Position numbers and translations under genes: made by a program
Assembly (NCBI GenBank): GCA_029246605.1
Contig: JAQWMV010000108.1
Location: 1 to 54,362, forward strand
From: Pseudomonadales bacterium
GTDB lineage: Bacteria > Pseudomonadota > Gammaproteobacteria > Pseudomonadales > Azotimanducaceae
Direction of reading: 5' to 3'
DNA: 54,362 nucleotides
In this document: piece after piece, positions 1-54,362 of the stretch
How the letters are laid out: each line of letters opens with the position of its first letter
How positions within the stretch are numbered: position 1 is the first letter of the stretch
The notes under the pieces: generated by a model
The model's database searches: none
What the model was told of the DNA's origin: nothing
What the model saw: the letters and a program-made list of their open reading frames with translations, nothing else

Positions 1-24
1 CTGGATAATCCTTAAGGAGGAAAC

Positions 25-807
25 ATGTGGCACTACCCGGAATTTGATCCGGTATTCTTACAACTGGGCCCGGTCGCTATCCATTGGTACGCCATTACCT
101 ATATGGTGGGTATCGTTCTTGTATGGTGGACCGTCAGCGTAAGAAACAGACGTTACGCCATGGGTTGGAGTAAGGATGCGTTATCCGATTTGATCTTTGT
201 TTATGGAATCCTTGGCGTGATTCTGGGTGGACGGATAGGGTACATGTTGTTTTATGGTACCGCTGATCTGATCGCCAACCCACTTAATCTGCTTAAAGTT
301 TGGCAGGGTGGCATGTCATTTCATGGTGGCATGCTGGGGGTTTTTATTGCCGCACTGGTATACGCCAGACGCCATCAGCTTAGTGTTTTTCCCATAATAG
401 ATTTCGTAGCACCGAGTATTCCGCTGGCGCTAGGCTGTGGCAGAATTGGGAATTTCATTAATGGAGAACTTCCCGGGCGGGCATCGGAGTTGCCATGGGC
501 TGTTATCTATCCAGGTGACTACATTGCCCGACATCCTTCGAGTCTCTATCAGGCAATGGCGGAAGGTCTGGTGTTGTTCGGTATCTTATGGATTTATGCT
601 GCAAGACCTAGACCTACGATGGCGGTATCGGGTGCCTTTTTAGTAGGCTATGGACTGCTGCGATTGTTGACAGAGTTTTTTCGGGAGCCTGATGCGCATA
701 TGGGATTCGTAGCATTCGGCTGGATCACCACGGGCCAACTGCTATCCTTACCCATGTTGATTCTTGGTGTTGGGCTTATATCCTTTGGGTACGTAGATAA
801 GCGCTAA
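25..807 (+). CDS. lgt: Prolipoprotein diacylglyceryl transferase
   Basis: 260 aa multi-pass protein with Lgt motifs (HWYAITYMVG, GGRIGYMLFY, GRIGNFINGELPGR); AGGAGG ribosome-binding site just upstream of the ATG. Confidence 0.97.
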   Translation: MWHYPEFDPVFLQLGPVAIHWYAITYMVGIVLVWWTVSVRNRRYAMGWSKDALSDLIFVYGILGVILGGRIGYMLFYGTADLIANPLNLLKVWQGGMSFHGGMLGVFIAALVYARRHQLSVFPIIDFVAPSIPLALGCGRIGNFINGELPGRASELPWAVIYPGDYIARHPSSLYQAMAEGLVLFGILWIYAARPRPTMAVSGAFLVGYGLLRLLTEFFREPDAHMGFVAFGWITTGQLLSLPMLILGVGLISFGYVDKR

Positions 808-833
808 AACAAAAATGAGGAGCACTACATAAG

Positions 834-2018
834 ATGATTATTAAGCCTCGGATAAAAGGTTTTCTATGCACCACGTCACATCCTACCGGGTGCGAAATGG
901 ATGTTGCCGAGCAGATAGCTCATGTTAAGCGCGAGGGCCCGATTGTAGGTGGACCAGGGCGCGTACTGGTTATTGGTGCATCCGGTGGCTATGGCTTGGC
1001 TTCACGTATTACAGCGGCTTTTGGTTGTGGTGCTGCAACGTTTGGGGCTTTTTTTGAGCGACCGGCGGTTAAGAATAGAACTGCTTCTCCAGGTTGGTAT
1101 AAGTCCGCTGCTTTTACGAGGCAGGCGGAAGCCGCCGGGTTATACGCGCGCAATATCAACGGTGATGCCTTCGCGGAGGATTTTAAACAACGCACTATTG
1201 AAAGGATCAAAGCAGACCTCGGACAGGTAGACATGGTTATTTATTCACTCGCGGCACCAACGCGGACGATGGCGGATGGCACCGTCTATCGCTCAGCGTT
1301 AAAGCCCATTGGTCAGCCGTTCGATGGTGTCACTATCGATATTAATACTTCAGAGATTCGTCCGGTAAGTCTCGACCCAGCCAATGATCTGGAAACTACC
1401 GATACCGTCAAGGTCATGGGCGGAGAAGATTGGGAGCTCTGGATTCAAGCACTGCTTGACGCAGATGTTCTGGCCAAGGGTTGCATCACGACAAACTATA
1501 CGTATCTCGGTAGTGAAGTGACCTGGCCAATTTATTATCACGGCACGATTGGTAAGGCGAAAGAGGATCTGGACCGCGCCGCTGGTGCGCTTGCTGGCAA
1601 GCTGTCGCCTATCAACGGATCGGCGAGGGTTGCGGTGATGAAAGGCGTGTTGACCGGTGCATCTTCAGCAATTCCAGGCATGTCCCTCTATCTGTCTTTG
1701 CTGTTTAAAGCGATGAAAGCGGCAGGCAACCATGAGGGTTGTATCGAACAGACTACCCGTTTGTTTGCGAGCCGCCTTTTTGGTCAGACAGCGCTGGATG
1801 AAGCCGGCAGAATTCGTATGGATGACTGGGAGTTATCTGATGAAATTCAATCCTATGTTAGGGAGAACTGGTCGACGATAAATGCCGAAACTCTTACCGA
1901 GTTGTCAGATTTTGAAGGCTATAGAACGGCTTTTCTGCAACTCCATGGGTTTGGGTTTGCCGGAGTAGACTATGATGCAGAGGTTGACCAAGCCGTTGAC
2001 ATGTCTCTTGTGGAGTAA
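834..2018 (+). CDS. fabV: Trans-2-enoyl-CoA/ACP reductase, FabV family
   Basis: 394 aa; N-terminus MIIKPRIKGFLCTTSHPTGC and nucleotide-binding GASGGYGLASRI typical of FabV. Confidence 0.95.
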   Translation: MIIKPRIKGFLCTTSHPTGCEMDVAEQIAHVKREGPIVGGPGRVLVIGASGGYGLASRITAAFGCGAATFGAFFERPAVKNRTASPGWYKSAAFTRQAEAAGLYARNINGDAFAEDFKQRTIERIKADLGQVDMVIYSLAAPTRTMADGTVYRSALKPIGQPFDGVTIDINTSEIRPVSLDPANDLETTDTVKVMGGEDWELWIQALLDADVLAKGCITTNYTYLGSEVTWPIYYHGTIGKAKEDLDRAAGALAGKLSPINGSARVAVMKGVLTGASSAIPGMSLYLSLLFKAMKAAGNHEGCIEQTTRLFASRLFGQTALDEAGRIRMDDWELSDEIQSYVRENWSTINAETLTELSDFEGYRTAFLQLHGFGFAGVDYDAEVDQAVDMSLVE

Positions 2019-2103
2019 CACCTAAATACCCCAGGGCTAGTATCACTCACAAATTTGAGAGATTCATCCTCGCCTCGCGGTTCAAATCCCTGAACAATGC
2101 GGT

Positions 2104-3303
2104 ATGGACAGCAATCGACTCATTCAGTTTATCTATCGCCCTCGAGTCGCAGTATATCTGGGCGTGGCGGTAACACTGCTGGTTTCCAACACCATTGTCG
2201 CTGAAACAGTTCGCTGGCTTCTGATTATTGCTGTCGTCGTTTTTCCTCATGTCGCCTTTCGGCTGAGTCGTCGCTATTTCAATCATGCGAAAGGTGCCAG
2301 ATTCTCGATGCTGGCTGATGGCTTTTTGGTTGGGGTTCTTATTGTTGCCATGAACTTTAACCTTTTAGTGAGTGTATGCATGGTCACTTGCCTTGTGATG
2401 GGCACATTACTCATTTGTCCTCCGGTAATGCTGCTAGTGAATCTTGCGATCGTTGGTGGGATCTGTGCCGCTTTCTTTACCCCCGAACACGCGGTCGTGG
2501 GTTCCTGGATCCAAGAAGCCATCAGCGTTTTCGTTTTACCGGGGTTCAACGGATTGGTGGTCTTCTTGTGCTTTCGTTACACATCTACGCTGGTGGATGT
2601 GCAGCCATCGGCTGGCAAGCAACATGCGTTGCTTAAGCACCGAATACGACCTTACGTTTCTGACCAGGTACTGTTTTCGATCACCGAGGATCAGGCTATT
2701 GCCAGCAGTCGTAAGCACCTGACAGTATTTTTTTCTGACATAGAGGGCGTCACCCGTCTAATGGACCAACTGAATGAAAATACCATTACACGCTTGCTCA
2801 ACGAATACCTGAATGAAATGTCAAAGATAGCACGTCGGTATGGTGGAACTGTCGATAAGTACATGGGCGATGGTGTGATGGTGCTATTCGGACAGTCGAA
2901 GGATGTCAGCCATGATGCAATCAGTTGTGTAAAGATGGCGCTGGCCATGCGGGATAAGTTAGCTGAGCTGGCATTAAGTTGGCAGTGCTTTGGGCGCGAT
3001 TTACATATCCGTATTGGAATTCATTCGGGATTCTGCACTGTGGGTAAATTTTGATCAGCCGCACGTATGGAGTATACGGCTATTGGCAGTACAGTGAATC
3101 GGGCCAGCCGACTTGAAGGGTTTGCCGATACAGACGAGATTCTGATCTCAAGTGCTACCTATAAACTGGTACTGGCAGAAATAATCTGCCACGCAAAACC
3201 ACCGGTCAGAGTCAAAGGCATAGACACGCCCATAGATATATATTCAGTCAATTCAACAAAGCCAAAGCAGATTCCACTAGGTAACGTCAGACTACTTAAT
3301 TAA
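2104..3303 (+). pseudogene. Class III adenylate cyclase with N-terminal membrane domain, interrupted by an in-frame TGA at 3052-3054
   Basis: ORFs 2104..3054 and 3067..3303 are in the same frame; together they read ...FFSDIEGVTRL...GGTVDKYMGDGVMVLFG...GIHSGFCTVGKF*SAARMEYTAIGSTVNRASRLEG..., a CyaB-like cyclase with one stop codon. Confidence 0.85.
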
Positions 3304-3336
3304 CACAAGGTATAATGAGGTTTTTTTGGACGAAAA

Positions 3337-4371
3337 ATGCAATCGCAACTTGAAAACTCCTTGTTCCTGAAAGCGTGCAGAGGAGAACCTACAGAGAGGA
3401 CTCCAATTTGGCTTTACCGACAAGCGGGTCGATATATGCCGGAGTATCATGCTGTTAAAGGTAATACACCGAGCCTTGATTTTTTTAAGACCCCGACATT
3501 GGCGGCAAAGGTTACCTGTGATGCGCAGCGAATTCTTGGTGTAGATGCAGCGATCCTATTTGCTGATTTGCTACCTATACTTGAACCTATGGGGTTGGAT
3601 TTGGACTACCTGCCGGGTATTGGTCCTAATATCAGCAACCCAGTCCGTGATCATGGTGATATTGATAACCTGAAAGTTACCCGCGCTGCAGACACCTTAG
3701 CCTATATTAGCGAGACTATTAGTCTTGCGAGACAGGAGTTACCGGACGACATTCCTCTCATTGGCTTTGCTGGTGCGCCCTTTACGTTGGCGTCATATGC
3801 GATAGAAGGTAAGGGATCAAGGAACTACGTTCATGTTAAGAAGCTCATGTATTCAGATCCTGAGGCATGGCGGACAGTGATGGAGAAAGTGACGGATGTT
3901 GTTATCGACTATCTAGATCTTCAAATTGCGTCGGGGGTTCAGGCGGTGCAGCTCTTTGACAGTTGGGTAGGGTGTCTTACTCCCGAGGCGTATCGACATT
4001 TTGTTTTGCCGCATAGTAAGCGCTTGATACAGGCTGTGTCGGGTAAAGTACCGGTGATTCACTTTGGCACAGGTAACCCGGCATTACTGCCGCTAATGAA
4101 TGAGGCAGGCGCAGATGTGCTGGGAATAGATTGGCGAGCACCTTTAATGGATAGTTGGCGCGCTCTAGGTACCAAAGCGGTTCAGGGTAATCTTGATCCA
4201 ATTATTCTATGTGCCGAAGAAAGTGTAGTGATACGGGAAGCAACCGCGTTGCTCGATAGCGTAGGTGGTAGACCTGGCCATATATTTAACCTTGGTCACG
4301 GCATTATTCCGGATGTACCCGTAGAAAATGTAAAGACGCTGGTGAGGACGGTACAGGAGTATCAGTGTTAG
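3337..4371 (+). CDS. hemE: Uroporphyrinogen decarboxylase
   Basis: 344 aa; TPIWLYRQAGRYMPEY, GFAGAPFTLASYAIEG, FNLGHGIIPDVPVENV. Confidence 0.97.
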   Translation: MQSQLENSLFLKACRGEPTERTPIWLYRQAGRYMPEYHAVKGNTPSLDFFKTPTLAAKVTCDAQRILGVDAAILFADLLPILEPMGLDLDYLPGIGPNISNPVRDHGDIDNLKVTRAADTLAYISETISLARQELPDDIPLIGFAGAPFTLASYAIEGKGSRNYVHVKKLMYSDPEAWRTVMEKVTDVVIDYLDLQIASGVQAVQLFDSWVGCLTPEAYRHFVLPHSKRLIQAVSGKVPVIHFGTGNPALLPLMNEAGADVLGIDWRAPLMDSWRALGTKAVQGNLDPIILCAEESVVIREATALLDSVGGRPGHIFNLGHGIIPDVPVENVKTLVRTVQEYQC

Positions 4372-4374
4372 CTT

Positions 4375-5658
4375 TTACAGAGCCTTTTTCAGATACTTCG
4401 AATTTCTCTGAAAATTGTAGAAACGATCTTCAGGCAATGTGTCGATAGGTAGTTCTTCAAAGCCTCGTTCGATAAACCAATGTACAGCCTGCGTGGTGAG
4501 TACGAACAAAGATTTAAGGCCCAAGTCTCGAGCGCTGGACTCGATACTCTGCAGCAGTAACTCACCACGATTGTCATTTCGGTATTCTGGATGCGTCGCG
4601 AGGCACGCGAGCTCTCCCTGCGATTGAAATGGATACAACGCCGCACATGCGACGATCATGCCGTCGCGTTCTATGATCCTGAAGTGGTCCAATTCTGATT
4701 CAATAAGCTCTCTTGAACGTTTTACTAGGATGCCCTCATGTTCAAGTGGACTAATCAGTTCGATGATGCCGGCAACGTCGTCCGGTCTTGCGGTCCTCAG
4801 TTTTTCATAACTTTCTTGAATAATCTGTGTGCCGGAACCATCACGGGTGAACAATTCTTCCAGTAATGCACCATCACTTTTGTAGTTGATTACATGGCAT
4901 CGCTTTACCCCGCTAAGACATGCAGCGATAGAAAGTTTGGCTAGATTTTGATGCTCGGGATCCTGAAAGGATAAATCATTCACCTCGGTTATTTCGTTAA
5001 TCAACACGCCATCGTGATCGCGAATACCGTCATCAGAAGAAAAATAGATAAGTTTTTCAGCTTCTAGTGTACGGGCGACGTTGTGGGCAAGCTGACGGGC
5101 ATCGAGTACAAAAGTTTCCCCCGATGGGGAATGACCAATTGGGGAAACAACAACGATTGCCTGGTGCTCAAGTTGACTGACAATGGCGGCCTTGTTAACT
5201 CTTCGCGTTGTTCCTGTATGGTGAAAGTCAGTCCCATCCATGATGCCCATGGGCTTGGCAGTGACAAAATTTCCACCAGTTACCAGCATTTGGGTATGAA
5301 TCGATGCGTGGCCCTTCGATAGACTAGCCTCGATTCGAGTTCGTGTGGTGCCGATTGGCGCCAAGATCTTAGCTAGGATTTCCGGCGTTGTAACCGGTGT
5401 GTTGCCAGACATCGGCCATTGCACGTGTTGCTCGGTGAGTGATTGAGTTATTTGCGGATCGGCACCGTGCACGATGACCAGTTTTACACCCAGGCTGTTT
5501 AGTAATGCGATATCGTTGATGAGGTTGCTGTAATTCGCATGCTCAATGGCTTCGCCACCGAGGTAAATGACGAAGGTCTTTGCCCTGTGCGCATTGATGT
5601 AGGGCGATGAATTTCTAAACCACTTGATGTGGTCGTTTTCAGTGCTCATTTCAGACAA
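4375..5658 (-). CDS. argA: Amino-acid N-acetyltransferase (N-acetylglutamate synthase)
   Basis: 427 aa; kinase-like amino-acid-binding domain followed by a C-terminal GNAT domain. Confidence 0.93.
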   Translation of the reverse strand: MSEMSTENDHIKWFRNSSPYINAHRAKTFVIYLGGEAIEHANYSNLINDIALLNSLGVKLVIVHGADPQITQSLTEQHVQWPMSGNTPVTTPEILAKILAPIGTTRTRIEASLSKGHASIHTQMLVTGGNFVTAKPMGIMDGTDFHHTGTTRRVNKAAIVSQLEHQAIVVVSPIGHSPSGETFVLDARQLAHNVARTLEAEKLIYFSSDDGIRDHDGVLINEITEVNDLSFQDPEHQNLAKLSIAACLSGVKRCHVINYKSDGALLEELFTRDGSGTQIIQESYEKLRTARPDDVAGIIELISPLEHEGILVKRSRELIESELDHFRIIERDGMIVACAALYPFQSQGELACLATHPEYRNDNRGELLLQSIESSARDLGLKSLFVLTTQAVHWFIERGFEELPIDTLPEDRFYNFQRNSKYLKKAL

Positions 5659-6791
5659 TACTTTTCTACAAGGGCGCGAATTATAGCAACAGTTGGTGCC
5701 AGTTGGTTAAGTGCTATGTATTCGTTGGGCTGATGGGCCTGGTCAATCGAGCCTGGCCCTAGAACAATCGTCTCGACGCCGAGATCAGAAAGAAACGGCG
5801 CTTCAGTGGCGAAGGCTACCGATTGTGGAACTTTTCCGGTCAGGCCTGTCAGGGTTTCTAGAAGCTCAGTTTTGTCATTTATAAATGGCGCGATGGGCGC
5901 ATGGATAAAATCCAGATTGCGGTATAAACCCTTTATATCCGGAAGTTCCGCTAATCGGGATTGCAACTCTTCAAGTACTTTGTGATTGTCCATCCTAGGT
6001 AACGTTCGAAGGTCCAAAGAGATAGAAACATGATCGCAGATGCGGTTGGGATTGGTGCCGCCATGTATGCATCCAAGATTGATTGTCGGGTAGGACACGT
6101 CGAATCTAGCGTCTTTAAAAGATTGTTGTAGGTATTCTCTGTAATCCTGTAGTTCCTGGATGATGTTTGCACAAGCATCGAGTGCATTAACACCGAGTTC
6201 TGGGTTTGAGGAGTGCCCCGAGTGGCCATCGATGTCAACGCGTAGCATCATCATGCCTTTATGCATGGTTATCGGCGCGAGAGATGTTGGTTCACCGATG
6301 AGAGCGTATCGCGCATTATTGATGTGTTCTCTTTCAAGAGATCGAATGCCACTCATGGTGGATTCTTCATCGGCGGTTGCCAGTACTGTCAATGGATGTT
6401 TGAACTGCCGGTTCTTAAAGGGCGCTATAGCTTCTACAATTAGCGCAAAAAAACTTTTCATGTCGCTGGTTCCCAGTCCATACCAGCGATCGTTTTGTTC
6501 CTTAATTTCGAAGGGGTTTGATTGCCACAGGTTTTCATCAAAGGGCACGGTGTCGGTGTGCCCAGAAAGGATAAGTCCGTCAGGACCTTCACCCTTTGTA
6601 GCGATTAGGTTTAGTTTCCCGGACAAGTCGGGGATAGCATGTGTTGAGACGTTGAGCCCGATTCCATCCAACCAGTCAGCGATCAGGTTTATCACACCCT
6701 CGTTTGAGTGGTCGTATTCCTTAAGCGTACTACTCATAGATGGCTTTGCGATCAACTCGCTGACCATTTCTTTAATGGTTGGTGTGGTCAT
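5646..6791 (-). CDS. argE: Acetylornithine deacetylase
   Basis: 381 aa M20 peptidase family; LSGHTDTVPFD, ATADEESTMSG, GPGSIDQAHQPNEYI; overlaps argA start. Confidence 0.93.
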   Translation of the reverse strand: MTTPTIKEMVSELIAKPSMSSTLKEYDHSNEGVINLIADWLDGIGLNVSTHAIPDLSGKLNLIATKGEGPDGLILSGHTDTVPFDENLWQSNPFEIKEQNDRWYGLGTSDMKSFFALIVEAIAPFKNRQFKHPLTVLATADEESTMSGIRSLEREHINNARYALIGEPTSLAPITMHKGMMMLRVDIDGHSGHSSNPELGVNALDACANIIQELQDYREYLQQSFKDARFDVSYPTINLGCIHGGTNPNRICDHVSISLDLRTLPRMDNHKVLEELQSRLAELPDIKGLYRNLDFIHAPIAPFINDKTELLETLTGLTGKVPQSVAFATEAPFLSDLGVETIVLGPGSIDQAHQPNEYIALNQLAPTVAIIRALVEKYCLK

Positions 6792-6872
6792 AGTGCGAGT
6801 GTAACAGCATGGTTAGACAAGCGGAAAGCAAGGATAAAAAGGTGTAAGCTAGCAGGCACTTCATAGGCAGAC

Positions 6873-7208
6873 TTGGTTGTGAACGACGCGAAGAAACCAG
6901 ACATAACATTAAACTTTCGATCACTCATTAACGATTTGGTCGCTGATGGTCGGATGTCCACTGACTCAGCAGATATGCTGAGTTTGAAAACCACAACGAA
7001 AGAGCATTTGGATTGGCACCCGCTCGAGCGGATCGCAGAAGAGCCCATACCAGATATCAAAAATCCAGGGGACCAACTTTATATTGAAACCTTGACGGCG
7101 TGGCTTTGTGAAAAGTCAGGCCACGAATACTTAAGAATTGATCCCCTAAAAGTAGACACAGCCGTTGTAACGCGGGTGATGTCCTGTGTGTTTGCCAAGC
7201 ATCATTAG
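6873..7208 (+). pseudogene. N-terminal domain relic of a GspE/PulE/PilB-type secretion ATPase
   Basis: 111 aa; LDWHPLERIAEE...DQLYIETLTAWLCEKSGHEYLRIDPLKVDTAVVTRVMSCVFAKHH matches the N-terminal domain of the family; no Walker A/B or ATPase core downstream because glnE begins at 7231. Confidence 0.75.
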
Positions 7209-7230
7209 TTACTGTGTGTTGACGTGACTG

Positions 7231-10053
7231 ATGACTGGAACCGTTGTTAAGGCCAATGTAGCACAGGTGTTCCAGGGAACGCTGGAGGAAACGGTTCTCT
7301 CCGAGCTGCTACGAGTCTGTGAGCTTAGTGAATTTGTGTATCAAAATATCACGCGTTTTCCGGATATGGCGCGTGAACTTTTTAGCCTGCCTCTGGATTC
7401 TCGGGAAGACGGCTGGTACCGCCAGGCTCTCGAACCGTTACTAGCAGAAACCCGGGATGATTTTGATCGACTCCTAAGAGAATTTCGCCGACGGGAAATG
7501 GTACGAATCATCTTCCGCGATTTTTCAAAACGCAGTGATTTGATCGAAACTACTCGTGACCTATCCCTGTTTGCCGCAGCATCGATTGATGTGGCGCTGC
7601 GTTACCATTACCAAAGTTTAAGTCTACGTTTTGGCCTGCCAACTTCCGCTGAGGGGCAGGTACAACAAATGTGTGTGCTTGCTTTAGGTAAGTTGGGTGC
7701 CTTTGAGCTGAATCTATCTTCCGATGTGGATTTGGTCATGCTTTATGACCGGTCTGGTTTTACGGATGGTGAAAAGAAGGTCTCAAATCAGGAGTTTTTT
7801 CTGCGGGTCGCGCAACACCTTATTAAGTCCATAGATGAAAGGAACGCTGATGGTTTTGTGTTTCGTGTAGACATGAGGTTAAGACCCTATGGTGAAAGTA
7901 GCCCGGTGGTAAGCCACTGGGATGCAATGGAGACCTACTTTTTGGAACAGGGCAGAGACTGGGAACGTTACGCCTATATCAAAGCACGTCCCGTCGCAGG
8001 AGATATGCTTCTTGGCGAACGGTTTCTTGACTGGTTAAAACCATTTGTTTATCGACGTCATTTGGACTACGGCGCAATCGATGCGTTGCGCGAGATGAAA
8101 CTACTCATAAACCGGCAGGTGGTCACCAGGGAACAACAAGATGATCTCAAGCTTGGATCCGGTGGCATACGAGAAATTGAATTTATCGCCCAGGCGCACC
8201 AACTTATCTGGGGTGGAACCAATGAGAAGCTTCAAGAGCGGCGTTTGCTTGCAGTATTAAAAATTATGGCTGAGGAACGACTCTTTCCAGCTGAAGAAAT
8301 AGCGGAACTCGAAGCAGCGTATATTTTTCTGCGTAACAGCGAGCATGCGATTCAGGGAGAGAAAGATCGACAAACCCATCTGCTTCCTACTGATAGCAAC
8401 TCAGCGAGTCATCTCGCAGAGGTGATGGCTTTTGACGGTGTTGATGACTACTTGCACGCCCTTCAAGTGCACCGAAATAACGTCCGACGATGTTTTGATA
8501 GTTTTATGAGTGCCAGTGAAGTTGAGCAGGAAGTGTTGCTTGAGGGCAATATGTTTTGGCCAGGCGTATGGCGGGATCCAATGGCCAAGCCAGAGTTGTT
8601 ATCGGGTGCTGGATTTATCGATGTGGATGCTGTTTGCCGGACACTGGTGACATTTGCCGACGAGATGCTGCATCAAGATTTGCCAGGAGTTGTCACTGAA
8701 CGAATCAACAAATTGATGCCGTTATTGCTTAGTCTTGTGTCAAGTCAGGAGAGTCCAGACGAAACTCTGTATAGAGTATTACCCATCGTTGTGGCGATTG
8801 AACGGCGATCCACCTACATTTCATACCTGTTAGAGAACGTTGACGCACTGAAACGCACGATAGAACTCTGTGCCATGAGTCCCTGGGTAGCAACAAAGCT
8901 GAATGATTTTCCGATCCTGTTGTACGAGCTAGCCGATAGAAATATTGATGCATATTCCTTTTCCAGTAGCGATCTGACCCAACAGCTGGAAGAGATGTTG
9001 CTGGTGATAGAGTCGGAAGATTTTGAGTCACAAATGGACACGTTACGTGTTTTCAAAAATGCAGCGGTTTTACGTGTAGCGGTTTCGGAACTTGTGGGGC
9101 ATTTACCCCTGATGAAGGCGTCCGATGCACTGACGAACATCGCTGAAGTCATCCTGCAAAAGTCTCTAGATCTTGCCTGGAGATACCTCGCTGACCGACA
9201 TGGTAATCCAGCTGACCGGGATGGGGTGGAGCAGGAGCGGCAGTTTGCCATCATTGCCTATGGCAAGCTTGGTGGTATAGAACTCGCCTATGGGTCGGAT
9301 CTTGATCTGGTATTTCTATTTGATGCTGATATCCACGGGTCCACAACAGGCGATAAGGAAATCAACAACAATGTATTCTTTGTAAGGTTGGCGCAGAGAA
9401 TTATTCACATTCTAACGAGTTTCACTCGGTTTGGTGCACTCTATGAAGCTGATTTACGTTTGCGACCCGCCGGAAATAAAGGTGCTATGGTATCGACTAT
9501 CGCAAGCTTCGAACGTTATCAATCGGAAGAGGCATGGACCTGGGAACATCAGGCCCTTATTCGGGCGAGGTTTGTTGCCGGTGATGCCACGCTCGCAATT
9601 CAGTTCGAGGCAGTGCGCAAGGCAATTCTACAGAGTCATCGGAATCAACAGGACCTGAAAAAAGATGTAGTAGCGATGCGTGAGAAAATGCGCACCCACT
9701 TGATTGGCGCCAGAGAACAACCGCAATTGTTATCCAGCGTGGATCTAAAGCATGAAATGGGGGCTATTGTTGATATCGAATTTATGGTCCAATACGCCAT
9801 TCTTGCTTGGGCCGAAAAGCATCAGTTGCTAACGCGGTGGACCGATATGATGCGGCTCCTTGACGAGATTCGTGATTTTGAATTGATGCAGGACGACGCC
9901 GTGCAGCTTCTTCAAGAGGCCTATGTTGCGTATCGTTCAGCGGTTCATTATCAGTCGTTGGGTGGTGAGGTGTCGTCTTTCGACACACTGGAAGATTATC
10001 GTCAGGGTGTTTTCGGATTATGGCGAAAAGTTATGTCGCAGGACGAATCATAA
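7231..10053 (+). CDS. glnE: Bifunctional glutamine-synthetase adenylyltransferase/deadenylase
   Basis: 940 aa with two nucleotidyltransferase domains (GKLGAFELNLSSDVDLVMLYD and GKLGGIELAYGSDLDLVFLFD). Confidence 0.97.
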   Translation: MTGTVVKANVAQVFQGTLEETVLSELLRVCELSEFVYQNITRFPDMARELFSLPLDSREDGWYRQALEPLLAETRDDFDRLLREFRRREMVRIIFRDFSKRSDLIETTRDLSLFAAASIDVALRYHYQSLSLRFGLPTSAEGQVQQMCVLALGKLGAFELNLSSDVDLVMLYDRSGFTDGEKKVSNQEFFLRVAQHLIKSIDERNADGFVFRVDMRLRPYGESSPVVSHWDAMETYFLEQGRDWERYAYIKARPVAGDMLLGERFLDWLKPFVYRRHLDYGAIDALREMKLLINRQVVTREQQDDLKLGSGGIREIEFIAQAHQLIWGGTNEKLQERRLLAVLKIMAEERLFPAEEIAELEAAYIFLRNSEHAIQGEKDRQTHLLPTDSNSASHLAEVMAFDGVDDYLHALQVHRNNVRRCFDSFMSASEVEQEVLLEGNMFWPGVWRDPMAKPELLSGAGFIDVDAVCRTLVTFADEMLHQDLPGVVTERINKLMPLLLSLVSSQESPDETLYRVLPIVVAIERRSTYISYLLENVDALKRTIELCAMSPWVATKLNDFPILLYELADRNIDAYSFSSSDLTQQLEEMLLVIESEDFESQMDTLRVFKNAAVLRVAVSELVGHLPLMKASDALTNIAEVILQKSLDLAWRYLADRHGNPADRDGVEQERQFAIIAYGKLGGIELAYGSDLDLVFLFDADIHGSTTGDKEINNNVFFVRLAQRIIHILTSFTRFGALYEADLRLRPAGNKGAMVSTIASFERYQSEEAWTWEHQALIRARFVAGDATLAIQFEAVRKAILQSHRNQQDLKKDVVAMREKMRTHLIGAREQPQLLSSVDLKHEMGAIVDIEFMVQYAILAWAEKHQLLTRWTDMMRLLDEIRDFELMQDDAVQLLQEAYVAYRSAVHYQSLGGEVSSFDTLEDYRQGVFGLWRKVMSQDES

Positions 10054-10070
10054 ACAAGTAGGTAATCAAC

Positions 10071-10217
10071 GTGGATGGAACATTAGCAGATAGGGATGGT
10101 GTTAATTGGATAGATGGGAAACTCGTTTCCTGGCGTGAAATTACTGACAAACTTCAGACTAGTGATCAGGTGATGGGCCGACAGGAGCAGCATGACTGGT
10201 CGATACTGGTCGGCTAA
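10071..10217 (+). pseudogene. ilvE: Internally deleted branched-chain aminotransferase relic
   Basis: GTG-start 48-codon ORF VDGTLADRDGVNWIDGKLVSWREITDKLQTSDQVMGRQEQHDWSILVG*; first half resembles the IlvE N-terminus, second half the IlvE C-terminus (ITEKLQ...GR..H..WL..V); lies between glnE and waaF where ilvE sits in Pseudomonas. Confidence 0.75.
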
Positions 10218-10226
10218 GAAACACTG

Positions 10227-11237
10227 ATGTCTAAACAGCGTATCCTGGTTGTCAGTCCGTCCTGGATTGGTGACATGGTCATGTCTCAGACGCTCTATGC
10301 GCTATTAAAAAAACAAGATAAAGAAATTGATGTTATTGCGCCAGCTGCATCGAAACCACTGTTGTCCAGAATGCCTGAAGTCAACAGGTCTATGTTATTC
10401 GATGTTGGACATGGCGAATTACGCTATGGCTATCGTCGTCAATTTGCACGTTCGTTAAAACGGAACAACTACCAGCAGGCGATAGTGCTACCCAATTCGT
10501 TAAAGTCAGCACTTGTGCCCTTCCTTGCAGAGATTCCTGTCCGCACGGGTTTCCGCGGTGAGATGCGCTATATACTGCTGAATGACATTCGACTTTTGGA
10601 CGAAAGGCGCTTGCCTCGAATGATAGATCGTTTCATGGCGCTGGGACTGCCTGCAATGACACCCTTACCGGACCCTGAACAACCTCGGCTAACTGTGGAC
10701 GAACGCAATCAGACAGAATGCTTGCGTCAACTCGGACTCGATACGAATGCAACAATACTTGGTCTATGCCCTGGCGCGGAATTTGGCGATGCCAAACGCT
10801 GGCCAGTAAGCAAATTTTCTGAAGTAGCTGAGGCCGCTATTGAGAAAGGCATGCAGGTGTGGATATTCGGCTCTGCAGCGGATCGAAGTATTAGCGACAA
10901 GATCATTGAACAGATACCACCCGTGATGCGGGAACATTGCCAAAACCTGGCGGGAAGAACTACGCTGCTTGACGCAATCGATCTCTTAAGCCTCTGCGGT
11001 GAAGTAGTAACCAACGACTCAGGGCTGATGCATGTCGCCGCTGCCGTCGGCCGTAAAACGGTTGTGCTCTATGGCTCAACATCACCGAATTTTACTCCTC
11101 CACTGACCGAAAAGGCAGTCATTGTTAGTGAAGATATTTCTTGTAGCCCTTGTTTTAAAAGGACTTGCCCCCTTGGCCACAAGAATTGCCTGAATTTGCT
11201 GGATGCCAGTCAGGTGATATCTCGGCTGCAGGAATAG
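10227..11237 (+). CDS. waaF: ADP-heptose:LPS heptosyltransferase II
   Basis: 336 aa GT9; ILVVSPSWIGDMVMSQTLY, GLCPGAEFGDAKRWP, NDSGLMHVAAA. Confidence 0.95.
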   Translation: MSKQRILVVSPSWIGDMVMSQTLYALLKKQDKEIDVIAPAASKPLLSRMPEVNRSMLFDVGHGELRYGYRRQFARSLKRNNYQQAIVLPNSLKSALVPFLAEIPVRTGFRGEMRYILLNDIRLLDERRLPRMIDRFMALGLPAMTPLPDPEQPRLTVDERNQTECLRQLGLDTNATILGLCPGAEFGDAKRWPVSKFSEVAEAAIEKGMQVWIFGSAADRSISDKIIEQIPPVMREHCQNLAGRTTLLDAIDLLSLCGEVVTNDSGLMHVAAAVGRKTVVLYGSTSPNFTPPLTEKAVIVSEDISCSPCFKRTCPLGHKNCLNLLDASQVISRLQE

Positions 11238-12253
11238 TGAAAATACTCATCATTAAGATGTCATCTCTGGGTGATGTGATTCATACATTACCTGCAATAT
11301 CTGATATTTGTGCACAGATCGAAGATGTACAAATTGACTGGGTTGTTGAAGAAGCTTTTGCAGACATCCCGGCGCTTCATCCCGGCGTAAAGAATGTCCT
11401 GCCGATTGCATTGCGTCGTTGGCGACACAAGCCAATCACGGCTATCGCTAGTAAAGAGATTCGAACTTTTTTAAAGGCGCTACATCACGAGACCTATGAT
11501 CTCGTGCTAGACGCTCAGGGATTGATTAAGAGTGCGCTGTTTGCAAGATTGAGCCATGGTAGAACCGTTGGTTTAGATTGGAACTCAAGTCGGGAAAGTC
11601 TCGCGAGTTTATTTTACGACCAGCGCATCAGTATAGCGCGAGAGCAACATGCAGTTGATCGGACGAGGCAATTGGCTGCGCTGACCTTTGACTATACATT
11701 GAGCGGTGCTGCTAATTTTGGGTTTGCATTGGCGCAAATTCAAACACCAGCAATTATGTTGTTGCATGGCACCACGTGGCAGTCAAAACACTGGCCTGAG
11801 GAGCAGTGGCGGGCGCTCGCCGTAATTATTCGAAATGCTGGATATAAATTGGTGATACCCGCAGGTAACCCGGTGGAGAGTGCTCGAGCGTCTCGGATTG
11901 CGATTGATGAAACAGAGCTGCTTCCGCCAACGTCTCTCGGTGAACTTGTCAGGAATATGATGGCTTGTAGTGGCGTAGTCTCAGTTGATACCGGACTTGG
12001 TCACCTGGCCGGGGCGCTTGGATTGCCAACGGTCGGGATATATGGATCAACTGATCCGATACTTACTGGTGTTCGCGGGGTAAACGCAAAAACGTTAGCA
12101 AGCGATCACTTACCCTGTATCCCCTGTAAAAAAAGACATTGTAAGTTATCTCAGGACGACTGTAAAATCTATCCACCTTGCTTAGCAGAAACAACGCCGG
12201 AAACCACGTGGATAGCGCTACAGTCTCAAATCAGGTTAGCATCCGGAAGCTGA
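11237..12253 (+). CDS. waaC: LPS heptosyltransferase I
   Basis: Likely GTG start overlapping the waaF stop; VKILIIKMSSLGDVIHTLPA, VVEEAFADIPALHPGV, DTGLGHLAGALG. Confidence 0.95.
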   Translation: MKILIIKMSSLGDVIHTLPAISDICAQIEDVQIDWVVEEAFADIPALHPGVKNVLPIALRRWRHKPITAIASKEIRTFLKALHHETYDLVLDAQGLIKSALFARLSHGRTVGLDWNSSRESLASLFYDQRISIAREQHAVDRTRQLAALTFDYTLSGAANFGFALAQIQTPAIMLLHGTTWQSKHWPEEQWRALAVIIRNAGYKLVIPAGNPVESARASRIAIDETELLPPTSLGELVRNMMACSGVVSVDTGLGHLAGALGLPTVGIYGSTDPILTGVRGVNAKTLASDHLPCIPCKKRHCKLSQDDCKIYPPCLAETTPETTWIALQSQIRLASGS

Positions 12254-14568
12254 AACTAGCGTTCTGTCTCTATAAGTATTTCCCTCAGGGTGGCTTACAA
12301 CTTGATTTTTTGCATATCGCAAAAGACTGTCAACGTCGTGGTCATGAGATCCGTGTATATACCCTGGAGTGGGTAGGCGATATTCCCGATGGCTTTGAAG
12401 TCATCATTGTCCCGGTTTATGCCTTAACCAATCACACCAGAAAGGAGCGCTTTAGTACCTGGGTTAATGCGGCGTTGCATCGTGATCCCGTCGATGGCGT
12501 TATTGGCATCAATAAAATGCCAGGTCTTGATGTCTACTACGCAGCGGACTCGTGCTATGAAGAAAAAATGCAGACCCAGCGGGGTTGGTTAGACCGTCAG
12601 TTTCCCCGATACCACCATTTTGCGAGTTATGAGGATGCTGTTTTCGGTAAAGATAGTTTGACAGAAATACTCATGATATCTGATGTGCAACGTCCGTTTT
12701 TTGAAAAGCATTACGGGACTTCAAGAGACCGCATGCATTTTCTACCGCCAGGCATCTCCAGTGACCGAATTGCGCCAGAGAACGTTGATGAGATTCGCAG
12801 CCAAATGCGGGCCGAACTGGGAGTCGCCGATGATGAGTATATGCTGCTGACCGTGGGCTCCGGCTTTATCAAAAAAGGGGTTAGCCGAGCATTGCATGCG
12901 CAACGATCGTTACCGGTGGAGATACGGGAAAAAACCAAATATTTCATCGTCGGTAGAGACACGCCCGCACCTTTTAACCGGCTAATTTTCAGGTTGGGTT
13001 TACGCAAGCACGTGACGATTTTGTCAGAGGGTCGCGATCCCAACGAGATTCCGAGATTTCTTTTTGCTGCAGATCTTCTAATACATCCGGCAACCGATGA
13101 AAGTGCGGGGATCATCCTCATAGAGGCGGTCGTGGCAGGATTGTCCGTGCTTGCTACGGATAACTGTGGCTATGGCCACTATGTAGAAGAAGCAGAGGTA
13201 GGCAGCCTGGTTAAAAGTCCTTTTGAGCAAAAGGCCCTAAATAAGAAACTGTTGGGAATGCTGCAGACTGATAGAAGACTCGAGTGTCTTGAGAATGGCC
13301 GTCGCTTCGCAAAACAAGCCAATATTTATTCTCTACATCAGGAAGCGTCTTATCATATAGAGCGTGTAATAACTGAACGATCTACTCGGATAGGCTATGA
13401 GGGGACGCTCGCGTTTACGCTATATAAGTATATGACCTTTGGTGGATTACAGCTGGACTTCATTCGTATTGCCACTGAATGTCAGCGGCGAGGCTATAAG
13501 ATTAGAGTGTATACGGTTTCCTGGGAAGGTCCGGTACCGCTTGATTTTGATGTGGTGATAGTGCCCGTAAAGTCCATGACAAACCACAGCCGTAATAAGA
13601 AATTTACCGATTGGGTTGGCAATCACCTTAAAGAACACCCTGTTAACAGTGTCGTGGGCTTTAATAAGATGCCGGGTCTCAATATCTACTATGCTGCGGA
13701 TACCTGCTATGCAGAAAAAATGCAAACACAGCGTCGTTGGTATCATCGTCTATTACCCAGACACCATCATTTTGCGAAATACGAGCAGGCTGTATTTGAC
13801 CGATCATCCGAGACAGAGATTTTGATGATCTCCGAGGTTCAAAAGCCTCTGTTTCTTAAGTATTACGGGACAAAAGATGAGCGCTTCCACCTGTTGCCGC
13901 CCGGCATTCTAAGGGACAGGCGTGCTCCACCAAATGCGGTCGATATTCGTGAAGAGCTGCGGCAGGAATTTTCCATTTCAGATAACGATTTTTTGCTGCT
14001 GATGGTAGGTTCCGGTTTTATTACCAAGGGCCTTGATCGTATCTTACTGGGCTTGGCCTCGTTGCCTGACGAAGTCCGTAGCAGAACCCGCCTAATCGCA
14101 ATTGGTCAGGATTCGCCAAAGAATTTTGAACGCATGGCCGATCGATTAGGTATTTCAGAAAGGGTTCAGATCCTAAAAGGCCGAGACGATATTACGCGAT
14201 TTCTATTGGGTGCTGATTTGCTTGTTCATCCTGCCTATCTGGAAAATACGGGAACTGTGTTGCTGGAGGCTATCGTTGCTGGATTGCCGGTATTGGCGAC
14301 GGACGTTTGTGGCTATGCACATTATATTAAAGAAGCGGGCGCAGGGAGATTGGTGCCATCTCCCTACGAGCAAAAAGTGTTCAATCAGCAGCTTCTCGGA
14401 TTAATAACTGAACCCGAACTCAAGGCGCTCCAGCAAAAGGGTCTTGCTTTTGCTAGGCATGCTGACATTTACAGTATGCCGCAGAGAGCAGCGGACATCA
14501 TTTGCCAGTATGCGCAGCAAAGGCGTTCAGAGTCTGCAGGCAGCCAGCTCCACGTAATTGACAACTGA
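12178..14568 (+). CDS. Tandem double WaaG-like LPS glucosyltransferase (two complete GT4 units in one ORF; start may be GTG 12208)
   Basis: 796 aa; KYFPQGGLQLDF...FNKMPGL-type...EX7E...CGYGHYV in copy 1 repeated as KYMTFGGLQLDF...FNKMPGLNIYYAADTCYAEK...EX7E...CGYAHYI in copy 2. Confidence 0.92.
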   Translation: MLSRNNAGNHVDSATVSNQVSIRKLKLAFCLYKYFPQGGLQLDFLHIAKDCQRRGHEIRVYTLEWVGDIPDGFEVIIVPVYALTNHTRKERFSTWVNAALHRDPVDGVIGINKMPGLDVYYAADSCYEEKMQTQRGWLDRQFPRYHHFASYEDAVFGKDSLTEILMISDVQRPFFEKHYGTSRDRMHFLPPGISSDRIAPENVDEIRSQMRAELGVADDEYMLLTVGSGFIKKGVSRALHAQRSLPVEIREKTKYFIVGRDTPAPFNRLIFRLGLRKHVTILSEGRDPNEIPRFLFAADLLIHPATDESAGIILIEAVVAGLSVLATDNCGYGHYVEEAEVGSLVKSPFEQKALNKKLLGMLQTDRRLECLENGRRFAKQANIYSLHQEASYHIERVITERSTRIGYEGTLAFTLYKYMTFGGLQLDFIRIATECQRRGYKIRVYTVSWEGPVPLDFDVVIVPVKSMTNHSRNKKFTDWVGNHLKEHPVNSVVGFNKMPGLNIYYAADTCYAEKMQTQRRWYHRLLPRHHHFAKYEQAVFDRSSETEILMISEVQKPLFLKYYGTKDERFHLLPPGILRDRRAPPNAVDIREELRQEFSISDNDFLLLMVGSGFITKGLDRILLGLASLPDEVRSRTRLIAIGQDSPKNFERMADRLGISERVQILKGRDDITRFLLGADLLVHPAYLENTGTVLLEAIVAGLPVLATDVCGYAHYIKEAGAGRLVPSPYEQKVFNQQLLGLITEPELKALQQKGLAFARHADIYSMPQRAADIICQYAQQRRSESAGSQLHVIDN

Positions 14569-15377
14569 TGGCTAAGCGTTTCGTTGATCAACGGTTTCAC
14601 CATCTATTTGACGGCGATTTTAAACAGGTTTCAGAATTCGAGGGGGAGATATTCAGGGAACTGGAGAACCGCAGGACGGTACGTGTTGAGAAACAGGGTG
14701 AACGATTTTTCGCGAAGACACACTTTGGTGTTGGCTGGCGAGAAATAGTAAAGAATCTGTGCCAGCTACGACTTCCTGTCTTAGGTGCGGAAAATGAGTT
14801 CAAGGCACTCAATGAGCTTCGTCGTTTGGGCATTGATTCTCTAACACCGGTCTTTTACTACAGCGCAGGTTTTAATCCAGCTAGGAGGAAGTCCTGTATC
14901 GTGACCAAAGCGCTTGAAAATACCAAGAGTATTGAAGAGTTATTGATCGAAGATGGAATTTCGGTTGCAATGAAACGAACGTTGATTCCTCGGCTTGCTG
15001 AGATCGCGCGTGTGCTACACAGCAATGGAATCAACCATCGTGATTTTTATGTTTGCCATTTTTTATTGGATATGACGAGGTCAGATCCCAGACCTTTTCT
15101 TATTGACCTGCATAGAGCACAGATTCGTAATCGAACACCTCAGCGTTGGCGAGTAAAAGATATTGGTGGGCTTTTTTTCTCCTGCTTCGACTATAACAAC
15201 GTCACGCATCGAGACGTGTATCGTTTTATGGCAGGTTATTCCGGCAAGACCCTCAGAGAGACTTTGCGGGATGATGCTTCGTTTTGGCATCAAGTTTTTG
15301 AGCGAGCCCAAAAGTTATATTTCCAGGACAATTGCGAATTGCCCAGATGGGTGGCACACATGTGGACTGCGCCTTGA
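14568..15377 (+). CDS. waaP: LPS core heptose(I) kinase
   Basis: 269 aa; FAKTHFGVGWREI, NGINHRDFYVCHFLLD, FLIDLHRAQIR. Confidence 0.93.
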   Translation: MAKRFVDQRFHHLFDGDFKQVSEFEGEIFRELENRRTVRVEKQGERFFAKTHFGVGWREIVKNLCQLRLPVLGAENEFKALNELRRLGIDSLTPVFYYSAGFNPARRKSCIVTKALENTKSIEELLIEDGISVAMKRTLIPRLAEIARVLHSNGINHRDFYVCHFLLDMTRSDPRPFLIDLHRAQIRNRTPQRWRVKDIGGLFFSCFDYNNVTHRDVYRFMAGYSGKTLRETLRDDASFWHQVFERAQKLYFQDNCELPRWVAHMWTAP

Positions 15378-16081
15378 GCTGGTTTGTTCATGGCGCTTCG
15401 CCTATAGAATCAGAGACCTTTGCTTCCCCCAAGGCATGCCACCGGCTAGATGGTATTGTAGTCAGTGATTACGGACTCAATGAGCTGCGCAAGGTTGAAA
15501 TCCGTGGACAGAGCTATTTCATCAAAAAATATCATCGTCGTGGCCGCGGACTTAGACGCTACCTTGGTCGTAGTAGAGCACGGGCAGAGTGGGAAAATAT
15601 TCTTTTATTTCAAAGCCTTGGGATACCAACTCCAAGGCTGGTTGCCTATGGAGAATATGGTCAGAGCGGTGTGATTGTTACCGCAGCGTTACCTGACGTC
15701 TGCGATCTACAAGCATATTCCCAGCATGAGCTGAGTAGTCGATTTGTTGAATCGGTCATTGATCGTCTTTCTAGGTACGTTCGTACGCTGCATCACAACG
15801 GTTTCGTTCACAACGATCTAAAGTGGCGTAATATTCTGGCAAAACCGGATGGCGAACAGGTCTACATTATAGATAGTCCCCTCGGTCGACATGTACCACG
15901 AGTACTAATGGCCAGACGCATTGTGAAAGACCTTGCATGCCTGGATAAAGTTGCTAAGTATAGTCTTACCAGAACACAGCGGTTGAGGTTCTATCTTCGG
16001 TACAAAGATAGGGATCGACTTCGATCAGAGGACAAGCAAGAAATCATGAGGATCCAGCTGTTTTTCAAGGACAGGGAGTAG
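15332..16081 (+). CDS. LPS kinase, WapP/InaA-like
   Basis: Kinase-like motifs YFIKKYHRRGRGLRRYLGRSRARAEWEN and HNGFVHNDLKWRNILA; real start uncertain (ORF overlaps waaP). Confidence 0.82.
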   Translation: MRIAQMGGTHVDCALSWFVHGASPIESETFASPKACHRLDGIVVSDYGLNELRKVEIRGQSYFIKKYHRRGRGLRRYLGRSRARAEWENILLFQSLGIPTPRLVAYGEYGQSGVIVTAALPDVCDLQAYSQHELSSRFVESVIDRLSRYVRTLHHNGFVHNDLKWRNILAKPDGEQVYIIDSPLGRHVPRVLMARRIVKDLACLDKVAKYSLTRTQRLRFYLRYKDRDRLRSEDKQEIMRIQLFFKDRE

Positions 16082-16084
16082 TAG

Positions 16085-17551
16085 TTGAGCTTGGAATTAT
16101 TGGATGTAAATTTTATGATAAATGCCGGTAGAAATATCGAGACGCCTTTTCTGTTGAGAGTTTCGAAGCCGGATTGTGGCGCATCAGATATTGAATTTGT
16201 CCGTATCCTGCGTTTGCTGCCGGGAAAACGGATTGTTGCTCTGGCTAAAGATCAGGGAAGATCCATTCTGGTCAAGACTTACCTCGGTAGGAACGCTACC
16301 AGGAATGCGGCGCGGGAGGTGTCTGGTATAAAATTGATCGAGCAGGCTGGCGTTCGTACCGCCGGGCTTCTCTGGCAGGCCTCGTTGCCGGGCGACGGGC
16401 AGTTGCTGGCTTTTGAGTTTTTACCGAACGCGATTGGCTTGTCTGAACAGCTCAAGAAGTGTGAAAAGCAAAGAACAGAAATCCTAACCAGCGCAATGCA
16501 GATCATGTCGCATTTACATAGTCATGGCGTGATTCAAAAAGATATTCATCTGGCGAATTTCCTTTTGTCACAGGGCGAAATTCACACTATTGATGGTGGG
16601 GGTATTTACAGTAAGACTACTGAACCACTATCGGAACAGCCAAGCATTGATAACCTTGCCCTATTCTTTGCACAGTTCTTGGCGCGATACGATGCGCTGG
16701 TTCCAGAAGTTTTTTCGGTCTATGAAGAGGCCCGTGGATGGAGTCTGGACGAGGGTCGCCTTGGCAGATTGCAAAAGGAAATCACCAGGCATCGAGAACT
16801 AAGAAAGCAAGCGTATGTAGAGAAAGCATTTAGAGACTGTACTCGCTTTGTCTGTCGTTCATCCTTTCGACGCTATATGGTCTGTGAACGGGATGCGTAT
16901 TCCGATGAGATGCAGGCTGTACTTGAAAATCCAGACAAATTTATTGCTGATGGCCACTCGTTGAAGGAAGGCCGGACATCAACGGTAACACTGGTACATT
17001 TGCAGGATAGGTCTTTAGTTATTAAACGCTACAATATCAAGGGTGTAGTGCATGGCTTAAAACGTGCTTTCAGGAAAAGTCGCGCATGGGTTTCCTGGAG
17101 TAACGCATTTCGCTTGGAGTTTTTAGATATACCAGCGTTAAAACCTATCGCACTCCTCGAAGATCGCCTTGGTCCCTTACGATCCAAGGCCTATTTTATT
17201 ACCGAGTATATAGAAGGTCCGGATGCACTACAGTGCTTAAGAGAAATGGAGAGGCCGAACGGAGAGCTGGAGGCGCTTGCCGATATTCTAACTAAACTTT
17301 CGGCGTCTCAAATTTCTCATGGAGATCTGAAGGCGACTAACTTCGTGATGTCAATCGATGGCCCCGTAGTCATCGATCTTGATGCCATGCGCGAGCATAA
17401 AAGCCAACTAACGTTTGCGAAAGCTTTTAAAAATGATCTAGAGCGATTCATGGAAAACTGGCAGGACAGCCCGACCCTCGCCAGTCGCTTCCAAGGTCTG
17501 TTATCTGACCTGAATGATCAATATGGCGCCAAGGATCAACGAAATCGTTGA
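16085..17551 (+). CDS. Two-domain LPS kinase-like protein (PA5006-like by position)
   Basis: 488 aa with two kinase-like catalytic motifs: HGVIQKDIHLANFLL...IDGG and ISHGDLKATNFVM...VIDLDAM. Confidence 0.78.
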   Translation: MSLELLDVNFMINAGRNIETPFLLRVSKPDCGASDIEFVRILRLLPGKRIVALAKDQGRSILVKTYLGRNATRNAAREVSGIKLIEQAGVRTAGLLWQASLPGDGQLLAFEFLPNAIGLSEQLKKCEKQRTEILTSAMQIMSHLHSHGVIQKDIHLANFLLSQGEIHTIDGGGIYSKTTEPLSEQPSIDNLALFFAQFLARYDALVPEVFSVYEEARGWSLDEGRLGRLQKEITRHRELRKQAYVEKAFRDCTRFVCRSSFRRYMVCERDAYSDEMQAVLENPDKFIADGHSLKEGRTSTVTLVHLQDRSLVIKRYNIKGVVHGLKRAFRKSRAWVSWSNAFRLEFLDIPALKPIALLEDRLGPLRSKAYFITEYIEGPDALQCLREMERPNGELEALADILTKLSASQISHGDLKATNFVMSIDGPVVIDLDAMREHKSQLTFAKAFKNDLERFMENWQDSPTLASRFQGLLSDLNDQYGAKDQRNR

Positions 17552-17707
17552 ATTCGGCCTCGCAGGTTCCGACCTAAACATTAGCGCTTATTTCCATGTC
17601 CGAATCTCCTCACGAAAAATCAGGACTTTGTGGACAGAAACTAGCTAGTCAAATAGTGTGTATAAACAAGGTAGAATAAGTGTTCGTCGATTTTTGAGAG
17701 TCCAGCC

Positions 17708-19447
17708 TTGTCGTTAACTGTCCTGGGGTTATCCGGTGCCCTGTCTCACGATCCATCTGCAGCCCTCTATATCGATGGTGAGCTGATAGCAGCCGCAGAA
17801 GAAGAGCGCTTCATTCGCGATAAACATGCAAAAAATCAGATGCCCTATCATGCTGCAACATTCTGTATGAATTTTGCAGGTATCTCGCCTGATGACATTG
17901 ATGTGGTTGCATTTCCGTTCGCCAAAGTAGGTTTATCATCGAAGGACCGATGGCATTTTGCGAAACGTTACTGGTATGCCCCCGATAGAGCGCTCGACGC
18001 GCTGTTCAATGGAAACCGGCATTATCGACGCAACGTAGAGCGTGTACGTGAATTGCTTGACCGCCTGGATATCGATTGGGACAAGATTGAATTTGAACCC
18101 GTGGCGCACCATCTTGCACATGCCAGCAGTGCCTATCATTTGAGCGGATTTAAAGAAAAAACTGCGATCCTGGGCATTGATGGTAAGGGAGAATATGCGA
18201 CAACATTTTTTGGTTACGGTGAACAAGGTGAGATTCACAAAATAAAAGAATTCTACGATCCTGATTCCCTTGGCCAACTTTACGCGTCGTTCACTGAGTA
18301 CCTGGGTTTTGATATGCTGGATGGTGAATACAAGGTGATGGGGATGGCACCCTATGGCGATGCATCGCGTTTCGATTTATCTCCTCTAGTGTCATTTGAT
18401 GGCAGTGAAATCAGCGTTAACACGGAACTTGTAAATACTGTTGGGGTACGGCGTTATAAAGAGGACGGTAAAGGATACTATTTTAGCCAGAAATTGATTG
18501 ATTGGCTGGGCCCCCGAAGGCAGGGGGATGTGGCGGATGATCCTTACGTTCATTACGCCGCAGCGATACAAAAATTGTATGAAGACATTTCTCTGGCGCT
18601 AATTGAGCGATATCTTAAGGATATTCTCCTCGAAACCGGCAAATTAGTATTTGCCGGTGGGGGTGCTCTTAATGTGAAACTGAACCAAAAGATATTGCAG
18701 TTACCCTATGTCGATGAGTTGTTCGTGCAACCAGCGGCGAGCGATGCCGGCACAGCAGTGGGCGCAGCATCCTATGCAACTTGGAAGCGGGGTGTCATGC
18801 CGCAAAAGATGGAACATGTATACCTTGGTCCGTCTTACTCGAACGAGGAGTGTGTGAAGGCATGTGAGGAACATGAAGGTCATCCAAAATTTGAGCAAAT
18901 CGACGACGTACCAAAGAGAGTAGCAGAGCTGCTCGCGGCTGGAAATCCTGTTGCATGGTGCCAGGGAAGAATGGAATTTGGACCTCGTGCACTTGGTGGC
19001 AGAAGTATATTGGGAAGCCCGAGTTCTAAAGGCATTGCAAATAAGATAAATGAGCAAATCAAGTTCCGGGAACGCTGGCGGCCGTTTTGCCCAAGCATCT
19101 TGGATACGGTAGCGGCAGATATGATTCAAACGGATCATCCGGCACCGTTTATGACCATTACATTTGAAGTCAGTGAATCCTGGCGTGAACGAGTGCCAGA
19201 GGTAGTTCACGAGGACGGAAGTTCACGTGTGCAAATTGTTTCGAAAGCGACGAATCCAAAATATTACGCATTGCTTAAAGAGATGGAAGCGCTAACGGGC
19301 AATGGCGCTGTTTTGAACACATCACTTAATCGTCGAGGGGAACCGATGGTTTGTTCGCCAACCGATGCCCTCAACATGTTCTTCGGCTCTGATTTGGAGT
19401 TTCTTATCCTCGAAGACATTCTGGTTACCAAGCCTGATGGCCAGTAG
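17708..19447 (+). CDS. Carbamoyltransferase, NodU/CmcH family (WapO-like by position)
   Basis: 579 aa; TTG start; LGLSGALSHDPSAALYIDGELIAAAEEERF, GRMEFGPRALGGRSIL, LNTSLNRRGEPMV. Confidence 0.92.
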   Translation: MSLTVLGLSGALSHDPSAALYIDGELIAAAEEERFIRDKHAKNQMPYHAATFCMNFAGISPDDIDVVAFPFAKVGLSSKDRWHFAKRYWYAPDRALDALFNGNRHYRRNVERVRELLDRLDIDWDKIEFEPVAHHLAHASSAYHLSGFKEKTAILGIDGKGEYATTFFGYGEQGEIHKIKEFYDPDSLGQLYASFTEYLGFDMLDGEYKVMGMAPYGDASRFDLSPLVSFDGSEISVNTELVNTVGVRRYKEDGKGYYFSQKLIDWLGPRRQGDVADDPYVHYAAAIQKLYEDISLALIERYLKDILLETGKLVFAGGGALNVKLNQKILQLPYVDELFVQPAASDAGTAVGAASYATWKRGVMPQKMEHVYLGPSYSNEECVKACEEHEGHPKFEQIDDVPKRVAELLAAGNPVAWCQGRMEFGPRALGGRSILGSPSSKGIANKINEQIKFRERWRPFCPSILDTVAADMIQTDHPAPFMTITFEVSESWRERVPEVVHEDGSSRVQIVSKATNPKYYALLKEMEALTGNGAVLNTSLNRRGEPMVCSPTDALNMFFGSDLEFLILEDILVTKPDGQ

Positions 19448-20558
19448 CGAGACGGATCAACTGAAGGTGCTTCAGCTATGCCACGATTACGAAGGGCCGT
19501 TTCAACAAATTTGCCATCAATACAATAAAGCGTTTCCAGATGCTGAAGTTACAACGGTTTATTTGAGGGGAAAACCTGATGGTAACGTCACTAGGATTAC
19601 CGGGGGTGATCGAGTTATCTATCTTGAGCAGGCAGAAGGATCACTTCGGGGAATAAAATTTTCTTCAATATTCCAGCTGGCAAGAATATTCCGGGCGCAA
19701 AGGTTCAAACTGGTTATCGCACACCGATATAAAGCAATCTATCTTGCTGGCATTATGAGCTATTTGTTCTCCCGCCTTACGATATTTGGCGTCGTCCATG
19801 AACATAATGTTTTTAAGAGAATAACCCGCTCACTATTTGTGACTTTTTGGCGTAGGAATATAGAAATTATTGCTGTATCCGCGTCCGTTGCAAAGGATAT
19901 TGTTACCAGCTGCCCAGCGTTGGGTAAACAAAACCGAGTGCATGTATTGGGTCATGCCCTTAACCCGGATAGTGAGCTTTTAACGCGAGAGCTGGCGCGG
20001 CAACAACTGGACTGTGCAGGTGATCGTTTTATATTTGGCAGCGTTGGGCGTTTGATCGAGAAGAAACAATTTGATCGCTTGTTGGCTGCATTTGCCGAAG
20101 CGGACCTCGGTGAACACTGCCTGCTGGTTGTAGTCGGCAAGGGCCCTAGAGCCCGGGCCCTACAAGATCAGGCGGAAGCCTTGGGGTTATCTGGAGGGGT
20201 CGTGTTTGCCGGGCAGATTGATCAAGCGATGACGTATTTCTCAGCCTTTGACTGTTTCGTGTTTCCGGCAGGTGATGAAGAGGCCTTTGGGGTGGTTTTG
20301 CTGGAGGCGATGTTCGCAGGATTACCGATCCTTGCCAGTTCAGCACCGGGACCTGATGACGTATTGGGAGATATTGGACTTAGATACCAGGATCAAAACG
20401 ACTTCGTGCAGAAACTTCGCGATGTATATCAGCTCAATGACGATCAAAGACAGGTGTTAGGTGCGGCAGCGAAGGTCCGTTTTGAGGAGAATTTCACGAT
20501 AGAACACTTCGTTACAAAGTTTCATGCACTGCTAGCCGAAACCTACAGGCCACGCTAG
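19437..20558 (+). CDS. Glycosyltransferase family 4 (WapH-like by position)
   Basis: ATG start overlapping the upstream stop; FGSVGRLIEKKQFDRLL, EEAFGVVLLEAMFAGLPILA. Confidence 0.85.
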   Translation: MASSETDQLKVLQLCHDYEGPFQQICHQYNKAFPDAEVTTVYLRGKPDGNVTRITGGDRVIYLEQAEGSLRGIKFSSIFQLARIFRAQRFKLVIAHRYKAIYLAGIMSYLFSRLTIFGVVHEHNVFKRITRSLFVTFWRRNIEIIAVSASVAKDIVTSCPALGKQNRVHVLGHALNPDSELLTRELARQQLDCAGDRFIFGSVGRLIEKKQFDRLLAAFAEADLGEHCLLVVVGKGPRARALQDQAEALGLSGGVVFAGQIDQAMTYFSAFDCFVFPAGDEEAFGVVLLEAMFAGLPILASSAPGPDDVLGDIGLRYQDQNDFVQKLRDVYQLNDDQRQVLGAAAKVRFEENFTIEHFVTKFHALLAETYRPR

Positions 20559-20594
20559 GGATTAGTGAGTAACTGAACATCGGTACATAGGGAA

Positions 20595-21506
20595 TTAGTA
20601 AGGTCTTTTTTGGCCTTCCGGTCTTGTTTTGAATCTACGATGCAGCCACCAGTATTGTTCAGGGTGTTTTTTTATTGCGGACTCCACAGCCTGGTTAATG
20701 CGCACGGCATCTGCTTTGTAGTCCTCCGTTGGAAAATTTTCGAGAGGTTCGCTCAAAAACAATTCATAGCCCGTTTCGGTTCTGAAATGAGTAAAGATGA
20801 TGACTGGTGAGTCGTTTACCTGCGCTAACCGGGAAGTGGTGGTAATGGTTGCCGCCGGTTGTCCAAAAAAGGGCACAAAAACTGAATGTTGGCGCCCGTA
20901 GTCCTGATCCGCACCGTACCAGATCGTACGTCCCTCTTTGAGGCTGGTGACAACGCCACGCATATCATCTCTTTCGATAGCACGTGGATAACTTCGTTTT
21001 CTACCATGGGTCATGATCGCTTCGAGCAATAGATTTTTGTTACGTCGATACATCACATCAAATTCGACATAACTTGCGAGTACGGCGCCACAGAAATCGA
21101 GAGTCGCCAGGTGCATGCCGAGCAAAATAACACCGTTTCCCTTTGCTATCGCCGATTGTAAGTGTTCAAGACCGTTGATCTGTGCTAGATCACGAAATTG
21201 ACTTGGATCTCGAAGCCAGACTGTCGCAGTTTCAATAATGCTGATGCCACTCGAGCGAAAAATGTCTTTGGTGAGTGCGGTTCGTTCCGCTTCGGTAAAT
21301 TGTGGAAAACACAGTAATAGGTTCACATCAATGATGTGTCGTCGGTATCTGGCCACGGCGTAGCCAAGTTTGCCAAGCAAAACGCCAAAGCACATACGCC
21401 AGGAATGAGGTACATGAACGACAATATAAATTAGCAATAAGCCAAGCCAGGTTAACCAATACCTGGGATGGAAAAAGCGTCGCTGCAGTAAGGTTGACTT
21501 GTGCAA
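20595..21506 (-). CDS. LpxL/HtrB-family lipid A acyltransferase
   Basis: 303 aa; HX4D motif in GVILLGMHLATLDF; GADQDYGRQHSVFVPFFG. Confidence 0.9.
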   Translation of the reverse strand: MHKSTLLQRRFFHPRYWLTWLGLLLIYIVVHVPHSWRMCFGVLLGKLGYAVARYRRHIIDVNLLLCFPQFTEAERTALTKDIFRSSGISIIETATVWLRDPSQFRDLAQINGLEHLQSAIAKGNGVILLGMHLATLDFCGAVLASYVEFDVMYRRNKNLLLEAIMTHGRKRSYPRAIERDDMRGVVTSLKEGRTIWYGADQDYGRQHSVFVPFFGQPAATITTTSRLAQVNDSPVIIFTHFRTETGYELFLSEPLENFPTEDYKADAVRINQAVESAIKKHPEQYWWLHRRFKTRPEGQKRPY

Positions 21507-21588
21507 GGGATATATCTTAGCGTGGTCTGGCTAATGTAGTCACTGTGGTATTATTCTTCATCACCATTTCAGTTGAAAGTATAGAGCG

Positions 21589-23007
21589 ATGAAATTACCA
21601 CGATTCGACAAAGCGAGCGTTTTGGTCATTGGAGACGTGATGCTGGACAGATATTGGCATGGCGCAACCGAGCGCGTATCGGCCGAAGCGCCTGTACCGA
21701 TTGTTGATGTCGATGAAAGGCAAGAGCGTCCTGGTGCCGCTGCAAATGTTGCCCTAAATGTGATGTCATTGGGTGCGCGAGCCTCGCTGATTGGCATGAT
21801 TGGCGATGATGAGGCGGGGGCTACACTACTCGGCAAGCTGGAAGGCGCGGGGATCAACTGTCAGCTTGTGACAAAGCAGGACTATCAGACTACAACCAAA
21901 TTGCGCATAGTCAGCATGAATCAGCAGCTCTTACGGGTCGATTTTGAGTCACATGAAACTATGGACGATAAATCGATGACAGCGGCTTTGGATAATGCAC
22001 TCGTTGAAGCCGACAATGTGCTTTTTTCAGATTATGACAAAGGTGTGCTGGACAACCCGCAATTGATTATCAGCAAGGCGCGAGAGCTCGCTAAACCAGT
22101 GATGGTTGATCCGAAATTCAAAGACTTCGCCCTATACAGAGGCGCTACGATCTTGAAACCAAATCGTCTTGAACTGCAGCATGCTGTTGGGCAATGGACC
22201 TCAGAGTCCGATATGTTGCAGCGCTGCCAACACCTGATGCGCGATTTAGAAATAGAAGCGTTACTAGTAACCAGATCAGCTGAGGGGATGACACTGATCA
22301 AGAATACCGGTGCTATTGTTCATTACCCGGCGCGCATGCGTGAAATATATGATGCAACCGGTGCGGGAGATACGGTTATAGCCACCTTATGTAGTGCTCT
22401 CGGTGCGGGTGAGACGTTAAACGACGCGGTTGGTCTTGCTAATATTGCCGCTGGACTAGTGGTCAGTCACTTTGGTAACACAAGTGTCAGCGGTCCAGAG
22501 TTGCGCGACGAAATCGTAAAGGAAGCAGGTTTTGACACCGGTATCATGTCTCAGGAACAACTCCTTAACGCTGTTACCGAAGCGAAAAAACGGGGTGAGA
22601 AGGTTGTGCTGACCAATGGATGCTTTGATCTATTGCATGCTGGCCATGTGGATTATCTTCAGGAAGCGAAGAGCGAAGGTGATCGGCTTGTTGTTGCGTT
22701 AAATTCCGATGAATCCATTCGACGTCTCAAGGGAGTTGGTCGACCTGTGACTACGCTTGATCATCGCTTGGCGATTCTGGCTGGTTTAAAGGCCGTAGAC
22801 TGGGCCGTAGCCTTTGAGGAAGATACGCCGGAGAATCTGATATCAGCGCTGCAACCCGATGTCCTAGTGAAAGGCGGAGATTACCAAAACGTCGATCAGG
22901 TCGTAGGCGCTGATGTAGTTAAGTCCTATGGCGGTAGCGTTAAGGTACTTTCTCTGGTTGAGGATTGTTCCACCAGCGCGATCGTGCAAAAGATCAGAGA
23001 TATGTAG
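21589..23007 (+). CDS. hldE: Bifunctional D-beta-D-heptose 7-phosphate kinase / 1-phosphate adenylyltransferase
   Basis: 472 aa; PfkB kinase domain plus nucleotidyltransferase domain TNGCFDLLHAGHVDYLQEAK. Confidence 0.97.
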   Translation: MKLPRFDKASVLVIGDVMLDRYWHGATERVSAEAPVPIVDVDERQERPGAAANVALNVMSLGARASLIGMIGDDEAGATLLGKLEGAGINCQLVTKQDYQTTTKLRIVSMNQQLLRVDFESHETMDDKSMTAALDNALVEADNVLFSDYDKGVLDNPQLIISKARELAKPVMVDPKFKDFALYRGATILKPNRLELQHAVGQWTSESDMLQRCQHLMRDLEIEALLVTRSAEGMTLIKNTGAIVHYPARMREIYDATGAGDTVIATLCSALGAGETLNDAVGLANIAAGLVVSHFGNTSVSGPELRDEIVKEAGFDTGIMSQEQLLNAVTEAKKRGEKVVLTNGCFDLLHAGHVDYLQEAKSEGDRLVVALNSDESIRRLKGVGRPVTTLDHRLAILAGLKAVDWAVAFEEDTPENLISALQPDVLVKGGDYQNVDQVVGADVVKSYGGSVKVLSLVEDCSTSAIVQKIRDM

Positions 23008-23013
23008 CTGTCG

Positions 23014-23769
23014 TTAGACAGCGTCGATGGCACTTGCGACGTTTTCTACTAGATGCTTTTCGTTGATGGTGCCGACGACTACGGTTGAAACCTGTGAATA
23101 CGATAGGACAGACCTGATACCTTCAGAAAAATTCTTGCTGTGACCACTCTGTAACGCTTTTTTTATCATCAATGGCCCGTGGGTTACTGCCTTATCCAGC
23201 TCATTGAGCTCATCGGCCTCGACCATCGCTACGTCCATAGCCGCTAGCGCAAACAGACTTCCGCTTAGGCTTTTGGTGGATGCTCCTACGTATCGGATAT
23301 AGCCCTGGGTCTGCAATTTCAATATTTCAGCGATGGCGTCGGTTTTTTTAAGGTCATTGAGGTCATCATCGCTGCAATGTATCAGTACGATGTCCAGGTA
23401 ATCTGTTCGCAATTGTTCGAGGCTGTTGTGGATGCTACTGGTAACGTGGGAGGCAGAAAAGTCATAGCTGGAATCACCCTCATAAATTTCGCCCACCTTG
23501 GTAGAGATGAGCCAGTCTTGTCTTCGGCCCTTCAGTAGTTCACCGATTCTAAGCTCACTGCTGCCATATGCAGGCGCGGTATCGATGAGATTAATCCCCA
23601 GATCCTGTGCGACTGATAGTAGCTTATTGGTCTGTTCTCTACTGGGTAGATCAAATGGTTTTGGGTACTTTACGTTGCTGTTGCGACCAAGCTTTACAGT
23701 GCCCAAGCTGATTGGAGCGACCCTGAGATCACCGATATTTCGATAATGACTGTCGTTGAATGAAATCAA
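23014..23769 (-). CDS. Aldo/keto reductase family protein
   Basis: 251 aa; ISLGTVKLGRN, LIDTAPAYGSSELRIGELLKGRR. Confidence 0.88.
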   Translation of the reverse strand: MISFNDSHYRNIGDLRVAPISLGTVKLGRNSNVKYPKPFDLPSREQTNKLLSVAQDLGINLIDTAPAYGSSELRIGELLKGRRQDWLISTKVGEIYEGDSSYDFSASHVTSSIHNSLEQLRTDYLDIVLIHCSDDDLNDLKKTDAIAEILKLQTQGYIRYVGASTKSLSGSLFALAAMDVAMVEADELNELDKAVTHGPLMIKKALQSGHSKNFSEGIRSVLSYSQVSTVVVGTINEKHLVENVASAIDAV

Positions 23770-24914
23770 AATGACTGGTCCCAGGGAGCTTCGCCAACCG
23801 TGGCCTTCAGGTACCCATCAGATGGTGCAGGCCACTTTGATGGCTCAATAATGTGTTTCAAAACTTCTCGTGCAAGTAGGGGCACTAGTGTCAGTTTTAT
23901 GGGCCAGCAAACCAGTACGTTGCCAGCTTTCTCGCAGAATGGACGGTCCGGTCGCAAAGTTCCTGGTGTTTTTGGCTCGGCACGATCGATCCGCCAACTC
24001 TTAAACTCATAGTCGAAAATATCGAGAAATGGTAGAAATCGTTCAAGTTCGTTCTTCGCGAACTCGATTTGTGCAGCACCAGAGCGATGGATGCCTGTCT
24101 CTGCGAGATCTCCTCCCAGATACCAGACAGTCTGCAAGTCTTTGGTCTTGTGAGTAGAAATTGTCATACGCGGTTTGTCGCCGGATCCGATTGCGACAGC
24201 GTGCCCAAAGAGTGTTGGCAATGGTCCTCTTACCAAGACCTGATGCAAGGGCCTCCGTTGCATGGCGACCGCGATATCCGATTGTCGCAATAGATCTTCG
24301 TTGCCAGCGCCCGCCGCGAAGATGTAGCGTTCCGCTTCTACCGCCGTGCCGTCGGGTAATGTTAAGCGGACAATACCAGATCCACCATTGCATACCGGCG
24401 TTGGCGCCGCCTGAATAATTGAGTTTCCAGCGGACTCAGCTAGCGCAGTCACAACGGTTGCTGTGTCGATAACCATATCCGGAATTTCGTAGACAGAACC
24501 TTTGAATTCGGGGTGGTCAAACGGCTCGGGAAGATGTTTCAGCGCTTTCGCACCGCCGCGGATAGCTTTACTGCCGAGAAATGCGGCAAGTTTACCGCCA
24601 AGGGCGGCATCTGAGAAGAGGTGATAGCTTTGGGCCAGACATTTGGCGTTATGAAGATCTACGGGTCCCTCACCGGCAAAGCATTGCTGCCATATATCAG
24701 GCATGCCAGCGATTGTCTCCGAAGCGTTTGAGGTCACACCCGCCAGGTTGTATTTAAGGCCACCATGAATCATGCCCTGTGACGATAAGGTTTGCCCCTG
24801 GCCCAACCCGGCTTTTTCAAACAATAGAGTGCTATATCCCGCTGCCTGGAGCTGATTAAGAAGCCAAAGACCGGTGATGCCACCGCCAATTATGGCAATA
24901 TCAGTTTTAATCAT
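23766..24914 (-). CDS. FAD-dependent oxidoreductase
   Basis: MIKTDIAIIGGGITGLWLLNQL dinucleotide fold; start trimmed to this Met from the ORF-track start at 24965. Confidence 0.88.
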   Translation of the reverse strand: MIKTDIAIIGGGITGLWLLNQLQAAGYSTLLFEKAGLGQGQTLSSQGMIHGGLKYNLAGVTSNASETIAGMPDIWQQCFAGEGPVDLHNAKCLAQSYHLFSDAALGGKLAAFLGSKAIRGGAKALKHLPEPFDHPEFKGSVYEIPDMVIDTATVVTALAESAGNSIIQAAPTPVCNGGSGIVRLTLPDGTAVEAERYIFAAGAGNEDLLRQSDIAVAMQRRPLHQVLVRGPLPTLFGHAVAIGSGDKPRMTISTHKTKDLQTVWYLGGDLAETGIHRSGAAQIEFAKNELERFLPFLDIFDYEFKSWRIDRAEPKTPGTLRPDRPFCEKAGNVLVCWPIKLTLVPLLAREVLKHIIEPSKWPAPSDGYLKATVGEAPWDQSF

Positions 24915-24964
24915 TAAACGTAATTGTGCAAAAACAGCTAGTATATCAGGCTGACTAACAAGCA

Positions 24965-26230
24965 ATGGGTAATGGTTTGTTGCGGGTCTTATACAGTTTG
25001 CTGTTTTATAGCCTTTTGCCAGCTATTTGGCTGCGGCTTTTATGGCGCTCGATAAAGGAACCCCTCTACCGGCAGGATTTTTGCCACCGGTTGGGGTTCG
25101 TGCCAGTTAAGCATCGTCATCAACCGGTAGTTTGGATCCACGCTGTTTCTGCGGGTGAGACTATCTCGTCAGCGCCGCTGGTCGAGCACTTACTCGCCCA
25201 TAGAGTATCCATCGTGATGACGAATATGACTGCTACCGGTAGAGACCGTGTCGACGCACTCATGAATGACCAGGTTGATAACTACTATGCACCCTACGAT
25301 GTGCCTGGGTCAGTGAAGCGGTTTATCGATCGAGTACGACCAAAAGTGCTTGTGATCATCGATACCGAACTCTGGCCAAATATGATTCATTATTGCTATC
25401 AACAGGGTGTCAAAGTAGTACTGGTCAATGCACGCTTGTCAGAAAAGTCCTTCCAGGGTTATCAAAAAATCTCTGGTCTTGCTGGACCGATGATGGCGGA
25501 TATCGACTTCATTGCGAGCCAAACGCAGGCGCAGGGAGACAGGTTTATTGCGCTTGGCCTTGATCAGAAAAAACTACACGTCTTTGGCAGTATCAAATTT
25601 GATATCGCCCCACCGGATGATCTCGAGGCCAAAGCAGCTCTGCTGAGAGCGGAACTTGGGAGTAGACCGACTTTTATTGCAGCTAGCACGCACATGGGGG
25701 AAGAGCCTCTGGTGCTGGATGTATTTACTGAATTGCGTCGCGAGTTTCCCGATCTGCTGTTGATCATCGCGCCAAGGCATACCCATCGGACGCCAGAAAT
25801 TTGCACGATGGTTACGGATGCGGACCTGTCGTTTAGTCTGAGGAGCGGTGATGAACTAGGTAATGTCGACGTGTTTTTACTGGATACCATGGGTGAGCTT
25901 AGCTACTTTTATGCAGCATCTGATGTTGCTTTTGTTGGCGGAAGTTTTGCTGCGATTGGAGGGCATAATTTCCTGGAAGCAGTTATTGCGAGGGTACCCG
26001 TTGTGATGGGACCTCACCTGTCGAGCATAGAGGACATCGTTGCTCAGTTTGTTAACCAAAAAGCGTTGTGCCTGGTCGATAGTAAAGAACAATTTACCAG
26101 CACTGTGCACCAGCTCCTACTTAAGGTCGAGGATTGTGACGCGATGGTTCAACGTGCCTGTGATGTACATAAGCACAATGCTGGTGCACTTGAGTCGACA
26201 CTGGACCTTGTATTAGCCCAGTTGGATTGA
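24965..26230 (+). CDS. waaA: 3-deoxy-D-manno-octulosonic acid transferase
   Basis: 421 aa; VWIHAVSAGETISSAPL, VLVIIDTELWPNMI, FVGGSFAAIGGHNFLEA. Confidence 0.95.
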   Translation: MGNGLLRVLYSLLFYSLLPAIWLRLLWRSIKEPLYRQDFCHRLGFVPVKHRHQPVVWIHAVSAGETISSAPLVEHLLAHRVSIVMTNMTATGRDRVDALMNDQVDNYYAPYDVPGSVKRFIDRVRPKVLVIIDTELWPNMIHYCYQQGVKVVLVNARLSEKSFQGYQKISGLAGPMMADIDFIASQTQAQGDRFIALGLDQKKLHVFGSIKFDIAPPDDLEAKAALLRAELGSRPTFIAASTHMGEEPLVLDVFTELRREFPDLLLIIAPRHTHRTPEICTMVTDADLSFSLRSGDELGNVDVFLLDTMGELSYFYAASDVAFVGGSFAAIGGHNFLEAVIARVPVVMGPHLSSIEDIVAQFVNQKALCLVDSKEQFTSTVHQLLLKVEDCDAMVQRACDVHKHNAGALESTLDLVLAQLD

Positions 26231-26376
26231 ATACGAATGGAATGCACACTGGATTGTCCTGTCGATGCGAAAAACTGGAATGCTAATTGCAGGTTACTAT
26301 CGGGTAATTTCAGACGATATTGGTTGCTTATTGCCAGGGGATTTGGGTTAATTTACTTTTACAAAGTAGTGACGCT

Positions 26377-26823
26377 ATGACAAAGCGCAGGTACGTTCCT
26401 GATCTTATTTCCGATATGGCGGAGTGCGATGCCAATTACTTTCGGCTGAGTCGCTTATTCCCAAATATGTATGAGGACGAGTGCGTCGAGTTTGGCGTTC
26501 AAGGTACTACCGAGGACGGTGCGATTGTCACCCTTCGCATTACCGAAAGGTGTCCGTATACGACAATGTTGTCTTTGCAGGTTGATAGCGAGGCCGATAA
26601 ATCCTGGATCAAATGGCCCAGTCTTGAAGTCAGGGTATATCACGATCTTAATACCGCAGAGGTTATTAGTTTTGAGCGTCATCGAAACTTTAAGTATCGC
26701 TATGCCATGCCTAACCCGGATATGTACCAACCGGACGAGAAGTCGCAGATCAATCGTTTCTTTGGCGAAATGTTGACGTTCTGTTTGGTCTACGGTCACG
26801 CCCTGGATCAATCTTTTTCATAG
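26377..26823 (+). CDS. DUF1249 family protein (YqiB-like)
   Basis: MTKRRYVPDLISDMAECDANYFRLSRLFP; start trimmed to ATG 26377. Confidence 0.88.
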   Translation: MTKRRYVPDLISDMAECDANYFRLSRLFPNMYEDECVEFGVQGTTEDGAIVTLRITERCPYTTMLSLQVDSEADKSWIKWPSLEVRVYHDLNTAEVISFERHRNFKYRYAMPNPDMYQPDEKSQINRFFGEMLTFCLVYGHALDQSFS

Positions 26824-27033
26824 ACCCGGTCTAGGGAATTAGGCTTCGGCGCGCTATAATTTTTTTCCCATCTATCAGGTTCCTGGAATACGCCTTTATG
26901 GCCGTCCGGCATGATTCACGGTCGTGGCATTCCGCATTTCAGCAACCTATTAGCGATCAACATTTTCTGTTTGGTCTGTATTTTTTGTAAAAATACGCAC
27001 TTTCTTTAGTGCGACAATTTATTCGAGAGGTTT

Positions 27034-28935
27034 ATGGCAAGCTCATATCAAGCGGATTCTATCGAGGTTTTAGAAGGCCTTGATCCGGTTAGAAAACGTC
27101 CTGGAATGTATACCGATACCAGTCGACCCAACCATCTAGCACAGGAGGTTATTGATAATGCGGTAGACGAGGCACTTGAGGGTTACGCAACTGAAATTCG
27201 AGTCACCCTACGTAAAGATGGTTCCATGTCGGTTAATGACGATGGACGCGGAATGCCGGTAGATATCCATAAGAAAGAAAAACTATCTGGCGTCGAACTG
27301 ATCCTGACCCGCTTGCACTCGGGTGCGAAATTCAATAGCGACAATTACAAGTTTTCCGGGGGCTTGCACGGTGTTGGTGTGTCAGTCGTGAATGCGCTAT
27401 CAGAAACATTGGAAGTTTTTGTCAGAAGGGATGGCAAGCTTCATCACATGGCTTTTAAAGGGGGCAATAAAGCCTCTAAGCTCGCTGTGAAAGACAAGAT
27501 TGGTAAGCGAAACACCGGAACGCTGATCAACTTTAAGCCTGATCCCAAGTATTTCGATTCCCCCAAGTTTTCGGTTCCCAGACTCACGCATCAGCTACGT
27601 GCCAAGGCCGTTCTGTGTCCGGGTTTAAAGGTAACGTTCACAGACGAGACTGCGGCGAGTAAGGAAGATAAAGATTATGTTTGGTGCTACGAAGATGGAT
27701 TGAAAGACTATTTGCTGACTGAGCTTTTTGGTTTTGAACTTCTCCCTAAAGAACCATTTATCGGCTCCATATCAGGCAACGATGAAGAGGTTGACTGGGC
27801 GGTGCAGTGGTTACCAGAAGGTGGAGAACTGATAACCGAAAGCTATGTCAATCTCGTACCGACGACGCAGGGCGGTACCCATGTAAATGGTTTGCGAAGC
27901 GGGCTTTTGGAGGCGCTAAGGGAGTTTTGTGAATTTCGAAATCTGATGCCGCGGGGTGTGAAAATCTCTGCAGAGGACGTATGGGACAAGTGCAGTTATG
28001 TGCTCTCTACGAAGATGCTGGATCCACAGTTTTCAGGACAGACCAAGGAACGCCTGAATTCCCGGCAGGCTGCGACGTTCATATCCGGCGTAGTCAAAGA
28101 CAGTTTTAGTCTATGGCTAAGTCAACATGTCGCGGAGGCGGAAGCCATAGCGGAACTGGCAATTAACAATGCGCAGGACAGGCTTCGTGCCGGTAAGAAA
28201 GTCGTACGGAAGAAAGTGACTTCGGGTCCTGCGCTGCCGGGTAAGCTTGCAGATTGTACCTGCCAGGATGCGATGGCGGGAGAACTCTTCCTGGTGGAAG
28301 GGGATTCCGCTGGGGGATCCGCGAAACAGGCAAGAGATCGTGAAACGCAGGCGATTCTGCCTCTCAGAGGTAAGATACTGAGTACCTGGGAAGTCGATTC
28401 AGCAGAGATCCTGGCATCCCAAGAAGTTCACGATATTTCCATTGCTTTGGGAATAGATCCTGCGTCAACCGATCTTTCAGCATTGCGCTACGGCAAGGTG
28501 TGTATTCTCGCGGATGCAGATTCTGATGGTTTGCATATAGCGAGTTTGTTGATTGCTCTGTTTGTTCGGCACTTTCCAGCGTTGGTGGACAAAGGTCATG
28601 TGTTTGTTGCCATGCCACCTCTGTATCGAATTGATGTAGGTAAAGAGGTTTACTATGCCTTGGATGAGTCAGATCGTCAGGGTGTTCTTGATCGCATAGC
28701 AGCAGAGAAAAAACCTGGAAAGATCACTGTGCAGCGCTTCAAAGGCCTGGGTGAAATGAACCCCTCACAACTCAGAGAAACCACGATGGTAGAGGAAACT
28801 CGGCGACTTGTGTGTCTACGGCCCAGTAAGACCGAGACGACCCATGAATTGCTTGATATGTTGTTCGCCAAAAAACGTGCGGGTGATCGTAAGACGTGGC
28901 TCGAGAAAACAGGAGACAAAGCCGAGCTTATTTAG
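27034..28935 (+). CDS. parE: DNA topoisomerase IV subunit B
   Basis: 633 aa; LDPVRKRPGMYTDTSRPNHL, EGDSAGGSAKQARDRE, ADADSDGLHI. Confidence 0.98.
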   Translation: MASSYQADSIEVLEGLDPVRKRPGMYTDTSRPNHLAQEVIDNAVDEALEGYATEIRVTLRKDGSMSVNDDGRGMPVDIHKKEKLSGVELILTRLHSGAKFNSDNYKFSGGLHGVGVSVVNALSETLEVFVRRDGKLHHMAFKGGNKASKLAVKDKIGKRNTGTLINFKPDPKYFDSPKFSVPRLTHQLRAKAVLCPGLKVTFTDETAASKEDKDYVWCYEDGLKDYLLTELFGFELLPKEPFIGSISGNDEEVDWAVQWLPEGGELITESYVNLVPTTQGGTHVNGLRSGLLEALREFCEFRNLMPRGVKISAEDVWDKCSYVLSTKMLDPQFSGQTKERLNSRQAATFISGVVKDSFSLWLSQHVAEAEAIAELAINNAQDRLRAGKKVVRKKVTSGPALPGKLADCTCQDAMAGELFLVEGDSAGGSAKQARDRETQAILPLRGKILSTWEVDSAEILASQEVHDISIALGIDPASTDLSALRYGKVCILADADSDGLHIASLLIALFVRHFPALVDKGHVFVAMPPLYRIDVGKEVYYALDESDRQGVLDRIAAEKKPGKITVQRFKGLGEMNPSQLRETTMVEETRRLVCLRPSKTETTHELLDMLFAKKRAGDRKTWLEKTGDKAELI

Positions 28936-28973
28936 ACAACTAATCCCATACGGGAAGCCAGAAGGTATCAGTA

Positions 28974-31229
28974 ATGAGTGAAAGTGTTAACGCAGGAATC
29001 TTCGAGACGATCAGCCTTGAGGAGTACACCGAAGAGGCGATGCGCAACTATGCGATGTACGTTATTAATGACCGGGCCCTACCGCATATAGGTGATGGCC
29101 TAAAACCAGTACAGCGTCGCATCATTTATGCCATGTCGGAACTCCGGCTATCCGCAGATGCAAAATATACAAAGTCTGCACGAACCGTGGGTGATGTTAT
29201 CGGCAAGTTTCACCCCCATGGTGATTCTGCCTGTTATGAAGCCATGGTTATCATGGCGCAGCCGTTTACTTATCGATACCCGTTGGTTGATGGCCAGGGT
29301 AACTGGGGCTCTCCGGACGACCCCAAGTCCTTTGCTGCGCAGCGCTATACGGAGTCAAAACTAACAAAATATGCTGATGTTCTACTGGCAGAACTCGGTC
29401 AGGGAACCGTCGATTGGCAGCCAAACTTTGACGGGACGATGAGTGAGCCGCGACATTTACCAGCACGGCTGCCAAATATTCTTCTAAATGGAGGCACCGG
29501 TATTGCAGTTGGCATGGCGACAGATATTCTGCCGCATAATTTGCGGGAAGTTGCCGCTGCGTGTATTCGGTTGCTTGATAAACCCAAGTCGACACTCAGT
29601 GATATTAGTGAGCACATCAAAGGACCTGATTTCCCTACCGGTGCGGAAATCATTTCGAGTCCCGAAGAGTTACAGCAGATTTATGAGACTGGTCGTGGGT
29701 CAGTTCGAGCGCGAGCAATCTATCAGGTTGAATCGGGTGAGATCGTCGTAACGGCCCTACCTCACCAGGTCTCTGGAACGAAAATTCTTGAGCAGATTGC
29801 AGCGCAAATGCAGGCTAAAAAGTTACCGATGGTCGTTGACCTACGGGACGAATCAGATCATGAAAATCCTACCAGAATGGTCATTGTTCCAAGATCGAAC
29901 CGAATCAACACCGAGGAACTCATGGCGCATTTATTTGCGACCACTGATCTTGAACGAACCTATCGATGTAACTTCAATGTTATTGGTATCGACGGTCGTC
30001 CCAGCGTACAACCGCTGCTTGGCCTGCTCAAGGAATGGCTGACATTTCGTTCCGATACCGTATTACGTAGGTTGAAGTATCGTCTTGAGAAGATTCTTGC
30101 CCGCATACACATCCTCGATGGTCTGCTGATTGCTTATCTGAATCTCGATGAGGTTATTCGAATCATTCGGGAAGAAGATAAACCGAGAGCTGCTCTAATG
30201 AAAAAATTCAAGCTATCTGAAATCCAGGCAGATGCAATTCTCGACATACGTTTACGTCAATTGGCTCGACTTGAAGAAGAGAAGATCCGAGGTGAAAAAG
30301 ATGAGCTTAACGCAGAGCGAGTAGATCTGGAAAAAACCATCAATTCGAAGGCACGACTGAAAACGTTAATTAAAAAGGAAATCCAGGCTGACGCAGAAGT
30401 CTATGGTGATGATAGGCGCTCGATCATTGTGCAGCGTGCTGAGGCCTCTGCATTTAACGAGAAGGATCTCATTGGTGCAGATCCTATGCTAATTGTGCTG
30501 TCTACCAAGGGTTGGGTCCGTGCTGCAAAAGGTTATGATGCGAATCCACGAGAGCTCAATTACCGCAGTGGCGACGAGTATCTTGCTTCAGCTGAAGGTA
30601 GGTCCAATCAAGATGCGGTGTTCCTGGATTCTCATGGCCGGGCCTACACACTGGCAGCGCACACGTTACCCTCTGCACGTTCACAGGGTGAGCCGCTAAC
30701 GGGTCGAGTCAAACCGCCAGAAGGTGCGTATTTTACAGGCGTCGTCGCTGGGGACGTCGAACAACAGTTTGTCGTTGCCAGTGATGCGGGATATGGGTTT
30801 GTGACCAGCCTTAAAGATATGGTGACTAAGAATAAAGCCGGTAAGGCATTAGTGTCGGTACCTAAGGGTGGCATTGCAATGCAGCCTATCTCTATTCTTG
30901 ACCTTGATCATGAATTCCTGGCAGCGTTTACCAATGAAGGCAGATTGCTGATTTTTCCTGTTCGCGATCTTCCCGTGATGGCACGGGGCAAGGGTATAAA
31001 AATCATCAACATACCGACAAGACGGCTAATCGAACGGGTTGAGATGATGTCTCATGTAGTCGTATTTTCAGAGGTAGATACCCTGCAGATAAGTTCTGGT
31101 AAGCGCAGCCTGAGTTTGAAAATTGATGAGTTGGAACATTATCGTGGCGAGAGAGCGCGGCGCGGCCTGAAACTTCCCAGGGGCTTTCAAAGAGTCGATA
31201 AAGTTGAACGAATTCGGGGTGACGAATAG
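28974..31229 (+). CDS. parC: DNA topoisomerase IV subunit A
   Basis: 751 aa; [49 protein letters not shown]. Confidence 0.98.
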
Positions 31230-31281
31230 AAACGTCTACCCTCTGGCCTGAAGTTAATTCAACATTCCGGGCAGCAACAAG

Positions 31282-32316
31282 TTAATTGGCGCAAAGGTGG
31301 GCGGCCTGGTGTTCGATTAGAGAGTTGGAAGATTCCGCGGTATAGACCTCGCCGTCACCGATGAGCGAATGTTGAAGTTCGCTCAAAAGAACATTCTGAC
31401 CCTGCAACTCTTTATGTTGCATAAATACTCGCACGCTGACAAGGACCTGTTGATCGCTGATCCCTGCCAGGTACGCGGCATGCTTACGGGCAACTTCCTC
31501 GTCTTCACCGATATCCAAACCGGCCTTGAAGTTTATGTTGCCCGGTAGCAGGTCTGTGATGGCTTTTATCAGTAGGGCACAGCAGATACTGCTCTGAATA
31601 TGTTCCCCTGTGTTGAAAGTAACAATGATGTCATCGCCACGCGATTGCTGTTCACCATTGTATAACCTACAAGCCTCGGCCAACTTCTCTCTGTGGTCAT
31701 CAATCAAGCGCCCGGGTTTGATCTTAATGACTAACCAGCAAGCAGCTTCAGCTTTTTGCGCCTCTGCAACGGAATGCTCTTCCTCGGGGCCGGTTAGCCA
31801 TACAAAAAATACATCACCGTAGAACCAAATCAGTGACGCGAAACCAAGACTCAGCAGGAAAAATAGTGCGCTGGCTTTGATAATCACGCCAACAAAGGAC
31901 ATCTTATCTGACCGCAGCCCCAATCGTAGATGGCCCATCAGGGTACTGTGGGAAGTAATATCCCGGGTGAATATGCGATGTGCAGTGCTTCTTTTGCCAG
32001 CCTGTGCGATCAAATTATACTCGGCGTCGTACACGGCAACGTGCGCTATGTCGCCCTGATTCAGCAAATTGCGTAGCATGATGTTGAGTGACAAAGCGTC
32101 CTGATTAACGAGATAATCCGTAGCGGTAATTGCCAGTTGGTCAGCGATAGTGTTACCGAAGCGTGATCCTTCACGAAGCAGTGTAGAATTGGCCTGACCT
32201 AATGTAAGCCAGGTAACCATTAAACTAATAATGAAAGCGGGCAACAGCGTTACAACAATGGTGCGAACGCGTACCATCTTCGACGAAGAAACTGCTGAAG
32301 CCATGTTGGAATCCAT
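31282..32316 (-). CDS. Membrane protein of the AhpA/YtjB (SMP) family
   Basis: 344 aa with N-terminal TM, periplasmic region, second TM; divergent from serB as ytjB is in E. coli. Confidence 0.75.
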   Translation of the reverse strand: MDSNMASAVSSSKMVRVRTIVVTLLPAFIISLMVTWLTLGQANSTLLREGSRFGNTIADQLAITATDYLVNQDALSLNIMLRNLLNQGDIAHVAVYDAEYNLIAQAGKRSTAHRIFTRDITSHSTLMGHLRLGLRSDKMSFVGVIIKASALFFLLSLGFASLIWFYGDVFFVWLTGPEEEHSVAEAQKAEAACWLVIKIKPGRLIDDHREKLAEACRLYNGEQQSRGDDIIVTFNTGEHIQSSICCALLIKAITDLLPGNINFKAGLDIGEDEEVARKHAAYLAGISDQQVLVSVRVFMQHKELQGQNVLLSELQHSLIGDGEVYTAESSNSLIEHQAAHLCAN

Positions 32317-32400
32317 ACATCAAACTAATATCTAAATTATAACTGATTGTTCTCAATACCTATTTCTTTACGGATAATAGATTGAGTAACAAGGAAAAAC

Positions 32401-33579
32401 ATGCTGACACTTATAAATATTTCCGGAGATGATCGGCCAGGATTAACAGCAGAGATAACCGCTTTACTGTCGGCGTTTAATGCAGACATTCTTGATGTGG
32501 GCCAGGCCGTGATTCACAACCATCTTTCTCTTGGGATACTGGTGAGCGTGACAGATGTCGAAGGTCTAAAAACACGTGCCCGGCTGCTTGGCATCGATAT
32601 GAAGTTTTCTTCCGTAGATTTATCGAGCTATGAGGAATGGGTTCGTATGCAGGGCAAGGACCGATACATACTGACCTTACTTGCCAGAAGGATCAGGGCT
32701 GATCAATTAGCTGCTGTATCAGAGGTCGTGTCCAGCAGTGGTCTTAATATAGACAATATTACTCGCCTTTCAGGGCGTGTATCGTTATCCGAGGAAGATA
32801 CCAGTACCAAAGCATCGATTGAGTTTTCGTTGCGCGGAGAGCCTGACGAAGCATTTCGGTCTCGTTTAGTGGATGTTTGCGCTGAACATGATATTGATAT
32901 TGCAGTCCAGGAAGACAATAGCTTCCGGCGCCATCGACGACTGGTTGCCTTTGATATGGATTCCACGCTCATTGATACAGAAGTCATCGATGAAATGGCA
33001 GAAGTGATGGGGTTAGGTGAAGCCGTTGCCAGGATCACGGAAAGCGCTATGCGAGGTGAACTCGATTTTAGCGAAAGCTTAAGAGAGCGTGTGTCGTTGC
33101 TGCGCGGTATGGCGGAAGTTGATATGCAGGAAATTGCGGCAAGGCTACCGTTGATGGAAGGAGCGACGCATCTTATTCATACATTAAGTAGACTGGGATA
33201 CAAAACCGCTATTCTATCGGGAGGGTTTGACTACTTCGGTGAGGTATTACAGAAAAAACTTGGTATAGACTATGTGTTTGCTAACAAGCTTGAGATCGTA
33301 GACGGTAGATTAACCGGTAAGGTAGTGCCTCCCATTGTTGATGCGGCGCGAAAAGCAGAACTTTTGGAATCTCTTACCGAACGTGAAAACATTTCGCTGC
33401 AACAGGTAGTCGCCGTCGGCGACGGGGCAAACGATCTTGCCATGTTACAAAAGGCTGGTCTGGGCATCGCTTTTCATGCAAAGCCTTTTCTCAAAGAAAA
33501 CACCAAACAGTCAATTTCGACGCTGGGCCTTGATAGCATTTTGTATCTAATGGGTATTCGAGATCGGGACGCGCATTAA
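32401..33579 (+). CDS. serB: Phosphoserine phosphatase with N-terminal ACT domains
   Basis: 392 aa; VAFDMDSTLIDTEVIDEMAE, SGGFDYFGEVLQKKLG, VAVGDGANDLAML. Confidence 0.97.
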   Translation: MLTLINISGDDRPGLTAEITALLSAFNADILDVGQAVIHNHLSLGILVSVTDVEGLKTRARLLGIDMKFSSVDLSSYEEWVRMQGKDRYILTLLARRIRADQLAAVSEVVSSSGLNIDNITRLSGRVSLSEEDTSTKASIEFSLRGEPDEAFRSRLVDVCAEHDIDIAVQEDNSFRRHRRLVAFDMDSTLIDTEVIDEMAEVMGLGEAVARITESAMRGELDFSESLRERVSLLRGMAEVDMQEIAARLPLMEGATHLIHTLSRLGYKTAILSGGFDYFGEVLQKKLGIDYVFANKLEIVDGRLTGKVVPPIVDAARKAELLESLTERENISLQQVVAVGDGANDLAMLQKAGLGIAFHAKPFLKENTKQSISTLGLDSILYLMGIRDRDAH

Positions 33580-33608
33580 GGCAGGATGAGTGATTGATCA
33601 GTCGTTCT

Positions 33609-34127
33609 CTAGATATCGTCAGAAAAATCGCATTCCATTGTGCCGAGAGGCGGTGACAAACAGTACCCCTGAATGTAGTTGAGTCCAGTTTGCCAAAGCA
33701 GGGCCAAAACGTTGGGTGATTCTACGCCAGAAATCGCTGTTAGAACGCCGCTCGCCTGTAATGATTGGATCATCTCAGAAAGTTTGGTTTGTTTCTCTTC
33801 ACTATCATCAAGGTCCTGTGCGAAAGAGCCATCTAGTTTGACGTAATCTGGCGTCAGGTGCTTCAGCAGATTAAAAGGATTTAGTGAACAACCAAAATGG
33901 TTTATGGAACTCTTGCAATGCAACTCTGCCAGGCCCTTGGTGAACTTGGTTGCCTGTTTAATATAGGAAGTTGCATCATTCTCGTAAATTTGAATAACTA
34001 TGGCGTCGCTAGCGAGTTTCGCTGCCTTCAACGCGATGCTTAACCAGGGTAGAAAGGTCTCATCAGAAATCGATTTGTGGATGATGTTTAAAAGCAGTCT
34101 GGCTTTGCCACCTGCCTCACTGCTCAT
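33609..34127 (-). pseudogene. fimX: C-terminal EAL-domain remnant of a FimX-like protein
   Basis: 172 aa; LPWLSIALKAAKL...QIYENDATSYIKQATKFTKGLAELHCKSSINHFGCSLNPFNLLKHLTPDYVKLDGSFAQDL...GLNYIQGYCLSPP resembles the C-terminal half of the FimX EAL domain; REC/PAS/GGDEF and the start of EAL absent; adjacent to serB as in Pseudomonas. Confidence 0.8.
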
Positions 34128-34150
34128 TACAGCTCATTACAGCTCATTAG
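34121..34150. repeat. Three tandem 10-bp units (tgctcattac / agctcattac / agctcattag)
   Basis: Read directly; overlaps the start codon of the FimX remnant. Confidence 0.9.
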
Positions 34151-34195
34151 TTGGTTTTCAACATTCATTAATCGTCTGCTATAGTAAAACATGTC

Positions 34196-35173
34196 TTACA
34201 ACTCATGCTTTGCCGGCTCACCGGGGACTTCTTTGACCAGTTTCGGTACAAGGTAACCTGGCATTTGATCAGTCATCTGCTTGATGAGATCTTTAGCATC
34301 ACTGGCTGTTACGTCAAAATTCGCTGCACCCGCAACCTTATCGAGTAGATGCAGATAGTAAGGGAGTACCCCAAGTTCCGACAAGCGCCAGGAGAGGTTA
34401 CAGAGGGCATCGCAGTTATTATTGACGCGTTCGAGCAGGACGCTCTGATTAAGTAGGGTAACATTGTTTTCTCGCAAGCGGCTCATTGCTGCGCCGACTT
34501 CATCATCTAATTCATTTGCATGGTTTGCATGTATGACAACCGTAACTTGAAATCGGGTGTTGGCGATCCATGAGACTAACTCATCGTCGACACGTTGCGG
34601 TATTACGATGGGTAATCTTGTGTGAATTCTCAAGTGTGTCAGTTGAGGGAGTTCACTTAACTGTTGAACCAGTTCCCGAAGTTGTCTGTTAGGCATAATG
34701 AGCGGATCTCCCCCGCTTAAAATAACCTCGCGTATGGTTGGGTCATTTTCAATATAGGCCAAGACATGTTGCCGGTCGTTTCTGGTTAGTTGAAACTCGC
34801 TATAGGGGAAATGACGTCTAAAGCAATATCGGCAATTAATTGCGCAGGTTCCCGTTGTGACGAGCAATACGCGACCGCGATACTTATGGATTAGCCCGTG
34901 CTGTGCAGTTTCCTCTACCGGGTCGGTTGTGTATCCAGTTATTACAAGATTTTCTTCTGGACGAGCCAAGACCTGAAGTAGTAGAGGATCAAAGGGATTA
35001 CCTTTTTCAATACGGTGTAGATATGGAAGTGGTACGAGTACGGGGAAATCTGTCGTAACAGGGGGCAAATCCAGCTCGAGTACCTTAGCTAGTTCGTTGG
35101 CATCCCGGACGGCATGCTGAAGATGCCATTGCCAGGAATGGTCATACAAAGCTATATCGGTTCCGGGTATCAT
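34196..35173 (-). CDS. epmB: EF-P beta-lysylation protein, lysine 2,3-aminomutase-like radical SAM
   Basis: 325 aa; radical SAM CAINCRYCFRRHFPY; divergent from efp. Confidence 0.95.
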   Translation of the reverse strand: MIPGTDIALYDHSWQWHLQHAVRDANELAKVLELDLPPVTTDFPVLVPLPYLHRIEKGNPFDPLLLQVLARPEENLVITGYTTDPVEETAQHGLIHKYRGRVLLVTTGTCAINCRYCFRRHFPYSEFQLTRNDRQHVLAYIENDPTIREVILSGGDPLIMPNRQLRELVQQLSELPQLTHLRIHTRLPIVIPQRVDDELVSWIANTRFQVTVVIHANHANELDDEVGAAMSRLRENNVTLLNQSVLLERVNNNCDALCNLSWRLSELGVLPYYLHLLDKVAGAANFDVTASDAKDLIKQMTDQMPGYLVPKLVKEVPGEPAKHEL

Positions 35174-35201
35174 TAGCGAAAAACAACTACTGAGAAGATG
35201 A

Positions 35202-35774
35202 ATGGCGACCTATTCTACCAACGAATTCAAATCCGGTCTTAAGGTTATTCTGGAGGGGGATCCCTGCAATATTGTAGAAAATGAGTTCGTGAAACCTGGA
35301 AAAGGTCAGGCATTTAATCGTGTCCGGTTAAAAAATCTCAAAACCGGGCGAGTCTGGGAGCGTACCTTTAAGTCTGGGGAGTCGCTGGAGGCCGCGGATG
35401 TCATGGAATTTGATATGGAATATCTGTACAGCGATGGTGAATATTGGCATTTCATGAAGACCGATGGCAGCTATGAGCAACTTGCAGCGGATAAAGCATC
35501 AGTAGAAGAGTGTGTGCCGTGGTTGAAGGAAACTGACAAATACATCGTGACCCTGTGGAATGAATCACCGATTGTGGTTAGTCCACCGAACTTCGTTGAG
35601 CTAGAAATTGCCGAGACAGATCCTGGCTTGAAAGGTGATACTGCACAGGGTGGTTCCAAGCCAGCAACCCTTAGCACAGGCGCAGTCGTAAAAGTTCCGT
35701 TGTTCCTCAATGTCGGTGAGATTATCAGAGTCGATACGCGCACCGGAGAGTATCAGAACAGAGTGAAATCCTAA
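35202..35774 (+). CDS. efp: Elongation factor P
   Basis: 190 aa; [51 protein letters not shown]; Lys in the modification loop. Confidence 0.98.
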
Positions 35775-35781
35775 CACGCCA

Positions 35782-36735
35782 GTGTCTACTGATTGGTTGT
35801 CCGTAGTCAGTCATGAAACGCTGGTGCGAAGGGCAACATTGTTGCGCGATGTTCGTGATTTTTTTGCGGAAAGGAACATTCTTGAGGTCACCACGCCAAC
35901 ACTCGGCTCTGCGGGTGTATCGGATGCCCACATTGAAAACATCACTGTTCCTCTACCTAACAGCACTGGTTATCTCCAGACCTCACCAGAGTACGCAATG
36001 AAGCGATTGCTGGCTGGGGGTAGTGGTGCAATTTATCAGATTGCACCCGCCTATCGGGGTGGTGAATCTGGTCGTCGTCATAGCATCGAATTCACCATGC
36101 TCGAATGGTACAGACCGGGTCTTTCACTACTGGCGCTAATTGCGGAAGTGCAGCAACTTTTAGACGAGTCCACTGATGGGATGCCGCAATGCCCTATCGT
36201 CAGTTATAGACAGTTGTTTGAAGAACACTGTGGTGTTAATCCGCATCAAGCCAGCGTGGCAACGTTGTTCCAGATAATTCAGGATCACGCCATCAATGCC
36301 GACCATTTATCCGACGAACAAGATAATGCTGTAGGTTATCTTGATTTATTGTTTTCTGTGCTGGTTGAGCCAAAGTTGGACGCTGTTGTCGTGACTGAGT
36401 TCCCCGCCTGTCAGGCGGCCCTGGCGAAAACGGGTCTTGATACAGCGGGTGACATGGTTGCCCAGCGCTTTGAGTTTTTTCTGGATGGTCTTGAGCTAGC
36501 CAATGGATACGATGAGCTGGATGAGGAAGCCGAGATAAGAAGTCGCTTCGCGAGCAATAACAAGATTCGTCAGCAAAGGGGGACTGAAGTTATCCCGATT
36601 GATGAACGTGCAGTCATCGCAATGTCGAAGATGCCGCCATGTGTGGGTGTCGCACTAGGCCTCGACAGGTTGTTGATGCGAATAGTAGGGGCGCGGGATA
36701 TTTCCAAGGTCATCAATTTCAGCACAGACAGGTAG
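35782..36735 (+). CDS. epmA: EF-P lysyl-transferase (GenX/PoxA)
   Basis: 317 aa class II LysRS-like; LQTSPEYAMKRLLAGGSGAIYQI, GVALGLDRLLM. Confidence 0.95.
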   Translation: MSTDWLSVVSHETLVRRATLLRDVRDFFAERNILEVTTPTLGSAGVSDAHIENITVPLPNSTGYLQTSPEYAMKRLLAGGSGAIYQIAPAYRGGESGRRHSIEFTMLEWYRPGLSLLALIAEVQQLLDESTDGMPQCPIVSYRQLFEEHCGVNPHQASVATLFQIIQDHAINADHLSDEQDNAVGYLDLLFSVLVEPKLDAVVVTEFPACQAALAKTGLDTAGDMVAQRFEFFLDGLELANGYDELDEEAEIRSRFASNNKIRQQRGTEVIPIDERAVIAMSKMPPCVGVALGLDRLLMRIVGARDISKVINFSTDR

Positions 36736-36764
36736 CAAGTGTGGGCTGACCACTAAAGAATGTA

Positions 36765-37568
36765 TCAGGTTTCTATTGGGGTATCCGGGTGGTTGCCCCA
36801 TTCCGACCAGGAACCATCATACGCCCTGATATCATAGCCAAGGGATTTTCCGATTAGGTAGGTGAGTCCAGATCTGTGGTGGGTCTGGCAATGCGTAATG
36901 ACGCGCTTGTCCCGGGTGATTCCAAGTTGTTCTAATTGTGCCTTGATATCCTTTCGAACACGTAAACCATTATCGCGGTCCATAGTATCGAGCCAGTCAA
37001 GGTTAATGGCACCGGGGATGTGCCCGCCACGCGCCGCTGCAAGTTTCTGACCTTGGTACTCTTCCGCTGATCTTGCGTCCCAAACGATTGTTTGGGGGTC
37101 ATCAATACTGCTTAGGGTGTCGGCCAGGGAAACCTGCGGTGATAGGTCGATCTCAATATCAAGTTTCGTTGCTGGCGCTATTTCACGCTGCTCAGCGGTA
37201 GTGGGTAAACCTTCACCCATCCATGCAACCAGTCCGCCATTTAAATAAGAACTTCGCTCATGTCCGATGATGTCCAGTGTCCAGATAAACCGGCCCGCCC
37301 AACCGCCACCCTCGTCATCGTAGGCAACAATCTGCTTTGTCGGGTCATAGCCAATACGCTCAAAAAGCAATTTGAGTCGGTCATTCCCGGGTAACTTGCC
37401 GGGTGCAGGCGCGACGCCGGATATCAACTCACTGGGTGTTATGTGTATGGCGCCCGGGAGGTGTATCTTGGCATAGACCTCAGGACGGCAAAGGTCAATG
37501 ATTTGCAGGTCGTCATCATTTAAATGGCCTGCGAGTTCGTTAGGTTCTACGATGAGTGGTAAGGACAT
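36765..37568 (-). CDS. Rhodanese-family sulfurtransferase
   Basis: 267 aa with two rhodanese domains; VITHCQTHHRSGLTYLIGKSLGY. Confidence 0.88.
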   Translation of the reverse strand: MSLPLIVEPNELAGHLNDDDLQIIDLCRPEVYAKIHLPGAIHITPSELISGVAPAPGKLPGNDRLKLLFERIGYDPTKQIVAYDDEGGGWAGRFIWTLDIIGHERSSYLNGGLVAWMGEGLPTTAEQREIAPATKLDIEIDLSPQVSLADTLSSIDDPQTIVWDARSAEEYQGQKLAAARGGHIPGAINLDWLDTMDRDNGLRVRKDIKAQLEQLGITRDKRVITHCQTHHRSGLTYLIGKSLGYDIRAYDGSWSEWGNHPDTPIET

Positions 37569-37672
37569 AACGGGTTATTCTACGCAATAAGATGAGGTAA
37601 TGCGCAACTGTTCTACGCGATGCAAGGCCTGTTAACATAGCAGATCTTTGTGCAAGCTGAAATAATCGAGTC

Positions 37673-38218
37673 ATGGGTAGTTATTCCGAAAATCTCATCT
37701 GGATGGATCTTGAAATGACGGGTCTGGATCCAGAAGTAGAACGAATTATAGAGATCGCCACAATCGTGACGGATTCCTCGCTAAACATTCTTGAGGAAGG
37801 TCCTGTGCTGGTCGTTGCTCAAAGTGAAACGCTACTGACGGGCATGGACGATTGGAATCGCGAACACCACACATCATCGGGGCTTGTGGATCGTGTGTTG
37901 TCAGAAGGAATTACTGAAGCGGATGCGGAAGCACAGACCATCGATTTTATCAGTAGATTTGTTGGTAAAGGCGAGTCGCCTTTGTGCGGCAACAGCATAG
38001 CCCAGGACAGACGTTTTCTGGTACGCTTCATGCCCGCGCTTGATGACTATTTGCACTATCGAAATCTTGATGTCAGCACAGTGAAAGAATTAGCACTTCG
38101 CTGGCGACCGGATGTGGCCGCTGGTGTCCAGAAAATCGGTACTCATCGTGCGCTCGATGACATCAAGGAATCTATTAATGAGTTGCAGCACTATCGAGCG
38201 ACGTTCTTTCAAACCTGA
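37673..38218 (+). CDS. orn: Oligoribonuclease
   Basis: 181 aa; [39 protein letters not shown]. Confidence 0.97.
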
Positions 38219-39297
38219 AGCCTGCGCTTTGCCTCTTGTTGTTCGATTGCCCAATCCACATGAATTTTGACCAGATCTGTTGCAACCTCCCGCTTGTTTT
38301 TGAGTGCCCTGATGATTTTTATATCAAAGGGCGCGTTACCAAGCGCAATACTAATGTTGCGAAGCCAGCCGTCAAAGCCGGTACGTCGTATTGCTGAACC
38401 CTGTGATCGCGTGTCGAACTCCTGTTCACTCCACAAATACAACGAAAGTAACGTGTCCGTATCGAGATTGTTTCGAGGTTTGAAGTCAGGTTCGGCAGTC
38501 GGTGCCGCATAGCGGTTCCATGGACACACTGCCTGACAGTCGTCACAGCCAAAAATTCGATTGCCCATTTGCTCCCGGATAGGAATGGGAATAATCCCAC
38601 GATTCTCAATCGTGTGATAGGAGATACACAGCCTCGAGTCCAACTGATAAGGAGCGACAATCGCTCCGGTCGGACAGATATCGATGCATGAACTGCAGCT
38701 CCCGCAACGATTAACAGCGGTTGTTTGATCCTCGGGTAAAGGAATATTAGTGTAGATTTCGCCAAGGAAGAACCACGATCCTGCGCGCTCATTGATAATT
38801 AACGTATTTTTCCCGATCCAGCCCAACCCCGCCTTTTCTGCAATACCTTTCTCAAGAACTGGCGCGCTATCGGTAAATACCCGCGCTGAGAACTCCGTCA
38901 TTCCCCAGTCCAGAAGATACTGGTTTATCTTTTGCTCCAGCTTACGTAATCGGGATCGAATTACCTTATGGTAATCCCGACCGAGTGCGTATCTGGCGAC
39001 ATAGGCCTTCGAGGTCGCCATAAGGTTTTCAAAGATATCATCGTCTTCTGGTAGGTAGTCCATACGGACACTGATGATGCGGATGGTGCCAGGAATCAGC
39101 CCTTCCGGCTTGCTGCGTTTTACACCATGTTTGGCCATGTAGTCCATGTCCGCACCATAGCCATTGCTGAGCCAGGTCTGTAGGCGCTGATTATGGCTAC
39201 CAAGGTCAGTATCGGTTATGCCCACTTGTTGAAAGCCGAGGCATTGCCCCCAGTCTTTCACAGCTAGAGCGAGTTCTACGTAGTCAGGGTTCTCCAT
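38209..39297 (-). CDS. queG: Epoxyqueuosine reductase
   Basis: 362 aa; ferredoxin-type [16 protein letters not shown] and [14 protein letters not shown]. Confidence 0.96.
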
Positions 39298-39331
39298 AGG
39301 GGGATCAGTAGCCTACAATGAGCCCACTATA

Positions 39332-40780
39332 GTGCCGTATTTTGAGGATCACTTGAACCTAGAGTTGTACAGTGCCGAGCAGGTAAGACATTTTGATCGC
39401 GTAGTCATTGATGATTACGGTATTTCTGGACTAACGCTGATGCGTAGGGCCGCTGAAGCTACCGTCGATGTGGCCAGTGAGCTTTGGCCCGATATAATCA
39501 GTGTTGCAGTGTTCTGTGGCAGTGGTAACAACGCCGGGGACGGATATATTGTGGCCGGTTTGATGGCTGATCGGGGAATCGACGTTAAGGTTATTGTTGT
39601 AGGTGATCCCAAAAAACTTGGGGACGACGCAGCGGCTGCACGACGGTTTTGTGAGACGACAACAGCGCGGTTTGTAGACCAGCTGACAGGTCAGGATCTC
39701 ATCATCGATGCCCTGCTGGGGATTGGATTATCGGGCGCGGTGAGCAGCCAATATGCGCAGGTAATAGATCAGATAAACGCCAGCGGGAAACCTGTGTTGG
39801 CCGTCGATATACCTTCCGGTCTATCTGCAGATAGCGGTAATGTGTTAGGTACGGCTGTTCGTGCGAGCGCTACTGTGACCTTTATTGCGAGAAAGCTTGG
39901 TCTGTTCACGGGCAGGGGGCCCGCGTTATGCGGCGATGTTTATTGCGCTGATCTTGATGTACCGAATGAAATTTTCCAGCCATCGAACGTACAGTTGTTG
40001 GATATTGAAGATTGTCATCTACCGCCTCGTGAATCTGACGCCTACAAGAACAACTTTGGGCATGTGCTTGTAGTTGGTGGCGATGAAGGTATGGGCGGCG
40101 CGGTTATGATGGCTTCCGAAGCGGCACTCAGAGTAGGCGCAGGACTCGTGAGCGTCGCAACCCGACCTGACAATGCGCTTGCGCTCTGTTCGCGACGGCC
40201 GGAAGTAATGGCGCGGGGAGTATCGAATGATAGTGAACTGGATCCTCTTATTGCCCGCGCAAGCCATATTGTTATGGGTCCAGGTCTTGGGCAGAGTGAC
40301 TGGTCGCGATGGTTGTTTGATCGAGTACTACAGACAGGCAAGCCCGGCGTCATGGATGCGGATGCGCTTAATTTACTGTCCAGCAAGTCGGTGACTTTGG
40401 ATGATTGGGTTCTAACACCCCATAAAGGAGAGGCGGCACGACTGCTCGGTGATATGGATGAAAATAGGTTTGTCGCTGCTGATGCCATCCAGAAAAAATT
40501 TGGCGGCGTTACTGTGCTAAAGGGTGCAGGCACACTGATTACCGATGGTAGTGTGACCTCGGTATGCCCCTACGGCAACCCAGGAATGGCGACGGCGGGC
40601 ATGGGTGATGTATTAAGTGGTGTTATAGGTGGACTCATGGGCCAGGGGCTATCGCCACTAGCGGCAGCGCAGAAGGCGGTCGTGTTTCATGCCTATGCAG
40701 GTGATCAGGCTGCAAGGCAAGGTCAGCGCGGTATGATTGCAACTGATGTAATACCCATTATTCGTATGTTAGTAGGATAG
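39332..40780 (+). CDS. nnr: Bifunctional NAD(P)H-hydrate epimerase / ADP-dependent dehydratase
   Basis: 482 aa; FCGSGNNAGDGYIVAGLM and NPGMATAGMGDVLSGVIGGLMGQG. Confidence 0.95.
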   Translation: MPYFEDHLNLELYSAEQVRHFDRVVIDDYGISGLTLMRRAAEATVDVASELWPDIISVAVFCGSGNNAGDGYIVAGLMADRGIDVKVIVVGDPKKLGDDAAAARRFCETTTARFVDQLTGQDLIIDALLGIGLSGAVSSQYAQVIDQINASGKPVLAVDIPSGLSADSGNVLGTAVRASATVTFIARKLGLFTGRGPALCGDVYCADLDVPNEIFQPSNVQLLDIEDCHLPPRESDAYKNNFGHVLVVGGDEGMGGAVMMASEAALRVGAGLVSVATRPDNALALCSRRPEVMARGVSNDSELDPLIARASHIVMGPGLGQSDWSRWLFDRVLQTGKPGVMDADALNLLSSKSVTLDDWVLTPHKGEAARLLGDMDENRFVAADAIQKKFGGVTVLKGAGTLITDGSVTSVCPYGNPGMATAGMGDVLSGVIGGLMGQGLSPLAAAQKAVVFHAYAGDQAARQGQRGMIATDVIPIIRMLVG

Positions 40781-40788
40781 TTCTGGTT

Positions 40789-41253
40789 TTGGCGTATTCT
40801 GAAAATCTGCAGGATGAAGCAGCAACCATCGCCTTTGGTAAGTTGTTAGGTGAACACTGTGCGGGTGGGGCGAGGATATTCATCAAGGGTGACCTTGGTG
40901 CCGGGAAGACCACATTGTGTCGCGGCATTTTGCGTGCATTCGGTTACGAGGGTGCTGTTAAAAGCCCGACGTTCACGCTGGTAGAACCCTACGAACTCAC
41001 TCAGCAATCCATTTATCACTTTGATCTATACAGACTAGGGAATCCAAACGAGCTAGAATATATCGGCATTGATGAATACTTTCAGGCGCAGAATTTGTGT
41101 CTTGTGGAATGGCCAGAACGAGCGGCCGACACGTTACCCCCCGGTGATGTCGAGGTCTTGCTTAGTGTATCGGGTAAGTCGAGGTATATATTGCTGCACG
41201 GCATGACAGTTTTGGGAGAAGCAGTTTGTCAAAAAGTGTTCGGTTCATTGTAA
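40789..41253 (+). CDS. tsaE: tRNA t6A biosynthesis ATPase
   Basis: 154 aa; Walker A GDLGAGKTTLCRGI, SPTFTLVEPYE, LVEWPERA. Confidence 0.95.
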   Translation: MAYSENLQDEAATIAFGKLLGEHCAGGARIFIKGDLGAGKTTLCRGILRAFGYEGAVKSPTFTLVEPYELTQQSIYHFDLYRLGNPNELEYIGIDEYFQAQNLCLVEWPERAADTLPPGDVEVLLSVSGKSRYILLHGMTVLGEAVCQKVFGSL

Positions 41254-42569
41254 TGAATCACCGATTATTGCCATTTTTTATTTGTCTTGTTGTACAATTC
41301 ACTACTGCGTCAACGATCGATCAGGTTCGAATTCACCAGTCTCCAGAAAAAACCAGGATAGTATTTGATCTGGGGGATGTCGTCGAACATCGATTATTTT
41401 CCCTGCAAGATCCAATGCGATTGGTTGTCGATATCGACGATGCGAAAATCATGGCTAATCTGGCCAGTGTGGATCTGAAGCAGTCGCCTATTGAGAACAT
41501 TAGGTCTTCGGTACGAAATTCGACAGATGTCCGAGTTGTTTTTGATCTACGTGAAATTGTTAAACCTCGGAGCTTTGTTTTAAAGCCCATCATGCAATAT
41601 GGCGACCGGCTGGTAATAGACCTTTATACGGATGATCAACAGGAAACAACGCTCAAAAAAGAAGATCTGTTCAAACAGCAGATGCGTGATGTGGTGATTG
41701 CGATTGACGCTGGCCATGGTGGTGAGGACCCGGGCGCCATTGGTCATGGCGGGGTGCTGGAAAAGGATGTTGTGTTTTCAATCTCATCGATGATGGATGA
41801 GTACTTTAAAGACGAACCAGGTTTTCGGGGTCTCATGGTCCGTGAAGGCGATTACTACATCGAACTGCGTAGAAGAACGCGAATTGCTCATGAAAATTTT
41901 GCCGACATCTTTGTATCAGTTCATGCGGATGCTTTTACCTCATCCAAGGTCAATGGTGCGTCCGTTTATGCGCTCTCTGATACAGGTGCTACCAGTGAAA
42001 CAGCAAGAATTCTCGCGGAAAAGGAGAATACTGCAGACCTGATCGGTGGCGTGGGTGGCGTCAGTCTGCGCGATAAAGATGATTTGCTGGTAGAGGTGCT
42101 GCTTGACCTGGTGACCACGGCAAGTTTGTCTGCAAGTCTGGATATGGGCGAGAAAGTGCTGGCTCAGATAGGGCAGGTTAATAAGTTACACAAGCCACGG
42201 GTTGAACAGGCTGGATTTGTAGTATTAAAGTCTCCGGAGATCCCCTCATTACTGATTGAGACTGGTTATATCTCTAATCCAGTGGAGGCAAGAAAGCTGG
42301 CTAGCCATCGTCATCAGAAGCGTATGGCTTCGGCGATCTTTTCGGGTGTTCGTCAGTACATGGAAAGTAATCCACCACCAGGTACTTTTCTCGCCTGGCG
42401 AAAACAGAATGGTGGTAACGCGTTAATCACGTATGTTATTGAGCGTGGCGACACCCTGTCTAAAATTGCCGGAAAATACCGGGTTAGTTTTGAGAACCTG
42501 AAAAAAATTAATGGTTTGCGTAGCGATAAGATTAGAATTGGTCAGGTGCTGAAGATTCCAGCTAGCTAG
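41253..42569 (+). CDS. amiB: N-acetylmuramoyl-L-alanine amidase with AMIN and LysM domains
   Basis: IDAGHGGEDPGAIGHGG, SVHADAF, C-terminal LysM YVIERGDTLSKIAGKYRVS; start ATG overlaps the tsaE stop. Confidence 0.92.
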   Translation: MNHRLLPFFICLVVQFTTASTIDQVRIHQSPEKTRIVFDLGDVVEHRLFSLQDPMRLVVDIDDAKIMANLASVDLKQSPIENIRSSVRNSTDVRVVFDLREIVKPRSFVLKPIMQYGDRLVIDLYTDDQQETTLKKEDLFKQQMRDVVIAIDAGHGGEDPGAIGHGGVLEKDVVFSISSMMDEYFKDEPGFRGLMVREGDYYIELRRRTRIAHENFADIFVSVHADAFTSSKVNGASVYALSDTGATSETARILAEKENTADLIGGVGGVSLRDKDDLLVEVLLDLVTTASLSASLDMGEKVLAQIGQVNKLHKPRVEQAGFVVLKSPEIPSLLIETGYISNPVEARKLASHRHQKRMASAIFSGVRQYMESNPPPGTFLAWRKQNGGNALITYVIERGDTLSKIAGKYRVSFENLKKINGLRSDKIRIGQVLKIPAS

Positions 42570-44323
42570 TGAGTAAGACTCGAGGCAAATTGATCGACGT
42601 GAAGATAAAACAGCTAGATCCCAAGTTAGCAAATCAGATTGCCGCCGGTGAAGTGGTAGAACGTCCAGCATCGGTTGTTAAAGAGCTGCTTGAAAACAGC
42701 CTGGATGCGAAGAGCACTGAGATCCACATCATGGTTGAGATAGGAGGGACCCGTCTGATCAAGATTCGTGACAATGGTTCTGGTATTGGAAAAGATGACC
42801 TCAAACTCGCCCTTAATCGTCATGCCACCAGCAAAATTTCGTCTATTGAGGATTTGGTGGCAGTTGGGACGCTTGGATTTCGCGGAGAGGCACTTGCGAG
42901 TATTGCTTCCATTGCGCGACTGACTCTAACGAGTAATGACAGTGACGGACAAAGCGGCTGGAGCTTAAACGGTGAGACGCTAGAAGTTTCACCTGCACCA
43001 CACCCGAGAGGCACGACGATAGAGGTTAGAGACCTTTTTTTTAGTACACCGGCCCGACGAAAATTCCTGCGCACCGAGCGAACAGAATATCAACGGATCG
43101 ATGAGGTGTTGCGAAAGGCGAGTCTAAGTCACCCTAACGTAACCCTGACGCTGAGCCATAATGGCAAGCTCCTCAGGCAGTATCGTGCATGCCTGACTGA
43201 GCAGGACGAACATCGCAGACTTAGTGCGACCTTCGGACCTTCATTCCTTGAGAACGCACTTTATTTTTCGGAAGAAAACCATGGAATGCGCTTGTCCGGC
43301 TGGGTTTCTCTGCCGACCTATTCTCGTAGTCAGGCCGATCAGCAATTCTTTTTTGTAAACACTCGGCCTATTCGAGATAAACTAATAACCCATGCGGTTA
43401 AGCAGGCATACTCGGATGTGCTGTACCATGGTCGACAGCCAGTGTTTTCATTGTTTTTGGAATTGGACCCAAAAGATGTCGATGTGAATGTGCATCCAAC
43501 GAAACACGAAGTACGTTTTCGAGATTCCCGCAATGTTCATGATTTTGTTTTTAGATCCACGCACAAATTGTTGGCGGATGTTAGACCTGATGATGTGATT
43601 GCACCCACTGCCGAAAATTTCCTGGCTTCTGTACCAGTGCAATCGAATTTCTCAATGCAAAGAGGTTCACGGATAGGTGAACAGGTGCAGCATTACGCGG
43701 AGTTGTTACGTAACGACCCTGTGCCCTTGACCACAGATAGTGATATTCCTCCGTTGGGGTATGCGGTAGCCCAACTTCATGGGATTTATATTCTTGCTCA
43801 GAATGAAAGGGGTATGGTGATTGTAGACATGCATGCCGCACATGAGCGCATTACCTACGAGCGTTTGAAGACCGTAGATGACGGCGTGAAGAAGCAACCA
43901 CTTCTGGTACCCATTACCATTGCTGTTAGTGCAGCAGAAAGTGCCGCAGTCGAGGATCATATAGAACACCTAGATGAATTGGGTTTTGATATCGCCAAGT
44001 TCTCGGAGGAGTCACTCATAATTCGTGGCATCCCGGCTTTGCTGGCCCGGGGTAACTCAGAGCAGCTGGTCCGAGATGTGTTATCCGACCTCTTGGAGTA
44101 TGGATCCACCGCCCGGATTGAAGAGCAGCATGACGAAATATTATCCACTATGGCCTGTCATGGTTCTGTTCGTGCTAATCGCAAGTTGTCAATCCAGGAA
44201 ATGAACGCGTTACTCAGGGATATGGAAGAGACAGAGCGCAGCGGGCAGTGCAATCATGGGCGACCGACCTTCTGCGAGCTAACAGTCGCTGACCTGGACG
44301 GTTTGTTTATGCGCGGCAGGTGA
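42569..44323 (+). CDS. mutL: DNA mismatch repair protein MutL
   Basis: 584 aa; ANQIAAGEVVERPASVVKELLENSLDA, FRGEALASIASIARL, NVHPTKHEVRF. Confidence 0.97.
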   Translation: MSKTRGKLIDVKIKQLDPKLANQIAAGEVVERPASVVKELLENSLDAKSTEIHIMVEIGGTRLIKIRDNGSGIGKDDLKLALNRHATSKISSIEDLVAVGTLGFRGEALASIASIARLTLTSNDSDGQSGWSLNGETLEVSPAPHPRGTTIEVRDLFFSTPARRKFLRTERTEYQRIDEVLRKASLSHPNVTLTLSHNGKLLRQYRACLTEQDEHRRLSATFGPSFLENALYFSEENHGMRLSGWVSLPTYSRSQADQQFFFVNTRPIRDKLITHAVKQAYSDVLYHGRQPVFSLFLELDPKDVDVNVHPTKHEVRFRDSRNVHDFVFRSTHKLLADVRPDDVIAPTAENFLASVPVQSNFSMQRGSRIGEQVQHYAELLRNDPVPLTTDSDIPPLGYAVAQLHGIYILAQNERGMVIVDMHAAHERITYERLKTVDDGVKKQPLLVPITIAVSAAESAAVEDHIEHLDELGFDIAKFSEESLIIRGIPALLARGNSEQLVRDVLSDLLEYGSTARIEEQHDEILSTMACHGSVRANRKLSIQEMNALLRDMEETERSGQCNHGRPTFCELTVADLDGLFMRGR

Positions 44324-44327
44324 TCCT

Positions 44328-45269
44328 TTGAAGCCCAGGGTCCTTACCCTCACTGGACCGACTGCGAGTGGCAAATCCGGCCTCGCTGAGGAGCTTGCAA
44401 GACGATTTCCCATTGAGATTATTTCTGTTGATTCTGCTGTGGTTTATCGCGGTATGGATATAGGTACGGCTAAACCGTCTCCTTTGGTTCTTAAAAGCAT
44501 TCCTCATCATCTGGTAGACATCAGAGATCCTAGCGATACCTATTCAGCGGCAGATTTCCGACATGATGTCATTCAGATTATCCGTGATGTTCTTGTCAGG
44601 GGGAGGTCCCCGTTACTGGTTGGGGGTACGATGCTGTATTTCAGAGCGTTGAAGAATAGTATTGCACAACTACCCGGCGCGGACGCAACCATAAGAGAAC
44701 GGATAACCAAGGTTGGAGAAAATGAAGGCTGGGATGAAGTTCATAGACAATTGTCACAGGTTGATCCGATAGCAGCGGCGAGAATCAATCCAAACGATGC
44801 GCAACGACTTCAAAGAGCACTGGAAGTGTATGAGATCACCGGTCGAACATTATCTGAGCTGCATGAGGTCGGCCAGGTAGATTGTCCTTTTGATTTGGTT
44901 GAACTTGCCGTTGTACCGCCGCGGGCGTTGTTACATGTTCGGATTGATGAGCGCCTTAATGCCATGTTGGAAGCGGGTTTTTTTGATGAGGTGAGATTAC
45001 TTTTTGAACGTGAAGACTTAAATACTGAACTACCCTCAATGAAGGCAGTTGGATATCGACAGATTTGGTCATACTTGGCAGGAGACCTCTCCGAGGCTCA
45101 ACTGCGTGAGAAAATAGGGGTTGCCACACGCCGCCTGGCCAAACATCAATATACCTGGCTCAATAGCTGGGATGATCTGCACGTGTTTGAATCTGCAGAT
45201 ATTGATCAGGTCTTGAAAATCACCGATGTCAGCACCATATTAACTGAAGGTACCAAACCAGCAGCTTAG
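44328..45269 (+). CDS. miaA: tRNA dimethylallyltransferase
   Basis: 313 aa; LTGPTASGKSGLAEELARR, ISVDSAVVYRGMDIGTAKPS. Confidence 0.97.
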   Translation: MKPRVLTLTGPTASGKSGLAEELARRFPIEIISVDSAVVYRGMDIGTAKPSPLVLKSIPHHLVDIRDPSDTYSAADFRHDVIQIIRDVLVRGRSPLLVGGTMLYFRALKNSIAQLPGADATIRERITKVGENEGWDEVHRQLSQVDPIAAARINPNDAQRLQRALEVYEITGRTLSELHEVGQVDCPFDLVELAVVPPRALLHVRIDERLNAMLEAGFFDEVRLLFEREDLNTELPSMKAVGYRQIWSYLAGDLSEAQLREKIGVATRRLAKHQYTWLNSWDDLHVFESADIDQVLKITDVSTILTEGTKPAA

Positions 45270-45317
45270 TTCGACTGGATGCAACTAGCGGTTGTAATAT
45301 GAATAAAGGAGCGCATC

Positions 45318-45548
45318 ATGGCAAAAGGACAGTCACTACAAGCCCCATTTCTGAACGCATTGCCGAAAGACCGCATACCTGTGTCGATTTACCTGGTTAG
45401 CGGTATAAAACTATAGGGCCAAATTGAGTCCTTTGATCAGTTTGTTACTCTATTGCGAAGCACAGTGAGCCAGATGATCTATAAATTCGCCATTTCTACC
45501 GTAGTGCCATCCCGCAATGTAATCATTGACGAAGAAGATAGCGAATGA
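45318..45548 (+). pseudogene. hfq: RNA chaperone Hfq with in-frame TAG at codon 33 (45414-45416)
   Basis: Reads [75 protein letters not shown]; good SD AAAGGAG upstream; between miaA and hflX. Confidence 0.93.
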
Positions 45549-45557
45549 TGGCCCCCC

Positions 45558-46832
45558 TTGTTTTTTGATAGACCAGAGGCTGGCAGCCGGGCATTACTTG
45601 TACATATTGAACAACGGGATTCTGAGCTCGCGACTTCGAGTGAGCTGAAGGAACTAGCAGAGTCGGCGAGTCTACAGGCTGTAGGTAGCATCCTGAGTAA
45701 TCGAAGATTCCCCCATCCAGCAACTTTCCTTGGTCAAGGTAAAGTCCAGGAAATAGCCGAGTTAATACCTACAGTAAAAGCTGAACTGGTGATTATCGAT
45801 CATGAACTATCACCCAGTCAGCAGCGTAACCTTGAAACTGAACTAGCGTGTCGAGTTTTGGATCGAACGGGTCTGATTCTAGAGATCTTTTCGCAGCGAG
45901 CGCGAACCTACGAGGGTAAGTTACAGGTGGAGCTCGCACAATTAGCGCACGCATCCACGCGATTAGTTAAAGGCTGGACTCACCTCGATCTACAACGTGG
46001 TGGTTCTGGTCGTGCCGGAGGCACTAGTGCTGGTTTGACGGGTACCGGTGAGACTCAGCTTGAGGTGGATCAGCGGTTGCTCGCGGTTAGGACGCGACGC
46101 ATCACGAATCGTTTGGATAAGGTGAGACGACAGCGGAGCCAGAATCGGCGCTCCAGAAAACGCTCGGACATTAAAACCGTTTCTCTTGCGGGTTATACAA
46201 ACGCCGGTAAATCAACCCTATTCAATCGTTTATGCGAGTCGGAAGTGTGGGAGGCAGATCAACTTTTTGCGACGCTGGATCCAACGCTTCGTCGCTTATC
46301 AATTCCCGTCATTGGCAAAATCGTACTATCCGATACAGTAGGTTTTATACGTCAGTTACCGCATTCCCTGGTGGAAGCTTTCAGAGCGACACTGGAAGAG
46401 GTGACTGCGGCTGATCTTATTTTGCATGTAGTAGACGTCGCGGCAGATTCTCGGAGCGAGCGTATTGTTCAGGTGAATGAGGTTTTTGACGAAATTGGCG
46501 CAAACAAGGTGCCAAAATTGATGGTTTATAACAAAATAGACGCAGGGGGTTCAACTCCAAGGTTAGAGAGGGATGCCAGTGGTAAGCCCTTTAAGGTCTG
46601 GGTGTCCGCCCAAACTGGCGAAGGTCTGGATTTGCTGGTTGAAGCGATGGGAGAGTTACTTGCGGATGAGCTTGTAGAAACGCAGATAACGTTGCAACCT
46701 CACGAGGGAAATATACGGGCAAAACTCTTTGCGTTAGGGGCGGTTCTGCGAGAGGACACTGATCACGATGGTCTGATTCGCATGGACTTACGTATTGATC
46801 AAAGTGACCTTGCAAGATTACAGGTAAAATAA
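45558..46832 (+). CDS. hflX: GTPase HflX
   Basis: TTG start; GYTNAGKSTLFNRL, DTVGFIRQLPHSLVEAF. Confidence 0.95.
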   Translation: MFFDRPEAGSRALLVHIEQRDSELATSSELKELAESASLQAVGSILSNRRFPHPATFLGQGKVQEIAELIPTVKAELVIIDHELSPSQQRNLETELACRVLDRTGLILEIFSQRARTYEGKLQVELAQLAHASTRLVKGWTHLDLQRGGSGRAGGTSAGLTGTGETQLEVDQRLLAVRTRRITNRLDKVRRQRSQNRRSRKRSDIKTVSLAGYTNAGKSTLFNRLCESEVWEADQLFATLDPTLRRLSIPVIGKIVLSDTVGFIRQLPHSLVEAFRATLEEVTAADLILHVVDVAADSRSERIVQVNEVFDEIGANKVPKLMVYNKIDAGGSTPRLERDASGKPFKVWVSAQTGEGLDLLVEAMGELLADELVETQITLQPHEGNIRAKLFALGAVLREDTDHDGLIRMDLRIDQSDLARLQVK

Positions 46833-46894
46833 TATTAAGTTTTTTACTAAGATTAATGGGAAAATGATGCCCGCAATTGAGTTGGAGATGAAAA

Positions 46895-48022
46895 ATGGCC
46901 TGGAATGAGCCTGGAAACGGAAAGGATCAAGACCCATGGGGCAATCGGAGTGATCAAGGTCCGCCGGATCTTGATGAAGCTTTTCGCAAACTACAGAATA
47001 ATTTGTCATCCATGTTTGGGGGCGGATCAGGTGGAGGTGGCGGCGCAGCGAAACCCTTGAATTTTAATATGATAGGTCTGGTGGGTGTAGTGCTCATGAC
47101 ACTATATTTCGCTCTAGGCGTGTATCAGGTTGATGAGCAAGAGAAGGGCGTGGTATTACGTTTTGGTGAACTACAGCCAACAATCATATTGCCGGGATTG
47201 CACTGGAATCCACCACTTATAGATCAGGTTTTACTCGAAAATGTAACTCGTGTTCGATCAAGTGCACATGATTCTGAAATGCTGACCGAGGATGAAAACA
47301 TAGTGAAGGTCAAAATGACTGTTCAGTATGTGATCAGCGATATCAAAAATTACAAACTTAACGTGAAGAATCCTGATTTAAGTCTTTTTCAGGCAACAGA
47401 GAGCGCCCTGCGTCACGCGGTTGGCAGTACTGAAATGCACCAGGTGTTAACTGAAGGACGAGAGCAACTGGCCTATGATGTGCGGGATCGAATCCAGACC
47501 TATATGGATGCCTATGGGACTGGTATTCAAGCTACTCAGGTAAATATTGAGGAAACCGCACCGCCAGATGCCGTGCGTGCTGCCTTTGATGATGTCATCA
47601 GAGCGCGAGAGGATGAAGTACGGCTCAGAAATGAAGCGGACGCCTATGCCAATCAGGTCATACCAGAGGCGCGAGGTGAAGCACAGCGGTTGTTAGAAGA
47701 GGCTCAGGGTTATAAGCAAACTAAAATTGCGCAGGCCACCGGTGAAGCCGAACGCTTTAACAAATTGTATGTCGAGTACAAGTTGGCACCGGAAGTTACC
47801 CGCGAGCGTATCTACCTGGATACTATTGAGTCCGTGATGATGAATAGTACTAAAGTGTTGATCGATGTCGACGGTGGTAATAATTTGCTGTATCTACCAT
47901 TGGATAAGATCATGCAACAATCATCGTCAGCGGCCCCTAGCTATAACCCTAATGACCGGCCGACAGGCGCTGTAGCGAACACGACAAGTTCGCAACCGAA
48001 CAGCAGCCGGGCGAGGAGATAA
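46895..48022 (+). CDS. hflK: Membrane protease regulator HflK
   Basis: 375 aa SPFH; MAWNEPGNGKDQDPWGNR N-terminus. Confidence 0.95.
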   Translation: MAWNEPGNGKDQDPWGNRSDQGPPDLDEAFRKLQNNLSSMFGGGSGGGGGAAKPLNFNMIGLVGVVLMTLYFALGVYQVDEQEKGVVLRFGELQPTIILPGLHWNPPLIDQVLLENVTRVRSSAHDSEMLTEDENIVKVKMTVQYVISDIKNYKLNVKNPDLSLFQATESALRHAVGSTEMHQVLTEGREQLAYDVRDRIQTYMDAYGTGIQATQVNIEETAPPDAVRAAFDDVIRAREDEVRLRNEADAYANQVIPEARGEAQRLLEEAQGYKQTKIAQATGEAERFNKLYVEYKLAPEVTRERIYLDTIESVMMNSTKVLIDVDGGNNLLYLPLDKIMQQSSSAAPSYNPNDRPTGAVANTTSSQPNSSRARR

Positions 48023-48024
48023 TC

Positions 48025-48894
48025 ATGTCAACGAAAAAATTTGTACTCAGTTTCATATTATTGGCAGCGGCAATTCTGGGAAGCAATTCATTGTTTATCG
48101 TCAATGAGATGCAGCGAGCAGTATTGCTCGAATTTGGTGCGGTCGTAAGGGCGGATATTGAACCGGGATTGCATCCTAAATGGCCATTTATCAATGAGGT
48201 CATGAAGTTCGACGCCAGGGTTCTAACATCTGATGCGCCTCCGGAACGCTTCCTGACATTGGAAAAGAAGGCCGTCATTGTTGATTCTTTTGCGAAGTTC
48301 AGAATAGATAATGTAGCAACCTACTACACTGCGACCTCAGGCGATGAGACTCGAGCAGAGCAATTGCTCAAGCAACGCATCAATACGGGATTACGTAATG
48401 AAATATCTAAGCGTACTTTGTACGAGGTAGTGTCAGGTGAACGTGACCAGTTAATGGAGGTGCTGACTAGTGCAATCAATGAGGTTGCGCGTATGGAATT
48501 AGGTGTATCGGTTGTGGATGTCAGGGTCAAGCGAATTGATCTGCCGCCGGAAGTGAGCCAGTCAGTTTATAATCGTATGAATACGGAACGTGATATTGAA
48601 GCCAGAGAGCATCGAGCTAAAGGTCAGGAATTAGCAGTCGGAATTAGTGCAGATGCAGAAAAGCAGCGTGAAGTGATTATGGCGGAGGCATACTCCTCTG
48701 CGGAACAGACTCGTGGTGAAGGTGATGCTGAATCGGCGGCAACGTACGCAGCAGCGTTCACTAAAGATAAGGAGTTCTATAAGTTTTATCGCAGTATGAA
48801 TGCTTACAGGGCGGCTTTTAGCACCAAGAGCGACGTTTTGATTATTCAGCCTGACAGTGATTTCTTTAAGTACATGAATCAAAGCGAAAACTAA
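48025..48894 (+). CDS. hflC: Membrane protease regulator HflC
   Basis: 289 aa SPFH protein directly after hflK. Confidence 0.95.
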   Translation: MSTKKFVLSFILLAAAILGSNSLFIVNEMQRAVLLEFGAVVRADIEPGLHPKWPFINEVMKFDARVLTSDAPPERFLTLEKKAVIVDSFAKFRIDNVATYYTATSGDETRAEQLLKQRINTGLRNEISKRTLYEVVSGERDQLMEVLTSAINEVARMELGVSVVDVRVKRIDLPPEVSQSVYNRMNTERDIEAREHRAKGQELAVGISADAEKQREVIMAEAYSSAEQTRGEGDAESAATYAAAFTKDKEFYKFYRSMNAYRAAFSTKSDVLIIQPDSDFFKYMNQSEN

Positions 48895-48924
48895 TTTAAT
48901 GCGTTAAACCCGCTAGGGTAGGCA

Positions 48925-48953
48925 GGCCGGGAGTAATATCTCGGCCTTTTTTT
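48925..48953 (+). terminator. Rho-independent terminator after hflC
   Basis: 8-bp stem ggccggga/tctcggcc (one G-U), 6-nt loop gtaata, then seven T. Confidence 0.85.
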
Positions 48954-48963
48954 GGAGTAAGCA

Positions 48964-49152
48964 ATGTTGTGGCACGAACTTAGTGTTGCGCTGTGTCTGG
49001 TATTGGTCATTGAAGGTATCATGCCTTTTCTGTTTCCGCGCCGGTGGCAGGAAATGGTCGTGAAAGCCGCAGAGATTGACGAAAAAATGATGCGTGCTAT
49101 GGGTCTGGTAAGCATGCTGATTGGCACTGGTTTGTTGTATCTCATTAACTAG
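48964..49152 (+). CDS. DUF2065 family small membrane protein
   Basis: 62 aa; LVLVIEGIMPFLFPRRWQEM; conserved position between hflC and purA. Confidence 0.88.
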   Translation: MLWHELSVALCLVLVIEGIMPFLFPRRWQEMVVKAAEIDEKMMRAMGLVSMLIGTGLLYLIN

Positions 49153-49199
49153 TATCAAGAAACTAGAGGCACCATCTGTAATTTTCGGACAGGAATTAA

Positions 49200-50480
<1,281 letters not shown>

Positions 50481-50483
50481 AGA

Positions 50484-50724
50484 TTACATCGAGCTTGCGG
50501 ATGTTATGGTTCTAGACGAACCAGTCAAGTCCAGATAGGTGGGGAGTTCTAAAACTACCTGGGATGTTGGAAACGATCCTGAAGCTAGAACACCTGCCTG
50601 ACCAGTAGCATTGTTGCCTGCGCCGGCGATGATAGTGGGGATTCGAATACCCCGTAATTACTCTATTTTGAACCTGTGAGAAAACACTATAGTCGTTCAC
50701 AGTGGTAGTGAATCTCAACGTCAT
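50484..50724 (-). pseudogene. Frameshifted coding remnant downstream of the DUF1501 gene
   Basis: MTLRFTTTVNDYSVFSQVQNRVITG in one frame continues in another as GIRIPTIIAGAGNNATGQAGVLASGSFPTSQVVLELPTYLDLTGSSRTITSASSM*; amino-acid composition looks coding, family unknown. Confidence 0.4.
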
Positions 50725-50746
50725 TACTGACCATAGGTTGTCTCGG

Positions 50747-52105
50747 TTAGCGCATAAAGCCTAGGTTTTGAATGGAAAAGTTTTTCAGGTTGGGGAATAC
50801 CTCGTTCAGTTCGGATGCGCCCAGGCCAAACCAGCTGGCTAGGGTGGCGCCCATTTGGTCGATCGCGGTGGTCGGTATGATACGGCCGCGACCGGAATCC
50901 TGGGGGCCTTCGATCTCAATTATGGGCATGTTCCCGTATATTTCCTTTCCGTTTACCGCACCACCCATGATCAGCTGATGTCCACCCCAGCCATGATCAG
51001 AACCATCACCGTTGCTGGTCAGAGTTCGCCCGAAATCTGACGCGGTGAATGTGGTGACCTCATTACCGATGCCAAGTTCTTCCATCGCCTGGGAAAATGC
51101 ATGGAGCCCCTGACTAAGTCTGCTGATCAGTATTGGTTGTCGCTCAAGCTGATCACTGTGCGTATCCCAGCCTCCGAGAGACACGAAAAATGTCTGACGT
51201 TTCATCCCCAGTGCTTCCCGCGCTGCTATCAACCTTGCCACCATAGATAGACTGCCACCCAACGGGTTACCATCCGGAAATTGTGTTTCGAGCGGTGGTA
51301 CATCAGCAATTTGATCAGCAATGAGATCTGCAAGGTTTATCGAGCGCTGTTGAACTCGGGCAAACTCCTGCCCGAAGGCAGATGTCGGCGAACTCGTAAG
51401 CATTGCGTTGAATGCGTCTGCCCGGCGCCGTTCGCGTTCTCCCGAAGCCGCAGAATTCAAACCTTTGAGGGTTTGCACCCCCCCCGCACCGATGCTGTAT
51501 GGCAGCGTTGCCGAACCGGTCTGCCACAGGTTACTGCCTGCTATGGTTACGTTCATAGACAGCCCTGTCTCCCCATTGCTACCCTCTAGAAGGTCTGCCA
51601 TACGACCCGCCCAGCCAGTGGGTTTGGCCACGTTGGTATTGAGCGATTGCCAATATTTCTGTTGATCATTGTGCGAGAACAACTGTTGTGGCAATTCAAT
51701 ATTGCCATTCTCAAAACTGGTGCGTGAGGTGGGCTCCACCAGTGCTCCGATATTCGCGGCAACCGCAAGCTTATTGTCATTAAACAGATCCGCGAGTTCC
51801 GGTGCTGAAGGATGAAAGCCAAATGTACCCGCGGTTGTTAATGGATTAATAGACACGAGATCTTCCGCAGCAACGGCCAGGCTCTGACGGGCATCAGCAT
51901 ACGCCTCATACTCCAGGCCACCCGAGGGCACCACCATGTTATAAGAGTCATTACCGCCAAACAGAAACACACACACCAGTGCGCGATAGTCATCAGCGGG
52001 AGGCACCATCGCATTTACGAGGCTTAAATGCCCAAGCGTGGCGGTCATGCTGGACCCGGCGAGCGCAGCCTGGATGCTGCGGGTTAAAAACTCTCTGCGC
52101 TTCAT
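50747..52105 (-). CDS. DUF1501 family protein with Tat-like signal
   Basis: 452 aa; MKRREFLTRSIQAALAGSS, VFLFGGNDSYNMVVP, SDFGRTLTSNGDGSDHGWGGHQLIMGGAV. Confidence 0.92.
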   Translation of the reverse strand: MKRREFLTRSIQAALAGSSMTATLGHLSLVNAMVPPADDYRALVCVFLFGGNDSYNMVVPSGGLEYEAYADARQSLAVAAEDLVSINPLTTAGTFGFHPSAPELADLFNDNKLAVAANIGALVEPTSRTSFENGNIELPQQLFSHNDQQKYWQSLNTNVAKPTGWAGRMADLLEGSNGETGLSMNVTIAGSNLWQTGSATLPYSIGAGGVQTLKGLNSAASGERERRRADAFNAMLTSSPTSAFGQEFARVQQRSINLADLIADQIADVPPLETQFPDGNPLGGSLSMVARLIAAREALGMKRQTFFVSLGGWDTHSDQLERQPILISRLSQGLHAFSQAMEELGIGNEVTTFTASDFGRTLTSNGDGSDHGWGGHQLIMGGAVNGKEIYGNMPIIEIEGPQDSGRGRIIPTTAIDQMGATLASWFGLGASELNEVFPNLKNFSIQNLGFMR

Positions 52106-53760
52106 CGTTGCACCGAAAATTCAGGAGAAGACACAGTCAAAAAGACCGCATCCTGAACTCTTCTTGTACCGTCGTCATCCAACGGTGTCTCTGTGACATT
52201 CTCAATGAGAACGGCTTTCATCTCGTCTGACATCAGTCCCCCCATCAACAGTAGGTTTACATGATCGACCAGACCTTCAGGATCGTCCGATAGCTCTAGT
52301 TCATCGGTAAAATCAAGCAATACAGGATGCCGTGCGGCATTTTTTCCGGTTCTGGTTCGTGCACCATAGACGAAGTCCGCCAGAACATTGGTAGAGGTGG
52401 TAATCAAAGATTCCGTAAGGATCTCAAAAGCAGGACTGTTAATCCCCATGTTTTGCAGCTCTCCGGGATGCTGATAGTCCGGGCGGAAAAAATTGAACAC
52501 CGAGGGTGCCCCGAGCGGGCGTTGCCCTAAGATGTTGTTACTGTCGCCAAAACGCAACACACCGAACTCACCCTCGGCTTCGAAGGCTCGCCAGAGCTGT
52601 GTGACTTTGAGCAGCGGGTCTTTAAGTTTCCCAAATGTAAACCCCTCCGCGGCGAGTGCTTCCTCATCGAGAAAAATCGCCTGCACGACACGCTTCAGGT
52701 CGCCGCGTTCACCGCTGCCGTTGTCCTCAAAGATCGTTGTAATGCGCTCGACATATTCCGGGCTCGGGTTACTGGTCACCAGATGCTGTATCAGTTGCTT
52801 GGAAATAAACGGCGCCACATTCGCATGATTAAAGATATTGTCGAGTGCAGCATTCATGTCCTCCGGGGCATCAAGGCCCGCCGGTATCAACTCATAGCCC
52901 AGTAGATATTTCAGATCGCGGTCATGAAAGTCCTCAAAGGATGTCATCGGAATGACTTCACTCTCGGCATTGCGCCGGGAAAATCGTAGGCGCGGCGCAT
53001 TACCGTAGTTCCAACCGGTATACACCCGCGCAAACTCCAGAATCTCATAGTAGGTAAATGTGGGGATCGGCTGTTCGTCTTCATCAAGCTTGCGAGTGCC
53101 ATCGAGGTTCAATTCCCAGAGGCCGATGCTAAACAGCTGCATGACCTCCCGGGCATAGTTTTCATCCGGGGAAATGTTATTTTCCGGGTCGGCTTTTTCA
53201 TTACGCCGCATACTCAGAAAGTCACCCATCATGGGATTGAGCGTGACCGCATGCAGTAATTCACGATAATTACCAAAGGCGTACTCCGCCAGCAGATCAT
53301 TGTAGTTGGCAATGCCTAGTACCGAGTTCCGTAGTGCGGCCTCTTCATCCGAGATAACAAAAATCTGACTCAACGCGAAGGCTACCCGTTGACGTAGCTG
53401 ATCTTCACCATTGACGACGACGTCCCACCAGGTGTCGACGCGCCTTAAACGTTTTGCATTACCCTGATTCGCTTCCAGGTTCGCGGCTTCCAGCGTCGCT
53501 GTTAGTTTCGCTAATTGTAACGTTGTGGGTATGGCAAACTGCTCATCCAGCCAGGACTCATAGCCTAGTAGTACAAGATTATCGATGGATTCTTCCGTGG
53601 GCCCGAAAGTAGCTCTGAGTAGAAATCGCGCTGCCTCGGTTTCGGAGATCGTGAGTGCCGGAGGTTCTGCCGTGGTCTGTGTAGAACCTCCACTTCCCCC
53701 ACCGGAGCATGCAGTCATACCGAGTAAAATGGCAAAAAATAGTGCTGCGACTCGTAACAT
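52102..53760 (-). CDS. DUF1800 family lipoprotein-like protein
   Basis: 552 aa; lipobox-like LGMTACSGGG, ARFLLRATFGPT, NENYAREVMQLFSIGLWELN. Confidence 0.92.
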   Translation of the reverse strand: MLRVAALFFAILLGMTACSGGGSGGSTQTTAEPPALTISETEAARFLLRATFGPTEESIDNLVLLGYESWLDEQFAIPTTLQLAKLTATLEAANLEANQGNAKRLRRVDTWWDVVVNGEDQLRQRVAFALSQIFVISDEEAALRNSVLGIANYNDLLAEYAFGNYRELLHAVTLNPMMGDFLSMRRNEKADPENNISPDENYAREVMQLFSIGLWELNLDGTRKLDEDEQPIPTFTYYEILEFARVYTGWNYGNAPRLRFSRRNAESEVIPMTSFEDFHDRDLKYLLGYELIPAGLDAPEDMNAALDNIFNHANVAPFISKQLIQHLVTSNPSPEYVERITTIFEDNGSGERGDLKRVVQAIFLDEEALAAEGFTFGKLKDPLLKVTQLWRAFEAEGEFGVLRFGDSNNILGQRPLGAPSVFNFFRPDYQHPGELQNMGINSPAFEILTESLITTSTNVLADFVYGARTRTGKNAARHPVLLDFTDELELSDDPEGLVDHVNLLLMGGLMSDEMKAVLIENVTETPLDDDGTRRVQDAVFLTVSSPEFSVQR

Positions 53761-53771
53761 AACGGAACATC

Positions 53772-54001
53772 TTACTCTCCAATGACCATTATTGTGTACC
53801 GTACGGCCCCGCCATCCTGAATTGTCATCTCTTTACTATGGGTTGAAGCTATTATGGCGTTAATCCCTAAAGCGTTTATGCTTGCAACGTCGGCACTCCA
53901 CGGTGCGGATGATACCCTGTCGCCACCATGACTTCAGTAGAGCCGACAGCTAGTTTCAGAGGCATAACTACTGGGTTTTTAATGTTCAGTTGTTTGGCTT
54001 T
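53772..54001 (-). pseudogene. Frameshifted coding remnant upstream of the DUF1800 gene
   Basis: KAKQLNIKNPVVMPLKLAVGSTEVMVA... (frame open 53876-54001) overlaps SHGGDRVSSAPWSADVASINALGINAIIASTHSKEMTIQDGGAVRYTIMVIGE* (frame open 53772-53933), as if one gene were split by a frameshift; family unknown. Confidence 0.4.
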
Positions 54002-54112
54002 CTACTGCAGCCGCAGCGGTATCTTTCGTTGGAACGCAAAACTCTGAGCGTCGCTTCTAATCTTAAGATGTTTAATTTTCATGAGGTGCTAAACTGGCTG
54101 AAAGCATCTCTT

Positions 54113-54175
54113 AAGTATACCGCTAGGCACTTCTTATTGTTAGTTATTTTTGTATAAGTATACCAAAAGTATACC
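54113..54175. repeat. Three copies of AAGTATACC (54113-54121, 54156-54164, 54167-54175)
   Basis: Read directly; AT-rich segment on the 3' side of tRNA-Leu. Confidence 0.85.
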
Positions 54176-54255
54176 AAAAAGAGGTTTTTAAACTATATTG
54201 AAAGTTAAAAAGTCTATATAAAACAAGGATAAGCGTAATATTATGAGGTTATTCA

Positions 54256-54342
54256 TGGTGCCGAGGAGAGGACTTGAACCTCCACGGGGTTGCCCCCACT
54301 AGCACCTGAAGCTAGCGTGTCTACCAATTTCACCACCTCGGC
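54256..54342 (-). tRNA. tRNA-Leu (anticodon CAG), CCA encoded
   Basis: Reverse strand GCCGAGGTGGTGAAATTGGTAGACACGCTAGCTTCAGGTGCTAGTGGGGGCAACCCCGTGGAGGTTCAAGTCCTCTCCTCGGCACCA; acceptor stem GCCGAGG/CCTCGGC, anticodon loop TTCAGGT, long variable arm. Confidence 0.96.
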
Positions 54343-54362
54343 TTGAGGACGCGCAAGATTAC

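Follow-up and report, generated by a model that had tools for sequence, protein, structure and literature searches.

WaaG, an alpha-1,3-hexosyltransferase of the lipopolysaccharide (LPS) core that is characterized by adding the first hexose to O3 of HepII, is a well-studied enzyme whose choice of sugar donor rests on a handful of residues. Five of these differ between the WaaG of P. aeruginosa (Y97, T208, N282, T283 and T285) and that of E. coli (F97, R208, A282, A283 and I285), and swapping positions 97, 208, 282, 283 and 285 turns the P. aeruginosa enzyme from UDP-GalNAc to UDP-glucose hydrolysis (PMC10579960). It has been proposed that position 208 is a key to the choice between UDP-Glc and UDP-GalNAc, and the WaaG of Hafnia alvei, which has Ser282, is listed among the likely UDP-glucose users (PMC10579960). 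A natural duplicate of WaaG that has split at one such position in 48 species, as described here, is an evolutionary test of this specificity model.

The window, i.e. the whole stretch of 54,362 nucleotides that was analysed, is from a marine gammaproteobacterium and carries on its forward strand a tandem WaaG-WaaG open reading frame (12178..14568, from the ORF list) whose in-frame fusion is kept in relatives. The product has 796 aa from the TTG at 12178 or 786 aa from the GTG at 12208, both starts being equally possible. Copy 1 (12250..13359, +) and copy 2 (13402..14502, +), both of the GT-B fold and the GT4 family, were delimited from domain limits, pocket alignment and PDB matches, and are separated by a junction of about 14 aa without a stop (13360..13401, +), seen in the sequence and in the AlphaFold2 model. 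Pfam Glycos_transf_1 matches this ORF twice (E = 2.6e-56, 2 stretches). In the PDB, the first match of copy 1 is P. aeruginosa WaaG (8b5s, 3.9e-131) and the next is E. coli WaaG (1.3e-103); the same order was found for copy 2 (5.5e-156 and 2.2e-116). Each domain is a WaaG and the whole protein is a tandem of two, and not the single-domain form of about 370 aa. A reading made earlier from the letters alone (hereafter the sequence-only reading) had already described two full copies in the 796-aa frame, and the motifs that it named are indeed present, among them the EX7E motifs ESAGIILIE of copy 1 (E281...E289; 13099..13125, +) and ENTGTVLLE of copy 2 (14242..14268, +). Its estimate by eye that about half of the residues match between the copies agrees with the 54.9% identity measured by tblastn and the 53% of the full alignment, and copy 2 is the more canonical half, as it had stated, with 64% identity to P. 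aeruginosa WaaG versus 55% for copy 1. The possibility of a stop between the halves overcome by read-through was rejected, as the stops counted in some relatives fall outside the fused frame.

The AlphaFold2 model, built from a 37-sequence alignment, has two confident GT-B folds (mean pLDDT 91.9) and a pTM of 0.62, so the relative placement of the two domains is not to be trusted. In this model, the last helix of copy 1 ends at most 4 residues before the first strand of copy 2. The best Foldseek matches are P. aeruginosa WaaG (8b5s) and E. coli WaaG (2iv7), with TM-scores over the target of 0.93-0.96, and the best fold match is the P. aeruginosa enzyme (0.95); the fold is of the WaaG type according to both AlphaFold2 and Foldseek.

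The tandem ORF lies in an operon with the gene order expected for WaaG, waaF-waaC-[waaG-waaG]-waaP, and the core operon of Pseudomonas also has the order waaF-waaC-waaG-waaP. The neighbors, all on the forward strand, are waaF for heptosyltransferase II (10227..11237; TIGR02195, E = 1.7e-135), waaC for heptosyltransferase I (11165..12253; TIGR02193, E = 2.1e-95), which overlaps the start of the tandem ORF, and waaP for the heptose(I) kinase (14568..15377; NF011703, E = 1.1e-87), whose ATG shares one base with the tandem ORF stop (TGATG). Upstream of waaF there is a putative glnE, judged from its sequence, and waaP is followed by two more kinase-like genes, a gene for a NodU-like carbamoyltransferase, a GT4 gene and an hldE-like gene. 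One of the proteins encoded here, with 488 aa (16085-17551, +), has two kinase-like regions, WaaY/Pkinase-like at about residues 118-173 and Kdo-kinase-like at about 297-457, being another double-headed core enzyme that adjoins the tandem WaaG. The presence of the NodU-like carbamoyltransferase (17708-19447, +) in a core locus would be expected if HepII carries a carbamoyl group, as it does in Pseudomonas. The source genome (2.83 Mb in 284 contigs, 97% complete) has no further WaaG, the sole other match being a weak GT4 at 19962-20378 of the window.

The sequence-only reading had called for a domain search for similar fusions, and this search found two full WaaG domains in one ORF in 48 species from 15 genera, all in the GTDB family of the window, including 7/7 genomes of its genus and one fusion on a 4.65-Mb contig (L068). 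WaaG was matched in 111 of the 207 genomes of this family that were searched, and the count of 48 comprises only ORFs with two full domains, L080 being left out for its degenerate second domain. Outside the family, no tandem WaaG was found in a non-exhaustive sample in which only matches at E <= 1e-60 were listed, made up of 392 genomes from the order (about 375 of them outside the family) and 369 from the class (about 365 of them from the rest of the class); the longer WaaG frames examined there were either WaaG-WaaP fusions, with WaaP read by eye, or chance open frames. No tandem WaaG was found in the literature in open-access sources, outside which most subscription papers lie. The WaaG family is a known one, and the tandem is a new architecture within it.

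To number residues, all domains were aligned to P. aeruginosa WaaG; the five published positions were examined first and all columns were scanned afterwards. At positions 97/208/282/283/285, copy 2 of the window reads YTNTT, identical to P. aeruginosa at all five, and copy 1 reads YKSAI, which resembles FRAAI, the UDP-glucose pocket of E. coli, and has the Ser282 of H. alvei WaaG. Position 208 (within 12871..12876, K208-K209 equivalents, in copy 1 and 14023..14028, T208-K209 equivalents, in copy 2, both on the forward strand) is Lys in 48/48 copy-1 domains and Thr in 48/48 copy-2 domains, and position 283 is Ala in 46/48 copy-1 domains. The fusions fall into class A (genera g1, g2, g3, g9, g35, g46 and g48) and class B (g13, g15-g18, g33, g36 and g45), and across both classes only columns 208 and 360 tell the copies apart at a level of 85% or above. 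In class A, again without L080, copy 2 is YTNTT in 23/26, so that a P. aeruginosa-type pocket is present in these and in copy 2 of the window, but neither in copy 1 nor in copy 2 of class B. The latter, comprising half of the family, has YTSG[IML], which fits neither assayed pocket, and copy 1 of class B is mostly YK[NT]AM. Copy 1 of the window matches the E. coli type exactly at A283 and I285 and has a like-charged K208, the assayed glucose-type residue being Arg; it retains Tyr97, and in many relatives copy 1 retains Asn282. Copy-1-like YKAAI pockets were also observed in single WaaGs of families f31 and f41 (L108, L114, L115 and L119), which group near E. coli WaaG. K208 thus seems to have more than one origin.

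Since the split of the pocket is fixed, two different sugars are predicted, with one protein probably building two parts of the core. We therefore consider it probable that the tandem WaaG is a bifunctional LPS-core glycosyltransferase, made of fused waaG duplicates which diverged in donor specificity and add two different sugars. The donors, acceptors, linkages, order of addition and coupling of the sites given in this scheme are predictions. The gene waaG would have been duplicated in tandem and fused near the base of the family, with the donor specificities diverging afterwards. Copy 2 would keep the ancestral Pseudomonas-type pocket and most likely moves GalNAc (or GalN) from UDP-GalNAc, a role modelled on the WaaG of P. 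aeruginosa, which is thought to transfer GalNAc. For copy 1, with Lys208 and Ala283, a donor without an N-acetyl group is most likely, probably UDP-glucose. Both halves would act on the heptose-containing core after WaaC and WaaF, and copy 1 would probably perform the first obligatory addition, to HepII, because it is usually the copy kept when one is lost; copy 2 would carry out a further or branch addition. The name of two glucosyltransferases given in the sequence-only reading is thus unlikely to hold, since the copy 2 pocket is of the P. aeruginosa UDP-GalNAc type and at most copy 1 is a glucosyltransferase; its suggestion that copy 1 has a different substrate is probably right as regards the donor, given the K/T208 split. 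The source genome encodes GalE (442 bits), which has Ser at the gate position where the human enzyme has Cys. A small residue at this gate is known to admit N-acetyl sugars and would allow UDP-GalNAc production, which makes this donor plausible in the source cell. It is possible, though doubtful, that the two sites also form a single-chain assembly line, in which the WaaG heads would pass the core between donor sites and add a hexose and GalNAc in fixed order, with WaaP added to the chain in related genera.

Both domains descend from the same HepII-acting enzyme, and their most consistent difference is in the donor pocket. These two facts would also be in line with domains that act as alternatives, modifying the same heptose hydroxyl from different donors and giving a mixed core with glucose or GalNAc. 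However, a 1:1 fusion fixed over 15 genera would be an odd way to keep competing activities, and we regard this explanation as unlikely.

In other relatives, WaaG is found in further arrangements. In genus g7, three loci (L100, at 2935-5658 on the forward strand, L021 and L081) have WaaG, a truncated WaaG and WaaP in one frame, the truncated domain keeping its N-terminal half and missing the donor-binding half, and WaaG is followed by a degenerate WaaG in L080 (g7) and L099 (g50). In one genome (L078/L139) a copy-2-type domain is joined to WaaP instead. Genus g42 (L131 and L132) has two unfused WaaGs: that in the waaFC operon is of the K208 type, and that on another contig, which is beside a waaP, is of the T208 type, lacks D19 and sits on a long branch. 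In-frame WaaG-WaaP fusions were also seen in families f189, f198, f161 and f16 (L122, L123, L124, L125 and L126) and, within the family of the window, in L078 and L097; those in unrelated gammaproteobacterial families are apparently independent events.

The second WaaG domains of g7 and g50, truncated or without donor-site motifs and yet still fused, raise the question of whether one half, most likely copy 1 in the genus of the window, is a non-catalytic docking or regulatory domain. Moreover, copy 1 of the window has lost two contacts, F13 and R18, and it bears an insertion of 3 residues beside the uracil-binding loop, near R261, which is seen in copy 1 of part of the genus. Arg18 of P. aeruginosa WaaG contacts the UDP ribose (PMC10579960); the two copies of the window and those of 4 relatives have Leu here, whereas every other one read has Arg, and R18 is a secondary contact that does not by itself define the WaaG family. 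On the other hand, D19, D100, R173, K209, E281 and E289 are present in both window copies, and every copy-2 domain and nearly every copy-1 domain of the 48 full fusions retains these six core catalytic and UDP residues (in copy 1, there are one D19K and one unread residue). Purifying selection is strong on either copy (pN 0.05-0.24 versus pS 0.70-0.90), and those genomes of the family in which copy 1 occupies the waaG slot alone imply that it is active by itself. A non-catalytic half is therefore improbable, and the failing that the sequence-only reading had named as fatal to its claim, a half without a competent active site, was not found, as both halves keep the active-site residues. The drift that it ascribed to copy 1 stands in so far as this copy is less close to canonical WaaG, but none of the six core residues has been lost.

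Since both halves share fold, operon and ancestor, the duplication might have served dosage or avidity, both halves performing the same reaction; this is very unlikely, as the pocket split is fixed (K/T208 in 48/48) and tracks known specificity determinants. Finally, although the window comes from a draft genome of 284 contigs, the chance of an assembly or sequencing artefact is negligible, and the assembly duplication that could have undone the sequence-only reading is set aside, as the copies are only about 55% identical with near-saturated synonymous differences, and the fusion is common to 48 independently assembled species, the 4.65-Mb contig included.

In returning to the bifunctional enzyme with diverged donor sites, its history can be followed in phylogenies of both halves, which the sequence-only reading had suggested. 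The trees, with 112 and 48 domains, place the duplication before the genus. In the 112-domain maximum-likelihood tree, one branch (97/85) has copy 1 and nearly all single WaaGs of the family on the same side, and the copy 2 domains group with one single-domain WaaG (88/69); in the 48-domain tree, every copy from the family falls in one group (support 95.6). Duplication inside the genus of the window, the in-lineage event of the sequence-only reading, is ruled out, as a tree constrained to unite the copies of this genus is rejected (p-AU 1.6e-10). Judged from these trees, the duplication thus predates the genus and happened on the lineage that leads to the family, roughly at its base. The test of one versus two duplications for classes A and B does not separate them (p-AU 0.54 and 0.45); a single one would be favored by the fusion and the K/T split, which both classes share. 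The LQLD and EKMQTQR features, taken earlier as marks of the duplication, look like late parallel changes, since LQLD and EKM occur in both copies in only part of the genus (L001, L003 and L005); Leu18 is found in L001 and L003-L006, and in L007 and L008 each copy has LQRD and EKA. Recent gene conversion behind these features was rejected, as identity between the copies in the genus, compared with the sister species, is not raised over any 40 residues, very short tracts being below this resolution. Where a genome has a single domain left, this is almost always copy 1, at the same place in the operon. Copy-1-type singles occupy the waaF-waaC-waaG slot in L133-L136 and L138, which suggests that copy 2 was lost repeatedly, and lie elsewhere in L082 and L085.

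These data give a direct prediction of LPS core structure for a large group of gammaproteobacteria, most of which are uncultured, and the tandem WaaG shows core enzymes merging into multifunctional chains. Two glycosyltransferase modules in one protein that adds more than one sugar are found in Campylobacter jejuni LgtF and E. coli O9a WbdA, but these are not WaaG and differ in family, acceptor or linkage. The Kdo transferase WaaA/KdtA is likewise one core-LPS protein that adds more than one sugar; however, it uses one donor, CMP-Kdo, and does not consist of two whole enzymes fused in tandem (PMC6286764). E. coli WaaG/RfaG (PDB 2IV7/2IW1) has the same fold and the EX7E motif, and shares with copy 1 Ala283, Ile285 and, at 208, a basic residue with a long side chain, but it is a single domain with Arg208 instead of Lys208 and 46-48% identity. 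Among the closest known systems is P. aeruginosa WaaG (PDB 8B5Q/8B5S/8B62/8B63; PMC10579960), with the same fold, the same catalytic and UDP residues and, in copy 2, the same YTNTT pocket at 64% identity; it differs in being a single domain of about 370 aa which keeps Arg18 and has no Lys208 partner copy.
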